NCBI GenBank assembly: GCA_025612375.1
Contig: JAAXKN010000030.1
Coordinates: 1-57,356 of the forward strand
Reading direction: 5' to 3'
DNA: 57,356 nucleotides
Source of the DNA: Ignavibacteria bacterium
Lineage (GTDB): Bacteria; Bacteroidota; Ignavibacteria; Ignavibacteriales; SURF-24
Positions within the stretch are counted from its first letter, which is position 1, and every line of letters starts with the position of its first letter. Position numbers and translations under genes: made by a program. Below, piece by piece: positions 1 to 57,356 of the stretch. The notes below the pieces were generated by a model. That model saw only the letters and a program-made list of their open reading frames with translations, searched no databases and was not told the DNA's origin.

Positions 1-3000
1 CATTAAATTTATACTTAATAGTTCCTGATTTTCCCCCTGCATTCAAGTCCCCTACAAAGTAGCCCGAAAGGTCTATGGGGCTTGCCTCATTTTCATTCAG
101 TATTCCCGTGATCTTGTGACCAATGCCGGTTCCAGTGGTGTTAAGGCCTGAGGCGTCCTTAAGACTTACATCCATCGTGAAGCCCGGACTTACCAGGTAC
201 GAGGAGTTATTCTGCTCGTCATCAAATGTTATACCGATCTCGGGACCCTTTCCGTCGTTTACTGCACTGGAGTCTGTGCCGCCTACTATGATGTTGTTCG
301 TATAACCAACAACGTTATCCTTATTGCTGTTATACAAATAGGCTACCACCTTCCCGTTCTTGTTCTCATAAGAGATATCCTTCGGCACCTGGAAGTCTGT
401 GGAGAACTTCCCGTTTTCAACCGATACCATCCCGCGGAACAGAAGTCCTCCCTGGAAGGTTGCCGGAGTGCCGCTGAATTCTTTCATTGTGACCTTTTTC
501 CGGGAGTCGTAAACAGAAACCAGCCCCTCTCCGTTAAAACTCCTGTCTACAGAGCCGTTAGCCATGCTGATTGAACCTTCAATACTTGTCCTGGAAAGGG
601 CTCTTACCTGAACGTCTGCCGAAAGTGTCTTATGATTAATTGAATCTATTCCGGCTGCCTCCATAGGAGCCAGAAGGCGTATTGTTGGATCACCGAAAAG
701 ATGATATTTAAGGTCGTTAATATCGTTACTTACCATCTTTGTTGCATAATAGCTTTTACCTACCGGCTGCAGATACCTCGTGGAGTCTGTCCTGAAAAGG
801 TTAGAATAGAATTTTTGTATCAGGGTAAAATTCTGGCCGGCAATAACGGTTCTTGCCGCGGTAAAAGCTCCGATAGACCCCCCGTCGGGCTTTAAGAGCA
901 TGAGTTCTGTTGAGCTTTGAGCTTCAGTTCCGTCATATCGCCCGAAATCGCACGTTGCTGCCACCAGGAAGAAATATTTGTCGTTCACCAGCTGCGGTAT
1001 GGTTACATTTCTCTCAAATATGTACTCGTGCGACCAGACCTCAGGGTTGCCGTGCCCTATCCAGTTTAAGATAAGTGTGCCGTCGTTAATTGCTCTGATT
1101 ATTGCCTGGTTCACAGCGGGCTTTCTTTTGCCCGTTCCTGTTGCAACTGTGGGGTAGAACTCCTCATAAATCTTGTTCTGGTCGAATGTAGGCGGAATAT
1201 AATAACTTGAAATGGTTTCAGACTGCGGGCCATGATCTATGTAATCGGGCCCGTCGCTGTCAAAGTGGTCATCGGAAACCAAAGTAACAAGATTCCGCCA
1301 GAGGCCTAATTCGGAATCGGTCTCATATTTTATAATCTTATCCACCGCTGCCTTTGCGTCTTCTGCCGTTCTGGCATTGATGCGCCCAATTGCAAGGTCC
1401 AGTATGTTGTCATTTCCCGAAACGGTTACGTAATAATCATCAGAGGCATATGAACTCATATAAACAAACGATTCATAAGATTCATAAGGAATTACAAAGT
1501 TCTCCCCTGCCTTCTCAACTTCCTTATAGTCGTAGTTACCGTCTCCTAAAAGGAGCACGTATTCAGGCTTTACACTCCAGTTGTCATAAGCATAACGGAC
1601 GAAGTTACGGATTGCGCTTACATCCTTCATGCCGTTTGAGTACTCGTTGAAGATCTGGTCCACGTCAACTACGCTTGTTGAGATCTTAAACTTAGCCCCG
1701 GTTTCCTTAAAGGTCTTAAGGCGCAGTGCCTCGTCCATAAAGTTCTTGCTGGTTATTATGATGAACTTTGCCTCAGGCGTTGCGTGCACGTTCGAGTTAC
1801 TCATTTCTGTAAATTTCCCAGGCGTCAGGTAAGCCGATAATCCGGCTGCAATGTACTTAGAAACATTTCCCTCTCTTTCCTGAACCCTGAAGGAGCAGTC
1901 CCCTCCGCTGATGTTTGATTCGATAAGTTTTACGTTCGCATAATCTGTAACGTCAAACACCCTTATGCCGCTTGAGCTGAAGCCGCTAAGCCTGAACTCC
2001 TCGATTCCAGTATTGTCCATGGAATAAAATGTGAGGGCATCCTTATAGGCTTTAAGCTGTTTATCGTAATAGATCTCAAAGTAGTTCAGGTATCCCGTCG
2101 ACTCGCTTCCAACGTTCGGTTTATATGTAAACTTAAGTATACTCCTATCGTCCGGGAGTGTTGTGCTGCAGCTGGCAGTAAATACCTGGCTTACAGCATA
2201 ATAAGCGGCCTGCGGATCGTCAAGCTTACCCTTACCCACGCCGCTTATGTATCTGTTTAGAATGGAGCCTGAATTTTCCTCCACACTGACCAAAGCACTA
2301 TACTCTGAGCGGTTTACAAAGTTGAATTTATAAGCAATGGTGCTTCCGCTTACAATTCCGTTCAGGTTTGTAAGATAGGTCCTGCTGTTATTTGTCTCCG
2401 AGAAGTCATCCCCTACATAATACCTGCCGGAGTTCATGAGCTTGTACTTGTCTTCCTCCCATGAAGCAAAAGCCTTTGTCGTTGTCTGTACAAAATCAGG
2501 ATTTTGGGTCAGGCTTTGAACCTGCTGCATCTTCTTCGACTGTCCCTGGGAGAATGTAAGCCAGTAGTAGTTGCTGTTTGAATACGGGTGGAAATACCTT
2601 ACAACCTTGTGGCTTGAAGTGTCATAGTCAAAGAACTGGTTTCCCCTTCCGTAGAAAAGGATGTAATCTTCACTGTTAAATTTCCCGTCATCCTGTGCCT
2701 TATAGAGAAATACGCTGTTTTCTACAGGATCGTTCGGGACCTCAAGGTTAAGTGCCTCAGGAAGTACCTTCCCGCCATTGTTATAGATTTTTATCGTCCT
2801 GGGGTCTATTGAATTGGGATCAAGTCCCTGGTCTTTTAAGAAACTGGCAGTAATTTTATACATCCCTTCTGCCGGGGCCTCAAAGCGGAACCACCTGCCC
2901 TGCGAAAGAACACTGCTGACGGCAGCCTTGCCAAGCCTGCGCGGCTGAACTATGCTGAAATTCTTTGCCGCCTGGTAATTTATCAGGCTTTCCTTAAGAA

Positions 3001-3592
3001 GGTCGTCATCTTTTGCTGCTGTGCCCTGATTGGGTTTTACTGAAGCAAAGTTAATCCTGATTACTATCTTCTTATAGAGCCTTATTATATTCTTTTCGGC
3101 ATCGAACTGAACGGGATAGATATTTACCGTCTGCACGGGGAAACTTCTGGCCATTCCGAATTCCCCGAAAGAAACTATGTCCTCTGTCTTATAGCTGCCG
3201 TAGTTACCGCTCAGGTAATCGGTGTAGGAAATCATACCTCCCTTGAACACGGCTTTCTTAACCGGAGCCACCCTTCCCTTAAGTTCCGTGTAATCGGATG
3301 CTATTACCTGTATGGTATTTCCCGATTCACCAGGAACGCCGATTGAGAACGACTCAACCGGAATTGCCGGCATGCCGTAATCATTAGCATTATGGATTTC
3401 ACCGCCCGAAAATGAAATGCGCCTGAAAGTCTGGTTATTAATAATAACCGAAGAGGTGTCTGTGTACTGAGGAGTAAATTCCAGAGTAAGCGACCTTGCG
3501 TCTGAAGAAATGACTTTTATATCCTGGTTTGCCCGTACAGAAATAACGGATAGGAGAATAAAAGTAAACAGGAAAAAGTATTTGCTTTTCAT
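1..3592 (-). CDS. porU: Type IX secretion system sortase PorU (C25/gingipain-like), 3' end outside window
   Basis: An open frame runs from an ATG at 3592 to the left edge without a stop (1197 codons seen), so the C-terminus is missing. It opens with a signal peptide (MKSKYFFLFTFILLSVISVRA). The C25 cysteine-peptidase pair is visible: catalytic His847 in LNWIGHGNPEVWSHE and catalytic Cys881 in VAATCDFGRYD, followed by the PorU-typical stretch LLKPDGGSIGAFTAAR. PorU is the outer-membrane sortase that removes C-terminal sorting domains from T9SS cargo and attaches the cargo to the cell surface. Several cargo proteins with such domains are encoded in this window. The length before the catalytic domain fits PorU better than a free gingipain. 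A promoter is visible upstream at 3665-3696. Confidence 0.9.
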   Translation of the reverse strand, partial: MKSKYFFLFTFILLSVISVRANQDIKVISSDARSLTLEFTPQYTDTSSVIINNQTFRRISFSGGEIHNANDYGMPAIPVESFSIGVPGESGNTIQVIASDYTELKGRVAPVKKAVFKGGMISYTDYLSGNYGSYKTEDIVSFGEFGMARSFPVQTVNIYPVQFDAEKNIIRLYKKIVIRINFASVKPNQGTAAKDDDLLKESLINYQAAKNFSIVQPRRLGKAAVSSVLSQGRWFRFEAPAEGMYKITASFLKDQGLDPNSIDPRTIKIYNNGGKVLPEALNLEVPNDPVENSVFLYKAQDDGKFNSEDYILFYGRGNQFFDYDTSSHKVVRYFHPYSNSNYYWLTFSQGQSKKMQQVQSLTQNPDFVQTTTKAFASWEEDKYKLMNSGRYYVGDDFSETNNSRTYLTNLNGIVSGSTIAYKFNFVNRSEYSALVSVEENSGSILNRYISGVGKGKLDDPQAAYYAVSQVFTASCSTTLPDDRSILKFTYKPNVGSESTGYLNYFEIYYDKQLKAYKDALTFYSMDNTGIEEFRLSGFSSSGIRVFDVTDYANVKLIESNISGGDCSFRVQEREGNVSKYIAAGLSAYLTPGKFTEMSNSNVHATPEAKFIIITSKNFMDEALRLKTFKETGAKFKISTSVVDVDQIFNEYSNGMKDVSAIRNFVRYAYDNWSVKPEYVLLLGDGNYDYKEVEKAGENFVIPYESYESFVYMSSYASDDYYVTVSGNDNILDLAIGRINARTAEDAKAAVDKIIKYETDSELGLWRNLVTLVSDDHFDSDGPDYIDHGPQSETISSYYIPPTFDQNKIYEEFYPTVATGTGKRKPAVNQAIIRAINDGTLILNWIGHGNPEVWSHEYIFERNVTIPQLVNDKYFFLVAATCDFGRYDGTEAQSSTELMLLKPDGGSIGAFTAARTVIAGQNFTLIQKFYSNLFRTDSTRYLQPVGKSYYATKMVSNDINDLKYHLFGDPTIRLLAPMEAAGIDSINHKTLSADVQVRALSRTSIEGSISMANGSVDRSFNGEGLVSVYDSRKKVTMKEFSGTPATFQGGLLFRGMVSVENGKFSTDFQVPKDISYENKNGKVVAYLYNSNKDNVVGYTNNIIVGGTDSSAVNDGKGPEIGITFDDEQNNSSYLVSPGFTMDVSLKDASGLNTTGTGIGHKITGILNENEASPIDLSGYFVGDLNAGGKSGTIKYKFN

Positions 3593-3664
3593 GCTTCCCA
3601 TGCTGCTTATTGAAAAATAGATATAACGTAGCAAATACCCGATAGACATCCTTTTTTATTGAAG

Positions 3665-3696
3665 CTAATTTAGCTACTGCTATAATTTATGTCAAG
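3665..3696 (-). promoter_or_regulatory. Promoter of porU
   Basis: On the minus strand CTTG, 20 nt, TAAATTAG matches the Bacteroidota pattern xTTG-N19/20-TAnnTTTG with one mismatch. The same bases also read as TTGACA-N17-TAAATT. It would give a leader of about 65 nt before the porU ATG. Confidence 0.5.
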
Positions 3697-3758
3697 TTCT
3701 TTTGAATTTTAATAAATAAACCTGGAAGAAAATAATTGCCCAATAGAATAGCTGGCGC

Positions 3759-3799
3759 AAAAAAAATGCCGCCCTGTATGAAACAAAGCGGCATTTTTA
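3759..3799. terminator. Rho-independent terminator after rny
   Basis: AAATGCCGC (3764-3772) pairs with GCGGCATTT (3788-3796) around a 15-nt loop. A/T runs flank both sides, so it can work in both directions. It lies just after the rny stop codon on the minus strand. Confidence 0.8.
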
Positions 3800-3819
3800 A
3801 TAAAACTAAAATCTTAAAT

Positions 3820-5394
3820 TTATCTTGCGTAAGAAATCTTTCTTACTTCTCTTATCACCGTAACCTTTATCTGTCCGGGATATTCCATTTCTTCCTGAAT
3901 TTTCTGTGCGATGTCATAAGCAAGCCTGTCTGCAAATACGTCATCAACCTTATCCTGTTCAACCACAACCCTGATTTCACGCCCGGCCTGTATGGCGTAG
4001 GTTTTTGCCACGCCTTCAAACGACTTGGCAAGGTTCTCCAGGTTCTCCAGCCTTTTAACGTAGCTTTCCAATGGTTCACGCCTTGCTCCCGGACGGGCAC
4101 CGCTTATTGCATCTGCGGCCTGAACAAGGGCCGAGATCGGGTGCTCCATTTCAATATCGTCGTGGTGGCTTCCGATGGCATTTACAACTACCGGATGCTC
4201 CTTGAATTTCTTTGCCAGGTCGTAACCTAAGAGGGCGTGAGGCCCTTCAATTGAGCGGTCAATTGTCTTGCCTATATCGTGCAGTAAGCCTGCGCGTTTG
4301 GCAAGGTTTGTATCTATGCCAAGTTCAGCAGCCATGATGCCTGTAAGATATGCAACCTCAATTGAGTGCTGAAGCAGGTTCTGCCCGTAGCTTGAACGGT
4401 ACTTCATGCGTCCTACGTGTTTGATTATCTCCTGGTGAGCTCCGTGGAGGCCTAACTGAATAAAGGTATTCTCCCCTTCATGCAGGACAGCTTCTTCGAG
4501 TTCAACGCGTACTTTCTCAACAATTTCTTCAATTCTTGCCGGGTGTATGCGGCCGTCGCCAATCAGCCTTTCGAGTGCAATCCTGGCAACTTCACGCCTG
4601 AACTGGTCGAAAGCAGAAAGTATAACGGCTTCCGGTGTATCGTCAACAATTACGTCAACGCCTGTTGCGGCTTCAAAGGCGCGGATGTTTCTGCCCTCGC
4701 GGCCTATGATCCTGCCTTTCATTTCCTCGTTCTGAATCTGAACAACAGAAACGGTAGTTTCAACTGAATGGTCAACTGCGGTGCGCTGTATGGCCTGAAT
4801 TACAATTCTCTGGGCTTCTTTCTTGGCTTCAACCTTGGCCTGGTCGCGCACTTCCTTAATAAGGTGTGTGGCGTCGCTCTTGGCCTGGTTGACCATATTT
4901 TCCATGAGCATTTTCTTGGCTTCTTCCGCCGTGAGGGCTGCAGTCCTTTCCAGACGCACATTCTGCTCATAGATCAATTTATCGAGATCCTGGCTCTTTA
5001 AGTCCAGATTCTGTCTTTGAACAGCAATATCTTTTTCTAGGGCTTTAGTATCTTTTTCTTTTTTAATTATCAGCTCATACTTCTTATCGATGTTTTCTTC
5101 ACGTATTGCGAGCTGCTTTTCATAATTTTGTAACTTCTGTCTTTTCTGATTTATCTCCGCATCAAATTCCTGTTTCTTGCGCAACCATTCATCTTTAACT
5201 TCTAATAATTTTTCTCTCTTAATATTATTGGATTCTTTTTCTGCATCGGCGATTATTTGCTTAGCTCTTTCCTCGGCAGAATTAATACTTTTCTTACCAA
5301 GTCTTGAATTAAACAGCCATCCCATGTAGAACATCACAACCACTACACCTGCAATCATTAGTATTAAGAACATCAGATCCATCTGCAGATCCAT
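3820..5394 (-). CDS. rny: Ribonuclease Y
   Basis: 524 aa, the usual RNase Y length. The order is an N-terminal membrane anchor (about residues 5-28), a long charged coiled coil (about 30-200), a KH RNA-binding domain with IIGREGRNIRAFE, then an HD domain with LLHDIGKTID and SHHDD. RNase Y is a membrane-bound endoribonuclease that starts mRNA decay. The ATG at 5394 has a strong GGAGG ribosome site, which supports this start. The gene follows zapA and the 6S-like RNA on the same strand and ends at a clear terminator. Confidence 0.97.
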   Translation of the reverse strand: MDLQMDLMFLILMIAGVVVVMFYMGWLFNSRLGKKSINSAEERAKQIIADAEKESNNIKREKLLEVKDEWLRKKQEFDAEINQKRQKLQNYEKQLAIREENIDKKYELIIKKEKDTKALEKDIAVQRQNLDLKSQDLDKLIYEQNVRLERTAALTAEEAKKMLMENMVNQAKSDATHLIKEVRDQAKVEAKKEAQRIVIQAIQRTAVDHSVETTVSVVQIQNEEMKGRIIGREGRNIRAFEAATGVDVIVDDTPEAVILSAFDQFRREVARIALERLIGDGRIHPARIEEIVEKVRVELEEAVLHEGENTFIQLGLHGAHQEIIKHVGRMKYRSSYGQNLLQHSIEVAYLTGIMAAELGIDTNLAKRAGLLHDIGKTIDRSIEGPHALLGYDLAKKFKEHPVVVNAIGSHHDDIEMEHPISALVQAADAISGARPGARREPLESYVKRLENLENLAKSFEGVAKTYAIQAGREIRVVVEQDKVDDVFADRLAYDIAQKIQEEMEYPGQIKVTVIREVRKISYAR

Positions 5395-5429
5395 TTTACC
5401 TCCACAACAAGTAGGATTTTTTCAAAATT

Positions 5430-5634
5430 TTCCGCGACTGCCAGCCCAAATTAACAAGGAAGAACCCTGTTAATTTAGTGTGGGAAATTGCCCGAACGCT
5501 TTTTGCTTCCACTGCCACGCCGCAATGGGCATGGTCCCGCTCTTGACGGGATGAGGCCTGCAATAGACGTCGTAAGTCAATAACCCCGTGTTTAGAAGTT
5601 AGTTCTTCATATAATTTAAACTAGCAGTGCGGAA
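5430..5634 (-). ncRNA. ssrS: 6S-like RNA
   Basis: The 250-nt space between zapA and rny contains no good ORF but folds into a 6S-like rod on the minus strand. The closing stem is TTCCGC-ACTGCTAG (5621-5634) with CTGGCAGTCGCGGAA (5430-5444). A small hairpin on the 3' side of the central bubble pairs ATTAACA with TGTTAAT (5450-5474). The apical hairpin is TCCCG/CGGGA. The length (about 205 nt), the side hairpin and the place right after zapA all match 6S RNA, which binds the housekeeping RNA polymerase in stationary phase. I see no promoter between zapA and the RNA, so it may be processed from the zapA transcript. Confidence 0.72.
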
Positions 5635-5645
5635 TTAAACTTTCT

Positions 5646-5942
5646 TTAAGATGGGCTCGATATCTGGGACTCGTTTGTAAGAAGCTTTATTCTTTTTATC
5701 TTGTCAATTGCCAGATTACTAAATTCTCTAAACTTGTTTTTCTCAAGAAATAGGTCGTAAGCGATATTTAAAGATGCAATGATAGCAATTGTCTGTATAG
5801 GTTGATCGGGTAGTTCTTCTTTTGTCTCGTTCATTACCTTATTAACGTAATGAGCCAGCTCCGTGGCAAGTTCTTCGTTTTCCACCAAAAGAGAATACTC
5901 TTTGTCAAATATTTTTAGTTTCAGCTTCTTTTTGTTAGTCAT
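5646..5942 (-). CDS. zapA: Cell division protein ZapA
   Basis: 98 aa. The N-terminal part (KKKLKLKIFDKEYSLLV) and the following helix with IAIIASLNIAYDLF match ZapA. The FtsZ-associated protein ZapA bundles FtsZ filaments at the Z-ring. The C-terminal half is helical, as expected for its coiled-coil dimer. It lies downstream of a coiled-coil gene (31-nt gap) and upstream of the 6S-like RNA, an order also known from proteobacteria (zapA-ssrS). Confidence 0.88.
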   Translation of the reverse strand: MTNKKKLKLKIFDKEYSLLVENEELATELAHYVNKVMNETKEELPDQPIQTIAIIASLNIAYDLFLEKNKFREFSNLAIDKIKRIKLLTNESQISSPS

Positions 5943-5973
5943 TGTATATCTTTTCCATCAAACAGACAATATT

Positions 5974-6288
5974 TTAAGAACGTAAATGAAAATCAATTTT
6001 ACTGATTAATTCATTGATTTGTGCTTTTAAGTCTTCCCTGTCTTTTCTATTAAGGGCCCCCCCGTTTCTTAGATTATTGTTTTCCCTTTTTAAGTCTTCC
6101 AGTTTCGATTCCAGTTCTATGACCTTGCTTTTCAGGCCTGAATTTTCAAATACAAATTCCCTGTTTGTTCTTTCCAGAGTTTCAATTCTGGCAAGAAGAT
6201 CTCTGATCTTTTTGGACTGGGCTGAAAACTGCTTTTCCAAAGCATTCAGTTCTTCCAAAATCACGTCATATTTTGATAACTCAGTCAA
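5974..6288 (-). CDS. Small coiled-coil protein between pheT and zapA
   Basis: 104 aa, almost entirely heptad-rich helix (LEKQFSAQSKKIRDLLARIE, then LKSKVIELESKLEDLKRE). No catalytic motif and no signal peptide. It starts at TTG (6288), whose bases overlap the pheT stop codon, with an AGAGG ribosome site 6 nt upstream, so it is translated from the same message. The position directly before zapA suggests a cell-division partner, perhaps in the role of ZapB, but this is inferred from location and coiled-coil character only. Confidence 0.75.
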   Translation of the reverse strand: MTELSKYDVILEELNALEKQFSAQSKKIRDLLARIETLERTNREFVFENSGLKSKVIELESKLEDLKRENNNLRNGGALNRKDREDLKAQINELISKIDFHLRS

Positions 6289-8693
6289 CTGGTCCCTCTA
6301 AATTCTGCATTTAATTGTTTAATTACAGCTTCCACAGCACGGTTGAAATCCTTATCAACTTCTTCATCCTTTAAGGTTCTGTTCTCATCGTAATACTCCA
6401 ATGAAAACGCCATGCTTCTTTTTCCGGGCCCTAGATTCCGGCTTTCAAAAATATCAAACAGCTCTGCCTTTTTCAGCAGATTAGAACTGCTCTTATAAAT
6501 CAGACCAACAACATCCTGGCTGGTCACATTTTTATCGAGAATAAAAGCACAATCCCGCAAAACCTTCGGGAACTTCAAGAGCCCCTTGAATCTCTTCTGC
6601 GGAACAGGAATTTCTGCCAGAGCACTTAAGTTGAACTCAAAGCAATAAACTTCCTGCGATATATCAAACTTCTTTAGAACGTCCTTACGTACTAAACCAC
6701 CCCTGCCTACAACCTGATCTTTATACTTCTTTTCAAAAATATATTCAAAATTTTTATTTTCAACTAGATTATATGAATCTACTAAAACATTGTCAAGGCA
6801 AATCTTTTCTAGAAAGCTATTGACAATTCCCTTTAAATCATATATGTCATAGGCTCTTTCCTTCGAATACCAGCTTACTGTATCGGCTTTTCCTGTAACA
6901 GTAAACATCATGTCAGGAGTTTCCGAAAAGTCCTTGAAACTCTTTATTTCCCCTTCCGAAAGCTTATTGAACACGTGCCCTATCTCAAAGAGCTTCAGGT
7001 TCTTTTCACCCACGTTCAGGTTTTTTGCTACCGCGTAGAGCGCCCCCGGAAGAAGCGACGTCCTTAAAGCCGCCATGTCCACGCTCAGCGGGTTCAGCAT
7101 TTCAACGGGGCTTCCTGTAAGGCTTGCTACTTCTTTTGACTGCAGCGAATTGCTTATGATCTCATAAAATCCCAGCCCGTTGGCAGCATCCCTCAGTGTG
7201 TCTTTAAATGCCGACTGGTCAGTTTTTCCGCTCAAGGTAATTGAGATCTTCTCAACTGTCGGTATCCTGTCGTAGCCGTAGATCCTTGCAATTTCTTCAA
7301 TAAGGTCGATTTCCCTTTCAATGTCCGGCCTGAAGGTCGGGACTTCAAAGGTCAGTTCACTTTCGCCTTCCATGACAGACTTAAGTCCCAGGTTAAGAAG
7401 AATATCCTTAACTTCCCCTTTTTCCACGCCGAAGCCCAGAATTCTCTCGATCTGGTTAAACCTTAAGGTTACATGCATGGGCTCAATTTTTTCCGGGTAA
7501 ACGTCAATTGTACCCGTCTGGACTTCTCCACCAGCCAGTTCAGCCATAAGCTGCATTGCACGGTTTGCGGCATAAGGCGTAATGTTAGGGTCTGTTCCCC
7601 TTTCATAACGGTATGAAGCATCCGTGGAAAGAATAAGCGACTTGGATGTTTTTCTTATTGAAGAAGGATTAAAATACGCCGATTCAAGAAGAATATTCTT
7701 TGTAGCGTTTGTAACTTCTGAATTCTCGCCGCCCATAACGCCTGCAATTGCAACCGGCTTTTCGGCGTCGCAGATCATAAGGTCGTTTGATGTAAGCTTT
7801 CTTTCCTTTGAGTCGAGTGTGGTGAATGTCTCGCCGTCGGAGGCGCGTCTTACAACAATCTTCTGCCCTTCAAGGCGGTCTAAATCAAATGCGTGCAAAG
7901 GCTGGCCGAGCTCATGCAGAATGAAGTTTGTAACGTCAACAATGTTATTTATAGGCCTCAGGCCCACGCTTGTAAGCTTTTTCTTGAGCCAGTTCGGCGA
8001 TTCCTTAACATTTACGTTCCTGATTACGCGTGCGGTGTACCTCGGGCAGCCTGCATTGTCCTGAATTTCTACAGAAGCGAGTTTTTCAATTCTCTCGCCT
8101 GCTTCAGCTACATTAACTTCGGGAAGTTTGACTTTCCTGTTAAAGATTGCTGCCAGGTCGCGTGCAACGCCGATGTGGCTTAAAGCATCGGGCCTGTTCG
8201 GGGTAATTGCAACTTCAATTACTGTGTCATCAAGCCCCAGGGCTTCCTTTAACGGTGTTCCAGGCTCAAATCCGTTATCAAGCACCATGATCCCTGAGTG
8301 GTCGTCGCTTAATCCGAGCTCCTTTTCGCTGCAGATCATGCCCATTGAAACCTCGCCGCGGAGCTTGGCTTTTGTAATCTTAAAGCCGCCCTCAGGAATT
8401 ACGGCGCCGATTTTGGCAAACGCCACCTTCTGGCCGGCCTGAACGTTCGGTGCTCCGCAAACAACATTAAACTCCTCGGCGCCCGTTGAAACGGCGCAGA
8501 CTGAAAGCTTATCGGCATTCGGGTGCTTTTTCTTTTCCTTTACAAAACCTACCACTATGTTATCGAACTCAGCGCCCTTCTCCTCAACGTCCTCAACCTC
8601 GAGGCCCGAGATGGTGAGCTTATCGATTATTTCAGAAGAAGCAATGCCTTCCAAATCCACATAATCTTTTAACCAGTTAAGAGATATCTTCAA
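6285..8693 (-). CDS. pheT: Phenylalanine-tRNA ligase beta subunit
   Basis: 802 aa, normal length. The N-terminus MKISLNWLKDYVD is typical. It is followed by an EMAP-like tRNA-binding domain (about 40-150), the B3/B4 editing domain, the B5 domain, the catalytic-like core, and a C-terminal anticodon-binding FDX-ACB domain (RFKGLLKFPKVLRDCAFILD). With PheS it forms the alpha2-beta2 enzyme that charges tRNA-Phe. It lies 45 nt after pheS and overlaps the next gene by 4 nt. Confidence 0.97.
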   Translation of the reverse strand: MKISLNWLKDYVDLEGIASSEIIDKLTISGLEVEDVEEKGAEFDNIVVGFVKEKKKHPNADKLSVCAVSTGAEEFNVVCGAPNVQAGQKVAFAKIGAVIPEGGFKITKAKLRGEVSMGMICSEKELGLSDDHSGIMVLDNGFEPGTPLKEALGLDDTVIEVAITPNRPDALSHIGVARDLAAIFNRKVKLPEVNVAEAGERIEKLASVEIQDNAGCPRYTARVIRNVNVKESPNWLKKKLTSVGLRPINNIVDVTNFILHELGQPLHAFDLDRLEGQKIVVRRASDGETFTTLDSKERKLTSNDLMICDAEKPVAIAGVMGGENSEVTNATKNILLESAYFNPSSIRKTSKSLILSTDASYRYERGTDPNITPYAANRAMQLMAELAGGEVQTGTIDVYPEKIEPMHVTLRFNQIERILGFGVEKGEVKDILLNLGLKSVMEGESELTFEVPTFRPDIEREIDLIEEIARIYGYDRIPTVEKISITLSGKTDQSAFKDTLRDAANGLGFYEIISNSLQSKEVASLTGSPVEMLNPLSVDMAALRTSLLPGALYAVAKNLNVGEKNLKLFEIGHVFNKLSEGEIKSFKDFSETPDMMFTVTGKADTVSWYSKERAYDIYDLKGIVNSFLEKICLDNVLVDSYNLVENKNFEYIFEKKYKDQVVGRGGLVRKDVLKKFDISQEVYCFEFNLSALAEIPVPQKRFKGLLKFPKVLRDCAFILDKNVTSQDVVGLIYKSSSNLLKKAELFDIFESRNLGPGKRSMAFSLEYYDENRTLKDEEVDKDFNRAVEAVIKQLNAEFRGTS

Positions 8694-8738
8694 AATAAAA
8701 CTCCAAAATGTTTTCCTCCGCGGAGGACTTTATCAGCA

Positions 8739-9755
8739 TTAAAACTGCTTTAAAAATCTTAAATCGTTTTCAAAATACATTCTTATGTCGGGTATGTCAT
8801 ATTTCAGTATGGCAATGCGCTCGATGCCCATACCGAAAGCATATCCGGTATACTTTTCAGGATCGTATCCAACGGCCTTAAAGACGTTTGGATCCACCAT
8901 GCCGCATCCTAAGATTTCAAGCCATCCCGAACCCTTGCACATGCGGCATCCTTTGCCGTGGCATATGTAGCACGTAATATCCATTTCGGCGCTCGGCTCC
9001 GTAAACGGGAAAAAGCTCGGGCGGAAGCGGTACTTGAGGTCGCTTCCGTAGAACTGTCTGGCAAATGAAACCAGTGTCCCTTTAAGTTCGGCAAAGGTAA
9101 CATCCGTATCAACATAAAGCCCCTCCACCTGGTGGAACAGGCAGTAGCTCCTTGCGCTGATGGCTTCGTTGCGGTAAACCTTGCCCGGCATAATAACGCG
9201 CACCGGGGGCTCCTGTGAAGTCATTACCCTCACCTGCACGGGCGAGGTATGAGTCCTTAAAAGATAACTTTTATTGACAAAAAATGTATCCTGCATATCC
9301 CTTGCCGGGTGGTCCGGCGGGAAATTCAGGGCCTCGAAATTATAATAATCGCTTTCCAGCTCGGGACCTTCAGAAACAGAAAAACCCAAGCCTTTGAAAA
9401 TTGTTTTAATTTCATCAAGGGTCTGGGTTAAAATGTGCCTGCTGCCGAGTTCAATCTTGCGTCCCGGAAGCGACAGGTCAACCAATGCGTGATCGTGCCC
9501 TGAGGCCTGTTCGAGCCTTTCTTTCAGCTCTTCGAATTTCATAGTAACCGAATTACGCAGTTCATTTAAGGATTTTCCGACTGCGGGCTTTTCCTCTCTG
9601 GAAACGTCCTTCAGGGCGTCGAAGAGTACGGAAACCAGGCCTTTGCGGCTCAGGTATTTAACCCTCAGATCCTCAAGTGTCTTGAGATCCTGTACTTTCT
9701 GAATTTCCTGGCTGAAGTTATTATCAGTCTCTTTTATTGTTTGCAGTATATCCAT
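8739..9755 (-). CDS. pheS: Phenylalanine-tRNA ligase alpha subunit
   Basis: I place the start at the ATG at 9755 (338 aa; [12 protein letters not shown]), which matches the family's usual N-terminus. The frame can be extended to a TTG at 9824, but the added residues do not look like PheS. Class II motifs are visible: [16 protein letters not shown] (motif 2 region) and [12 protein letters not shown] (motif 3). A Cys-rich insertion [17 protein letters not shown] is typical of many bacterial PheS proteins. It is the catalytic subunit; pheT follows 45 nt downstream. Confidence 0.96.
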
Positions 9756-9922
9756 ATCACTTATTTGATGTAGGACGCGGCAGATAAACCTTTTAAAACC
9801 CAAAAGCCCGAGAACCGGATTCAAGAAATTTTCCAGAATCAGCCTCAGGATTAAAGCAAAGAATTCCTCTTTTGAAGGGACTCATTTTGCGGTCATATTC
9901 TCAGTTTAGCACCGGACCTGAA

Positions 9923-9973
9923 TACAAAAAAAATACTCCCTGGACTTTACATGAAGTAAAGCATTCCAGGGAG
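9923..9973 (-). terminator. Terminator of the infC-rpmI-rplT operon
   Basis: On the minus strand CTCCCTGGA (9965-9973) pairs with TCCAGGGAG (9936-9944) and is followed by eight T residues. It sits just after the rplT stop codon, so pheS is probably transcribed from a separate promoter downstream. Confidence 0.85.
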
Positions 9974-9982
9974 GTACAAAAA

Positions 9983-10330
9983 TTAACTAAGACAAATCTT
10001 AACTACTTCAGTGAAGGCACCCGGATTTTCAACAGCCATCGCAGCCAGTACTTTTCTATTAATGTTGATGCCTTTGACATTCAAACCATTAATAAGTTTT
10101 GAATAGGTAGTTCCATTCAATCTGGCAGCAGCATTGATTCTTGCGATCCAAAGTCTTCTGAATGTTCTTTTCTTTAATTTTCTGTCTCCATAAGCATGCT
10201 GAAGGCCTTTTTCAACTGAGTTCTTAGCGATGGTATAGACCTTGCTTCTTGCACCCCAGTAGCCTCTGGCCATACTTAGAATTTTTTTGCGTCTTCTATG
10301 TGAAGCAACTTTATTCTTAGAGCGTGGCAT
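9983..10330 (-). CDS. rplT: 50S ribosomal protein L20
   Basis: 115 aa with the diagnostic L20 sequence: [38 protein letters not shown] and [15 protein letters not shown]20 binds 23S rRNA early in 50S assembly and in many bacteria represses its own operon. It is the last gene of infC-rpmI-rplT, 17 nt after rpmI, and is followed by a strong terminator. Confidence 0.98.
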
Positions 10331-10347
10331 AATTTATCCTTATAACT

Positions 10348-10539
10348 TTATTGAATCATTATTTTGATACGTCTAGTATCAGCTTTCGATGCAACAACCG
10401 AATGTCTTAAGCTGCGTTTTCTTTTGCGGCTCTTAGAAGTCAGAATGTGGCTTTTAAAAGCTTTGTGTCTTTTGACCTTTCCGCCGGCAGTCAGTTTGAA
10501 TGATTTAGCTGCGCCGCGGTTACTTTTCATCTTGGGCAT
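10348..10539 (-). CDS. rpmI: 50S ribosomal protein L35
   Basis: 63 aa, very basic. [25 protein letters not shown] is the L35 N-terminus, and [16 protein letters not shown] its usual middle. It lies between infC and rplT, the order found in most bacteria, with short gaps (14 and 17 nt). Confidence 0.98.
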
Positions 10540-10553
10540 ATCGCTTATACCTG

Positions 10554-11099
10554 TTATATATTAGTTTTCTTTTTTGATTTCACTTTCAAAGGAACCAAAA
10601 TAACGTTCATAGCCTTGCCTTCGAATTTCATTTCAAATTCAGGTTTGGCAACGTCTTCCATTTTCGCAATAAAATCTTTCAGCAGGTTTTCGCCGTGCAC
10701 CGTATAGGCAAGTTCCCTGCCCTTAAAGATAACGGAAACCTTCACCTTATTGCCTTCCTCGATGAAGTTTCTTGCGTGGCGCACCTTAAATTCAAAATCG
10801 TGAGTATCGGTATTAGGATGAAGTCTTATTTCCTTTAATATCGACACCTGCTGATTTTTCTTCTGTGTCTTTTCTTTTTTCTGAATTTCGTAAACAAACT
10901 TGCCGTAATCGACAATTTTGCAAACCGGGGGATCTGCCTGCGGAGCAATCTCCACCAGATCGAGCCCTTTTTCCTGGGCCGCCCTCAGGGCATCCCTTCC
11001 TGATAAAATACCTAATTGACTGCCATCCGAGTCTATCAGACGGACCTTAGGGACCCTGATTTCCTCGTTTACGCGGTGTTTCAATGTTTTTTGAGAGAT
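10554..11099 (-). CDS. infC: Translation initiation factor IF-3 (probable AUC start)
   Basis: IF3 N-domain ([18 protein letters not shown]) and C-domain ([15 protein letters not shown]) are clear. No ATG or GTG opens the frame. A TTG at 11084 would give 176 aa but has no ribosome site at normal distance. The ATC at 11099-11097 has GAGG exactly 6 nt upstream and gives 181 aa. IF3 genes are known to use rare AUU/AUC/AUA starts, because IF3 itself rejects such codons and so represses its own translation. I therefore prefer the ATC start. The gene follows thrS by 17 nt and is probably cotranscribed with it. Confidence 0.9.
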
Positions 11100-11112
11100 A
11101 TTTGACCTCTTT
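11097..11112 (-). promoter_or_regulatory. Ribosome site and rare start codon of infC
   Basis: Minus strand: AAAGAGG (11112-11106), 6-nt spacer TCAAAT, then ATC (11099-11097) in frame with infC. The spacing is ideal for ATC and too long (21 nt) for the TTG at 11084. This fits IF3 autoregulation through a non-standard start codon. Confidence 0.65.
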
Positions 11113-11116
11113 GTTG

Positions 11117-13042
11117 TTATTGTTTTTTTGATAAAATTTCGTCAAGAATTTTAGCTCTGAATTCATCCAGTGCCATGCTGCCCAGGTCGCCTGTCTTATG
11201 TTTTCTTACAGAGACCATGTTTGACTGGGCTTCTTTCTCACCTACAATCAACATATAAGGAACCTTTTTGGTTTCCCAATCCCTGATTTTATAGCCAATC
11301 TTTTCATTTCTCTTGTCTAATTCAACCCTTACGTCATATTTCTTAAGTTCGTCAGCAACTGTCTTAGCATAATCGTAAAAATTCTGCGAAATCGGAACAA
11401 CAGCAACCTGTGTCGGAGCAAGCCATACCGGGAAAGCTCCGCCATAGTGCTCAATCAAAACTCCCATAAAACGCTCAATGGAGCCGAGCAGGGCCCTGTG
11501 AATCATAAACGGCGTATGTTCTTTTCCATCCTCGCCAATGTACTTCATTCCGAAGCGCTGAGGCATATTGAAATCGAACTGAATAGTACTCATCTGCCAT
11601 TCACGGTTAAGAGCGTCTTTAATCTTAATATCAATTTTAGGGCCGTAGAAAGCACCGCCGCCTTCATCAATCTTATAGCTTAAGCCTTCCTTCTTCATTG
11701 CGCTTTCGAGCGATTTTGTAGCTCTTTCCCAGAGCGCTTCGTCGCCGACCGACTTTTCAGGCCTTGTTGAAAGGTAGAATTCCATCTTTTCAAAGCCGAA
11801 TGAGCGCCACATGAACATCGAGAAGCGGAGGACCTCAATAATTTCGTCTTCCATCTGCTCCTCGGCGCAGAAGAGGTGCGCATCGTCCTGTGTAAAGCCT
11901 CTTACGCGCAATAGACCGTGCAGAACGCCGCTTTTTTCATAGCGGTAGACCGTTCCAAGCTCAGCCCATCTGTAGGGCAGGTCGCGGTAAGAGCGCAGGT
12001 GCGATTTATAGACCATGATGTGGAACGGGCAATTCATCGGTTTAACATAGTAATCGAGCTCGTCCACCTTCATCGGGGCATACATGCTGTCCTTATAAAA
12101 GCCTAAGTGACCGCTGGTTTCCCAGAGCCAGCTTTTGCCCATATGCGGCGTATAAAGAATATCGTAGCCGTTATTCAAATGGGCTTTTCTCCAGAAGTTC
12201 TCAATTTCCAGGCGGAGACGGGCGCCCTTCGGGTGCCAGTAAACGAGTCCCGGTCCTGCTTCCTCGTGAAGGCTGAACAGGTCAAGGTCGCGCCCGAGTT
12301 TACGGTGGTCCCTTTTCTTAGCCTCTTCAAGGAATACGAGATAGTCTTCCAGCATCTTTTTCTTAGGAAAAGAGATGCCGTAGATCCTCTGGAGCTGTTT
12401 ATTATGCTCGTCGCCTCTCCAGTAAGAGCCGGAGACGGTAAGGAGCTTTACAAACTTTATTTTTCCGGTTGAGGGGAGGTGCGGACCCGTACATAGGTCT
12501 GTAAATTCACCTTCCTTATAAATGCTGATAGTCTCGTTGTTTTCGTCGAGCTCGGTCAGTATTTCGACCTTATAAGGGTCGCCTTTTTGTTCAAAAAACC
12601 TGAGTGCATCGCCTTTGCTGAGTTCCTCTCTCTGGAAGGGGTTATTCTGCTGAGAGATCTCGGACATGCGTTTTTCGATCTTTCTCAGTTCCTCTTCCGT
12701 AATGGGAGTGTTAACGTCGACGTCATAGTAGAATCCCGAATCTATAGCGGGACCGACGCCGAATTTAGCCTCAGGGTAAAGCGATGTAATGGCGTGAGCC
12801 ATAAGGTGTGAAGTTGAATGCCAGTAGGCTTCCTTCCCCTTTTCGTCATCAAAGGTGTAAAGCCTGAGAGTAACGTCGCTCGTTAATGGAGTGGACAGAT
12901 CCTTCTCCTGGCCGTTTACTTCAGCTACCAGAGCCTCCTCAGCAAGTCTTTTGGAGATAGACTCTGCAACCTGGTAAGGGGTAGTGCCCTTATCAAATTC
13001 CTTTACGCTCCCGTCGGGAAAGCTTACCTTGATTTTTTCCAT
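11117..13042 (-). CDS. thrS: Threonine-tRNA ligase
   Basis: 641 aa, normal length. It has an N-terminal TGS domain (VSFPDGSVKEFDKGTTPYQV), an editing domain, the class II core with the zinc-site motif MNCPFH and motif 3 (LLGSIERFMGVLIEHYGGAF), and a C-terminal anticodon domain (VEKLDKRNEKIGYKIRDWE-like region). It charges tRNA-Thr. The ATG at 13042 lies only 15 nt beyond the T-run of a terminator that follows tRNA-Val, so the gene probably depends on read-through. infC follows 17 nt downstream. Confidence 0.97.
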   Translation of the reverse strand: MEKIKVSFPDGSVKEFDKGTTPYQVAESISKRLAEEALVAEVNGQEKDLSTPLTSDVTLRLYTFDDEKGKEAYWHSTSHLMAHAITSLYPEAKFGVGPAIDSGFYYDVDVNTPITEEELRKIEKRMSEISQQNNPFQREELSKGDALRFFEQKGDPYKVEILTELDENNETISIYKEGEFTDLCTGPHLPSTGKIKFVKLLTVSGSYWRGDEHNKQLQRIYGISFPKKKMLEDYLVFLEEAKKRDHRKLGRDLDLFSLHEEAGPGLVYWHPKGARLRLEIENFWRKAHLNNGYDILYTPHMGKSWLWETSGHLGFYKDSMYAPMKVDELDYYVKPMNCPFHIMVYKSHLRSYRDLPYRWAELGTVYRYEKSGVLHGLLRVRGFTQDDAHLFCAEEQMEDEIIEVLRFSMFMWRSFGFEKMEFYLSTRPEKSVGDEALWERATKSLESAMKKEGLSYKIDEGGGAFYGPKIDIKIKDALNREWQMSTIQFDFNMPQRFGMKYIGEDGKEHTPFMIHRALLGSIERFMGVLIEHYGGAFPVWLAPTQVAVVPISQNFYDYAKTVADELKKYDVRVELDKRNEKIGYKIRDWETKKVPYMLIVGEKEAQSNMVSVRKHKTGDLGSMALDEFRAKILDEILSKKQ

Positions 13043-13056
13043 AATACACTTCTTTT

Positions 13057-13083
13057 TAAAAAAAAACGGAGCGAACTCCGGTT
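13057..13083 (-). terminator. Terminator between tRNA-Val and thrS
   Basis: On the minus strand CGGAG-TTCG-CTCCG is followed by nine T residues. It ends the tRNA-Leu/tRNA-Val transcript but also lies 15 nt upstream of the thrS start codon, so it may act as an attenuator for thrS. Confidence 0.8.
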
Positions 13084-13090
13084 TCTTAAG

Positions 13091-13164
13091 TGGGTTCTAG
13101 AGGAGTCGAACCTCTGACCTTCTGCACGTCAAGCAGACGCTCTAACCAACTGAGCTAAGAACCC
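13091..13164 (-). tRNA. tRNA-Val (GAC)
   Basis: 74 nt cloverleaf. The acceptor GGGTTCT pairs with AGAACCC, with discriminator A. The anticodon loop is TTGACGT inside the TCTGC/GCAGA stem, giving anticodon GAC. The T-loop is normal (TTCGACT). CCA is not encoded. No promoter is seen in the 63 nt before it, so it is likely cotranscribed with tRNA-Leu. Confidence 0.96.
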
Positions 13165-13227
13165 AAGCCGACAAAGAATTCACTCTGAATAACCTCTTGT
13201 CAGGAGGTTCAGATCCAATCAATTAAG

Positions 13228-13313
13228 TACCGAGGGCCGGAGTCGAACCGGCACGGGTATAAATACCCACAGGATTTTAAGTCCTGTGCGTCTACCAATT
13301 CCGCCACCCCGGC
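13228..13313 (-). tRNA. tRNA-Leu (TAA)
   Basis: 86 nt class II tRNA with a long variable arm (GGGTATTTATACCC). The anticodon loop CTTAAAA inside CAGGA/TCCTG gives anticodon TAA. The acceptor GCCGGGG pairs with CCTCGGT using two G-T wobbles. The promoter at 13332-13363 is directly upstream. Confidence 0.96.
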
Positions 13314-13331
13314 ATAAATAGAATTGGAATT

Positions 13332-13363
13332 CAAATATAAAACTTTATACCAAAATTTACAAG
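13332..13363 (-). promoter_or_regulatory. Promoter of the tRNA-Leu/tRNA-Val transcript
   Basis: Minus strand: CTTG, 20 nt, TATATTTG, an exact fit to the -7 box TAnnTTTG of Bacteroidota housekeeping promoters. The box ends 18 nt before the tRNA-Leu 5' end. It may also drive thrS by read-through. Confidence 0.65.
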
Positions 13364-13498
13364 AACAATTTTATAAGTTTAATCCGGAAGATTACAATGT
13401 TCCTCAATTGATTTATCTTGAAGGAGCTAATTTAACAATAATTATCAAATTTCGCTAAAATTTCCTGTATTTCAAGATAATAATCCGGAAACATGCAT

Positions 13499-16400
13499 TT
13501 ACTTGAGAAATATCATCTTTTTTACTTCTGTAAATTTCCTCCCCTTCCCGTTTAACGGATCGGCTTCAATGGAATAGAAGTAGATTCCAGAGGAAACTCC
13601 TACAGGTGACCATCTCACCTCATGATATCCGGCTTCAAAGACCTTATCAGCGAGCAGACAGATACTCCGCCCCAGTAAATTGATTATCCTTACCCTTACA
13701 TATGACTCTGCGGGAAGTGCAAAGCTTATGGACGTGGAAGGATTAAACGGGTTCGGGTAGTTCTGCCCCAGCTCAAATTTCACGGGCAGAAGGTTTTTCC
13801 TATCCGTAACTGCTGTTTTTTCAACACACCTGCCCTGGAGCAGCACCTGATTGCCGGAATCAACTTTGCTTACAATATAAAGCGTATCAGAGAAACTGCC
13901 AAGGGAATCGGGCTTGAAAGTCACTGTAACAACCGCAGAGTCGTACCTTGCCAGATAAGTCTTACTGATGGAGACAGAAAATATTTTATTTTTAACGTAT
14001 ATACTGTCGACAGTAAACGGGTTTAGGCCGGTATTTTTAATAGTAATTTTGTTTGAGACTGATTTTAATGGTTCTGTATCAGGAAGCTTAAGCACCTGAG
14101 ATGAAAGGCTGTAGCTGTTCTGACGCACATTAAGCAGCCAGCCTACAGTGCCTGAAGCCTCATTTACATATGCAATATCCACTGCCCCGTCGCCGTTAAA
14201 ATCGCCAGAGGTCATACGGTTTGAGCCGGATTCACTGGCAAAGTAGCCTGAGACCTTAAAGGCCATATGCTGGTTTGTATAAATATACCCCTGGTTCGAA
14301 TACCCGTTATTTACAGAAGCCAGATCAATATCCCCGTCACTGTCATAATCGCTGCCCGTAAGCGAGAGAGGGTCTGCACCCGTCTGCTGGTCAGACAAAA
14401 AGAATTGCAGTCCGCCCAAATTTTTAATTAAACAGAGCGAATTTATATAGGGCTGCCCGGATGCCAGATCAAGCCAGGTATCGTGGTTCATATCGGCAAG
14501 TACCATCGACCTGATGTAGGGAGTGCCCGGGTTCCGGCCTTTAGCCTTAAAACTCATATTGCCCGTGTTTTCAAAAATGCAAAGCGGATCACCGGCATAT
14601 TTGCTAATAACAATGTCAATATCGCCATCGTTATCCATATCCCCTGTTTTTAAGTCAAGCACCTGCTCAAGAGTTGATGGCAGCATGATTGCCCGGAAAG
14701 TAAAATTGCCCTGATTTTCGAGCACATAAGCGGTGTTAAGAAGATCATTTGTAACTATCAGATCAAGGTCCCCATCGCCATCCAGATCATCGGAAGCAAG
14801 CATCCGGTTATTCTGCCCACTGAAGACCGATACTTTAGTAAAATTAAAGCCGCCTTCATTCTTTAGAATGATCACTGAATTCCTGCAGGCTGCAGCAATG
14901 TCTGTTTTCCCGTCGTTATTGAAATCTCCGGCAGTAATGCCGAATGGAGAATCGGTCAGTGCTATGGACTTTGCAAGTCCAGGTTTGGAATCAAGGCTCC
15001 CTTTTATTACAGCTATTCCGTTTTCAAATGAAACAATCATATCCGTAACACCATCATTTTCCAGATCAGACGAACAGATAAGTTTGGGATATTGGCCTGT
15101 AGGAATATTATTCATCGCCCTGAAAGAGCCCGTTCCCTCTTTAGCCTTAACAATAAATCGCCAGATGAAGGGAGAAAGAACCGGATTAAGCGACTTCAGT
15201 TTGAAATCATTTTTTAATGTGATTTCAACTTCCTCACCAGTGATAAATTTACCTTCGGGAACAATTGAAAGAAGCCTTTTTGCAGCATCATATGAAACTC
15301 TTGAATTATGGAAACCGCTCATGGAGCCAGATATAAAAACTGAAGAAGGAGTAAGCGACTCAGGAATGATGTCCTCCGTAAAACGGACCGCGGCAAAAGA
15401 AGGATCGGCCGAAGCTGAATTCTGCGCCGGGTATAATGAATCCACAATAACCTGCCTGCACATGCCAGTAACCATGAATTTAACGGCCGGATGCACCTTA
15501 TCATTGCTTGTAATTACTACACTGTCGGAATAAGCCTTTGTTTCCATGGGAGTGAAAGTTACCGTTACAGATTTCGCTTTCCTCGGTTCAACGGTTAAGG
15601 AAGTGGGAAACAGGCTGAAGGCTTTTGAACTGCAGTAAATAGAATCTACAACCAGAGGCAGCGATCCCGGGTTGCTTATGGTAAAAGAAAATGTTTTCGA
15701 GCTGTCTTTTTGCACGCTGCCGAAATTATATTCCGTAGGGCTGAGAGCTATTTCGCTAAAGTGATCCCGGTTTTCAAGAAAAGTGAGTGGGGAATTCATT
15801 TTATATGCCAGAAGATCGATATCCCCGTCATTGTCAAAATCTGCTGTCAGCAGGTTTGAGGCTTCAAAATTAAATGGAGGCAGAACAAGCTGCTTAACGA
15901 CTTTAAGGTCCTTATTACACTTATCCATTTCAACTCCCCAGCTGGCCGCAGAAAGAAACTCCACAGTTGAATCGCCGTCAAAATCGCATCCTGCAAGGAA
16001 TGACATGTCCTTTTGCGGGGGATTATAATAGCTGGTTGTAAACTTCAAATCGCCATTATTTACCAGTATTTCATAACCTTTATAGCCCTGCCAGTACGAT
16101 GCCGCGGCGAAATCGATTAGCCCGTCATTATTAAAATCTCCTCTTACCGAAGGCAAAGTATTGAGTAATTGATTATTGAATGTCTGAAATGAAAAGTTGC
16201 CGTTGTTGCGCAGCAGGAAACCGGTATAAATGTCAGCCAGTATATCCAGATCGCCGTCGCCGTCGATATCCTCTGAAGCTAGACCGAAAATGCCCGCAAA
16301 TTTGATTTTTGAGGCCTTGAAAATAAAATTCCCCATGTTCTTTACAAATTCCATCTCAGCGCCCGAACTTCCTGTGCCGACGGCAAGATCAGTCAGGCCG

Positions 16401-18946
16401 TCGTTGTCATAATCTCCGGCCGTTATATATTGAAGATAGCCCGGAACATCTGTCTCAGAGGAAGTAAAATTAAAATTGCCTGTATTTTTCAGCAGCTGAA
16501 TTTTTGAAGCTACTTTGCATACGGCAATATCAACTCTGCCGTCGTTATCAAAGTCGGCTGCGGCCAATGATTGCGGACCCTGTGGAATACTGATGGATTT
16601 TACTTTTGTAAACCTGAAGTCTCCTTCATTTTTATAAATTGTTATTTCCTCATTAGTCTGTGTAAGGACAGCAACATCCAAAAGCCCGTCATTATTAAAA
16701 TCTGCGGTGACCGGCTTAAATGAGTACTGAGGGAGCTGAATTGAAGAGCGTTCACGGAAACTCATCGAAGAACTCTTTGCCGAGACATTAAAATCCCATA
16801 TGCGCGGAAGGAAAGGAGGCTCACATGCAACCGTCCTGATCTTAGAAGTCAAAGATACAGTTACATTTTCTCCCCTCCTGAATGGTTTTGCTGTTTTAAT
16901 GGTTAGAAGCTTTAATCCGTCATCAAAAGATATAAGTTCAGCTTTCTGCCTGCCAGAGTGCGAACCCGTAATAACGATCGAAGAGTCGGAAAGTGTTGCA
17001 GCATCCAGCCTCACATTGAAGTAAATCCTTATCTGTGCAGTATCAGAAGCAAATATTGAAAGAGGCTTAGGATAACACGAGAGCACCTGCTCTCCCCTTC
17101 CCAAGACATAAAATTTTACTTCAGGATGGAATTTATCGTTGCTGTAAACTGTCAGACTGTCGTTGTAGCTTAAAGCGCCCGACTGCTTAAAGTGAATTGT
17201 AACTTTCGCCGTGTCGCCGGCAGCAATAGTTGTTTTTGAAGCCGTAGCTGTAAAGGCCTCATTTGATGAAGCAATGCCTGAAATGTTCAGGGTCCCGGAT
17301 ACGCCGTCATTTTTAACTACAAAGTAAGCTGACTTTTCGGCTCCCGGTTTTGTTACGCCAAAATCGTATGAACTGCTAAGAAGCTTAACCTCAGGTTCCG
17401 CGTTTTTATTTTTTGCAATGACGAGATTTCTTGGATTTCCAGACTCCATGTAAAGATCAATATCACCGTCGTTATCCAGATCTGCCGCTCCAATATCCCC
17501 GATAGCCCTTGCACCGGAAAAGACCTTAGACTCAGTAAATGAAAGATTTGAGTTATTCTTCAGGATATATAAATAATCAGAAGAATGGATTGCAATATCA
17601 GGATAAGTGTCATTATTAAAATCGCCTACTGTGCAGCTTCCGTTGGAGATATAGCTGACTGCAGGAACAGTTTTCTTGAAATTCCCTGTACTGTCGTTTA
17701 TTAGTATTGATAAATAATCATAACCGTATCCGCCTGAGGCAAGAATATCAGGATATCCGTCGTGATTAAAGTCTGCAACATTTATCTGCGAGGTCAAAAA
17801 ACTCTGTGGATATACCACGGGAGCTGAAAAGTTAAAGGAACGGGAATTCCTGAATACACAGACCGATTTTTCCTCATTTAAAGCATCAATTATGTCAGGA
17901 TATCCATCCAGATCAATATCGGAGAAAATGATTTTCTGAGCATTAGTAACCGGGAGCTCCTTTGCAAGCTGAAACCTCATATTGCCCATATTCCGGAACA
18001 GCAGCAGTACGTCCTGGCCGTTAAACCCGGTATTTGAACAAATTGAAATGTCCAGCTTTCCGTCTGCATCCAAATCGGCAGCATAGAATCCGCCACCTAA
18101 ATAAGCTGAACAGGTAATTTCAGCAGCGGTCTGAAAACTGCCGTCGGGCATCTGTTTTAAGATAACGACCAGCTTTTCGCCTTCAGGCTGGAAGGCAATA
18201 TCAACTTTTCCGTCGCCGTCAAAATCTCCTGTTGTAATATTGTCCACAGGTTTTCCCAGATAAATATCCTGCCTGGAGAATTTAAGTCCGCCAAGATTCT
18301 TCATCATAAAGATCCCCTGGTACATAAAGCTTGAACAAAGGACGTCAACTAATCCGTCATTATTCATATCAGCCAGGATTGATGGTCCGTATTCATCTCC
18401 GAAAGGGACCGGTTCGGAGAGTGCAAATGTTCCTGAACCTGAAATAGGGCTCGCCGTAAACGTCCAATTAAAGGGCTGCACTGCCTCGTTCTGAAGGGTT
18501 TTTACTCCTGGAGTAAGTGATACTGAAATCAGTTCATTCGGATGAAACCTCCTTTCGGGTAAAAAAACTATGGATTGGCTGGCGTCGTCATATTTTACTG
18601 TTCCTGATACTTTTCCGTAAAATGAGCTGAAAACGGCAATAAAGGAATCCTTTACTGTACTATTATCCAACGGTTTTACAAAAGAAATGGTTATGGAAAG
18701 AGAATCAGGTATCTTAAAATCCGCGGAACCCGGGTAGTAGGATTTAATTAATGGGTTAACTCCGGTAATTGAGGAGTTATAACCCCCTGCCTGGTTTGGA
18801 AAATTTATTCCAGGCAGAGAGCTAGAAAAGTCCGACCGGACTAAAGCAGATTCAGTGAGCAAAGATTTTTGATTTAGCTGATAATTCCCGCAAAAAATGA
18901 AAGGAGAATTAAGGATTAAGAGTAAAAGAGTGCAAATATGTCTCAA
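13499..18946 (-). CDS. Giant T9SS-exported protein with three Big5/FG-GAP/HYDIN-like modules
   Basis: 1815 aa, starting at TTG 18946 behind an AGAAGGA site. After a signal peptide the protein is built from three similar modules of about 550 aa. Each has a Big_5-type Ig-like domain (for example FVKPLDNSTVKDSFIAVF), then a run of FG-GAP/VCBS repeats with calcium-type loops (DMNNDGLVD, DFDGDGKVD, DLDADGKLD), then a HYDIN/DUF1573-like Ig domain (SYDFGVTKPGAEKS; EYNFGSVQKDSSKT). A T9SS sorting domain ends the protein (LGQNYPNPFNPSTSISF ... KKMIFLK). It is predicted to be a cell-surface or secreted beta-propeller protein. The ligand is unknown. Confidence 0.92.
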   Translation of the reverse strand: MRHICTLLLLILNSPFIFCGNYQLNQKSLLTESALVRSDFSSSLPGINFPNQAGGYNSSITGVNPLIKSYYPGSADFKIPDSLSITISFVKPLDNSTVKDSFIAVFSSFYGKVSGTVKYDDASQSIVFLPERRFHPNELISVSLTPGVKTLQNEAVQPFNWTFTASPISGSGTFALSEPVPFGDEYGPSILADMNNDGLVDVLCSSFMYQGIFMMKNLGGLKFSRQDIYLGKPVDNITTGDFDGDGKVDIAFQPEGEKLVVILKQMPDGSFQTAAEITCSAYLGGGFYAADLDADGKLDISICSNTGFNGQDVLLLFRNMGNMRFQLAKELPVTNAQKIIFSDIDLDGYPDIIDALNEEKSVCVFRNSRSFNFSAPVVYPQSFLTSQINVADFNHDGYPDILASGGYGYDYLSILINDSTGNFKKTVPAVSYISNGSCTVGDFNNDTYPDIAIHSSDYLYILKNNSNLSFTESKVFSGARAIGDIGAADLDNDGDIDLYMESGNPRNLVIAKNKNAEPEVKLLSSSYDFGVTKPGAEKSAYFVVKNDGVSGTLNISGIASSNEAFTATASKTTIAAGDTAKVTIHFKQSGALSYNDSLTVYSNDKFHPEVKFYVLGRGEQVLSCYPKPLSIFASDTAQIRIYFNVRLDAATLSDSSIVITGSHSGRQKAELISFDDGLKLLTIKTAKPFRRGENVTVSLTSKIRTVACEPPFLPRIWDFNVSAKSSSMSFRERSSIQLPQYSFKPVTADFNNDGLLDVAVLTQTNEEITIYKNEGDFRFTKVKSISIPQGPQSLAAADFDNDGRVDIAVCKVASKIQLLKNTGNFNFTSSETDVPGYLQYITAGDYDNDGLTDLAVGTGSSGAEMEFVKNMGNFIFKASKIKFAGIFGLASEDIDGDGDLDILADIYTGFLLRNNGNFSFQTFNNQLLNTLPSVRGDFNNDGLIDFAAASYWQGYKGYEILVNNGDLKFTTSYYNPPQKDMSFLAGCDFDGDSTVEFLSAASWGVEMDKCNKDLKVVKQLVLPPFNFEASNLLTADFDNDGDIDLLAYKMNSPLTFLENRDHFSEIALSPTEYNFGSVQKDSSKTFSFTISNPGSLPLVVDSIYCSSKAFSLFPTSLTVEPRKAKSVTVTFTPMETKAYSDSVVITSNDKVHPAVKFMVTGMCRQVIVDSLYPAQNSASADPSFAAVRFTEDIIPESLTPSSVFISGSMSGFHNSRVSYDAAKRLLSIVPEGKFITGEEVEITLKNDFKLKSLNPVLSPFIWRFIVKAKEGTGSFRAMNNIPTGQYPKLICSSDLENDGVTDMIVSFENGIAVIKGSLDSKPGLAKSIALTDSPFGITAGDFNNDGKTDIAAACRNSVIILKNEGGFNFTKVSVFSGQNNRMLASDDLDGDGDLDLIVTNDLLNTAYVLENQGNFTFRAIMLPSTLEQVLDLKTGDMDNDGDIDIVISKYAGDPLCIFENTGNMSFKAKGRNPGTPYIRSMVLADMNHDTWLDLASGQPYINSLCLIKNLGGLQFFLSDQQTGADPLSLTGSDYDSDGDIDLASVNNGYSNQGYIYTNQHMAFKVSGYFASESGSNRMTSGDFNGDGAVDIAYVNEASGTVGWLLNVRQNSYSLSSQVLKLPDTEPLKSVSNKITIKNTGLNPFTVDSIYVKNKIFSVSISKTYLARYDSAVVTVTFKPDSLGSFSDTLYIVSKVDSGNQVLLQGRCVEKTAVTDRKNLLPVKFELGQNYPNPFNPSTSISFALPAESYVRVRIINLLGRSICLLADKVFEAGYHEVRWSPVGVSSGIYFYSIEADPLNGKGRKFTEVKKMIFLK

Positions 18947-19126
18947 AAGAGGATTCCTTCTTATTGCAGTAAAATTTTCATTAACTTTATCAGGAACGGG
19001 TTTAAGGAAACAGGAAATTTACTCCAGTATTTTGATAAATACCGGAAATTCCTTGAAAGCAGAAAATAAATATAGGGAAAAAGGGGGGAAATTACACGAT
19101 TAGTAACAATTTTGACAAAAACTTAT

Positions 19127-19158
19127 ATTGCATAAAAGCCTTTTTATTCATATTTTTG
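19127..19158 (+). promoter_or_regulatory. Promoter of the CAT-anticodon tRNA
   Basis: ATTG, 20 nt, TATTTTTG: an exact TAnnTTTG box with the spacing seen at the other tRNA promoters here. It ends 13 nt before the tRNA 5' end. Confidence 0.6.
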
Positions 19159-19171
19159 AAATGTTGTTATT

Positions 19172-19245
19172 GGGCCCATAGCTCAGTTGGTTAGAGCATC
19201 TGACTCATAATCAGAGGGTCGGTGGTTCAAGCCCATCTGGGCCCA
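19172..19245 (+). tRNA. tRNA with CAT anticodon (Met or lysidine-type Ile)
   Basis: 74 nt cloverleaf. The acceptor GGGCCCA pairs with TGGGCCC, discriminator A. The anticodon loop is CTCATAA in the stem TCTGA/TCAGA. It is not the initiator type, because the acceptor ends are fully paired. I cannot decide between elongator Met and Ile2 (CAU modified to lysidine) by eye. CCA is not encoded. Confidence 0.93.
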
Positions 19246-19248
19246 CAA

Positions 19249-19290
19249 AAAAGCCTCATTTTCCAAAGGAATCTGAGGCTTTTGTTTTTT
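19249..19290. terminator. Terminator after the tRNA, shared with the convergent methyltransferase gene
   Basis: AAGCCTCA (19251-19258) pairs with TGAGGCTT (19274-19281). T residues follow on the plus strand and an A-run precedes, so it can work in both directions. Confidence 0.85.
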
Positions 19291-19334
19291 CAGGCAGTTC
19301 TTTAATTGCCGCGAACTTTGTGAGATTTCATTAT

Positions 19335-20069
19335 CTAATCTTTATATGCTGAAATCAGGAGCATCATGGGACGGCGGAATTCTTCACGCATTGCTTCATT
19401 CTTCTTTAGCATTTCCTGCGACGGCAACGGCTCAATTACTTTTTTTATTATAAAGCCATTACTTATCAGCGAATTAATATACGTCGTTAATGTCCTGTGA
19501 TATTTGGTAATCTTTTGCCCCAGAAAAACAGCTTCCCTGCTCCCTTCAATAAAATAATTATCTACGGGCCAGTGAATCTTATTCCCTTTCTCATCATATA
19601 CCCAGTCCCGATTCCCAAATGCCGTAAAAACCGGATGCTCAACTGAAAACACCAGGCTGCCCTTGTGCTTTAATATCTCAGATAATTTTTGACATACCGG
19701 TTCGAATGATTTTATGTAATGAAATGCCAGCGAACTGATAATAAGATCAAAGCCTTCCTTTTCAAAGCTGATATCTTCAATTGATCCTCTCATATAAATA
19801 ATCCGCTCGTCATCTGTACGATCTTTTGCTTCATTCAGCATCTTTTCCGAGAGGTCTATTCCAACTACAGACCGGGCCCCCTGTTCCACAGCATATCTGC
19901 AGTGCCACCCATAGCCGCATCCTAAATCTAAAACCGATTTACCTCTCATATCCGGCAACAATTTCTGGAATTCATGCCATTCCCCTGCAGACTCCAAACC
20001 GCCTACAGAACGGGGCATCTTACTGTACTGACTGAAAAAGTCATTATCATCATATTTATTTTCTTTCAA
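19335..20069 (-). CDS. Class I SAM-dependent methyltransferase
   Basis: 244 aa. The SAM-binding motif I is VLDLGCGYGWH, with the acidic residue after strand 2 in VVGIDLSEKML, and a motif II/III region FDLIISSLAFHYI. No signal peptide. It resembles the Methyltransf_11/25 group that modifies small molecules. The substrate cannot be told from the sequence, and the neighbours (a tRNA and a DoxX gene) give no hint. Confidence 0.85.
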   Translation of the reverse strand: MKENKYDDNDFFSQYSKMPRSVGGLESAGEWHEFQKLLPDMRGKSVLDLGCGYGWHCRYAVEQGARSVVGIDLSEKMLNEAKDRTDDERIIYMRGSIEDISFEKEGFDLIISSLAFHYIKSFEPVCQKLSEILKHKGSLVFSVEHPVFTAFGNRDWVYDEKGNKIHWPVDNYFIEGSREAVFLGQKITKYHRTLTTYINSLISNGFIIKKVIEPLPSQEMLKKNEAMREEFRRPMMLLISAYKD

Positions 20070-20203
20070 TTACACTCCTCAGGGCAATTTTGGCTTTTCA
20101 TTTTAACTGTTACAGAGCTGCACGAATATAACCATTTTTCGAATTCTTTTGAACAATGTGCCTGACAAAATAATAATCTGATTATTAACCTGACTTCAAA
20201 AAA

Positions 20204-20650
20204 TTATGAATTAACCCGGCCTGTTTTTTCCCTTCCGTCAATTGAAAACCGTCCGGCACCAAAAGCAATTAGAATCAAACATCCGGCAAGCACCGCAAGC
20301 GGGAAATCCCATCCCGGCGAGGTCGGCGTTACAAAGCCTATTCCATAAACATACTTTGTTACAATAATTGCACCTGTTAAAATTATTGTAAGTCCTGCCG
20401 AGGCCCATCTTGTTAAAAACCCCAACAGGACAGCAGTTGCGCCAAGAGGCTCGGCAATGGAAAGTAATCTTGTTGTAAATAACATGAATGAAGATATCCC
20501 TTCCGGAGCATTCGACCAGAACGGAAATTTAATATAGGCGGCAACATAAAATATTGCCGCAGTAACTACTCTAAGTAGTAATAAAGCTGAGTTTTGATAT
20601 ATGCTGTAGTTCTGCATGGCCTTATCTTTCTTTTGGTTGTGTATTTCCAT
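20204..20650 (-). CDS. DoxX family membrane protein
   Basis: 148 aa with four hydrophobic segments. RVVTAAIFYVAAYIKFPFW and LGATAVLLGFLTRWASAGLTIIL match the DoxX family, whose members are small inner-membrane proteins linked in some bacteria to redox stress. A second start at 20617 (MQNYSIYQ) is also possible. It sits alone between the methyltransferase and the divergent beta-CASP gene. Confidence 0.8.
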   Translation of the reverse strand: MEIHNQKKDKAMQNYSIYQNSALLLLRVVTAAIFYVAAYIKFPFWSNAPEGISSFMLFTTRLLSIAEPLGATAVLLGFLTRWASAGLTIILTGAIIVTKYVYGIGFVTPTSPGWDFPLAVLAGCLILIAFGAGRFSIDGREKTGRVNS

Positions 20651-20864
20651 TTTTCTAATGCGTGACTAAAACTCTTCTTCCAAAATTCTTTTATCCGATC
20701 AACCGGATGACTTAATATTATAATTACTAAAATTTCCCGACTGACTCAATTATTAAATTGCTTTCAGCACTATATCCCGGCTTTCTTTCCGTTCATTGTC
20801 CGTTGCTATTATATCATTTTATACCCATATTTCGTGTTGATAATGCAGGGATTCACAGGGATAT

Positions 20865-23477
20865 ATGAAAATTGCCTTTTGCGGCGGCGCCGGTGAGGTC
20901 GGTGCAAGCTGCGTGCTCCTTTGTCTGGGCAGAAAGAATATCGTTTTCGACTGCGGCGTAAGACCCAACAGCCCAACCGGCTCTCTGCCGAACCTGAGAC
21001 TCATTCAGGACTCAGGCGGAGCTGATGCCATCTTTCTGAGCCATGCACACCTAGACCATTCAGGAAGCCTCCCTATTCTTAGCGCGGCTTACCCAATGGC
21101 CGGCATCTATATGACTCACGCCACAAAAGACCTCATACGCGTTCTCCTCTACGACAGCCTTAAAATTACCTCCTTTAAGGAGGAGGAAATCCCTGTATTT
21201 ACCGAGGAACAGCTCGAATCGATGTTTAAGAGAATCATCTGCCATTCCCCGGAATATGTATTCAACCCGTTTAATGATGAACTCTCGGCCGTCTTCTACA
21301 CCGCAGGCCACGTCCTGGGAGCCGCGGGTATTTATCTCTCCGGAAAGGACGGTTCGGTTTTCTACTCGGGCGACTTCTCAATGGCAAAGCAGCGCACGGT
21401 TGAAAAGGCCCGATTCCCTAAACTTAAACCCGATGCCGCAATTGTGGAATCGACATACGGCGATAAACTCCATTCCAGCCGCCTGGATGAGGAAAAAATG
21501 CTGATTGATAAAGTTAGGGAGGTTGTAGAGTCGGGAAAGAAAATACTTATACCTGCCTTTGCCCTGGGACGGGCACAGGAGGTGATTCTTATTCTCAGAA
21601 ACGCAGCCGCAAAGGGCATGCTGCCCGACGTTAAGATCTATGTCGACGGCATGGTAAATGACATCTGCCGGGCTTACAGCAATAACCCCAATTACCTCAG
21701 CCAGATGCTCTCCAGAAGGGTCTTCCGCCATAATGAAATATTCTACTCTAAAAATGTGATTGCAGTAAACCGCGACATGAAGACGCGCGAAGCAATAGTT
21801 AATTCCAATGAAGCCTGCTGCATAATTTCAAGCTCAGGAATGCTTACAGGAGGACCAAGCCAGTTCTACGCTGAACGCCTTGCCGGCGACGAAGGCAATT
21901 ATATTGCAATAACGGGCTACCAGGACGAGGAATCCCCCGGCAGAAGGCTCTTAAACCTCCTGGATAGGGAAAAAGGGACGAAGATGCTTGCATTCGGCGA
22001 TAAGTCCTTCGAGGTCAAATGCGGAATAGGCAAATATAACCTATCGGCCCATGCCGATAAATATGAAATCATCTCACTCGTAAACCACATAGCTCCTAAA
22101 AGGGTGTTTTTTGTCCACGGCGACGAGAAGGTGATTCAGGCGCTGTCTCTCGAAACACAGTCCGGCATTAAAGAGCCTGTCTTTGCCCCCTCCAACGGAG
22201 AATCCTTTGAGATCGGCGGTAAGAGCAAACTCAGAAAACACTCCACTAATATGCCTGACAGCATAAATGAGATTTTCGAATTATCGGAAGATCTGCTTAA
22301 GAAACTTTCTGTGCACCTTGCCGTCTCAGGCTTTGAAAGCCGCGACTTTACAATCGAGGATCTGCTATTTGCTGCTTTCGGAAGGAGGGAATTTACTGAG
22401 GATGAAACCGCCCTATTCCTTAATGCGGTAAATGCTTCGGTGTACTTCAAACGCAATAAAGTAAAACAGTTCTTATACAACATTTCGGAGCTTGCAGCCT
22501 GGCTGGCGCTCTCGGCTAAGGCAAACGGTACTCTTCCTCAAGGCCCTGAGATCCCGCCTGAAAAACTCCAGGGAGAAATGCCCGCAAAAGTCCATAGAGT
22601 AAACCAGGCTGAAATTCTGCAGGCCGTTGAGGAAAGCTTTCCTTTGGATTCCGGACTCTACAGGAAAGGACTGAGGGAAGATACAAGAACTATCCTGCTC
22701 TATTTCAATTTCCCTGCAGTTGCCTCTGAACGCTATAAAGACACCTTAATACGCCTGGCTGAAAGAACCGGCTGGGAGGTTAAGGTAAACAGCGAAGTAA
22801 ACCTCGAAGCCGTTAAAAGCACGGCAGCCTCCTTAATCCCTGAATTTACAAAGCTGTCGTATATGAAGGACCTGGGGGAAATAAGACTTAAGACGGAGGG
22901 TGTAATTGAAGATAAAAGAGAAATTATTTCCCGCTTCAAGGAGCTAACGGGACTTGAGCTGAACATAATGGACACAAGCCGCCCCGCAGTTCCGGTCTTT
23001 AATCCGGAGGCTGATAATTCGCCATCTCCCCTTCCGGAGGGAGACTCCCGGATTCCCAATGGTGAAAAGATGGAGCAGAATACTGCTCTGTGGCTTATAG
23101 ATGAAGCCTTTAAGGAAACTGAGGACAGGATATACCGCAAGAGCATAAAGACCGAAGGCACGGGTAAGTTTATAGAGCTCTTTTTTATTTCACCCGTTAT
23201 AGGAAATAAGTATAAAAGTGTTATAAGCGGACTTGAAAGGGCCACCGCCTGGCAGATCAGGTGCAGCAGTGCGATAAACCAGTTCGAGGTGATAAATGCC
23301 GGAAGAAGGATATTTGAAGAGACAGGAATAAAATTAACCAAGAATATGTCGCTCCACACCTCAGAGCTCAGGGCCGAAATTTTTATAAACCCCGGCTATG
23401 ATCCGCAGAGGCTTGAAGAAGCTTCATCAAAATTCACAAAGGCAACCGGGCTTGAAGTTACAATCAGGAAAAAATAA
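20865..23477 (+). CDS. Metallo-beta-lactamase/beta-CASP RNA nuclease-like protein with duplicated C-terminal domain
   Basis: 870 aa. The N-terminal half is a CPSF/RNase J-like nuclease: metal motif SHAHLDHSG (His60, His62, Asp64, His65), YSGDFSMAKQ, a beta-CASP domain (about 180-330) with PAFALGRAQEVILIL, and an RMMBL-type end (SAHADKYEIISLVNHIAPKRVFFVHGDEK). The remaining 430 residues are unusual. A helical linker precedes two copies of a domain of about 115 aa (about 580-705 and 735-870), each with an F-x-x-P-x-(8)-Y-K element and a Gly/Ala-W-x(2,3) segment. It probably cuts or processes RNA. The C-terminal repeats may bind RNA or a partner. Confidence 0.85.
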   Translation: MKIAFCGGAGEVGASCVLLCLGRKNIVFDCGVRPNSPTGSLPNLRLIQDSGGADAIFLSHAHLDHSGSLPILSAAYPMAGIYMTHATKDLIRVLLYDSLKITSFKEEEIPVFTEEQLESMFKRIICHSPEYVFNPFNDELSAVFYTAGHVLGAAGIYLSGKDGSVFYSGDFSMAKQRTVEKARFPKLKPDAAIVESTYGDKLHSSRLDEEKMLIDKVREVVESGKKILIPAFALGRAQEVILILRNAAAKGMLPDVKIYVDGMVNDICRAYSNNPNYLSQMLSRRVFRHNEIFYSKNVIAVNRDMKTREAIVNSNEACCIISSSGMLTGGPSQFYAERLAGDEGNYIAITGYQDEESPGRRLLNLLDREKGTKMLAFGDKSFEVKCGIGKYNLSAHADKYEIISLVNHIAPKRVFFVHGDEKVIQALSLETQSGIKEPVFAPSNGESFEIGGKSKLRKHSTNMPDSINEIFELSEDLLKKLSVHLAVSGFESRDFTIEDLLFAAFGRREFTEDETALFLNAVNASVYFKRNKVKQFLYNISELAAWLALSAKANGTLPQGPEIPPEKLQGEMPAKVHRVNQAEILQAVEESFPLDSGLYRKGLREDTRTILLYFNFPAVASERYKDTLIRLAERTGWEVKVNSEVNLEAVKSTAASLIPEFTKLSYMKDLGEIRLKTEGVIEDKREIISRFKELTGLELNIMDTSRPAVPVFNPEADNSPSPLPEGDSRIPNGEKMEQNTALWLIDEAFKETEDRIYRKSIKTEGTGKFIELFFISPVIGNKYKSVISGLERATAWQIRCSSAINQFEVINAGRRIFEETGIKLTKNMSLHTSELRAEIFINPGYDPQRLEEASSKFTKATGLEVTIRKK

Positions 23478-23511
23478 CCCGCTTCAGTTATTTTCTGCTA
23501 TCAATATGCTA

Positions 23512-23736
23512 TTAGACAGGAAGTTTTACGCCGCCAAGCATTTTAACCATTGCCGGGTCTCGGTGGTCGAAGAAGCTGCTCTTTTTCGTATCCAGCGTCA
23601 CGGTGGCTTCCATATCATCCGGACACAGCTCAAAATCGAACACGCTGAAGTTTTCAACATTGAAACGGCGCTCCAGAAGGTCAAAAGAAAGAATACTATG
23701 AACCAAGCCGGCTTGTAATTCCACCGGAGGACTCAC
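23512..23736 (-). CDS. Small uncertain ORF, possible remnant of a larger gene
   Basis: 74 aa from a GTG immediately after an in-frame stop. From about residue 10 the sequence reads like a real protein (ILSFDLLERRFNVENFSVFD, then ELCPDDMEATVTLDTKKSS), with codon use similar to the neighbours. No family was recognised and the start is unclear, so it may be a small gene or the surviving C-terminal part of a longer one. The opposite-strand reading looks less protein-like. Confidence 0.35.
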   Translation of the reverse strand: MSPPVELQAGLVHSILSFDLLERRFNVENFSVFDFELCPDDMEATVTLDTKKSSFFDHRDPAMVKMLGGVKLPV

Positions 23737-23770
23737 CTAAATAAATAAACTTTTATTCATGGGAAATAAG

Positions 23771-24358
23771 CTAGTCATTTAACCCTTTCCCGCTTAAAAT
23801 CTGGGGTATGGATTTTTCAACCCTCCCAAGCCAGGTTTTGGATTGTTTTGGTGAAGAGAAATAAAGGAGGTATGCCCTCTGCCGCCCTGGCGTCAACTGT
23901 TCAAAGGCAGTTTTCAGACGAGGCATTTCATTTAATTTATCCTGAAACTCTTCAGGAACCTGGTATTCTTTGGTCTGTTTTGGCTCCACTTCCAGTCCTG
24001 CCTTTTCCACTTCAATTGCCTCATAGACATAGGATTTCAGTACGGGCTCCAGCTCCTTTATCTCTTTTAGGCTGGTAAAGCGGACCTGGCGGCTCGACTG
24101 CACGTTTTCAGTCTGGCGGATCAGTATGCCGTTTGGGTCGCTTAACAGGGCACCCTTGAAAAACAGGAGCGCACAGTACTCCTTAAAACCATGAATAAGA
24201 ACTACGTTCCTGTTCTGAAAAGTATAGCAGGGAACGCCCCACTTGAAATCTTCTGTAAGCCCTGAGTCAAAAACAATTGATCTCAGCTTCTCAAATTCCT
24301 TCTGCCACTTTTGTTCCCTGCTTAAAAATGCGTCAACCTTATGGTTCATCCCGTTCAT
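23771..24358 (-). CDS. YdeI/OmdA family protein with DUF1801 domain
   Basis: 195 aa. The N-terminal DUF1801-type fold shows FKWGVPCYTFQNRNVVLIHGFKEYCALLFFKGALL (residues about 38-72 contain the key Trp, Gly and aromatic residues). The C-terminal OmdA-type helical part has VPEEFQDKLNEMPRLKTAFEQLTPGRQRAYL. Relatives are small cytoplasmic proteins of unclear role, one linked to bacteriocin protection. The ATG at 24358 has AAAGGA upstream. Unlinked to its neighbours. Confidence 0.85.
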   Translation of the reverse strand: MNGMNHKVDAFLSREQKWQKEFEKLRSIVFDSGLTEDFKWGVPCYTFQNRNVVLIHGFKEYCALLFFKGALLSDPNGILIRQTENVQSSRQVRFTSLKEIKELEPVLKSYVYEAIEVEKAGLEVEPKQTKEYQVPEEFQDKLNEMPRLKTAFEQLTPGRQRAYLLYFSSPKQSKTWLGRVEKSIPQILSGKGLND

Positions 24359-24598
24359 TTGCTGATCCTTTCAAATAAAACTTACACCTGCTGCGCTCTG
24401 GCCATCAGGAAAATATATTATAAAATAATACAGAATCCGCTTTACAAATTCAATCAGGCGTTAATATTCTCAGAGGTGAACTTGTATACCAGATGACGCA
24501 ATGCTATTTTAGCGGTGCCTGGAACCACTACCCCATCCGATAAATTGAATTAATTGCCGGGATTTTTATATTAAAACTAATGTGCAATTTTTGAGACG

Positions 24599-25342
24599 AT
24601 GATGAGAACTCTGGCTTTGTTTGCAGTATGCATTGTGTTTGTGTTCAATGCTATGGCTTTTGCCGGGCCGCCTTTCAGAACGGATGACCCTATACCTGTA
24701 CCTTTTATGCACGGCGAAGTCTACCTCTTCTCAACCGGTGTCTTTGATGAATCGGGAGCTGCCGGTATAGGTCCCGCGGTTGAATTTAACTACGGTATAC
24801 TGCCTAATACACAGTTCCATGCAGTCCTCCCCCTGGCATTCAATTCTCCTAAGGATAACCCGTCTCAAATGGGCTACGGCGATACAGAGGTGGGTGTCAA
24901 ATACCGCTTTATTGAACAGACGGACTATCTGCCCGATATCGGCACGTTCCCCATTGCCGAACTCCCCACAGGAAACGCTTCACGCGGACTCGGCAACGGA
25001 AAAGCACAAATCTACCTCCCCCTCTGGCTGCAGAAGGATATAGGCCATTGGACAATCTATGGCGGCGGAGGCTACTGGATAAATCCCGGTCCGGAAAATA
25101 AAAACTGGACTTTTTCCGGCATTTTAGTCCAGTATAACTTCTCAGAGAATTTTTACCTCGGCACTGAACTCTTCCACCAGTCCCCTTCCCTGGTCAATGC
25201 AGGCAATAACACCGGGATACACATTGGCGGCGGAGTAACGGTAATTAAGAATTACCAGGTCCTCTTTTCCTCTGAACTCGGTAACGGCATTACTTCCTAT
25301 AAACACTACGCCTACTACCTGGGCTTATACCATAATTTCTAA
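24599..25342 (+). CDS. Outer-membrane beta-barrel protein (Phenol_MetA_deg-like)
   Basis: 247 aa with a signal peptide (cleavage near AMAFA-GPPF). The mature part alternates polar and aromatic residues in strand-like segments (FNYGILPNTQFHAVLPL, MGYGDTEVGVKYRFI, YNFSENFYLGTELF) and ends in Phe (LGLYHNF), the usual outer-membrane assembly signal. The opening PFRTDDPIPVPFMHGEVYLF resembles proteins grouped as MetA-pathway phenol-degradation barrels, a label that says little about substrate. It stands alone. Confidence 0.7.
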   Translation: MMRTLALFAVCIVFVFNAMAFAGPPFRTDDPIPVPFMHGEVYLFSTGVFDESGAAGIGPAVEFNYGILPNTQFHAVLPLAFNSPKDNPSQMGYGDTEVGVKYRFIEQTDYLPDIGTFPIAELPTGNASRGLGNGKAQIYLPLWLQKDIGHWTIYGGGGYWINPGPENKNWTFSGILVQYNFSENFYLGTELFHQSPSLVNAGNNTGIHIGGGVTVIKNYQVLFSSELGNGITSYKHYAYYLGLYHNF

Positions 25343-25498
25343 ACCCCCTATAGGTTTATTTTCCCCTGCCCACAGCTGCTTTACTCAAATATTCCATGGC
25401 ATTAAAACCGGTTTTTATTTTAATGGGGTTTATCGTTACATTAAATAAATAAGGGTGTTCTTAAGGATTTGTTGGTTTTTGTAATTCAGGATGATATT

Positions 25499-25912
25499 AT
25501 GTGGTGGCTATACGCGCTTTTATCGGCTTTGTTTGCGGCACTTACAACTATATTCGGGAAAATCGGAGTTAAAGACATAGATTCTAATCTCGCTACGGCA
25601 ATTCGTACCGTGGTCGTTCTTATACTGGCATGGACAATCGTTCTCTTCCGCAGCTCCATGCAGGATGTGACTTCTATCCCGCGCAGGTCTTTCCTGTTTC
25701 TTGTCATCTCAGGGCTCTGCACAGGTGCCTCGTGGCTCTTTTACTACAGGGCGCTCCAGGAAGGAAATGCCTCTTCGGTTGCGGCAATAGACAAAACCTC
25801 GCTTCCCATGATCTTTATCCTTTCCGCAATTGTTTTAAGCGAACCTCTGACACTGAAAACCGCCCTTGCGGGAATACTCATTGCTGCCGGCACATTCGTA
25901 CTCTTGTTATAG
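25499..25912 (+). CDS. Half-size EamA family transporter
   Basis: I place the start at ATG 25499 (137 aa; MWWLYALLSALFAAL), with AGGATGA as ribosome site, rather than the TTG at 25469. It has four to five transmembrane segments and one EamA repeat: FAALTTIFGKIGVKDIDSNL, then GLCTGASWLFYYRALQEG, then IVLSEPLTLKTALAGILIAAGT. Full EamA/DMT exporters have two such repeats, so this one must act as a dimer, as do SMR-like proteins. Substrate unknown. Confidence 0.85.
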   Translation: MWWLYALLSALFAALTTIFGKIGVKDIDSNLATAIRTVVVLILAWTIVLFRSSMQDVTSIPRRSFLFLVISGLCTGASWLFYYRALQEGNASSVAAIDKTSLPMIFILSAIVLSEPLTLKTALAGILIAAGTFVLLL

Positions 25913-25963
25913 CAGTATAATGCCTTTATTTAATAATCAGTAACAAAGTAAGGAAGAACAGAA

Positions 25964-26542
25964 ATGAAGAGAATAATAAACTTTAATCCATTCAAAGCCC
26001 TGGCGTTTGCAGCTTTGTTTTTTGCAATGAGCTTTTTAGCCTTTGCGCAGGACGATACTGCCAGAATTTCAGTACCGCCTACTCCTTCAATCGGACAGGG
26101 GCAAAGCAATTCCATGGCACAGGATACCTCCTTTAACCGCTATGCCGCTCAGTTTGCCGTCAGCCTGGCTCAGCAGACCGGACTCTCACTCGACAAGTCA
26201 GGCAAAATCAGGGATGTTCTGATGGATTATTATAACAGCATAACAGATATAAGGCGCGACTTCTTAAGAGGCATGACCGATTCCAGCAATTCAGTCAGCA
26301 CCGCTCCCAACCCCGATAATACAGGAAGCAACAGGAGTGCCAATCAGACTGCAATTGCGCAGGACCTGATGTCGGAGAACCATAAGGCGGACCTTAAAGC
26401 CGACAAAAAAATACTGAACGTGCTTGACAACGACGTTCAGAAAAACAAGTACGTCCAGATCAAACGCCAGTGGTGGCAGAAAGTAAAAGACGTCGTTTAT
26501 TCAACCGCAAACCAGAATTCAGGCGGGATGCAGACAAGATAG
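25964..26542 (+). CDS. Small secreted protein, paralogue A of a two-member family
   Basis: 192 aa. Signal peptide ending FLAFA-QDD. Mature part: a Ser/Asn/Gln-rich linker, a helical stretch (YAAQFAVSLAQQTGLSLDKS), a second helix (GKIRDVLMDYYNSITDIRRD), and a C-terminal block KADLKADKKILNVLDNDVQ followed by KYVQIKRQWWQKVKDVVYST. The same layout recurs in the gene at 28864. It recalls the helical LTXXQ/Spy-type periplasmic proteins, but I see no clear LTxxQ motif. Function unknown. Confidence 0.75.
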   Translation: MKRIINFNPFKALAFAALFFAMSFLAFAQDDTARISVPPTPSIGQGQSNSMAQDTSFNRYAAQFAVSLAQQTGLSLDKSGKIRDVLMDYYNSITDIRRDFLRGMTDSSNSVSTAPNPDNTGSNRSANQTAIAQDLMSENHKADLKADKKILNVLDNDVQKNKYVQIKRQWWQKVKDVVYSTANQNSGGMQTR

Positions 26543-26577
26543 TTTTACCGGGCGCAATAATATTCAGCCTTAGCACG

Positions 26578-26597
26578 GCAGGGGCGGCCGCCCCTGC
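26578..26597. repeat. Perfect 20-nt GC-rich palindrome
   Basis: GCAGGGGCGGCCGCCCCTGC is a perfect inverted repeat between the secreted-protein gene and the M20 peptidase gene. It has no T-run on either side, so it is not a standard terminator. The part CAGGGGCGGC is shared with the ends of the IS200/REP-like element at 56615-56634 and 57307-57326, so it may be a REP-like hairpin. Confidence 0.6.
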
Positions 26598-26711
26598 TGT
26601 AATGAACATCAGATTTAACGCCAGGTCCTTCCGGATTTGATTGCTCATAAAAACACAAATGTTTACTTTACCATTACGTAAAATTTTCACTTTTTGTTTA
26701 CAGGAGCGATG

Positions 26712-28070
26712 ATGAAACCTGAGAATCAAACAGATACAGTTTCCACTGAACTTAACTCACACATGAAACTTGCACGCGATATTTTCAGCGAACTCATAAA
26801 TATTAATACCACTCAGAACCTCGGCAGCACAAGGGCGGCTAAGGCAATGGCCGAACGCCTCAGAAAAGCCGGATTCCCGGAGGGCGATGTACAGCTCGCG
26901 GGCCCCGGGCCGCGGAATATGAACCTCGTTGCCCGGCTGCGCGGCAAGGGCAGTAAAAAGCCAATCCTATTTATCGTGCACCTCGATGTGGTTGAGGCAC
27001 TCAGTTCCGACTGGTCGTTCGACCCTTTTACCTTCCTTGAAAAAGACGGTTATTTCTATGGCCGCGGAACTTGCGACATCAAAGACGAAGCGGCCGATTT
27101 GGTTGCCAATTTTATACGCCTTAAGACAGAGGGCTTTATTCCCGAACGCGACCTAATTCTGGCCCTCACGGAGCATGAGGAGAGCGGGGATGCTAACGGC
27201 GTAAAATGGCTCCTTGAAAACCGGCGCGATCTGATTGATGCAGAGTTCGCAGTAAACCTCGACGCAGGCGGCGGCAGCATTTTTGAGGGTAAACCGAAGC
27301 TGCTTGAAATACAAACGGGTGAAAAGATCTTCGCAAACTTTAAGCTGGAGACACATAACAAAGGCGGACACAGCTCCCTTCCGGTTAAGGATAACGCAAT
27401 ATACCGGCTTGCAGGCGCACTTACACGCCTTGCAGAATACAGATTCCCGGTAAGGTTAAATGAAACAACCAGAATGTTCTTTGAACGCGTACTGGAAACG
27501 GAAACAGGACAGGTAAAAGAGGATATTAAAGCCCTTCTGAAGACTCCCATGGATACTGAGGCCGCAGAACGCGCTGCATTAGTAAACCCATATTACAATG
27601 CCGTCATGCGTACAACCTGCGCTGCAACACTGCTTTACGGGGGCCACGCCGATAATGCTCTGCCGCAGACGGCAGGGGCAAACATAAACTGCCGTATGCT
27701 TCCCGATGATAATATTGAAAATGTGATGAATACACTTAAATCTGTCATCAATGACCCCGGGGTTGAAATTACATGTCCATACGCTTCATTTTCTTCACCC
27801 CTTTCACCTCTGAAGAAGGATATTATGGATGTAATAAATGAGATTTCCAAGGCAATGTGGCCCAAAGTGAAAGTTACCCCTTTTATTTCCACTGGCGCCA
27901 CAGACAGCAAGCACCTTAGGAAAGCGGGCATTCCTGTATACGGCGTTTCAGGCATGTTCCTGGATATGGATGATATGCGCGCGCACGGAAAGGATGAACG
28001 AATTGGAGTAAAGGAATTCTTTAACGGCGTTGAATTCATGTACCGCTTTATAAAAGCAATAACATCCTGA
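26712..28070 (+). CDS. M20 family metallopeptidase
   Basis: 452 aa from the second of two adjacent ATGs, which is the better placed behind GGAG. M20 zinc-site motifs: FIVHLDVVEA (first His/Asp), YGRGTCDIKDEAADLV (bridging Asp), LTEHEESGDANG (catalytic Glu pair), and SGMFLDMDDMRAHGKDERIG near the end (last His). A dimerisation domain with GGHSSLP lies between. No signal peptide, so cytoplasmic. Substrates of such enzymes are dipeptides or acylated amino acids; the exact one is unknown. Confidence 0.92.
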   Translation: MKPENQTDTVSTELNSHMKLARDIFSELININTTQNLGSTRAAKAMAERLRKAGFPEGDVQLAGPGPRNMNLVARLRGKGSKKPILFIVHLDVVEALSSDWSFDPFTFLEKDGYFYGRGTCDIKDEAADLVANFIRLKTEGFIPERDLILALTEHEESGDANGVKWLLENRRDLIDAEFAVNLDAGGGSIFEGKPKLLEIQTGEKIFANFKLETHNKGGHSSLPVKDNAIYRLAGALTRLAEYRFPVRLNETTRMFFERVLETETGQVKEDIKALLKTPMDTEAAERAALVNPYYNAVMRTTCAATLLYGGHADNALPQTAGANINCRMLPDDNIENVMNTLKSVINDPGVEITCPYASFSSPLSPLKKDIMDVINEISKAMWPKVKVTPFISTGATDSKHLRKAGIPVYGVSGMFLDMDDMRAHGKDERIGVKEFFNGVEFMYRFIKAITS

Positions 28071-28103
28071 AAACGGGTTTGCAGACTGTATTACTAAGGC
28101 CTG

Positions 28104-28140
28104 AAAAAGCCCGGGCGAATTTAAGATCCGGGCTTTATTT
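28104..28140. terminator. Bidirectional terminator between convergent genes
   Basis: AAAGCCCGG (28106-28114) pairs with CCGGGCTTT (28128-28136), flanked by A and T runs. It serves the M20 peptidase gene and the convergent SnoaL-like gene. Confidence 0.85.
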
Positions 28141-28158
28141 ATAGTTGGTCCTCTTTAT

Positions 28159-28641
28159 CTATTTCTGTTCTTTTATCATAGTATGCTCAATTACCTTCCA
28201 CTGACCGTTCTCTTTTACGAGTACTGAAGATACATTATATTTTCCCGACATGTCCTTGCCGTTGACAACATATTTTCTATTGGCTTTGTACGTCAGAATT
28301 GCCACGTTCTCAGCCGGGAAAACAACATTTTCGTCCGATTTCTCCATGCTGCTCAGCTGGCTGGTCTTGACCCTGTTTATCTCATCTTCTTTTTTATAGA
28401 TCCCGTTGGCATATACACCCTTGAAATCATCCGCAAGAAAGTTACTGAATCTGCGTATATCTTTTGCTTTTACGGCATCTATTATCTGGCTTTCCACATT
28501 ATTTATCTCCTGGACCATCTGAGATGAGGCTGTGCTCTTTCTCATCGAGCCGGTTGATTTATTTTCATTCTCCTGTCCATAGCAAATGGACAAAAGGAAC
28601 ACTGACAGAATTACTGCTGAAATTAAATTTATTTTTTTCAT
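28159..28641 (-). CDS. Secreted SnoaL/DUF4440-like (NTF2 fold) protein
   Basis: 160 aa. Signal peptide ending LLSICYG-Q. The body fits DUF4440 proteins: IIDAVKAKDIRRFSNFLADD near the start of the fold, NVAILTYKANRKYVV and NVSSVLVKENGQWKVIEH in the last strands. NTF2-like folds bind small ligands or act as small enzymes; nothing here shows which. It lies between two copies of the QWW family (25964 and 28864) but on the opposite strand. Confidence 0.78.
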   Translation of the reverse strand: MKKINLISAVILSVFLLSICYGQENENKSTGSMRKSTASSQMVQEINNVESQIIDAVKAKDIRRFSNFLADDFKGVYANGIYKKEDEINRVKTSQLSSMEKSDENVVFPAENVAILTYKANRKYVVNGKDMSGKYNVSSVLVKENGQWKVIEHTMIKEQK

Positions 28642-28863
28642 TGTAATCTCCTGTTCTGTAAATGATTGAATTAGAAGTACTTAAAAGAAGTTTCATCTGG
28701 AACGTTTGCTGATTAAATGCAGCTTCAATTTGAATGTACAGCTAAACCTGAGAGGCTGAAATGTAAAAAGGAATATCTTCTTTTTTCATTTCACCCCCTT
28801 TTGCCTGCTATTAATAATTTGTACATTAAAATAAGAGGGCAATTAAACAACAAAGGAGGGAAA

Positions 28864-29400
28864 ATGAAAAAGGTAAAAAATAGCTTATCAGGTATAATCC
28901 TGATAACGGCAGCATTTATGGCATTCAGCATTGCTGCCCATGCGCAGGATAATAACCAGTCACGCTCGCAGGGGCAGACCGAGGCTTCGCAGGATGTTAC
29001 ATCATTCGGCATTGAGGCACAGCAGCTTGCAAGCAGGCTTGCCCAGCAGCTTGGCACAACAACCGGCGCGGCCGACAAGATCACGCAGATCCTTCTTGAT
29101 TACCGGAGCAATATAGCTTCAGCCCGGCAGGACTATCTCGATAAAAACAAAAGTAATAAAGGAAATCAGGAAGTTACAGGAAGCAGTAATATCGATTCAG
29201 CTCCCGACTTGCTGTCTGACTACAGGAAGGCGGATGAACAGGCCGATAAGGATATCATTAGCGCGCTGGATAACGATCAGCAGATTGCAAAATACATACA
29301 GATTAAAAAACAGTGGTGGAAAGACGTTAAGAACCAGGTTTATTCAACCGTAAAGCGGAGCACCGGCATGCAGCAGGATTCCGGTGATCAGACGCGCTAA
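28864..29400 (+). CDS. Small secreted protein, paralogue B of a two-member family
   Basis: 178 aa from ATG 28864, which has a GGAGGG ribosome site and opens with a signal peptide (ending AHA-QDN). The upstream in-frame extension to 28717 has no such site. It shares with the protein at 25964 the helix pattern QLASRLAQQLG and the C-terminal block KADEQADKDIISALDNDQQ followed by KYIQIKKQWWKDVKNQVYST, and both end in TR. Function unknown; likely periplasmic or exported, soluble and helical. Confidence 0.75.
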   Translation: MKKVKNSLSGIILITAAFMAFSIAAHAQDNNQSRSQGQTEASQDVTSFGIEAQQLASRLAQQLGTTTGAADKITQILLDYRSNIASARQDYLDKNKSNKGNQEVTGSSNIDSAPDLLSDYRKADEQADKDIISALDNDQQIAKYIQIKKQWWKDVKNQVYSTVKRSTGMQQDSGDQTR

Positions 29401-29441
29401 AGAAGAGAATAAATATCTGTAACCTAATAAGAAAGGATATT

Positions 29442-29477
29442 AAAAAGCCCGGACTTGCAAACAGCTCCGGGCTTTTT
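29442..29477. terminator. Bidirectional terminator
   Basis: AAAAAGCCCGGA pairs with TCCGGGCTTTTT around a 12-nt loop. It separates the convergent genes ending at 29400 and 29490. The loop and right arm (AAACAGCTCCGGGCTTTT) are identical to those of the terminator at 33021. Confidence 0.9.
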
Positions 29478-29489
29478 AGCTGTTTTACT

Positions 29490-30872
29490 TCATTTCATCA
29501 GAAGGAACTTTTGGGCAGCGGTAAAATCCCCTGCTTCAAGCCTGTATATGTAAATTCCACTTGGAAGGCTGCCTGCGTCAAACTTTACGCTGTAGCTTCC
29601 GGCAGGCTTATATTCATCCACAATTACCGCGGCTATTTTCCCCAGAACATCAAAAACCGTAAGTTTCACATTCCCCTCTTTCTTCAGGGAGTAATTTATT
29701 GTTGTTGACGGGTTGAACGGATTGGGATAGTTCTGCGACAGGCTGTAATCATTTACAGCTACCGGAGCGCTTTCGACTCCGACAATGGGCGTTTCATACT
29801 CTACACTTACAACAGAACCGCCTACCGGCAGAATTTCCTTTTTCCCGCTATAGCCGGTATAACGGAATTCCATGGAAGTTGCATAAGGCACCCATTTACC
29901 AGAGGTATCCCGCTTAAAAGATTCACCTTTAACGGCATTGCCGTCGGTATCATTGGTATATAAGTGTTTGATTGAGGCAGTCCAGACTCCGTCTCCCCAT
30001 TGTTCTTTAAGCTCACCAACTAAATACCCCTTTTGGTCATAAGTATATGTCAGCCTCGATTTATTGGTCCATGCACCGTTCAGCCATTGTTCTTCAAGAC
30101 TTGTAATCAGGCTGCCGTTATTATAAGAATACGTCACCCGGGTGAGATTTTCCCATGCGCTGCCGTTCCACGTCTCCCTCAGGAAGGTGAGCATGCTGCT
30201 GAGGCCGTCGTAAGTGTATGTTTCATTGAAACTGTTCGTCCATGCGTTATTGGCCCAGACTTCAGACAAGTTGGTAAGCATATTCCCTTTGCTGTCGTAT
30301 GTATAAGTTTCTCTGGAATTATTTGTCCAGCCGCTGAATGAGGCCGATTCCACAAGCATAACTGTAAGATTTCCGCTGGCGTCGTATGTATAAGTTGTTC
30401 TTGTACCCGGGATATAATAGCCGGCCATTTGATTTTCCATAACGGCTGTCAGCAGCTTCCCATTAGAATCATACGTAAAAGCGGCTTTGTAAGTACTGGT
30501 GACCGAACCGTCGTTTGAATATGTCTTACCAATATATGTAAGCATATTGCCTTTGCTGTCGTAGGTCATGCTGTCAAAGCCGCTGGTAACCCATTTACCG
30601 TTATACAGTTTTTCATAAAGTCTTGAGATAAGGTTAGAGAAAAAATCGTAAGAATAGGTATCTTTTTCAGTAGAATCCACTATAATACGGGAAGGCCTGT
30701 ATATAGCAGAATACAAACCGGGGTCAGCGACGGATTTATTCAGCTTTCCACCGTTCAGCTGTTCAGGATACAGAAGCAGATTCCGGCCTATAAGTCCGGA
30801 TTCCTTAGTCTGAGGATAGGACTGGACAAATGCCAGGACGAGCAAAAGGACAGAGATTAAAGATTTCTTCAT
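29490..30872 (-). CDS. T9SS-exported protein with YD-like repeats
   Basis: 460 aa from ATG 30872, which follows GGAGGG and opens with a signal peptide (ends FVQSYP-QTK). The middle (about 90-340) consists of about seven repeats of roughly 35 aa with the pattern TYTYDSKGNMLT ... W, similar to the YD repeats of Rhs/wall-associated proteins. A T9SS sorting domain closes the protein (LSQNYPNPFNPSTTINYSL ... KFLLMK). It is expected on the cell surface; the repeats suggest carbohydrate or surface binding, but no enzyme domain is present. Confidence 0.87.
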   Translation of the reverse strand: MKKSLISVLLLVLAFVQSYPQTKESGLIGRNLLLYPEQLNGGKLNKSVADPGLYSAIYRPSRIIVDSTEKDTYSYDFFSNLISRLYEKLYNGKWVTSGFDSMTYDSKGNMLTYIGKTYSNDGSVTSTYKAAFTYDSNGKLLTAVMENQMAGYYIPGTRTTYTYDASGNLTVMLVESASFSGWTNNSRETYTYDSKGNMLTNLSEVWANNAWTNSFNETYTYDGLSSMLTFLRETWNGSAWENLTRVTYSYNNGSLITSLEEQWLNGAWTNKSRLTYTYDQKGYLVGELKEQWGDGVWTASIKHLYTNDTDGNAVKGESFKRDTSGKWVPYATSMEFRYTGYSGKKEILPVGGSVVSVEYETPIVGVESAPVAVNDYSLSQNYPNPFNPSTTINYSLKKEGNVKLTVFDVLGKIAAVIVDEYKPAGSYSVKFDAGSLPSGIYIYRLEAGDFTAAQKFLLMK

Positions 30873-31080
30873 TTTCCCTCCATATAGCAATAGTGTATAG
30901 AATCAGAACAGTATTTCTCAATTTCAGTAAAAAAACTCAGCTATACATCGGACCTGCAATTTCCCGCAGAATGGATCGACAACGTAATTGCATCAAGGCA
31001 CGAGCAAAATAGTCAAAACTCATGCTATAAAAATTATACAAATAGGATAAAAAAGCAACTTTCCCAGTATAAATTTTACA

Positions 31081-32946
31081 TCACAACTGCAAAGAGCCGA
31101 ACGGGATAGTGAAGTAAAAAGAAGCGCCATGCCCTTCTTCAGATTCCAACCAGATTCGTCCGCCATGGCGCTCAACGATCTTCTTGCAGAGGGCGAGGCC
31201 AATTCCAGTCCCGGCATATTTCTCTCTTTCGTGCAGCCTTTGGAAGATGATAAAAATTCTGTCGTGGTACTCAGGGGCAATTCCTATGCCGTTATCCCTT
31301 ACGCAGAATACCCATTCATTTTCATTGCTGCAGGCTTCAACACATATTTCGGGGTCCCTGTCGCCTTTGAACTTTATTGCATTTGCCACGAGGTTCTGCA
31401 TAAGCTGCCGCATTTGAATAGGGTCGGCATTTATCTCCGGCAGCCTGTCATAATTCAAATATGCATTTTTTTCATCAATTGCCATTCTTAAGTCAGCTGC
31501 CACATAATCCATTATCTGGTTCATATCAGTCGCAACAAAAGGCTGGGCCTTGGTTGTAAGGCGGGCATACTGAAGCAGGTCGCTTATCAGATTCTGCATT
31601 CTTTTTGTACCGTCTATCATAAAGGTAATAAATTCATTAGCCTTTTCATCCAGATGGTCCTGGTATCTTTGTGCAAGGAGCCTTGCAAAGTTGGAGACCA
31701 TTCTAAGCGGCTCCTGAAGATCGTGCGAGGCGATGTAGGCAAACTGTTCAAGCTCTCTGTTGGAACGTTCAAGGTTCCTGAGGGTTGTTTTCAGCTTCAG
31801 TTCAGCTGTTTTGCTTTCTGTAATATCCAGCACAGTGCCAAAGCGTCTTACAAGGTTTCCATCGCTGTCAAATATCGGGTTGCCGATATAGCGGAGATAT
31901 TTTATGTTGCCCTTATCAGTAATGATGCGGTATTCCATGTAAAGTGTTTTTTTATATTTCTGTGCCTCATCCAGGCAGGCATTCACATATTCCCTGTCGT
32001 CGGGGTGGACATAATTCAAAACGTCAAGAAAGTTGGGATGCCCTTTTTCCGGGTCACGTTCAAATATATTGAACACCTCGTCCATCCAGTCAAGCATTCC
32101 TGTTGAGGCGTCAAAAGTAAAACTTCCCATATGCGCCAGCTTTTGGGCTTCAATTAATCCTTTGCGGCTTTCGTGGAACTGCCTTTCAGTCTCCATGGTT
32201 TTGCTTATATCGGAGGCAATTCCGCAGAGGGCATAAGGGCGGGCATTTTCATCGAACAGCGGGAATTTATTGAGGAAAAAGTAACGGCGCATTCCGCCGG
32301 GAAAATCCGAGTCCTCAGAAATCTCCATAATCCTGCCTGATTCAGGAGTTTCATCAGTCTCCCCGAAGTATTCTATCCATTCTTTTGGAAATATTTCGGA
32401 GTCTTTCTTCCCCCTAAGCGCTTCACCCGTCATGCCGAATAGTTCTTCCAGCTTTTTGTTTACTATTATGAGCCGGCCATGAAGATCCTTTACGAAAATA
32501 ACAGTTGGAGAGCCGTCAATAATTTCCTGCAGTTGTCTATTTGCGGCCTGAAGTCTTTTTTCAGATTCAATCCTGTCAGTCACATCCCGGACGGAAGTGC
32601 TGGCCCTCATGGAGCCGTCATGGGCCTTAAAAACCCTGCTGGTTACTTCGCAATAAAACAGAGTGCCGTCTTTTCTCCGGCATCTTAATATTCCTATGTA
32701 CTTTCCCGTCCTGTCTCTTTCTTCAATTGCTTTAGGCCAGTTCGGGTCAGTCATATCAGCCAGGCCCAAACGGCCCAGGCTGCATAATTCTTCAGCTGTA
32801 TATCCAAAGAGTTCTTCAGCAGCTGAATTTGCCCTGTAAATTTTACCATCCCTGCCCGTAAGAAGAAGAGCATCAAAGCTGTTCTGGAACAGCATTTCCA
32901 GTTCTTTATCATTTTTCTGAAAGCCTGAGGCAGAATTTTTTCTCAT
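31081..32946 (-). CDS. PAS-domain sensor histidine kinase
   Basis: 621 aa with no membrane segment. Three PAS domains (about 10-130, 135-255, 262-380) are followed by a HisKA domain with the phosphorylated His408 in FAYIASHDLQEPLRMVSNF, then an ATPase domain (about 505-618) with N box VANAIKF, G1 box NGIGIAPEYHD and G2 box GTGIGLALCK. The kinase type is that of phytochrome-like cytosolic sensors. The signal is unknown. No response-regulator gene is next to it, so it is an orphan. Confidence 0.93.
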   Translation of the reverse strand: MRKNSASGFQKNDKELEMLFQNSFDALLLTGRDGKIYRANSAAEELFGYTAEELCSLGRLGLADMTDPNWPKAIEERDRTGKYIGILRCRRKDGTLFYCEVTSRVFKAHDGSMRASTSVRDVTDRIESEKRLQAANRQLQEIIDGSPTVIFVKDLHGRLIIVNKKLEELFGMTGEALRGKKDSEIFPKEWIEYFGETDETPESGRIMEISEDSDFPGGMRRYFFLNKFPLFDENARPYALCGIASDISKTMETERQFHESRKGLIEAQKLAHMGSFTFDASTGMLDWMDEVFNIFERDPEKGHPNFLDVLNYVHPDDREYVNACLDEAQKYKKTLYMEYRIITDKGNIKYLRYIGNPIFDSDGNLVRRFGTVLDITESKTAELKLKTTLRNLERSNRELEQFAYIASHDLQEPLRMVSNFARLLAQRYQDHLDEKANEFITFMIDGTKRMQNLISDLLQYARLTTKAQPFVATDMNQIMDYVAADLRMAIDEKNAYLNYDRLPEINADPIQMRQLMQNLVANAIKFKGDRDPEICVEACSNENEWVFCVRDNGIGIAPEYHDRIFIIFQRLHEREKYAGTGIGLALCKKIVERHGGRIWLESEEGHGASFYFTIPFGSLQL

Positions 32947-33020
32947 AGAATACAGCCTGTGTAATCAAAAAAGATATTTAAGGGTTTAATAATCTAAAAT
33001 TCTCAGGCTTCAAACGCAAC

Positions 33021-33058
33021 AAAAAAGCCCGGGCTCATAAACAGCTCCGGGCTTTTCA
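33021..33058. terminator. Terminator between histidine kinase start and porin end
   Basis: AAAAGCCCGG (33023-33032) pairs with CCGGGCTTTT (33047-33056). On the minus strand it follows nothing but lies 28 nt after the porin stop codon, which it probably terminates. It shares its loop and right arm with the terminator at 29442. Confidence 0.85.
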
Positions 33059-33085
33059 TTCTTTAAGAAAGCTTCATGTGTACGC

Positions 33086-34135
33086 TTAGTATCTTATCTG
33101 AAACTCAAGTACAAGCCTGTCTGAATTCTTGTCGGCTGCTTTATATTCATTTTTATAAATGAATTTTTCGTAATTCAGTCTGCAGTGGGCAAATGTCAGT
33201 TTTGAAAAGCTGAATGTAAGTCCTGCAGTAATCCTGCTGAACTCATCGCCGGCCTTGTGTGAGGCGGGTTCAAGGAATTCATATCTGACTGCAGGGCTAA
33301 TAAATTTCACGAGCTCGCTGCTGACTGGAAAGTCGTATACCGCATAGCCGAAATAAGTATTGGATGAATAATCATAGGTGGCAAGTTTAGTATTTCTTTT
33401 GGCATATTCGCATGATAAAGTAAGGCCGCCATTTTTATAGCCTGCCCCCAGGTCGAACATGTGGACTTTATTGCCCGCCATAACCCCGCCGGCATAGTTT
33501 CCAGATACATTAAGGCCTTCAACCGGTTTAATAACCGTGCGGAAAGCATAATTATTTGTTTTATCAGTTTCCGACTTGTTCTGCCCGTTGCCGTCAAAGA
33601 TGGCTGCGTCTATATCTATTGGCAGTGAAACCGGCAGGCTGTAGGAAGCCATGAAGCCGATATCATACATGTCGGGACCAACTTTTGAAGTAAGCAGCGG
33701 ACGGTTTGAAAACGGTATACTGTTGACTGAAATAAGGTTATCGGAGCTGAAAGGAACCTTTATCTGTCCCAAAGATATAGAGAATCCAGAGACAGGTTTA
33801 ATAGCTATATAAGCATCATTAAGTATCCCGAGGTCAGTATATGCATCAGTTAAGAATCTTTTTCCTCCCAAAGAATCATTTTTAGTTGAAGTTCTTGCAA
33901 GAGCGGCCAGGTCAAAAAGGAATTTATAGCTTACAAGCTCAGTAGCGCTGCCGGAAACCTGAAGTCTTACGTTTTTAACCATGAAATTGCCCTGATGTTT
34001 TGTCAGGTCCTCATCGAGCCAGGTTCTGGCGTCACCTGAGAACTTCGGCATCAGGTCAGGTTTCTTTTCCTGTGCAAGGTTTATTGTAGTTAAAGTCAAT
34101 AACGATATAAATAAATAAGAGTACAGTTTTTTCAT
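33086..34135 (-). CDS. Phosphate-selective porin O/P-like outer-membrane protein
   Basis: 349 aa from ATG 34135, where the signal peptide begins (MKKLYSYLFISLLTLTTINLA-QEK); the frame extends further upstream but with no protein-like sequence. The features fit the OprO/OprP family: an early NFMVKNVRLQVSGSATELV strand, GFSISLGQIKVPFSSDNLIS, and NRPLLTSKVGPDMYDIGFMASY. The C-terminus ends VLEFQIRY with the aromatic last residue needed for outer-membrane assembly. It would allow anions such as phosphate to pass; specificity cannot be judged here. Confidence 0.82.
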   Translation of the reverse strand: MKKLYSYLFISLLTLTTINLAQEKKPDLMPKFSGDARTWLDEDLTKHQGNFMVKNVRLQVSGSATELVSYKFLFDLAALARTSTKNDSLGGKRFLTDAYTDLGILNDAYIAIKPVSGFSISLGQIKVPFSSDNLISVNSIPFSNRPLLTSKVGPDMYDIGFMASYSLPVSLPIDIDAAIFDGNGQNKSETDKTNNYAFRTVIKPVEGLNVSGNYAGGVMAGNKVHMFDLGAGYKNGGLTLSCEYAKRNTKLATYDYSSNTYFGYAVYDFPVSSELVKFISPAVRYEFLEPASHKAGDEFSRITAGLTFSFSKLTFAHCRLNYEKFIYKNEYKAADKNSDRLVLEFQIRY

Positions 34136-34396
34136 ATATTTCCAAAAAGTTAAACGTATTTGGGTATTATCGAGAAAGAAGAAATTTTGTTGATAGTCCG
34201 GAGGCTTCTTTTTAAAGTTTTTCCGGATAAATATGGTGTTTTCCGGAATAAAAACCAGAAGATAAAAAATGAATGAGCGGGAGCGGGCAATTTCAGCAGG
34301 TAATATATATGCCGTAGGAAACTCTCCCAAGTCCGGGCTAAGGCTGAAAAGGCCTGAACCCGGATAAAGAAGAGAGAACTTTTAACGCTGAACTTT

Positions 34397-35779
34397 TTAC
34401 TTCATCAGGATGAATTTTTTTGCAGAAGTAAACTCCCCTGCCTCAAGCCTGTAGATGTACATTCCGCCCGGAAGGCTTGTTCCGTCAAACCTTACTGAGT
34501 AGTTTCCTGCGGGCTTAAATTCATTTACAACAACGGCTACTCTTTTTCCAAGGGCATCAAAAACCGTAAGCCTTACATTTCCCTCTTTCATTAAGGAAAA
34601 GTTTATTGTTGTTGAAGGGTTGAACGGGTTCGGATAGTTCTGCGACAAAATGTAATCCCCGGGCACGGCATTATCGGGAGATGGGACCACAGAAACCACA
34701 TTGCTCCTGAGCAGAAAATCGCCCACAGTCTTAAGAAGAGGGTTCGCCTTAGAAGTAGCGTTATAGCTCTGTGCAATTTTCCAAATAATTGTGCCTGCAA
34801 GCCCCTTTGAATTAATATAGTCGCATTTCATTCTGGTCGAGGTGGTATCATCAAATGAAATCACCTGCGTGTGCGCAGTGTTGCGCAGGTAAGGGGTTTT
34901 CGTATTATTGTCGAAGGTATACTGCCAGCCGGTATTATTCAGGTAGCTTGATACAATAGTGTTATAGCTTAATGCTTTGGCGCCTGAAGTAGTTGTAATA
35001 CTTCCGTACATTTCAGGCGCATTCATCAGGTATCCGTAGAACGGCATGCCTGCGCACACCTTGGATTTTGACATGCCGCCTGCTATCCAGGCATTTACGC
35101 TCTTATCGATGGAATATGTCTGCTGGCTTGTGCTGTAAAGGGCGGAATTATTTATAAGCCTTGTACCTGCCTGTTCCCAGTTGCCGGTAAAATCATAGGT
35201 CATTATTCCAATCCAGTCAAGCAGTGTGTTCAGTTTGGGCACGTCGTATCCGGCGCTCGGCGAGTTATAAACTGCCGCGGTCATAAGAGGGATATTGTTT
35301 GCGTTGAAGGCCGCTCTTAAGTCCGTAAGGAGTGTGACAAAGTTTGCCTTGTCGCCGCTGGCAGGATACTCCCAGTCGAAGTCTGCCCCGTCGTAATTAT
35401 TAGCTTTAATAAAATTGACAAGGTTCGTAATAAATGCAGCTCTGGCTGTCGCGCTGTTCACCATGGTCTTAAATCCGGTATTCTGAGCAGAAGTGCCGTA
35501 TCCGCCGATCGATACCAGAACCTTGACGCCGTTGTTGTGGGCTGCTGTTATCATGTCAGGATAAAGAGCCAGCTGGCTCTGATCCAGGCTTCCATCGGCC
35601 AAAGGCCATAAGAACGCGTGACAGATGTGTGTCAGGCTGGTAAAATCAATTGCGGTCGAGGGATAAGAAGAATTATCCCAGTTATAATAGCCAATAACCC
35701 TCTTATTATTCAGGTTCTGTGAGAAGAGGTTTTGAACCATAAGAAGTATGAGGACAGATGAAGTAAGAAATTTTTTCAT
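34397..35779 (-). CDS. Secreted chitinase-like GH18 glycosidase with T9SS sorting domain
   Basis: 460 aa. Signal peptide ends MVQNLFS-QNL. The GH18 barrel shows VLVSIGGYG and the catalytic motif DGADFDWE (Asp130 to Glu137, with Glu137 as the acid), plus IGIMTYDFTG and a final-strand KGLAGTIIWKIAQ. A T9SS domain ends the protein (LSQNYPNPFNPSTTINFSL ... KKFILMK). The enzyme should hydrolyse chitin or related beta-1,4-N-acetylglucosamine polymers outside the cell, and PorU may anchor it there. Confidence 0.93.
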   Translation of the reverse strand: MKKFLTSSVLILLMVQNLFSQNLNNKRVIGYYNWDNSSYPSTAIDFTSLTHICHAFLWPLADGSLDQSQLALYPDMITAAHNNGVKVLVSIGGYGTSAQNTGFKTMVNSATARAAFITNLVNFIKANNYDGADFDWEYPASGDKANFVTLLTDLRAAFNANNIPLMTAAVYNSPSAGYDVPKLNTLLDWIGIMTYDFTGNWEQAGTRLINNSALYSTSQQTYSIDKSVNAWIAGGMSKSKVCAGMPFYGYLMNAPEMYGSITTTSGAKALSYNTIVSSYLNNTGWQYTFDNNTKTPYLRNTAHTQVISFDDTTSTRMKCDYINSKGLAGTIIWKIAQSYNATSKANPLLKTVGDFLLRSNVVSVVPSPDNAVPGDYILSQNYPNPFNPSTTINFSLMKEGNVRLTVFDALGKRVAVVVNEFKPAGNYSVRFDGTSLPGGMYIYRLEAGEFTSAKKFILMK

Positions 35780-35949
35780 TTGAATTCCTTAAGGATTAAG
35801 ACACTAAAGATCTTTTTGGATTAATTATCGGCAGGAAAATAAGCGCAGTTTATCAGGTTATCAGGTAAAAAAATAGTTATAAAAAAGTGTTGCAAATATC
35901 CTTTTTTATTCACATGCCAGTCCTTAAGTAATGCACCCGAGGGATATTC

Positions 35950-36372
35950 TCAGGTCCGCAGCGGACTTACCTTTAGCTGGCAGATGCTGCAGGCTCCTGT
36001 ATGCACACAGACCGTGCCGCCGCATTCCTTGCACGTCCATCTGGCTTTTTCCTCCTGAAGGAATTTTCTGATGCCTGAAGTTTTTATAGTCAGCAGGTTT
36101 TCAATTACGCTCATTCCGTATTTTGTACGGTATCTTTTATCCAGCTGCTTAAGGCTTGCGCAGGGGAAATCTTCACATTCGAAGCAGTACTTTGTTTTCC
36201 TGTCTGTAAATACCCGGCAGGTTTTTATCTGGCAGGTAACGCGGGTCTTAGGTTTACACGTATTCGAAGCCCTGCATCCCTGACATTTATTCTTTGCCCT
36301 AAGGTGTCCCCTGCAGACTGCGCAGTTTATTCCACAGGGAGCAATAAGTAAATCAGCATCTGACTGTTCCAT
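35950..36372 (-). CDS. Cys-rich DUF3795 protein
   Basis: 140 aa with 16 or more Cys. The N-terminus LIAPCGINCAVCRGHLRAKN, followed by CQGC, CRVF and KYCFECEDFPC, is typical of DUF3795. Its end adds a CKECGGTVCVHTGACSICQ knuckle that probably binds zinc. Function of the family is unknown. It lies 37 nt downstream of the secreted hydrolase stop on the opposite side of its coding order, and may share its transcript. Confidence 0.82.
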   Translation of the reverse strand: MEQSDADLLIAPCGINCAVCRGHLRAKNKCQGCRASNTCKPKTRVTCQIKTCRVFTDRKTKYCFECEDFPCASLKQLDKRYRTKYGMSVIENLLTIKTSGIRKFLQEEKARWTCKECGGTVCVHTGACSICQLKVSPLRT

Positions 36373-36409
36373 ATACTATTCCTTTGGAGGTTATTTGAAA
36401 ATACTTATT

Positions 36410-37459
36410 CTAAAACCACTCGTCAAGCCATGAAGAGATGAGCTTTATGTATTCAGGGTCGTACCTGTAGTCTCCCGACTGGTTCAACTCAGATATTTCA
36501 TTCAGGCAGCCGCCGCTGAGGCTCATGTTGTGGTCGCTGTTACTTAGCATCTCAATGCGGAAGTATCTGTTCCCCGATTTGGCAAAAGCATCCTTATATG
36601 CCTGCATCGCCTGAACGGGATCGATCTGTGTGTCGTTTTTCCCGTAAACCAGGTAACAAGGGATTGTGACTTTTTCCATTACGGACATTGGATTGAAATG
36701 GCTTTCATCTTTTTCATCAATTACGCGCGGCCACCAGCTTTCCGCTATTTTATAAAATGACGAGTCGTAGCCAAGTGAACTTACAACCATCGGGTTATTT
36801 TTGTAATAATTTACGGCCTTGTCAAAGACTTCTTTGTCTGTTGTATTTCTTAAGGCGGAAAACATTTCAATATTTTTCTTTGCCCTTTCAGGCGTAATTC
36901 CCTCACAGATCATCTGTTTTTCAAGGAGGTAGTTCCACTGGTTCATGGAATTTTCACCCGGACATGAAGAGCCTATCATAAAAGAGATATCTTTGGACTT
37001 TGAGATTACAAGCGGCATTATATAGCCCGCCTGGCTGCTTCCGAAAAGGCCCATATCCGACCTGTCGACTGCAGGATGACTGTTCAGCTTTTTAATTGCA
37101 TCGACAAAAATGTCTGAAAATCCTGCCAAAAGGCTGTCGTCGTTTAGCTTTCCTTTAGAATCGCCATAGCCCGGCTTATCAATCCTGAAATAAGCAAAAC
37201 CGCGGTCGAGGATGCAGTTAACAAGTTTAATTGTTTCCTTATTCCTGATTTTCCTGAAGCCCGGGCCGCTTCCGGAGACCCAGATTATAACGGGGTATCT
37301 TTCATGTTTCAGATCGGGAAGGTAGAGGCTTCCTGCAATCTGAAAACGTCCGGAAGTAAAATTAATGTCTTCAATTCTGCTAACGTGCAGCACAGTATCC
37401 GCCTGCGCCAGAAGCACTGCCTGCAAAAGCATCATCCAGAGAAACAATTTTATTTTCAT
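36410..37459 (-). CDS. Secreted alpha/beta hydrolase
   Basis: 349 aa with a signal peptide (ends AVLLA-QAD). The alpha/beta hydrolase fold is recognisable: oxyanion region VIIWVSGSGPGFRK, nucleophile elbow LFGSSQAGYIM (Ser in GSSQAG), acid in VYGKNDTQIDP, and the catalytic His in SNSDHNMSLSGG. It resembles the dienelactone hydrolase/peptidase S9-like group that handles small esters or peptides. It probably works in the periplasm. It is upstream of the DUF3795 gene. Confidence 0.85.
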   Translation of the reverse strand: MKIKLFLWMMLLQAVLLAQADTVLHVSRIEDINFTSGRFQIAGSLYLPDLKHERYPVIIWVSGSGPGFRKIRNKETIKLVNCILDRGFAYFRIDKPGYGDSKGKLNDDSLLAGFSDIFVDAIKKLNSHPAVDRSDMGLFGSSQAGYIMPLVISKSKDISFMIGSSCPGENSMNQWNYLLEKQMICEGITPERAKKNIEMFSALRNTTDKEVFDKAVNYYKNNPMVVSSLGYDSSFYKIAESWWPRVIDEKDESHFNPMSVMEKVTIPCYLVYGKNDTQIDPVQAMQAYKDAFAKSGNRYFRIEMLSNSDHNMSLSGGCLNEISELNQSGDYRYDPEYIKLISSWLDEWF

Positions 37460-37618
37460 ACGGCTCCCGCTTTTTTAGACCCGTTAAACAGGTAAGGGTA
37501 ATAACCTTATGCAAAATAATATTACAATAAATAAAATGAAAGACATCATAGCGTAATTAGGGTTTTTGTTTTTGAGGAATTTAGTTAGATTTTATTTAGG
37601 TCATTGGGAATAAACCTT

Positions 37619-38497
37619 ATGAAAATTTTAATTATAGGCTCGACCGGCGTTCTGGGAAGAAACGTTATACCCCGCCTCATGGAAAAAAATCTGCAGGTTA
37701 AGGCCCTGGTGCGCACACAGCTTCAGAGGGAGTATTTTACCTATATGGGAATTGAGGCTGTTGAAGGGGATATTCTTAAGGCAGATTCTGTTTTGAAAGC
37801 CTCCGAAGGCTGCCAGACCGCGATGCACCTTGCTACGGTGATCCCTTCAGGCACGGGAACACTTGATTGGTCAATGAACGACCGCGTCCGCAGGGACGGG
37901 ACACAAAACCTTATTCACGCATGCCGGGAAAACGGCCTGAAGGGGTATTTTCAGCAGAGCATAATTTTCCTTTACGGCAATAACGGAGAGGCCATAATAG
38001 ATGAATCCTTCCCCCTTAAGCCCCAGCGCTACATACAGTCGGCTTCCGATATGGAGGATATGGTTAAGGAAAGCGGACTTGAATGGAGGATCTTAAGAGG
38101 CGGGTCTTTTTACGGTCCCGGCACGGGGCGCGACGAGGACTGGCTTAACCGCGCCAGGGCTGAGAACCTGAAAATTCCGGGAGAAGGAAATAACTACATA
38201 TCGCTCATAAACGTAGCCGATATTGCCCGGGCATTTACCCTGGCTGTGGATAAAACCGAGCCCGGCAGCATTTTTAATATTGTTGACGATGAGCCGGTTA
38301 AAAGCAGGGACCTTTACACGTATATTTCCTCCATTACACACTCCCCTATGCCGCAGAAAGAAGAAGGGGCAAATACCCCCTCCTACCGCTGCAGCAATAA
38401 AAAATTCAAGGACAAGACAGGCTGGACACCAGCATTTCCAACATTCAGGAGCGGACTTGCGCAGTATTTAAGACGGGCAACGCTGCCTGAATGCTAG
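37619..38497 (+). CDS. NAD(P)-dependent epimerase/dehydratase (extended SDR)
   Basis: 292 aa from the ATG at 37619 (MKILIIGSTGVLGRNVIPRL); the longer TTG-started frame at 37604 adds only five residues. The nucleotide-binding GSTGVLGR loop is clear. The usual active-site YxxxK is not obvious; QQSIIFLYGNN occupies the region where the Ser/Tyr pair would be, so it may be a redox-sensing or inactive relative rather than a true epimerase. It is divergent from the secreted hydrolase and unlinked to a pathway. Confidence 0.82.
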   Translation: MKILIIGSTGVLGRNVIPRLMEKNLQVKALVRTQLQREYFTYMGIEAVEGDILKADSVLKASEGCQTAMHLATVIPSGTGTLDWSMNDRVRRDGTQNLIHACRENGLKGYFQQSIIFLYGNNGEAIIDESFPLKPQRYIQSASDMEDMVKESGLEWRILRGGSFYGPGTGRDEDWLNRARAENLKIPGEGNNYISLINVADIARAFTLAVDKTEPGSIFNIVDDEPVKSRDLYTYISSITHSPMPQKEEGANTPSYRCSNKKFKDKTGWTPAFPTFRSGLAQYLRRATLPEC

Positions 38498-38545
38498 ACT
38501 GAAGAAGTTTTTTTTGAATAAAAGACCCCATGGATTCATACCTGC

Positions 38546-38576
38546 ATTGAATTTCGTCTCCTTATTCTTTAGTTTG
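38546..38576 (+). promoter_or_regulatory. Promoter of sdaA
   Basis: ATTG, 19 nt, TTAGTTTG: one mismatch to TAnnTTTG. It would give a leader of about 17 nt before the serine dehydratase ATG. Confidence 0.45.
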
Positions 38577-38599
38577 CTCACTCATTTTATTAGTGAATA

Positions 38600-39793
38600 A
38601 TGGAATCAATAAAAGAAATATATAAAATCGGCTTTGGGCCTTCTAGCAGCCACACCATTGGTCCCAGAGCGGCCGCAGAAACTTTCAGGAAAATGAGCCC
38701 CGACGCATTAAGATACAGGGCTACGTTATACGGAAGCCTGGCTGCAACCGGTAAAGGGCACATGACAGATAAGGCAATAATTGAAAGCCTTTACCCTTTT
38801 GAAACCGAAGTCGTCTGGAAGCCTGATGAATTCCTGAAGAAGCACCCGAATGCAATGAAGCTCGAGGCGCTTGACATGAACGGAAACATCACAAACGAAT
38901 GGACCGTTTATAGTGTAGGTGGCGGCAAGATCGTTGACGATGATCATGACGAGGAGATGCATTCCCTATACGATCTCAGCACGATGGATGACATACTGAA
39001 ATGGACAAAATCCAAGGGAGGCTCACTGTGGGAATACGTTGAGGAGACCGAGGGAAGCGAAATCTATGAGCACCTGTCGGACGTATGGGCGGTTATGAAT
39101 GAGTCCATTTCCCGCGGAATTGAGAATGAAGGCATACTGCCCGGAGGCTTAAATCTCAGGCGGAAAGCCTCCTCGTACTTCGTGAAGGCAAAGAATTATA
39201 CGGGTTCTCTAAAGGAGATGACGCTCATATTTTCATATGCTCTTGCCGTTGCCGAAGAAAACGCAGCGGGAGGAAAGATTGTAACTGCGCCAACCTGCGG
39301 GTCGTGCGGGGTTGTGCCGGCGGTATTAAAAAGACTCCAGGAGAGCTTTGACTTTTCGGAGCAGAAGATATTAAGGGCGCTTGCAACGGCTGGGCTTGTA
39401 GGCAATATTGTTAAAACCAACGCTTCAATTTCAGGAGCCAAGGTGGGCTGCCAGGGTGAGATTGGAACGGCATGCGCAATGGCCGCAGCCGCCGCAACGC
39501 AGCTTTTAGGAGGCACTCCGCACCAGGTTGAGTATGCAGCTGAAATGGGAATTGAGCATCACCTGGGTCTTACGTGCGACCCGATATGCGGACTTGTGCA
39601 GGTACCCTGCATTGAGCGCAACGCCTTTGCATGCGAAAGAGCACTGAACACTGCAACCTTTGCCCTCCTTTCCGACGGGCGCCACATAGTTTCTTTTGAC
39701 AAGATTGTTAAGACGATGAACCAGACGGGCCACGACCTGCCTCACATCTACAAGGAAACTTCCGAAGGCGGCCTGGCTTTATTGTGGGAATAA
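38600..39793 (+). CDS. sdaA: L-serine ammonia-lyase (iron-sulfur L-serine dehydratase)
   Basis: 397 aa. The N-terminal beta domain starts with FGPSSSHTIGPRAAAETF; the alpha domain holds GSCGVVPAVLKRL and LTCDPICGLVQVPCIERNAFA, whose Cys residues bind the [4Fe-4S] cluster. Both domains are on one chain, as in single-chain SdaA. The enzyme turns L-serine into pyruvate and ammonia. It stands alone, with its own promoter and a terminator at 39847. Confidence 0.95.
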   Translation: MESIKEIYKIGFGPSSSHTIGPRAAAETFRKMSPDALRYRATLYGSLAATGKGHMTDKAIIESLYPFETEVVWKPDEFLKKHPNAMKLEALDMNGNITNEWTVYSVGGGKIVDDDHDEEMHSLYDLSTMDDILKWTKSKGGSLWEYVEETEGSEIYEHLSDVWAVMNESISRGIENEGILPGGLNLRRKASSYFVKAKNYTGSLKEMTLIFSYALAVAEENAAGGKIVTAPTCGSCGVVPAVLKRLQESFDFSEQKILRALATAGLVGNIVKTNASISGAKVGCQGEIGTACAMAAAAATQLLGGTPHQVEYAAEMGIEHHLGLTCDPICGLVQVPCIERNAFACERALNTATFALLSDGRHIVSFDKIVKTMNQTGHDLPHIYKETSEGGLALLWE

Positions 39794-39846
39794 TAAAAAT
39801 ACCTCCCGGAGTCTTTCACCGCGCGGGAAGTCCGAGGTCAGGAAGG

Positions 39847-39880
39847 CGGCGCCATCCACAGCGGAGAAAGGCGCCGTTTT
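39847..39880 (+). terminator. Terminator after sdaA
   Basis: CGGCGCC (39847-39853) pairs with GGCGCCG (39870-39876) and is followed by TTTTG on the plus strand. Confidence 0.8.
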
Positions 39881-39896
39881 GTAGAAAAATAATGGG

Positions 39897-40397
39897 CTAC
39901 AGTCCGGACCGGCGGCGGCGGTCGCTGTAGAACATTTCCTCGTCAAAGTGCTGGTGGCTGTAGAAGTCACCCGTATCATCGGACTGATAGATTATATCCG
40001 GGTCCATAATATGGCGTATTGAGTTTTCGTAAATTCTGGTGATAATGCCTCCGTCATAGAGCGGGTATTCCCTCAGGTTGTTCATTCGTATTTTGGGCAC
40101 CGTTACCCTGTCATCTTTTTTGTCCACTACAGCCAGTCCCACAGGTATCAGCAGGTGTCTGGCATTAAGCTCGTCGTCCTCATTTTTAAGTGTAATAATC
40201 ACGTCGAGGTATCTTACTTTCAATGCGGCCGGATCAATTATCAGGTCGTCCACTTCGCCGAATTTCTCGCCGTCACCGCCGTATACGTCAGAGCCGCGGA
40301 CGTCCGGGTCATCTTTGGATACTTCATAAAAGTCCAGTTCGCTCAGACTGTATAAGAGTCTTTTTTCTTCCCTGCCTTCTCCGGGATTTAATTCCAT
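39897..40397 (-). CDS. PRC-barrel domain protein
   Basis: 166 aa. The PRC-barrel part reads DVYGGDGEKFGEVDDLIIDP followed by KVRYLDVIITLK, then a second strand-rich half (RHLLIPVGLAVVDKKDDRV). The C-terminus is charged and Tyr-rich (DRRRRSGL). PRC-barrel proteins bind RNA or photosynthetic/stress partners; in Bacteroidota such free-standing ones are often stress-linked. It is 35 nt downstream of the membrane-anchored gene at 40433 and probably cotranscribed with it. Confidence 0.85.
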   Translation of the reverse strand: MELNPGEGREEKRLLYSLSELDFYEVSKDDPDVRGSDVYGGDGEKFGEVDDLIIDPAALKVRYLDVIITLKNEDDELNARHLLIPVGLAVVDKKDDRVTVPKIRMNNLREYPLYDGGIITRIYENSIRHIMDPDIIYQSDDTGDFYSHQHFDEEMFYSDRRRRSGL

Positions 40398-40432
40398 CTT
40401 ACTGCCTCCTCTTGTTTTACTTAACGTCGTGT

Positions 40433-41044
40433 CTACTCGGTTTTTGCTTTCTGAACCATTGCCTGAAGGACAGCTGCCGACTGCTGGAAGAACTGGTCAA
40501 CCTTTGGCTTTTGGTTTCTTACTTCCGCTTTGGGATCGATTGCCTCGGCTTTCTGCTGGACAATTCCGACCTGGCTTTTCAGGTTAGGATATTTTTTCGC
40601 CTGGATTGAATTCATCAGTCCTGAAGCAGTCATAAAAGCATCTCTAATTCTGCCCGACTTTTCCACCGGGGTCCAGTTATTCTGTATGCTGTCCGACAGG
40701 GTCTGAAGCCTCCTGCTCTGCTGGATAATATTGTTATCGTTTGCAGCATCCCTGTTTGCCGTAGCTCCAAGGGCAGCAGAGAGAAGATGAAGCCCGTAGC
40801 TTGTATACTGCGGCGACTTTGCGTTATCCTCTCTTGTTTTGGAAGTATCCTCAAGGAAACCCACAAACTCCTTTACGCTTCCGGCGACTTTATTGGTATC
40901 GACAGTAACCGCAGCGGTTTGTACCGGATTTCTGGAAGCTGTCAGGCTCCTGATAACCATATAAATAATTGCCAAAATTGCAATTGCATATAAGACATAA
41001 GATATTGGCGAAGGCCTCTTCGGTTGGATTTTTATATCTGCCAT
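40433..41044 (-). CDS. Membrane-anchored helical protein of unknown function
   Basis: 203 aa. A short basic N-terminus (MADIKIQPKRPSP) precedes one transmembrane segment (about residues 15-35), so the rest faces the periplasm or the cytoplasm from a single anchor. The remainder is mostly Ala/Gln/Asn-rich helix with LHLLSAALGATANRDAAN and QQSAAVLQAMVQKAK. No known domain is recognised. Its start has a strong upstream GGAGGG site and it leads the PRC-barrel gene. Confidence 0.75.
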   Translation of the reverse strand: MADIKIQPKRPSPISYVLYAIAILAIIYMVIRSLTASRNPVQTAAVTVDTNKVAGSVKEFVGFLEDTSKTREDNAKSPQYTSYGLHLLSAALGATANRDAANDNNIIQQSRRLQTLSDSIQNNWTPVEKSGRIRDAFMTASGLMNSIQAKKYPNLKSQVGIVQQKAEAIDPKAEVRNQKPKVDQFFQQSAAVLQAMVQKAKTE

Positions 41045-41339
41045 TACTCCCTCCTTAATTAAAAAACTGATTTCCTGAAGCAGAAAGCCAGGAAGTCACA
41101 CTTTCATATCAGGGATTTCCCACCTATATATTTAATATATTATTTTCTTTTTCTGTTACAATGGAGTAAAAATGCAATCCAGAGCCGGAGTATCGGTGGG
41201 AGACCCGGATCTAAAAGTTCGGGCTGGTCAGGCCGGGACAATTACTCAAAACTCATTATGTATTTTAAAAGAAAAAGCATATTTTGAGTAGCGTAATTTA
41301 ATTAAACAGATATTACTGATATTCATAGCCGGACCTCAA
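41045..41339. other. 295-nt intergenic region upstream of the TonB receptor operon
   Basis: No convincing gene is present; a 39-codon frame at 41172 lacks a ribosome site and protein-like sequence. There are short inverted segments near 41200-41240 (GGTGGGAGACCCGG; GGCTGGTCAGGCC) and A/T-rich stretches close to the receptor. I could not find a clear promoter or riboswitch. Confidence 0.4.
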
Positions 41340-43589
41340 ATGCAAAAGCTTTCAAAACTTTCGGTTATTCTGCTGTCGGCTTTACTGTTCATTGCCTCAT
41401 CAAAAATTTTCGCTTCAGCCGACCCCCTTGTGGGCGGCAAACTGCGCGGTATTGTTACAGATACCACAAACGGCGAGGCAATCCAGTACGCAAACATTTA
41501 CATCAAAAACCTCCGCCTGGGCTCCCCGACAGACAGTAAAGGGTACTTTTTTATTCCTTCTATTCCCCCCGGAAACCATGTAATCACTGTCTCCTGTATA
41601 GGCTACAGGACAAAAGAGATCCTGGCCGAAATCAAGGAAGGCCAAATTACACAATTAAACATACAGCTCATTCCAAGCAGCATCAGGCTGGAAGAGGTTT
41701 CCGTAATAGGAAATAAATCAGCCCGTGAAAACGAGATTGACGTGGGGCTGCAGAAGATCAGCATAAAAGAGATACAGATGATGCCCACAGGCGTCGAGGC
41801 CGATATTTTCAAGGTCCTTCAGTCTTCTCCCGGAGTAAGTTCAACAGGCGATGTAACCTCCAGGTATTTCGTACGCGGCGGAAACAGCAACCAGAACCTG
41901 GTGCTATTAAACGGTGTGACCGTTTACTACCCTTTCCACGCTCTCGGCATCTACAGTACTATAGACCCTGAAATGATTTCAGGCATGGAATTCTATAAAG
42001 GAGGCTTTGGGCCTGAATTCGGCGGGAGGCTATCTTCTGTGCTGAATGTCCTTACAAGAGACGGCAATAAAAACAGCCTCCACGCCGCCGGAACGGCAGG
42101 ACTTTTGTCCGGAAAGGCCTCAGTGGAAGGGCCTATCCACGGCGGCTCATTCCTCGTTACCGGAAGAAAAAGCTATTACGCAAAAGCGCTCAAGAAATTC
42201 CTGAACGACCAGGAGGCTCCCTTCGATTTCTATGATTTGTCATTCAAGGTAAACTATGCAAATCCCGAACTCCTTTATAACGGGAAGTTCACGGCTCACG
42301 GATTCTTCTCACAGGACATGGTTAAAAATGACGACCCGTTCAAGGAGGACTACAGCATTAAGAACAGACTCTTCGGACTGAACTGGTATCAGATCTGGGC
42401 AAGCCCCCTTTTCTCTGAAATCACACTTTCATCCAGCAATTTTGAGGCGGAAGTGATGCCGAACTTAAGCCAGTCGAAGCCCAGGAGTAATTTTGTTCAC
42501 GACATAACGAGCCAGTGGAACTTTACATATATTTACGACAGCCGCGACGAACTGAATTTCGGAATAGAGAACAAATTCATTTCCACGGGGCTCAAAATGC
42601 AGAACCTTTATGGAAAAAACATCTCATTCGACCAATCGGGCTACGGACTTACAGGATTTGCCAATTACAAGTTCTACAGGTATGAGAACATAGGATTTAA
42701 CCTAGGCATGAGGGTTAACTTTGCAACAATTTCCGAGCTGAGGCCTTTTCTTCTTGAGCCGCGCATTAACGTCACTTATAAGCCTATTCCCACACTCTCA
42801 TTAAAGGCAGGCCTGGGCAGATACTCCCAGGAGATGGTAACTTTATCAAACGAAAACGACCTCATATCAATTTTTGAGCCCTGGACAATCATTCAGCCAA
42901 GCATTGCTGCCAGCGAAGCCACTCAGTTTACTTTAGGCCTAAGCTACTATTTAACGGAAAACTTTACGGTGGACCTGGAAGGATACTATAAGTACCTGAC
43001 AAATCTTTCGGAGGCAAATTACAACAAGTATTTTGTCACAGATCCCGACTACATAAATGTAAAAGGAGAAGCCTACGGAATTGAAAGTCTCATAAAAATG
43101 CAAACCTCGGGAATGTATGTTAAAGCCGGGTACTCTTTAAGCTGGTCGTTTAAGATAGACAGTAAAGGCGTGCGCTACGTTCCCAAATATGACCTCAGGC
43201 ATTCGCTTAACATTCTTACAGGATACGACCTTGGGCGCGGTTTTGAGTTAAATGCAACGTGGTTCTTAAATTCAGGTCTGCCGTTTTCACCTATAACAGG
43301 TTTTTACGACAGGCTTCAGATTGACAACGTTTGGAATGTTCAGGACCTCACCAGCTTTAAGGGTTCAACAATATGGGACAGGCGGAACCTTGAACGCCTG
43401 ACGGTCTATCACAGGCTGGACATCGGGATGTCGAAGAAGTTCAGCTTTGGCTTCGCACAGTTCACGCTCGATGCAAGCATAATGAATGTTTACAACAGAA
43501 AGAACATATTTTACTTTGACAAAAATACCGGAAAGCAGGTCAATATGCTTCCCTTCCTGCCTTCAGTGTCCTTAAAGGTGGAACTATGA
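41340..43589 (+). CDS. TonB-dependent outer-membrane receptor with carboxypeptidase-like N-terminal domain
   Basis: 749 aa. Signal peptide, then a carboxypeptidase-regulatory-like domain (LRGIVTDTTNGEAIQYANIY ... GYFFIPSIPPGNHVITV) at about 30-115, then a plug (IFKVLQSSPGVSSTGDVTSR ... RGGNSNQNLVLLNGVTVY) and a beta-barrel that ends SVSLKVEL. It is a TonB-driven importer of unknown ligand. It overlaps the next gene by 4 nt, so the two are one operon and probably one import or signalling unit. Confidence 0.92.
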   Translation: MQKLSKLSVILLSALLFIASSKIFASADPLVGGKLRGIVTDTTNGEAIQYANIYIKNLRLGSPTDSKGYFFIPSIPPGNHVITVSCIGYRTKEILAEIKEGQITQLNIQLIPSSIRLEEVSVIGNKSARENEIDVGLQKISIKEIQMMPTGVEADIFKVLQSSPGVSSTGDVTSRYFVRGGNSNQNLVLLNGVTVYYPFHALGIYSTIDPEMISGMEFYKGGFGPEFGGRLSSVLNVLTRDGNKNSLHAAGTAGLLSGKASVEGPIHGGSFLVTGRKSYYAKALKKFLNDQEAPFDFYDLSFKVNYANPELLYNGKFTAHGFFSQDMVKNDDPFKEDYSIKNRLFGLNWYQIWASPLFSEITLSSSNFEAEVMPNLSQSKPRSNFVHDITSQWNFTYIYDSRDELNFGIENKFISTGLKMQNLYGKNISFDQSGYGLTGFANYKFYRYENIGFNLGMRVNFATISELRPFLLEPRINVTYKPIPTLSLKAGLGRYSQEMVTLSNENDLISIFEPWTIIQPSIAASEATQFTLGLSYYLTENFTVDLEGYYKYLTNLSEANYNKYFVTDPDYINVKGEAYGIESLIKMQTSGMYVKAGYSLSWSFKIDSKGVRYVPKYDLRHSLNILTGYDLGRGFELNATWFLNSGLPFSPITGFYDRLQIDNVWNVQDLTSFKGSTIWDRRNLERLTVYHRLDIGMSKKFSFGFAQFTLDASIMNVYNRKNIFYFDKNTGKQVNMLPFLPSVSLKVEL

Positions 43590-44578
43590 AAAAATTATAT
43601 ATTCTGATGCTCATTGCAGCGGCGGCTTTTTTCAACATGTCGTGTGAGGAAACGGTTAGCCCGAAAGCTGCATTCAAAGAGCAGTATGTGCTTACCTGTA
43701 TTGTTAATATTTCTGCCGACACAGTGCTGGCCGTAATCAGTAAAACTTACGACGTGAACGGCTTTAACCCGGAGGTAAACAAAGTGGACCCGGCTTTAAC
43801 CGGAGCCGAAATTACAATTACGCAGGGGCAAACCACCTATAAGCTCCACGAAGGTGAAAGGCTGAGAGCAGACACGAGCCGGTACACCAGCCACCAGCAA
43901 TATTACATTGCAGTGGGAGTTAAATTTGTGGACGGCAAGGATTTGAAGATAGCGGCCAAGCTTCCAAATGGAAGAATCCTTTCGGCCGTTACAACGCCCC
44001 CTGATGTTCCACAAATAGAATTCTCATATGAATTCCCCAACGGCGTAGATCCTACGATTAACTGGTATATTGCAGGAGACTATTACACGGCCAGGTGGTA
44101 TCCTGTTAACAGTAATCATTATACTTTCCCGAGGCTATCCATACCATACCAAAAAAACAAAGAGGGCAAAATTACATCTTTAAGGAAGATAATCCCCATT
44201 TCTTATGTAAAACAGGGTGACAAACTTGTCCCTTATTACCCGGGATTCACACAAGCAGACTCGTGCGCTTTTGAATACAAGTCAATAGTGACTTCACTCC
44301 ATAATCTTCCGGAAGGGGATCCTAATTTGACGGACTACACTTTGAAATATATCGACTTCGAACTTCTTGAGTTTGATGCGCCGCTTACCACCTATTACTC
44401 GAGCACAAACGGGCAGATGGATAACTTTTCCATAAGAACAGAGGAGATGGTTTATTCGAATATCAGCGGGGGGCTCGGTATCTTCGGAACTTACAGGAAG
44501 ACAACGGTCAGAAAAAAGCTGGATGCTTATTATATCACAACTAGACTGGGCTTTAATTGGGACAAAAGCGGAATGTAA
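43586..44578 (+). CDS. DUF4249 lipoprotein
   Basis: 330 aa. The signal peptide ends at a lipobox-like NMSC, so the mature protein is lipid-anchored. YVLTCIVNISADTVLAVISKTYDVNG and LTGAEITITQGQTTYKLHEG are typical of DUF4249, a Bacteroidota family regularly encoded directly after TonB-dependent receptors. Here its start overlaps the receptor stop (ATGA). It may be an accessory surface lipoprotein of the receptor. Confidence 0.85.
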   Translation: MKKLYILMLIAAAAFFNMSCEETVSPKAAFKEQYVLTCIVNISADTVLAVISKTYDVNGFNPEVNKVDPALTGAEITITQGQTTYKLHEGERLRADTSRYTSHQQYYIAVGVKFVDGKDLKIAAKLPNGRILSAVTTPPDVPQIEFSYEFPNGVDPTINWYIAGDYYTARWYPVNSNHYTFPRLSIPYQKNKEGKITSLRKIIPISYVKQGDKLVPYYPGFTQADSCAFEYKSIVTSLHNLPEGDPNLTDYTLKYIDFELLEFDAPLTTYYSSTNGQMDNFSIRTEEMVYSNISGGLGIFGTYRKTTVRKKLDAYYITTRLGFNWDKSGM

Positions 44579-44598
44579 AAAGGCCGTAAGAATAGAAA

Positions 44599-44650
44599 AA
44601 TTATCCGGGCGGGCATAAGAATTATTCCCGGTGCCGCCCGGGTAATTATT
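44599..44650. terminator. Terminator between convergent DUF4249 and HD-protein genes
   Basis: AATTATCCGGGCGG (44599-44612) pairs over 14 bp with CCGCCCGGGTAATT (44634-44647), one T-G wobble included. A/T runs on both sides allow termination in both directions. Confidence 0.85.
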
Positions 44651-45204
44651 TATAATCCCAGTTCAGCTTTGTTGGCCTTCATGGCTTCAACGCAGAACTG
44701 AATGTGCTCATCTAACGGGATGCCGAGCTCTTCGGCGCCTTTTGTAATATCTTCCCTTCTTACAGCACGGGCAAACGCTTTATCCTTCATCTTCTTTTTT
44801 ACAGATTTCACTTCCACCTCATCAATAGAACGGCTGGGTCTTACGTAGGTGACTGCCGTAATAAAACCTGCCAGCTCATCGCAGGCAAAAAGAGTTTTTT
44901 CAAGAAGAGTTTCGCGGGGAATATCTGTAGAGCTTGCGTGCGACATAATTGCGCGCCTGAAGGCCTCGCCGAACCCCTTTTCCTTCAGTATTTCATTTCC
45001 CTTAAAAGGATGGTCCTCAAGGGACGGGTACATTTCATAATCGAAATCGTGCAGAAGGGCCACGTTGCCCCAGTACTCCGTATCCTCGCCGAATTTCTTT
45101 GCGTATGCCCTTACACAGCTTTCAACTGCGTAGGCATGCTTTAATAAACTTTCACCTTTTGTGTATTCTTTTAAAATAGCCAGACATTCTTCCCTGGTAG
45201 CCAT
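44650..45204 (-). CDS. HD-domain hydrolase
   Basis: 184 aa. HD motif residues: LLKHAYAVE (first His), VALLHDFDYEMYP (HD pair), IMSHASS and LFACDELAG (later His and Asp). The layout resembles HDIG-type phosphohydrolases often found beside metabolic genes. It is cytoplasmic. No partner gene is evident; nth follows 62 nt downstream on the same strand. The substrate is unknown. Confidence 0.85.
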   Translation of the reverse strand: MATREECLAILKEYTKGESLLKHAYAVESCVRAYAKKFGEDTEYWGNVALLHDFDYEMYPSLEDHPFKGNEILKEKGFGEAFRRAIMSHASSTDIPRETLLEKTLFACDELAGFITAVTYVRPSRSIDEVEVKSVKKKMKDKAFARAVRREDITKGAEELGIPLDEHIQFCVEAMKANKAELGL

Positions 45205-45266
45205 TTTTTCTCCTTTGTTTTAGAACATTACAAATTTATATTTTAACGCTGCGCGGAAGAAAGCTT

Positions 45267-45905
45267 TTAAGGATTAAAGCTCGGGCATATCCCGCCCAGC
45301 ACACATTCCAGGCACTTAGGGCGCCTTGCTACGCAGATCTTCCTGCCGTGGCTGATAAGATAGTGCGAGGAGTTAATCCATTCCTCTTCAGGAAGCAGTT
45401 CCTTAAGGCGCATTTCAATTTTTTCCGGGTCATCCGACTGTATGAAGCCGAGCAGGTTTGCAAGCCTCTTAACATGAGTATCCACGGCAATTGCAGGAAT
45501 TCCGAAAGCGTTAGCTGCAACAACCGAGGCTGTTTTTCTTCCCACACCCGGGAGCTCCGTAAGAGCGTCAAAATCGCGCGGGACCTCGCCGTTATACTTT
45601 TCAACAAGAACTTTGGAGCAGTTTTTTATGCTTTTAGCCTTGTTGCGGTAGAAGCCGGTTGAGAAGATGTCTTTTTCAAGCTCTTCAACGGGGACCTCAA
45701 GAAAATCCTTGGGGGACCTGTATTTCTTAAAAAGGTCCTTAGTTACAATATTCACCCTTGCATCGGTGCACTGGGCAGAAAGTATTGTTGCAATTATAAG
45801 CTCAAAAGGGGTTGTAAAGTCGAGTGCCGATTTAACTTCAGGGTACTCTTTTCTAAGTATTTCGAACACCTTTTTAGCGTGCTCTTTTTCTTTATTTTTC
45901 GGCAT
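45267..45905 (-). CDS. nth: Endonuclease III
   Basis: 212 aa. Helix-hairpin-helix with catalytic Lys (LTELPGVGRKTASVVAANAF), catalytic Asp (AVDTHVKRLANLLG), and the cluster motif C-x6-C-x2-C-x5-C (CVARRPKCLECVLGGIC). It removes oxidised pyrimidines and nicks the abasic site in base-excision repair. The start overlaps the stop of the [2Fe-2S] gene by 14 nt, so the two are translationally linked. Confidence 0.96.
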   Translation of the reverse strand: MPKNKEKEHAKKVFEILRKEYPEVKSALDFTTPFELIIATILSAQCTDARVNIVTKDLFKKYRSPKDFLEVPVEELEKDIFSTGFYRNKAKSIKNCSKVLVEKYNGEVPRDFDALTELPGVGRKTASVVAANAFGIPAIAVDTHVKRLANLLGFIQSDDPEKIEMRLKELLPEEEWINSSHYLISHGRKICVARRPKCLECVLGGICPSFNP

Positions 45906-46233
45906 CTTTATTAAACCTTTTATCTTTAATCATAAGTCTTTCTACAGGAATATTGTCAATTATATGGCTTTGGATAATTTCCTCCACGTCCTCCAGCTTT
46001 ACGCCGCCGTACCAGACCTGTTCGGGGTAGACGACCATAGAAGGGCCGAACTCACAGGCATCGAGGCAGCCTGAAGTGTTTGCCCGTACAAGGTGGTTTA
46101 AGCCCAGCTCTTTGAGTCTTTTTTTGAGCTGTTCGCGTATTGCAGGGGAGCCCTTATCGGAGCAGCAGCCCCGGGGGTGGCCCTCGGGCCTTTTATTCTC
46201 ACAGACAAAAATATGCTTTTCAAAACGTTTCAT
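45892..46233 (-). CDS. Thioredoxin-like [2Fe-2S] protein
   Basis: 113 aa from ATG 46233 (MKRFEKHIFVC), which has AAAGG upstream; a start at 46248 would add five residues. The Cys pattern C-(10)-CC ... GCLDAC (IFVCENKRPEGHPRGCC; TSGCLDACEFGPSMVVYPE) is that of the thioredoxin-fold [2Fe-2S] ferredoxins. It may carry electrons for an unknown reaction. It overlaps nth, which itself needs a [4Fe-4S] cluster, but a link in function is not shown. Confidence 0.87.
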   Translation of the reverse strand: MKRFEKHIFVCENKRPEGHPRGCCSDKGSPAIREQLKKRLKELGLNHLVRANTSGCLDACEFGPSMVVYPEQVWYGGVKLEDVEEIIQSHIIDNIPVERLMIKDKRFNKDAEK

Positions 46234-46482
46234 TGCAAAGCCTTTCATTTTTCATAAAAACAAAGATAAAAAAATTTAGGTTCAGAAGTCCATACTGCAT
46301 GAGCAGTTCAGGACTTAATATCCTGGATAAAAGCCTCAGAAAGCGGAAAAATTGATTATTTTTGAAAATATTTTAAATTTTTCAAAAAAATTTTCCGAGA
46401 ATGCTCTTTGTAACCATATATATATGTATAGAGGAAAATTTTTGTTGCGGATTAAAGTAAGAAACTTAAAAAACAACGCAAA

Positions 46483-46635
46483 ATGGGAAACAACCTGATA
46501 AGTCAGATTTCAAAGAAGCTGACGAACTACAAAGAAAAGCGGGAATATGAGAGGCTTTATTCCTTATTATTGAAAAATGCCGTACCAGTTGAAAAAGAAT
46601 CTCAGGGCAAAGGGACCCTCCAGGCAAAAAAATAA
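46483..46635 (+). CDS. Possible 50-aa small protein
   Basis: ATG 46483 to TAA 46635: MGNNLISQISKKLTNYKEK, a charged helical middle (REYERLYSLLLK) and a Lys-rich end. No clear ribosome site and no known family. It stands between the [2Fe-2S] gene (divergent) and tRNA-Glu (convergent). Composition is protein-like, but it needs homologues to be accepted. Confidence 0.35.
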   Translation: MGNNLISQISKKLTNYKEKREYERLYSLLLKNAVPVEKESQGKGTLQAKK

Positions 46636-46688
46636 TTCAGTTTACCTTCTGATTTTTTTTGGGGTCCCTAACCCTTTAAAAAAACAAA

Positions 46689-46719
46689 AAACCCCGAACT
46701 TGTCTCAAATTCGGGGTTT
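46689..46719 (-). terminator. Terminator after tRNA-Glu
   Basis: On the minus strand AAACCCCGAA (46719-46710 side) pairs with TTCGGGGTTT (46698-46689 side), followed by TTTTTGTTTT. It lies 5 nt downstream of the tRNA 3' end. Confidence 0.85.
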
Positions 46720-46724
46720 ACTTG

Positions 46725-46798
46725 TAGCGCGTACCGGATTCGAACCGGTGATCTCTGCCTTGAGAGGGCAGCGTCCTAAGCCACTAGACGAACGCGCC
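46725..46798 (-). tRNA. tRNA-Glu (CTC)
   Basis: 74 nt cloverleaf. The acceptor GGCGCGT pairs with ACGCGCT, discriminator A. The anticodon loop CTCTCAA in the stem CTGCC/GGCAG gives anticodon CTC. T-loop TTCGAAT. CCA is not encoded. A promoter lies upstream at 46820-46851. Confidence 0.95.
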
Positions 46799-46819
46799 AG
46801 TGTAAAAAATCTAGAAGTA

Positions 46820-46851
46820 CAAATTTAAGAAAAACCTGCAATTTCTCCAAA
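46820..46851 (-). promoter_or_regulatory. Promoter of tRNA-Glu
   Basis: Minus strand: TTTG, 20 nt, TAAATTTG. Both boxes match the Bacteroidota consensus exactly. The -7 box ends 21 nt before the tRNA 5' end. It lies just after the stop codon of the T9SS gene at 46854. Confidence 0.75.
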
Positions 46852-46853
46852 GC

Positions 46854-47210
46854 TTATTTCAACAAAATCATTTTCTTTATGCTCATGTAGCTGCCGGCCT
46901 TGAGCTGCACAAAATAGATACCGCTTGGCAGTTTCTCTCCGCTAAATTCAACCGCATAATCCCCTGCCGGCTTGACTGTATCCATCAGATTGGCTATTTC
47001 GACTCCCAGGGCATTAAAAACCTTTAACGATACACGTGTCTCTTCCGGAACAGTAAATCTGACGGTTGTTACCGGGTTGAAAGGATTGGGATAGTTCTGG
47101 AATAAATTGTAAGTTAATTCCGGCTGCTTGTCTGCAAGAACCGTCTGCGCTCCGTTGCTAAGAGGAAATAAAAGAGCAAGCAGTATAAATATGTATATAA
47201 TTTTTTTCAT
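46854..47210 (-). CDS. Minimal T9SS protein: signal peptide plus sorting domain only
   Basis: 118 aa. A signal peptide (ends LFPLSNG-AQT) is followed after about 12 residues by a complete T9SS sorting domain: FQNYPNPFNPVTTVRFTV, VSLKVFNALGVEIANL, AGDYAVEFSGEKLPSGIYFV, and the end MSIKKMILLK. There is no cargo domain between. Usually the sorting domain follows a large passenger. It may be a free competitor/decoy, a small surface protein, or the leftover of a passenger gene. The frame and signal are intact, so it is not an obvious pseudogene. Confidence 0.87.
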   Translation of the reverse strand: MKKIIYIFILLALLFPLSNGAQTVLADKQPELTYNLFQNYPNPFNPVTTVRFTVPEETRVSLKVFNALGVEIANLMDTVKPAGDYAVEFSGEKLPSGIYFVQLKAGSYMSIKKMILLK

Positions 47211-47380
47211 GTCGCATTCTCCCCTGTTTATAGTATTGGACCGGTAATTGGGATAAAAGGTTTAACCGGAAAAAAATACAGTAAAACATTTTTCATAAAT
47301 CATTTCTTTTAATTTAAGGTTTAAATTATTAATATTAAATACTCTAGAACACAAGCTACATAATTTAAACGAGGTACGGC

Positions 47381-48325
47381 ATGAAAAAATTCCGGATGAT
47401 GTCCCTTTTCTTCATTTTTGGGCAATCTGTCCTTCCCAACTATATAATGGGCCAGGAAACCGGCGGCTCTTTTAAGAGTCCTGAACTTGAAAAAGTGGCC
47501 TCAGGCCTGAAATTCCCGGAGGGCCCTGCCTGGAACGGGAAAGACATCTTATACGCGTCAAACTGCTACGGCGACTGGATTACGCGCATTCAGGGGGATA
47601 AAGTGGACGCATTTGTCCAGGCCCCTTCAAAACCATATCAGTTCGAAAAAACCAACGGGCTTACGGTTTATGAAGACGGGAGCGTCTTTGCCTGCGAATA
47701 CGGCAAGGGTGCAATTATAAGATTTTCCCCCGACGGCAGCTGCACGGCTGTCTCAGAAGGCTTTGAGGGTAAAAGGTTCAAAAAGCCTAATGACCTTGCA
47801 TTTGCACCTAACGGTGACCTTTATTTTACAGACCCCCTGGCCTACGACAAAAATAACCTGGACGGCGTAATTTACAGGATTTCTTCTGATTTTAAGACTA
47901 CAACGCCCGTTTATTCAAATCTCGGTTTTCCAAACGGTATAGCTTTTTCTCAAGACGGTAAATTTGCTTACGTATGTGAATCGGCTTTCCAGAGGATAAT
48001 CAGATTCCCGGTTAAAGATGACGGGACTTTCGGAGATTTTACGGTATTTATTGACCTTCCGGGCGGGGATCCGGACGGGATAGCCTTTGACACGGAGGGC
48101 AACCTTTACGCGGCTCATTTCGGAGGGGGCGGAGTGTATGTCATTTCTCCTGAGGGCAAAATAAAAGGCAAGATACCAACTCCGGGTAAAAAACCGAGCA
48201 ACGTGGAATTTGCCGGGGATGACATGAAAACGCTTTATATTACAGAAGATGAAACGAACTCAATTTATAAGACCAGGGTTGAGGTTCCGGGTTTAAGGCT
48301 TTTCCATTCACCGGGTGCAAAATAG
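47381..48325 (+). CDS. Secreted SMP-30/gluconolactonase-like beta-propeller
   Basis: 314 aa with a signal peptide (ends YIMG-QET). SMP-30/LRE features: FPEGPAWNGKDILYASN, KKPNDLAFAPNGDLYFTDPL (metal-binding Asn/Asp), GDPDGIAFDTEGNLYAAHFGGGGV. Such enzymes hydrolyse sugar lactones with a bound Ca or Zn ion. It is divergent from the minimal T9SS gene and has its own strong terminator at 48349. The lactone is unknown. Confidence 0.88.
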   Translation: MKKFRMMSLFFIFGQSVLPNYIMGQETGGSFKSPELEKVASGLKFPEGPAWNGKDILYASNCYGDWITRIQGDKVDAFVQAPSKPYQFEKTNGLTVYEDGSVFACEYGKGAIIRFSPDGSCTAVSEGFEGKRFKKPNDLAFAPNGDLYFTDPLAYDKNNLDGVIYRISSDFKTTTPVYSNLGFPNGIAFSQDGKFAYVCESAFQRIIRFPVKDDGTFGDFTVFIDLPGGDPDGIAFDTEGNLYAAHFGGGGVYVISPEGKIKGKIPTPGKKPSNVEFAGDDMKTLYITEDETNSIYKTRVEVPGLRLFHSPGAK

Positions 48326-48348
48326 CTACTTATCAGGTATCTCTTCAA

Positions 48349-48384
48349 AACGGTGCCAGGAAGTGTTCCTGGCACCGTTTTTTT
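48349..48384 (+). terminator. Strong terminator after the SMP-30 gene
   Basis: AACGGTGCCAGGAA pairs perfectly with TTCCTGGCACCGTT around a 3-nt loop and is followed by seven T residues. It sits between convergent genes and ends the plus-strand one; an A-run allows partial use on the other strand. Confidence 0.92.
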
Positions 48385-48394
48385 AGGACATGGT

Positions 48395-49780
48395 TTATGA
48401 GGTCATTTCCAATGGCAGAGTTACCTTAAAACATGCTCCCGGTTTGCCCTGGGTGGCCAGGCGCGAAGGGCTTTCAACGGAAATTGTTCCTTTATGACGC
48501 TCTATTATCTGTTTTACAACTGAAAGCCCCATGCCGGAGCCCTCGTAGCCCCCGTGCTTAATGTTTGAACCCCTGTAGAATTCCTCAAAAATCTTATTTA
48601 GTTCACTTTCAGGGATTCCTATCCCGTTATCACACAGATTCACGGTTAATACGTCGTCATTATCCAAGAGCAGAATTTCAATTTTGCCTTCGGAGCCTAT
48701 GTACTTTATAGAGTTGCCAAGAAGGTTCGAGAAAGCCACCTCCAGCAGCTCCCTGTCTGCGAGTATATACTTCTTAATCTTCCTTTCGTCCTTCAGAACG
48801 ACATTAATATGTTTTTGTTCTGTCATTGCGCGGTGCTGGTCAATTATTCCGCACAGAAGTTCATCCATTTTTATTTCTTCTTCTGAAAGCTCATTTAACA
48901 GTTTTAACTTCGAAAGGCGCAAAATGTTATTTATCATCCGGATTGTCTCTTCGGTTCTTTTTCTTGCCCGCAGGAGCCTTTCTGAAACCTCAGGGGCCAC
49001 AGGCCCCAGGAAAGAGCCCAGCACAAGGTCGAGGTATGACTGCACGGCAGCAACCGGGGTTTTTATCTCGTGCACCACGCCCATTATATATTTCTGCTTT
49101 TCAATTTCAGCCAGGTTAAGTTTTTTCAGTGTTTCAATGAGGTCCTGCTCACGCCTGTAGAGCTCGTGGGCAATTTTGTTGGCTATTGTAACGCTTACAA
49201 ACATCATTACGCTAAAGACAATCAGAAATACAATAATGAAGTTCAGGTTGTTGTATACAGGGTGCATGAAAAGGCTATAAACCCCGTGGTGAGCCAGAAG
49301 TCCAAGGTACTCCGAAAAGACCAATAGTGAAAAGAGCAGAACAACCCCACCCGAAATAGTATAGATTACAAAACCGGGCAGAATGAGGCTTCCGATGATC
49401 ATGTGAAAGATAAAAAACATGTAAAGAGGATTTTCAATTCCGCCGCCGTAATGCACCAGGAGCATTAGTGCGGCAAGGTCAAACAACATCTGCAGAAGCG
49501 ACAGGTGCAGGGCGTGAAACCTTCCGGCTTCGGGTTTAATAAAGCGCCTGAAATAGTGAAAGCATGCATTATAGAACAGGATTGAGAGTGTAATAATACT
49601 GTAGGCCATGGCCTGTGTGTGCGTCAAGGGGAGCTTCATAATGAACTGCAGCCCAAGCAGCATTGCCACCAGCATTGCCACCGCCCCGTACCTTAGTTTT
49701 ATCAGCCAGAGATTCCTTTTTTTAACAGAAACCCAGAATTCCGGATTATCACCAGCCCACGAAGGAATTAATGAAATCAT
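48395..49780 (-). CDS. Membrane sensor histidine kinase
   Basis: 461 aa. Six transmembrane segments (about residues 28-195, for example YGAVAMLVAMLLGLQFIM and FIIVFLIVFSVMMFVSVTI) precede a HisKA domain with His237 in VVHEIKTPVAAV, then an ATPase domain with N box NLLGNSIKY, G1 box DNGIGIPESELN and G2 box GSGMGLSVVK. The membrane part has no large extracytoplasmic loop, so it may sense a membrane state. No partner response regulator is adjacent. Confidence 0.93.
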   Translation of the reverse strand: MISLIPSWAGDNPEFWVSVKKRNLWLIKLRYGAVAMLVAMLLGLQFIMKLPLTHTQAMAYSIITLSILFYNACFHYFRRFIKPEAGRFHALHLSLLQMLFDLAALMLLVHYGGGIENPLYMFFIFHMIIGSLILPGFVIYTISGGVVLLFSLLVFSEYLGLLAHHGVYSLFMHPVYNNLNFIIVFLIVFSVMMFVSVTIANKIAHELYRREQDLIETLKKLNLAEIEKQKYIMGVVHEIKTPVAAVQSYLDLVLGSFLGPVAPEVSERLLRARKRTEETIRMINNILRLSKLKLLNELSEEEIKMDELLCGIIDQHRAMTEQKHINVVLKDERKIKKYILADRELLEVAFSNLLGNSIKYIGSEGKIEILLLDNDDVLTVNLCDNGIGIPESELNKIFEEFYRGSNIKHGGYEGSGMGLSVVKQIIERHKGTISVESPSRLATQGKPGACFKVTLPLEMTS

Positions 49781-49868
49781 AAGATTCTTTCCGCTGAATT
49801 TCTTGGTGAGTCTAATCTATAGTATTATTTTATCTTAGTCAATAGTTGCCTCAAATCCCTGAAATAGT

Positions 49869-49900
49869 GTTGAAATAAACCGCGGGCACCCTTATCTTTG
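49869..49900 (+). promoter_or_regulatory. Promoter of the heme-motif lipoprotein gene
   Basis: GTTG, 20 nt, TATCTTTG: an exact TAnnTTTG box. It gives a leader of roughly 20 nt before the ATG at 49927. Confidence 0.6.
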
Positions 49901-49926
49901 AGTATTAATTTGAGATTGGTTCATAT

Positions 49927-50325
49927 ATGAAATATAACATTTTATTTGCAGCTGTTTTTCTGGCCATTGTTATAATTGCCGGATGCAAGGACACCATTAC
50001 AAACCAGAGCGTGGACGAGCATCAGATTCCCTCAAAGAATGTAAGCTACAACAATGATATCCAGCCTCTTCTGGAAGTTAAATGCAACAATGCAGGCTGC
50101 CACGACGACCAGAGCCGTGCCGGAGGGCTCAGCTTTACTTCGTACCAGAATACGACCTCGGATCCGACTGTAGTTGTTGCAGGATACCCTCAGAACAGCC
50201 GCCTTATTTGGGCAATTCAGCCCGGGGCTACAAATCATATGCCTCCGGTAGATCGGCCGCAGCTGACCAAAAACCAGATCGATGGAATTACTACATGGAT
50301 TAAAGAAGGTGCAAAGCCAAATTAA
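49927..50325 (+). CDS. Lipoprotein with cytochrome-like CX4CH motif
   Basis: 132 aa. Lipobox IIAGC (Cys20 or so) gives a lipid anchor. The mature part resembles the one-heme domains found in Bacteroidota surface and planctomycete-type cytochromes: NDIQPLLEVKCNNAGCHDD, NHMPPVDRPQLTKNQIDGITTWI. The heme site has four residues between the Cys (C-NNAG-CH) rather than the usual two; HMPP could supply the distal Met. It may be a heme lipoprotein in electron transfer or a structural relative that lost heme. Confidence 0.75.
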   Translation: MKYNILFAAVFLAIVIIAGCKDTITNQSVDEHQIPSKNVSYNNDIQPLLEVKCNNAGCHDDQSRAGGLSFTSYQNTTSDPTVVVAGYPQNSRLIWAIQPGATNHMPPVDRPQLTKNQIDGITTWIKEGAKPN

Positions 50326-50412
50326 ATTCAGGTGCCTACGTTGAATTTAATTTCCGGAGTGTAATAAAAGGCTTTGGAAGCCCGGACTGCAGGCATTGCG
50401 AAAGTCATTTTC

Positions 50413-50439
50413 TTTCAGGCGGGGAGACCCCGCCTGAAA
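50413..50439. terminator. Bidirectional terminator
   Basis: TTTCAGGCGGGG pairs perfectly over 12 bp with CCCCGCCTGAAA around AGA. It lies between the convergent lipoprotein and reductase genes. Confidence 0.88.
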
Positions 50440-50467
50440 ATATTTCATTTGATAAATTACTGACCCT

Positions 50468-51475
50468 TTAGAGCCACTTCATTTCCTTGTACCAGTCGCA
50501 GGTTCTTTTTATTCCCTCTTTTATTGGTATCTCCTGATGGTAGCCCAATTCGTTCACAGCTTTTGAGGTGTCACACGTCCAGGCTTCCTGCACGAGATCC
50601 CGTGCCTTTTCGAGGTTTAGGGTTGCGGGCTTTGAGCTGAACATTGCAAAGAACTGTGCAATTGCGGCAATTGTGTAGACCAGAAAGTGCGGGACCTTAA
50701 CTTTGAGGGCATTTTTACCCAGCACCTCTGAGGTAACTTTGCCTATTTCAGTCCAGGTGTAAATCTTCTCCGAACTGATAAAATAGGTCTGGCAGGCTGA
50801 ATTTTCATTTACTGCAGCCAGGTAAAAGCCCCTTACGAGGTCCACTGCATGTATAAGGCTTAAGGATTTGTCATTCATGCCTATTGTAGTCATGAGCCCA
50901 TTATTGAAGGTCCGGAAGAAGATAAGTATTTCCGTATCGCGTTCGCCGTAGACAGCAGGAGCGCGGCAGATTGTAATCGGCAGGCGGTCCATATAGCTTC
51001 TAGCCAGTTTTTCCTCTTCAAGCTTGCTTTTGGCGTAAGTTGTAATAGGGTTACATTCAGACTCTTCGTTTACCAGGCGGCCGCCCAATGAAGGGCCGCA
51101 GGCGGTCTGGCTGCTGACTACCAAAATCTTCTTTAATGTGTCTTTAACTTCCAGGGCTGCTTCAAGAATAGTGCGTGTAGTTTCCACGTTTCCCATAAAG
51201 TAGCCTTCAGGAGCCTTGCTTTTGACCACTCCTGCAACGTGGAAAATGTAATTAGCTCCCTTAAAGACCTTCACGAGGCCTTCTTTATCAAAGAGTCCGC
51301 AATCTATAATTTCCACGTTTTTACCGCTCAGCCATTTAAGGTTGCTGGATTTTCTGGTGATGCATTTGACCTTAAAGTTTTTGCTTAAAAGCAGATCCAC
51401 AAGGTGGCTGCCCACAAAACCGTTTGCTCCTGTTACCACTGCAACCGGGCTGCTGTCTTTCATATTAATTTCCAT
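50468..51475 (-). CDS. Extended SDR reductase, candidate CerR-like ceramide/ketosphinganine reductase
   Basis: 335 aa (a start at 51463, four residues later, is also possible). NAD(P) motif VTGANGFVGSHLVDLL, active-site pair YAKSKLEEE with SSQTACG before it. A hydrophobic segment FLVYTIAAIAQFFAMF near the C-terminus suggests a membrane-bound substrate. It resembles 3-beta-HSD/DFR-type reductases. It is divergent from the serine palmitoyltransferase-like gene; in Caulobacter a gene of this family (CerR) sits in the sphingolipid locus. This function is inferred from context. Confidence 0.72.
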   Translation of the reverse strand: MEINMKDSSPVAVVTGANGFVGSHLVDLLLSKNFKVKCITRKSSNLKWLSGKNVEIIDCGLFDKEGLVKVFKGANYIFHVAGVVKSKAPEGYFMGNVETTRTILEAALEVKDTLKKILVVSSQTACGPSLGGRLVNEESECNPITTYAKSKLEEEKLARSYMDRLPITICRAPAVYGERDTEILIFFRTFNNGLMTTIGMNDKSLSLIHAVDLVRGFYLAAVNENSACQTYFISSEKIYTWTEIGKVTSEVLGKNALKVKVPHFLVYTIAAIAQFFAMFSSKPATLNLEKARDLVQEAWTCDTSKAVNELGYHQEIPIKEGIKRTCDWYKEMKWL

Positions 51476-51507
51476 TTGATTTTAAGATGATTTAATTATA
51501 GATTTTG
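51475..51507 (+). promoter_or_regulatory. Possible promoter of the spt-like gene
   Basis: TTTG, 20 nt, TAGATTTTG: close to TAnnTTTG with an extra base. It would give a leader of about 85 nt and overlaps the start codon of the divergent reductase gene. Confidence 0.35.
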
Positions 51508-51598
51508 CATTAAAATTAATAAATACGCGTGAACCAGACAAAAATAAAAATAAAAGAATCAAATTTCATATAAAGTTAATAGAATTAGGAGGATTATT

Positions 51599-52792
51599 TT
51601 GGATCTATTTACGAAGTGTTTCGAATTTACCAAGGCAGATGAGGTTAAGGCATCGGGTCTTTATCCTTATTTCAGGGAAATTGAAGAAAACGAAGGACCT
51701 GTTGTAACGATGAAGGGGAAGAAAGTTATTATGGCAGGATCCAACAACTATCTTGGTCTTACAGCGCATCCAAGGGTAAAAGAAGCTGCAATAAAAGCTG
51801 TAGAAAAATATGGGACAGGGTGTTCCGGTTCACGTTATCTTACGGGCACGATCGATCTGCACGTTGAGATGGAAGAAAAACTCGCAAAGTTTCTTGGAAA
51901 GGAAGCATGCCTTCTTTTCTCGACCGGATACCAGACGGCCCAGGGAATTATTCCTACGCTCGTACAGCGCGGTGAATATGTAGTTTCAGATAAAGACAAC
52001 CATGCATGCATTGTTGCAGGAAACCTCATGGCCAAAGGCGCCACGGCTGAAATTGTGCGCTACAAGCACAACGACATGAAGGATCTGGAAAGAGTAATAT
52101 CAAAGCTCCCGAAAGAAGCCGGAAAGCTTATTGTTTCCGACGGCGTGTTCTCAACGGGCGGTGAAATTGTTGACCTCCCGACACTGAATAAGATAGCAAA
52201 GGAAAACAACGCAAGAATTTTAATTGACGACGCACACTCAGTAGGAGTAATAGGTAAAGGCGGAAGAGGTACGGCAAACGAGTTTGGCCTCACTGATGAA
52301 ATTGACATGACAATGGGAACCTTCAGCAAGACTTTTGCTTCTTTAGGCGGTTTTGTCGTCGGCGATGCAAAGGTAATAAATTACATTAAGCATCAGTCCC
52401 CTGCTCTTATTTTCAGCGCCTCGCCAACACCGGCCAGCGTAGCATCTGCAATTGCTGCTTTGGAAATCTTAATAGAAGAGCCTGAAAGGGTTGACCGCGT
52501 TGTCAGAAACGCTGCCAAGGTAAGAAAATGCCTCAAAGAGGCGGGTTTTAACGTAATAGACAACAGAACTGCAATTGTTCCTGTTGTAATTGGCGACGAC
52601 GCACTCTGCTTCCAGATGGGCAAGATGCTCTTCGACGACGGCGTATTTGTAAATGTGTTTATTTCACCCGGCGTTCCACAGGGAAGGCAGATGATGAGAA
52701 CGAGCTACATGTCTACCCATGAAGACGAGCATCTCGATTACATCATCGATTCAATGAAACGTAACGGTAAGAAACTGGGAATTATCGACTAA
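51599..52792 (+). CDS. spt: PLP-dependent acyltransferase, likely serine palmitoyltransferase
   Basis: 397 aa of the alpha-oxoamine synthase family: [47 protein letters not shown], and the PLP-binding Lys in [11 protein letters not shown]. The start is a TTG with a perfect AGGAGG 6 nt upstream. The family includes 2-amino-3-ketobutyrate-CoA ligase (Kbl) and serine palmitoyltransferase (Spt). The adjacent acyltransferase and reductase, and no threonine dehydrogenase gene, favour Spt, the first step of sphingolipid synthesis (serine plus acyl-CoA or acyl-ACP). The split between the two cannot be made from motifs alone. Confidence 0.88.
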
Positions 52793-52812
52793 CCGGTTTT
52801 CTCTATATATAC

Positions 52813-52838
52813 GCCCCCGCCTTCAAAAAGGCGGGGGC
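52813..52838 (+). repeat. GC-rich hairpin after spt
   Basis: GCCCCCGCC (52813-52821) pairs with GGCGGGGGC (52830-52838). No T-run follows, so it may pause transcription or protect the spt mRNA rather than terminate. Confidence 0.6.
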
Positions 52839-52862
52839 AATTGATCTGTAAATTTCTGCATC

Positions 52863-52898
52863 AGCATACTTAACTTTTCAAGGTATGCTTTTTTTTTA
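52863..52898 (+). terminator. Terminator between spt and the acyltransferase gene
   Basis: GCATAC (52864-52869) pairs with GTATGC (52883-52888) and is followed by nine T residues. The ribosome site AGAGG of the next gene begins right after the T-run, so the downstream gene has almost no room for a promoter of its own. Confidence 0.75.
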
Positions 52899-52909
52899 GA
52901 GGAATATGT

Positions 52910-54031
52910 ATGGGAAATATTAATATTACAACGGTCAGCTCCAAGAAAGACCTGATGAGGTTTATAAAGCTGCCCTGGAAAATTTATGACGGTGACCCGA
53001 ACTGGGTTCCGCCTTTGATCATGGACAGGAAGAAGATCCTCAGCAAGGAAAAGAATCCTTTCTTCAAGCACGCTGAAATGGAGATGTTCCTGGCTGAAAA
53101 AAACGGTGAACTGGTTGGAAGAATTGCAGCAATTAAAAACGACCTGCACAACAAGTACCACAACGATAACGCAGGTTTTTTCGGATTCTTTGAATGCATT
53201 AACGACCAGGAAGTGGCAAATGCACTCTTTGATGCCGCTAAAGGGTGGCTGAAAACCAAAGGGCTGGGCATGATGAGGGGGCCTGCAAACCCTTCGAGCA
53301 ACGACGAGTGGGGAATGCTCCTGGATGGTTTTGACGACCCTCCAAGACTCCTTATGACCTATAATCCGAAGTACTACCTTGACCTCTGTGACAACTACGG
53401 CCTGAAGAAAGAAAAAGACCTTTATGCCTATAAGCTCGAGAACCAGAAGGTAATGTCTTCGGAAAAACTGAAGAGGGTTGCAGAGCTTGCTGCAAAAAGA
53501 GCAGGACTTGAGGTCACAGCTCTTAATATGAAGGAATTCAAGAAAGAGCTCGAGAAGGTTAAATATGTTTATAACAAGGCATGGGCTCCGAACTGGGGAT
53601 TTGTTCCCTTGACAGATGATGAGCTCGATGCAATGGCAAAAGACTTAAAGCCGCTTGCAGAGCCTTCACTCGTAATATTTGGCACGATAAAGGATCAGCT
53701 AGTCGGGTTTGCTCTTGTAATGCTGGACTATAACCAGGTATTCAAAGAGATGAACGGAAGGCTCTTCCCGTTCGGTTTTATTAAGATGTTTACACAAAAG
53801 AAAAAGATCACATGGTCCAGGATCATCACACTCGGCATCATCCCTGAATTCCAGAAAAAAGGGCTGGATGCGGCATTCTATTATGAGATAGTCCAGAGGG
53901 CTCATGCAATAGGCATAGACCTTGGCGAGGCGAGCTGGATTCTGGAAGACAACGAAATGATGAACCGTGGCGCCCAGGTAATGAATGGCGATCTTTACAA
54001 GAAATACAGAGTATACAATATGAGTATTTAA
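52910..54031 (+). CDS. GNAT-like acyltransferase, candidate bacterial ceramide synthase
   Basis: 373 aa. The N-terminal half contains the GNAT-like pattern IKLPWKIYDGDPNWVPPLI and MFLAEKNGELVGRIAAIKN, and the middle RGPANPSSNDEWGMLLDGFD; the C-terminal half repeats a GNAT-like fold (TIKDQLVGFALVML, IITLGIIPEFQKKGLDAAF). Proteins of this family occur beside spt in Bacteroidota and in Caulobacter, where one (bCerS) puts the second acyl chain on the long-chain base. That role is inferred from family resemblance and position. The ATG at 52910 has AGAGG upstream. Confidence 0.78.
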   Translation: MGNINITTVSSKKDLMRFIKLPWKIYDGDPNWVPPLIMDRKKILSKEKNPFFKHAEMEMFLAEKNGELVGRIAAIKNDLHNKYHNDNAGFFGFFECINDQEVANALFDAAKGWLKTKGLGMMRGPANPSSNDEWGMLLDGFDDPPRLLMTYNPKYYLDLCDNYGLKKEKDLYAYKLENQKVMSSEKLKRVAELAAKRAGLEVTALNMKEFKKELEKVKYVYNKAWAPNWGFVPLTDDELDAMAKDLKPLAEPSLVIFGTIKDQLVGFALVMLDYNQVFKEMNGRLFPFGFIKMFTQKKKITWSRIITLGIIPEFQKKGLDAAFYYEIVQRAHAIGIDLGEASWILEDNEMMNRGAQVMNGDLYKKYRVYNMSI

Positions 54032-54052
54032 GTACTAGTATTTTATTCACCC

Positions 54053-54082
54053 AAAAAGCGGCTCTGAGAAGGGCCGCTTTTT
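54053..54082 (+). terminator. Terminator after the acyltransferase gene
   Basis: AAAAAGCGGC (54053-54062) pairs with GCCGCTTTTT (54073-54082), followed by CC and T/A residues. Confidence 0.88.
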
Positions 54083-54104
54083 CCTTTAAAGGACCCACAG
54101 AGAT

Positions 54105-56075
54105 ATGATAAAGAAACTTTTACTTCTTCTTCTTTTCTCCTCCCCTGTACTTGCACAGTACTCCCCTGCTGATCTGGACCTGGCGGAGACAACCTACTTA
54201 AGAAAATTCAGCCCTGAAGTTATAAGTAAATATCTAACATCAGGAAGGCCTGAACGTGTAAGGGCGGCACTTCTAAGCCTCAGCCATTCAAACGACACTA
54301 CGTTCGTTGAGGCTATTACTGGACTGAATTTCAGCAAGTACGGCGATTATATGTCTTTTGCGCTCGGGCATATAGGCTATTCAAAAGCATCGACTGAATA
54401 TCTTCTTCAGAAAGCCCTGGATAAAAGCCCTTTTCAGGAAGAAGCCTTTGACGCACTGGGAAGAACGGGAGACAAGGAAGCTTATAACTATCTCATTGAA
54501 AAATACCTGAGCACGGAAGGCAAAAACTTTAACGGCATATCGCTTGCAGTTGCAGGCTTTAACTCAAGGGGGATAAGAACTGAAGACGGGAAAGAAATTA
54601 CGATATTAACCGGTGAAGTTTCTGATACAGAGCTCCCCATGCGCAGGAGGATCCATGCTGCGTTTGCGCTTTCAAGAACAGCACCAGGCAGGGACTCGGA
54701 AGAAAGCCTCTTAAAGGTTCTTTCTGAAAAGGGTTCGAAGGAAGACAACATTGTTCTAAGGCAGTACACTCTTGCGGCTTTAAGGAAGCTTAAGTCCTTC
54801 AAAGGCAGCATCAATTTATTTAAGAATCTTATTCTTGATCCTGACTGGAGGATAAGGACAGAGGCCGCAAAAGTCCTTTGTTATTACAGTTTTAAGAGCG
54901 AGGAAGAGCTTAACACTTACCTCAGGCTCTTAAAGGATGCGAACCCTAACGTCTCGCGCCAGGCCGCAATTTCGCTCCGTGAAGCCTCACTGGACGGCGC
55001 CTTAAGAGAGTACCTGAAGAAGGCATTGGAGAAGAGTTTTGATAACTCTTTTACACTTAACACAATGGGAGAAATTTTCCTGACCCTGGCAAAGATGGAG
55101 CCCGGCAATGCCTTTAACCTGGCATCAAAGGAAAGGGATAAAGTGGGTAAAGTTTATTACTTCCGCATGATGCAGGAGAATTTTACAGATCCGGAAAGAA
55201 ACTTAAGCCGCCTCATAGAAAACAGTGCAGACGACAAGTCTGAAGAGCTTGAGCGTTTAAGTGCCCTTCTTGCGCTTCAGAAGTATCTGCCCGGAAACGA
55301 AAAGCTTGACGGCATTTTATTAAGCAATTTATCTTCTGTCTTTGCTGCCGCGGTATCCGTTACAGCCGACGGGCTTGACTCCCTCTTTATTGAGCGCCAT
55401 AAAGATGAGCTTAAAAGAATAATAAAAAGGCAGGCGGGGCTTCACCTAAACAATGCGCAGTTTACAGAAAGCAGCATGTCGCTTGTCGGTCTTGCCGGGA
55501 AGATTTCGCCTGAGTTCAGGACTGAAGTATTAAATTTGATGAAAACCTCCACACTTTATTCGATGAGTTCCTTTGCCTTTAAGGAGCTGGGGAAAACTAC
55601 GGAGCCCAGGAAAGACCTGGGCAGTTTCATCAGCTTCTGGAAAAATGCATTCATATACAAGTATGCAGTAGTTACGACGGATAAAGGGAGTTTCACAATA
55701 AAGCTTAATTCAGAGGTGTCGCCCATATCGGTTGGGAATTTCTGCTCTCTGGCAAAGAAGGATTTCTTTAACGGGGTAATATTTCACCGTGTGGTGCCCG
55801 ATTTTGTAATACAGGCAGGTGATCCGGAAGGTACCGGCTGGGGCGGTCCGGGTTATGAAATCGTATCGGAGTTTTCCCCCGTTCCGTTTGAGAGGTCATA
55901 TGTAGGGATGGCCAGTGCGGGCAAGGACACGGAAGGCTCGCAGTGGTTTGTAATGCACAGTTATTTCCCTCATCTGAACGGCCGTTACAGCAATTTCGGC
56001 AAGGTAGTGGAAGGGATGGACGTAGTAGACACGATAGATCAGGGGGATAAGATCATTAAGGTGGAGCTGAAGTAA
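54105..56075 (+). CDS. Exported HEAT-repeat/cyclophilin fusion
   Basis: 656 aa. Signal peptide ends SSPVLA-QYS. Residues about 40-500 are helical repeats of HEAT type (ERVRAALLSLSHSND, RIHAAFALSRTAP, WRIRTEAAKVLCYY, NVSRQAAISLREAS). The C-terminal 140 residues are a peptidyl-prolyl isomerase of the cyclophilin class: FNGVIFHRVVPDFVIQAGDP, GSQWFVMHSYFPHLNGRYS, FGKVVEGMDVVDTI. It should help fold exported proteins in the periplasm, with the HEAT part as docking surface. It follows a terminator, so it has its own transcript. Confidence 0.92.
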   Translation: MIKKLLLLLLFSSPVLAQYSPADLDLAETTYLRKFSPEVISKYLTSGRPERVRAALLSLSHSNDTTFVEAITGLNFSKYGDYMSFALGHIGYSKASTEYLLQKALDKSPFQEEAFDALGRTGDKEAYNYLIEKYLSTEGKNFNGISLAVAGFNSRGIRTEDGKEITILTGEVSDTELPMRRRIHAAFALSRTAPGRDSEESLLKVLSEKGSKEDNIVLRQYTLAALRKLKSFKGSINLFKNLILDPDWRIRTEAAKVLCYYSFKSEEELNTYLRLLKDANPNVSRQAAISLREASLDGALREYLKKALEKSFDNSFTLNTMGEIFLTLAKMEPGNAFNLASKERDKVGKVYYFRMMQENFTDPERNLSRLIENSADDKSEELERLSALLALQKYLPGNEKLDGILLSNLSSVFAAAVSVTADGLDSLFIERHKDELKRIIKRQAGLHLNNAQFTESSMSLVGLAGKISPEFRTEVLNLMKTSTLYSMSSFAFKELGKTTEPRKDLGSFISFWKNAFIYKYAVVTTDKGSFTIKLNSEVSPISVGNFCSLAKKDFFNGVIFHRVVPDFVIQAGDPEGTGWGGPGYEIVSEFSPVPFERSYVGMASAGKDTEGSQWFVMHSYFPHLNGRYSNFGKVVEGMDVVDTIDQGDKIIKVELK

Positions 56076-56198
56076 AGAGTGAGATACCGGTTCTAGAAAG
56101 AATAATGCTAAGGAACACTCCATAAATGGACTACAACTAAAAAGATAATTATTGAAATAAAAGAAGCGACAATGGTAAACATAAAATAAAATAAAACG

Positions 56199-56240
56199 GT
56201 CGCACTGTAAAGGGTAGGAGTGCGGCCTTCTTTTATTAAA
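56199..56240. terminator. Bidirectional terminator
   Basis: GGTCGCACT (56199-56207) pairs with AGTGCGGCC (56220-56228); T-rich tails lie on both strands. It ends the cyclophilin transcript and the small minus-strand gene. Confidence 0.8.
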
Positions 56241-56421
56241 CCCCAAAAACGGTTCTGGTTTTTCTGCTCTTTATTAACAGGATTATAGAAAGTAATGCAA
56301 TTCCCAAAGCGGCAAGAAAATCTGCTAAATAGGTTTTGTTGTCTGCCGTATAACAATATGCAATCAAAGCTGTTACCGACAGGACGAGAAAAATCTCTAA
56401 AATATTGAATAATTTAGCCAT
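56236..56421 (-). CDS. Small two-helix membrane protein
   Basis: 61 aa from ATG 56421 (MAKLFNILEIFLVL): one hydrophobic segment (IFLVLSVTALIAYCY), a short polar turn (TADNKTYLADF), a second segment (ALGIALLSIILLI), and a basic end (KSRKTRTVF). A terminator on its strand supports a real transcript. The frame can be extended to a TTG at 56511. No family recognised. Confidence 0.45.
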   Translation of the reverse strand: MAKLFNILEIFLVLSVTALIAYCYTADNKTYLADFLAALGIALLSIILLIKSRKTRTVFGV

Positions 56422-56614
56422 AGGCCACAAATGGATAAAATGTGATGTAATATTAGGAAATATTTTCAAAAGGATCACTTTAAGAAAACAAGAGCATTCA
56501 GAATAACGCAATCACTAAGTCATCCTTCGGATGACGAGACATTTGTAGCCCAGGGTGCAGGAGTCCCTGGAAGGGACGACAAACCCCGGGTTAAATAATC
56601 CCCCACCACACACC

Positions 56615-56634
56615 AGCCCCGGTCAGGGGCGGCA
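56615..56634 (+). repeat. Left inverted repeat core of the REP-like element
   Basis: AGCCCCGGTCAGGGGCGGCA. It contains its own hairpin (GCCCC-GGTCA-GGGGC) and is repeated exactly in inverse orientation at 57307-57326. Confidence 0.88.
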
Positions 56635-56719
56635 TATGAAATTGTGCCATGCTTCACATCCAGACATTCCCTTCAGGAGTAAATTTAATCATATCCAAAC
56701 AGCCCCAGACAGGTTTATT

Positions 56720-57199
56720 ATGCCGGACACATACACACAGCTCTACATCCACGTGGTATTTGCAGTCTCATCAAGACAGGCTCTGATAAAGCCGCATTTT
56801 TCATCCGAGATCCAGAGGTACATTACAGGAATTGTAAAGAACAAGGGATCAAGATTGCTCGCCATAAAAGCCATGCCGGATCACGTGCACATACTTTTGG
56901 CACTGGATCCAAAGACTTCCATTTCAGATCTCATGAGGGAAGTTAAGGCAAGTTCATCAGGGTTCATGAAGAAGAAGTTTAATTTAAGCCTCTTTTCCTG
57001 GCAGTCGGGCTATGGAGCATTCTCATATTCAAAAAGCCAGATTGACAGCGTCATAAAATACATACTGAATCAGGAGGAGCATCACAGGCAGAAGTCATTC
57101 AAGGAAGAATACATGAAGATACTCGTGGATTTCGGAGTGGAGTATGACGAAAAGTACCTATTCCACTGGATTTATGAAGAAGAGGATGCATCTGATTAA
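56720..57199 (+). CDS. tnpA: IS200/REP-associated Y1 transposase
   Basis: 159 aa from ATG 56720 (MPDTYTQLYIHVVFAVSSRQ); the frame can be extended upstream to a TTG at 56555, but that stretch is the left end of the element. HUH motif HVH at His55-His57 (MPDHVHILL), catalytic Tyr114 in VIKYILNQEEHH. The end KSFKEEYMKILVDFGVEYDE matches the common short Y1 proteins. It cuts and joins single-stranded DNA at hairpins. No tnpB is present. Confidence 0.95.
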   Translation: MPDTYTQLYIHVVFAVSSRQALIKPHFSSEIQRYITGIVKNKGSRLLAIKAMPDHVHILLALDPKTSISDLMREVKASSSGFMKKKFNLSLFSWQSGYGAFSYSKSQIDSVIKYILNQEEHHRQKSFKEEYMKILVDFGVEYDEKYLFHWIYEEEDASD

Positions 57200-57227
57200 G
57201 GCATTATCGTTTCAGAATTTGAGAATC

Positions 57228-57294
57228 CCACGAATTTGCCGGATATCCACGAATATGCCGAATATCTACGAATATGTGAGATATTCACGAATTC
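57228..57294. repeat. 19-nt tandem repeat, about 3.5 copies
   Basis: Units start at 57228 (CCACGAATTTGCCGGATAT), 57247 (CCACGAATATGCCGAATAT), 57266 (CTACGAATATGTGAGATAT) and 57285 (TCACGAATTC, partial). The shared core is CACGAATnTGC. They lie between the transposase stop codon and the right end of the element. There are no spacers, so this is not a CRISPR array. Confidence 0.85.
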
Positions 57295-57306
57295 TAGGCG
57301 CTTATG

Positions 57307-57326
57307 TGCCGCCCCTGACCGGGGCT
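57307..57326 (-). repeat. Right inverted repeat core of the REP-like element
   Basis: TGCCGCCCCTGACCGGGGCT, the exact inverse of 56615-56634. The inverted similarity continues outward to the window edge. Confidence 0.88.
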
Positions 57327-57356
57327 TGGGGTTTTTTTTGATTATGGCACCCGGGG

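Follow-up and report, generated by a model that had tools for sequence, protein, structure and literature searches.

The domestication of bacterial transposases has one of its leading examples in REPs and their Y1 partners. In REPtrons, inverted hairpins frame a RAYT (TnpAREP) gene of class 2, dispersed hairpins and inverted doublets occur elsewhere, a GTAG tetranucleotide accompanies the hairpin and the type of hairpin tracks the type of transposase. PMC6006769 assigns the Y1 partners of REPs that it describes to class 2 or a small class 3, and more than 100 copies are usual for REPs (PMC2817692). In TIRtrons, a Y1 gene lies between long inverted repeats; the composite ends of P. putida and P. 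fluorescens combine a degenerate GTAG REP with an unrelated stem-loop (Di Nocera et al., 2013; PMC3733652). Members of the IS200/IS605 family are described as having no terminal inverted repeats (PMC2817692). Within IS200 subclass 1.1, copies share a mean identity of 99.4% (PMC6006769 Table 1). Subclass 1.2 is defined in the same table by the motifs Y---Q--HH, DH[IV]H and WQ, and its REP column reads 'no' (Quentin et al., 2018; PMC6006769). Its members are described there as generally free of typical IS200 end structures, with a mean copy number of 1.7 and a mean identity of 36.2%. An open-access literature search found no paper tying subclass 1.2 to REPs.

Here, a Y1 transposase unit from an Ignavibacteria bacterium is described. 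The window analysed is the entire contig C30 (57,356 nucleotides) of a 5.23 Mb genome in 140 contigs. The unit is likely to represent a REP-type partnership in which the driving enzyme is an IS200-like Y1 transposase of subclass 1.2; inverted multi-hairpin ends and dispersed copies set it apart from the published description of that subclass.

The transposase unit at the contig end

In this unit, a low-copy transposase gene lies between inverted ends made of several hairpins (H3-GTAG-H2-spacer-H1). The features are listed below, with the strand where one applies and the basis of each in brackets.

56492..56519, no strand: outermost motif of the left end, GAGCATTCAGAATAACGCAATCACTAAG (by-eye comparison with other type-A ends)
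56519..56535, no strand: H3, outer hairpin GTCATCC-TTC-GGATGAC (fold)
56545..56548, plus strand: GTAG tetranucleotide in the H3-H2 interval (sequence, end alignment)
56547..56590, plus strand: H2, nested hairpin AGCCCAGGGT...ACCCCGGG (pattern search; one of 30 genome copies)
56612..56637, minus strand: left H1, inner type-A hairpin containing the 20-mer (inverted arms, type-A alignment and model)
56720..57199, plus strand: Y1 (HUH) transposase gene, 159 aa (open reading frame, PF01797)
57228..57292, plus strand: 19-nt tandem repeat, three to four copies, between gene and right hairpin (repeat search)
57304..57329, plus strand: right H1, inverted copy of the left H1 (inverted arms, type-A alignment and model)
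57350..57356, minus strand: first 7 bases of the right-hand H2 (end alignment, comparison with H2)
57302..57356, no strand: contig-end overlap of 55 nt, identical to C54:1-55 on the reverse strand (sequence identity)

An earlier reading of this DNA, made from the sequence only, had placed the Y1 transposase between exact 20-bp inverted repeats, and this was borne out. The exact 20-mer AGCCCCGGTCAGGGGCGGCA lies at 56615-56634 and its complement at 57307-57326, within 23-nt inverted arms (56615-56637 and 57304-57326) that are 96% complementary. When a 19-mer from the 20-mer was searched with at most three mismatches, two matches were found in the window and none in any of 100 shuffles. The ends can be aligned over about 60 bp and are imperfect beyond the exact core. 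Imperfect ends had been described, at about 50 bp, in a unit spanning 56585-57356; the ends were recovered and the bounds were not. On the left the unit extends outward through H2, GTAG and H3 to about 56492 (limit set by eye), so that the order from outside to inside is H3, GTAG, H2, H1. The right end is incomplete, as the contig runs only to 57356, about 7 nt inside H2. The ends of C30 and C54 converge on the same 55 bases; the assembly broke at the repeat. The position of H3 is kept in other type-A ends, with differing paired stems. By eye, likenesses to the outermost motif lie outside C5:110591, the left end of C91, C16:87451 and C32:27646, and none was seen outside C5:109738.

The same reading had the 20-mer fold as a hairpin. 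It can form a 5-bp stem with a 5-nt loop, but single copies folded no better than shuffles, whether taken as the lone hairpin at 57300-57330 (z -0.9) or as the two ends of 53-55 nt folded singly (z -0.03 and -0.12). The left end with all three hairpins (56503-56637) reached z -2.26, and 6 of 200 shuffles were equally good. The hairpins are supported mainly by paired stem changes among members of the family, such as the type-A variants GCCCC/GGGGC and GCTCC/GGAGC, and by those of types B and H2.

The open reading frame at 56720-57199 matches PF01797 (E 1.4e-26). With 75.7 bits, the protein clears the cut-off of the NCBIfam IS200 model (55), whereas its 32.5 bits against REP_Tyr_transpos (NF047646) are under the cut-off of 80. 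Its motifs are the HuH pair H55/H57 (DHVH), W94-Q95, Y114, Q118 and H121/H122, the last three within YILNQEEHH. In an alignment of 30 proteins, H55, H57, W94, Y114, Q118 and H122 are invariant, and the Y---NP signature of RAYT is absent from the window protein and all 30 aligned, which carry Y---Q. The protein is extended at its C terminus, and a specific, conserved domain at the C terminus is among the published features of subclass 1.2. With a mean pLDDT of 85.6, the predicted fold is of the HUH/Y kind, and its best matches in the PDB are the TnpA proteins of ISDra2 and IS608, in agreement with sequence profiles; the REP-associated structure 4er8 was matched at E 7e-6. Judged by its sequence, the protein is an IS200-like TnpA of subclass 1.2, with Y---Q--HH, DH[IV]H and WQ all present, and is not a RAYT/TnpAREP. 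It further shares with that subclass a length of about 150 aa and the lack of a second gene, as none appears between the ends in the list of open reading frames, and perhaps also the divergence of copies within a genome. The claim that the unit is REP-type and not a normal IS200 thus holds for the REPtron-like layout of inverted hairpins and fails for the protein. The WQ pair also occurs in subclasses 2.4 to 2.7, whereas subclass 1.1 has W[TS] (PMC6006769 Table 1). W94-Q95 resembles residues discussed in that paper for contact with GTAG, and the role of W94 is called unclear there. The shared WQ may be a weak hint of GTAG recognition; it is weak because subclass 2.2, which includes the E. coli enzyme, has WE (PMC6006769 Table 1).

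Hairpin families and Y1 genes of the genome

The sequence-only reading had proposed that further copies of the hairpin would make up a REP family, and the genome count agreed with it. A 15-mer core is present at three sites genome-wide: the two window ends and C54:32-46. A search of contig C54 for Y1 genes found none, and the core is thus not confined to this site or to copies with a transposase. The orientation of the C54 copy puts the would-be gene side on the contig, where the sequence is unrelated, and the copy has its own unique inner flank. By eye, it lies just past a terminator-like stem. The exact 20-mer is rare (three sites); the larger families consist of its structural relatives and of H2, type-B and type-C hairpins.

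Eight of the ten sites of the type-A hairpin went into a covariance model; the two others are C54 and C45. With this model, each of the ten scores E<1e-4. Y1 genes are adjacent to five of them (two on C30, two on C5 and one on C91) and to none of the other five (two on C16, C5:113285, C45 and C54); the C45 site is 127 nt from the contig start. Seven weak extra sites have E values of 0.02-0.66. The C16 sites form an inverted type-A pair, as do C5:113285 and the weak site C5:113487 (E 0.16). Each pair surrounds tandem repeats of 23-24 nt and holds no gene.

The genome has eight Y1 genes of the same kind (nine rows, since C91 is split into two frames), compared with the mean of 1.7 for subclass 1.2. 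They are mutually 43-96% identical, against the subclass mean of 36.2%. The closest pair is 96% identical and the gene closest to that of the window 64%. The hairpins differ between the clades that these genes form:

Clade A (C30, C5, C91): ATGTGYCGCYCC-loop-GGRGC
Clade B (two genes on C16): ACAAGTCG(stem)TCC(stem)CTC, in arrays
C17 and C26: AAACCRCG-YGGTTT
C8: stems ACCAC/GTGGT and ATCCGC/GCGGAT (within TATCCGC/GCGGATA)

H2 has 30 copies in the genome, against none for a reversed control pattern; 10 of the 30 are at most 300 bp from a Y1 gene and 20 are away. At the varying outer pair, 24 copies have A-T, 4 have G-C and 2 a mismatch (n=30; Fisher p 0.0005). The window copy, with an A.C mismatch in its outer stem, is one of these two. 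The inner stem has at least 5 bp in 27 of 30 copies, in 15 kinds (shuffled mean 2.2, maximum 7). GTAG directly precedes H2 in 29 copies, the exception being C28 with ATAG, and it does not precede H1. The type-C hairpin has 26 copies and none in the control, with 6 near a Y1 gene and 20 away. For type B, a loose pattern gave 44 matches and 30 in the reversed control, a raw count that proves nothing. The stems were used instead: three unconstrained pairs are all complementary in 37 of the 44 matches, with 8 stem sequences, and 10 of these 37 lie beside the two C16 genes. Hairpins also occur as tandem arrays and as H2-H3 singlets without the remainder of the element. Three gene-less units of 283-285 bp (C14, C15 and C38) are alike from H3 to H3 and, by eye, show no clear likeness outside. 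On C91, a clade A Y1 gene with a frameshift (C91:306-775, locus L032) still has paired H2 hairpins on both sides.

The hairpin type follows the transposase clade in two species. In a tree with genes of the sister species G001, whose hairpins were compared by eye and with blastn, the G001 C26 gene groups with the two C16 genes of the present genome (100/99) and type-B hairpins are common to both. The G001 C22b gene groups with C8 (99/95) and has the same two kinds of stem. The G001 C22a gene groups with C5 and C91 (99/95); it has a type-A H1 at its left end only and the same H2 at both ends. The place of the window gene in clade A is less supported (93/75). The H2 pattern is confined to the genus, with 30 copies in this genome, 7 in G001 and none in the other 37 of 39 genomes. 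No orthologous site was found in G001, where five stretches with Y1 loci share no flank with the window.

The unit can be compared with the described systems. Inverted hairpins framing a Y1 gene, dispersed hairpins, inverted doublets, the presence of a GTAG tetranucleotide and the match between hairpin and transposase types are all shared with RAYT and REPtrons. The differences are in the protein, in the composite three-hairpin ends and in the GTAG, which abuts H2 and not the inner H1. Hairpin numbers of 10 to 37 per type are below those usual for REPs. With TIRtrons and other composite ends, the unit shares a Y1 gene between long inverted repeats (PMC3733652). The TIRtron transposases are relatives of RAYT, unlike the protein described here, and 20 of 26 belong to subclass 2.1 (PMC6006769).

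Subclass 1.2 relatives and the Acido-Lenti-1 family

How widespread are such units? A Y1 match of any subclass was found in 33 of 39 genomes of the order, the present one included. Named genomes, when scanned, yielded 76 loci, most of them from Bacteroidota, with others from Ignavibacteriota, Planctomycetota, Acidobacteriota, Verrucomicrobiota and further groups. Together with 29 loci from relatives in the order, 84 of 105 carry Y---Q--HH. Nine of the 84 have short flanks, and the remaining 75, not all of them independent, were used in a flank test. Inverted repeats in the flanks exceed the 99th percentile of shuffles at 58 of the 75 loci and do not reach this threshold at 17. Against a stricter cross-locus null, 37 of 75 exceed the 99th percentile (29.4) and 4 the maximum (94.9); the long tail of this null probably comes from related loci. 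A perfect stem of at least 5 bp is present in the arms of 54 of the 58, an uncontrolled count in which several arms are AT-rich and not clearly REP-like. Of 75 upstream flanks, 13 contain a hairpin followed by GTAG (mean 0.5 and maximum 2 in shuffles), and control motifs in the same test reached up to 5 upstream and 10 downstream.

An Rfam search of 62 loci from relatives found Acido-Lenti-1 (RF01687) above the gathering cut-off in two of them, L140 and L148. The matches surround the Y1 gene of L140 (Acidobacteria), one of whose flanks contains a run of N, and lie once beside that of L148 (Planctomycetes):

L140, 1172-1217, minus strand: RF01687
L140, 1439-1484, plus strand: RF01687
L140, 1970-2015, minus strand: RF01687
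L140, 2070-2115, plus strand: RF01687
L148, 2000-2044, plus strand: RF01687

In this family, an H2-like stem is followed by CTAC or CTAT, a gap of about 8 nt and an H3-like stem. This is the order of the window end when read on the opposite strand (H2-CTAC-H3). In one Acidobacteria genome and some Planctomycetes genomes, the H2-CTAC-H3 part of such ends is RF01687. The nearness of the motif to group II introns has been noted. PMC2864571 (Table 1) puts RF01687 forward as a probable structured RNA, and in 2026 it was still listed as an ncRNA of which 'little is known' (PMC13298647). What these two sources say under the RF01687 name contained no tie to a transposase.

Whole genomes were searched with RF01687 for ten hand-picked loci outside Bacteroidota and for 14 controls. 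Among the matches listed, 8 of the 10 genomes had a match at E<=0.01 and 6 of the 10 were over the cut-off; of the controls, 1 of 14 had a match and 0 of 14 were over the cut-off. A listed match lies at most 600 bp away in 8 of 23 Y1 rows, against 0.12 expected under uniform placement; a 24th row, in a 1300-aa frame, was left out. Without the two discovery genes (L140 and L148), the numbers are 6 of 21 rows against 0.08 expected. In the L140 genome, 66 of the 74 matches listed (84 in total) are away from Y1 genes. Close neighbours among the matches listed there are in opposite orientation in 22 cases and in the same orientation in 3. No match to RF01687 is present in the window, nor at E values as high as 1 in any of 18 loci from the present genome, so that the link between the two consists of architecture and transposase subclass. 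Near another relative, in Arenibacter, a Flavo-1 RNA (RF01705; L134:2414-2488) lies about 460 bp downstream of the Y1 gene.

Alternative explanations and further features of the window

The unit could instead be an ordinary insertion sequence of the IS200/IS605 type with MITE-like deletion derivatives, the hairpins being its subterminal ends. The protein would fit, since the IS200 model is passed and TnpA of ISDra2 and IS608 are the best structural matches, and the gene-less units do look MITE-like. This explanation is nevertheless already weakened and is considered unlikely. The ends are inverted, with exact 20-bp hairpins and about 60 bp of inverted sequence, where known members lack terminal inverted repeats (PMC2817692). 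A gene whose closest copy is 64% identical also contrasts with the near-identical full copies of subclass 1.1 (PMC6006769), and both the tandem hairpin arrays and the H2-H3 singlets stand against it. An origin of the hairpins as host elements, such as terminators, mRNA ends or structured RNAs, among which transposases have landed, is still less probable. For many REPs, transcription is plausible and a role as RNA possible (PMC3733652), the proposal of RF01687 as an RNA points the same way and the C54 copy follows a terminator-like stem; the inverted symmetry round the genes, the clade-specific hairpins common to two species and the gene-less units that end at H3 speak against it. It is very improbable that short overlaps of contig ends created the extra copies as artefacts of assembly. 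The third exact copy is indeed inside the C30/C54 overlap and the C45 copy is close to a contig start, but the unique inner flank of the C54 copy and the position of most H2, B and C copies well inside contigs argue against it.

How might a REP-type partnership with a subclass 1.2 transposase operate? By analogy with models of TnpAREP and IS608 (PMC8266576), a Y1 dimer would most likely recognise one strand of the ends, probably the lagging-strand template, as single-stranded hairpins. Tyr114 would then cut this single strand near the foot of a hairpin, with GTAG as a guide. By moving or copying the ends in trans, the transposase could spread hairpin singlets and gene-less inverted pairs, while the gene would stay low-copy and drift along with its own type of hairpin. 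The unit may thus be mobile, and the host may have put the repeats to use.

On a larger scale, we lean, with some reserve, towards the view that REP systems arose more than once. Subclass 1.2 would drive a REP-type world of its own, with distinct multi-hairpin ends, in Bacteroidota, Ignavibacteriota, Planctomycetota, Acidobacteriota and Verrucomicrobiota, and Acido-Lenti-1 would be its H2-CTAC-H3 DNA end and not an RNA gene. Should subclass 1.2 also run REP families, either the partnership has an independent origin in IS200-like enzymes or it predates class 2. The step from insertion sequence to REP system would become testable within one protein subclass, short hairpin repeats in Bacteroidota and related phyla would be explained and a catalogued RNA family would be reclassified.

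Several minor observations were made along the way. Gene-less type-A pairs at L031:14210-14323 and L029:7350-7401 enclose tandem repeats of 23-24 nt, and the window element has a 19-nt array. Kinship of such tandem repeats in gene-less type-A units with the BrickBuilt MITE of P. gingivalis was rejected, since the BrickBuilt ends match insertion sequences of the IS5 family (PMC4596501). Elsewhere in the window, an 1815-aa frame at 13499-18946 on the minus strand contains 13 imperfect 38-nt repeats, many of them at intervals close to multiples of 140-150 nt. Positions 29489-29750 and 34396-34657, 4.9 kb apart, form a 262-nt direct repeat with 79% identity. Four tRNA genes are located at 13091-13164 (minus strand), 13228-13313 (minus), 19172-19245 (plus) and 46725-46798 (minus).
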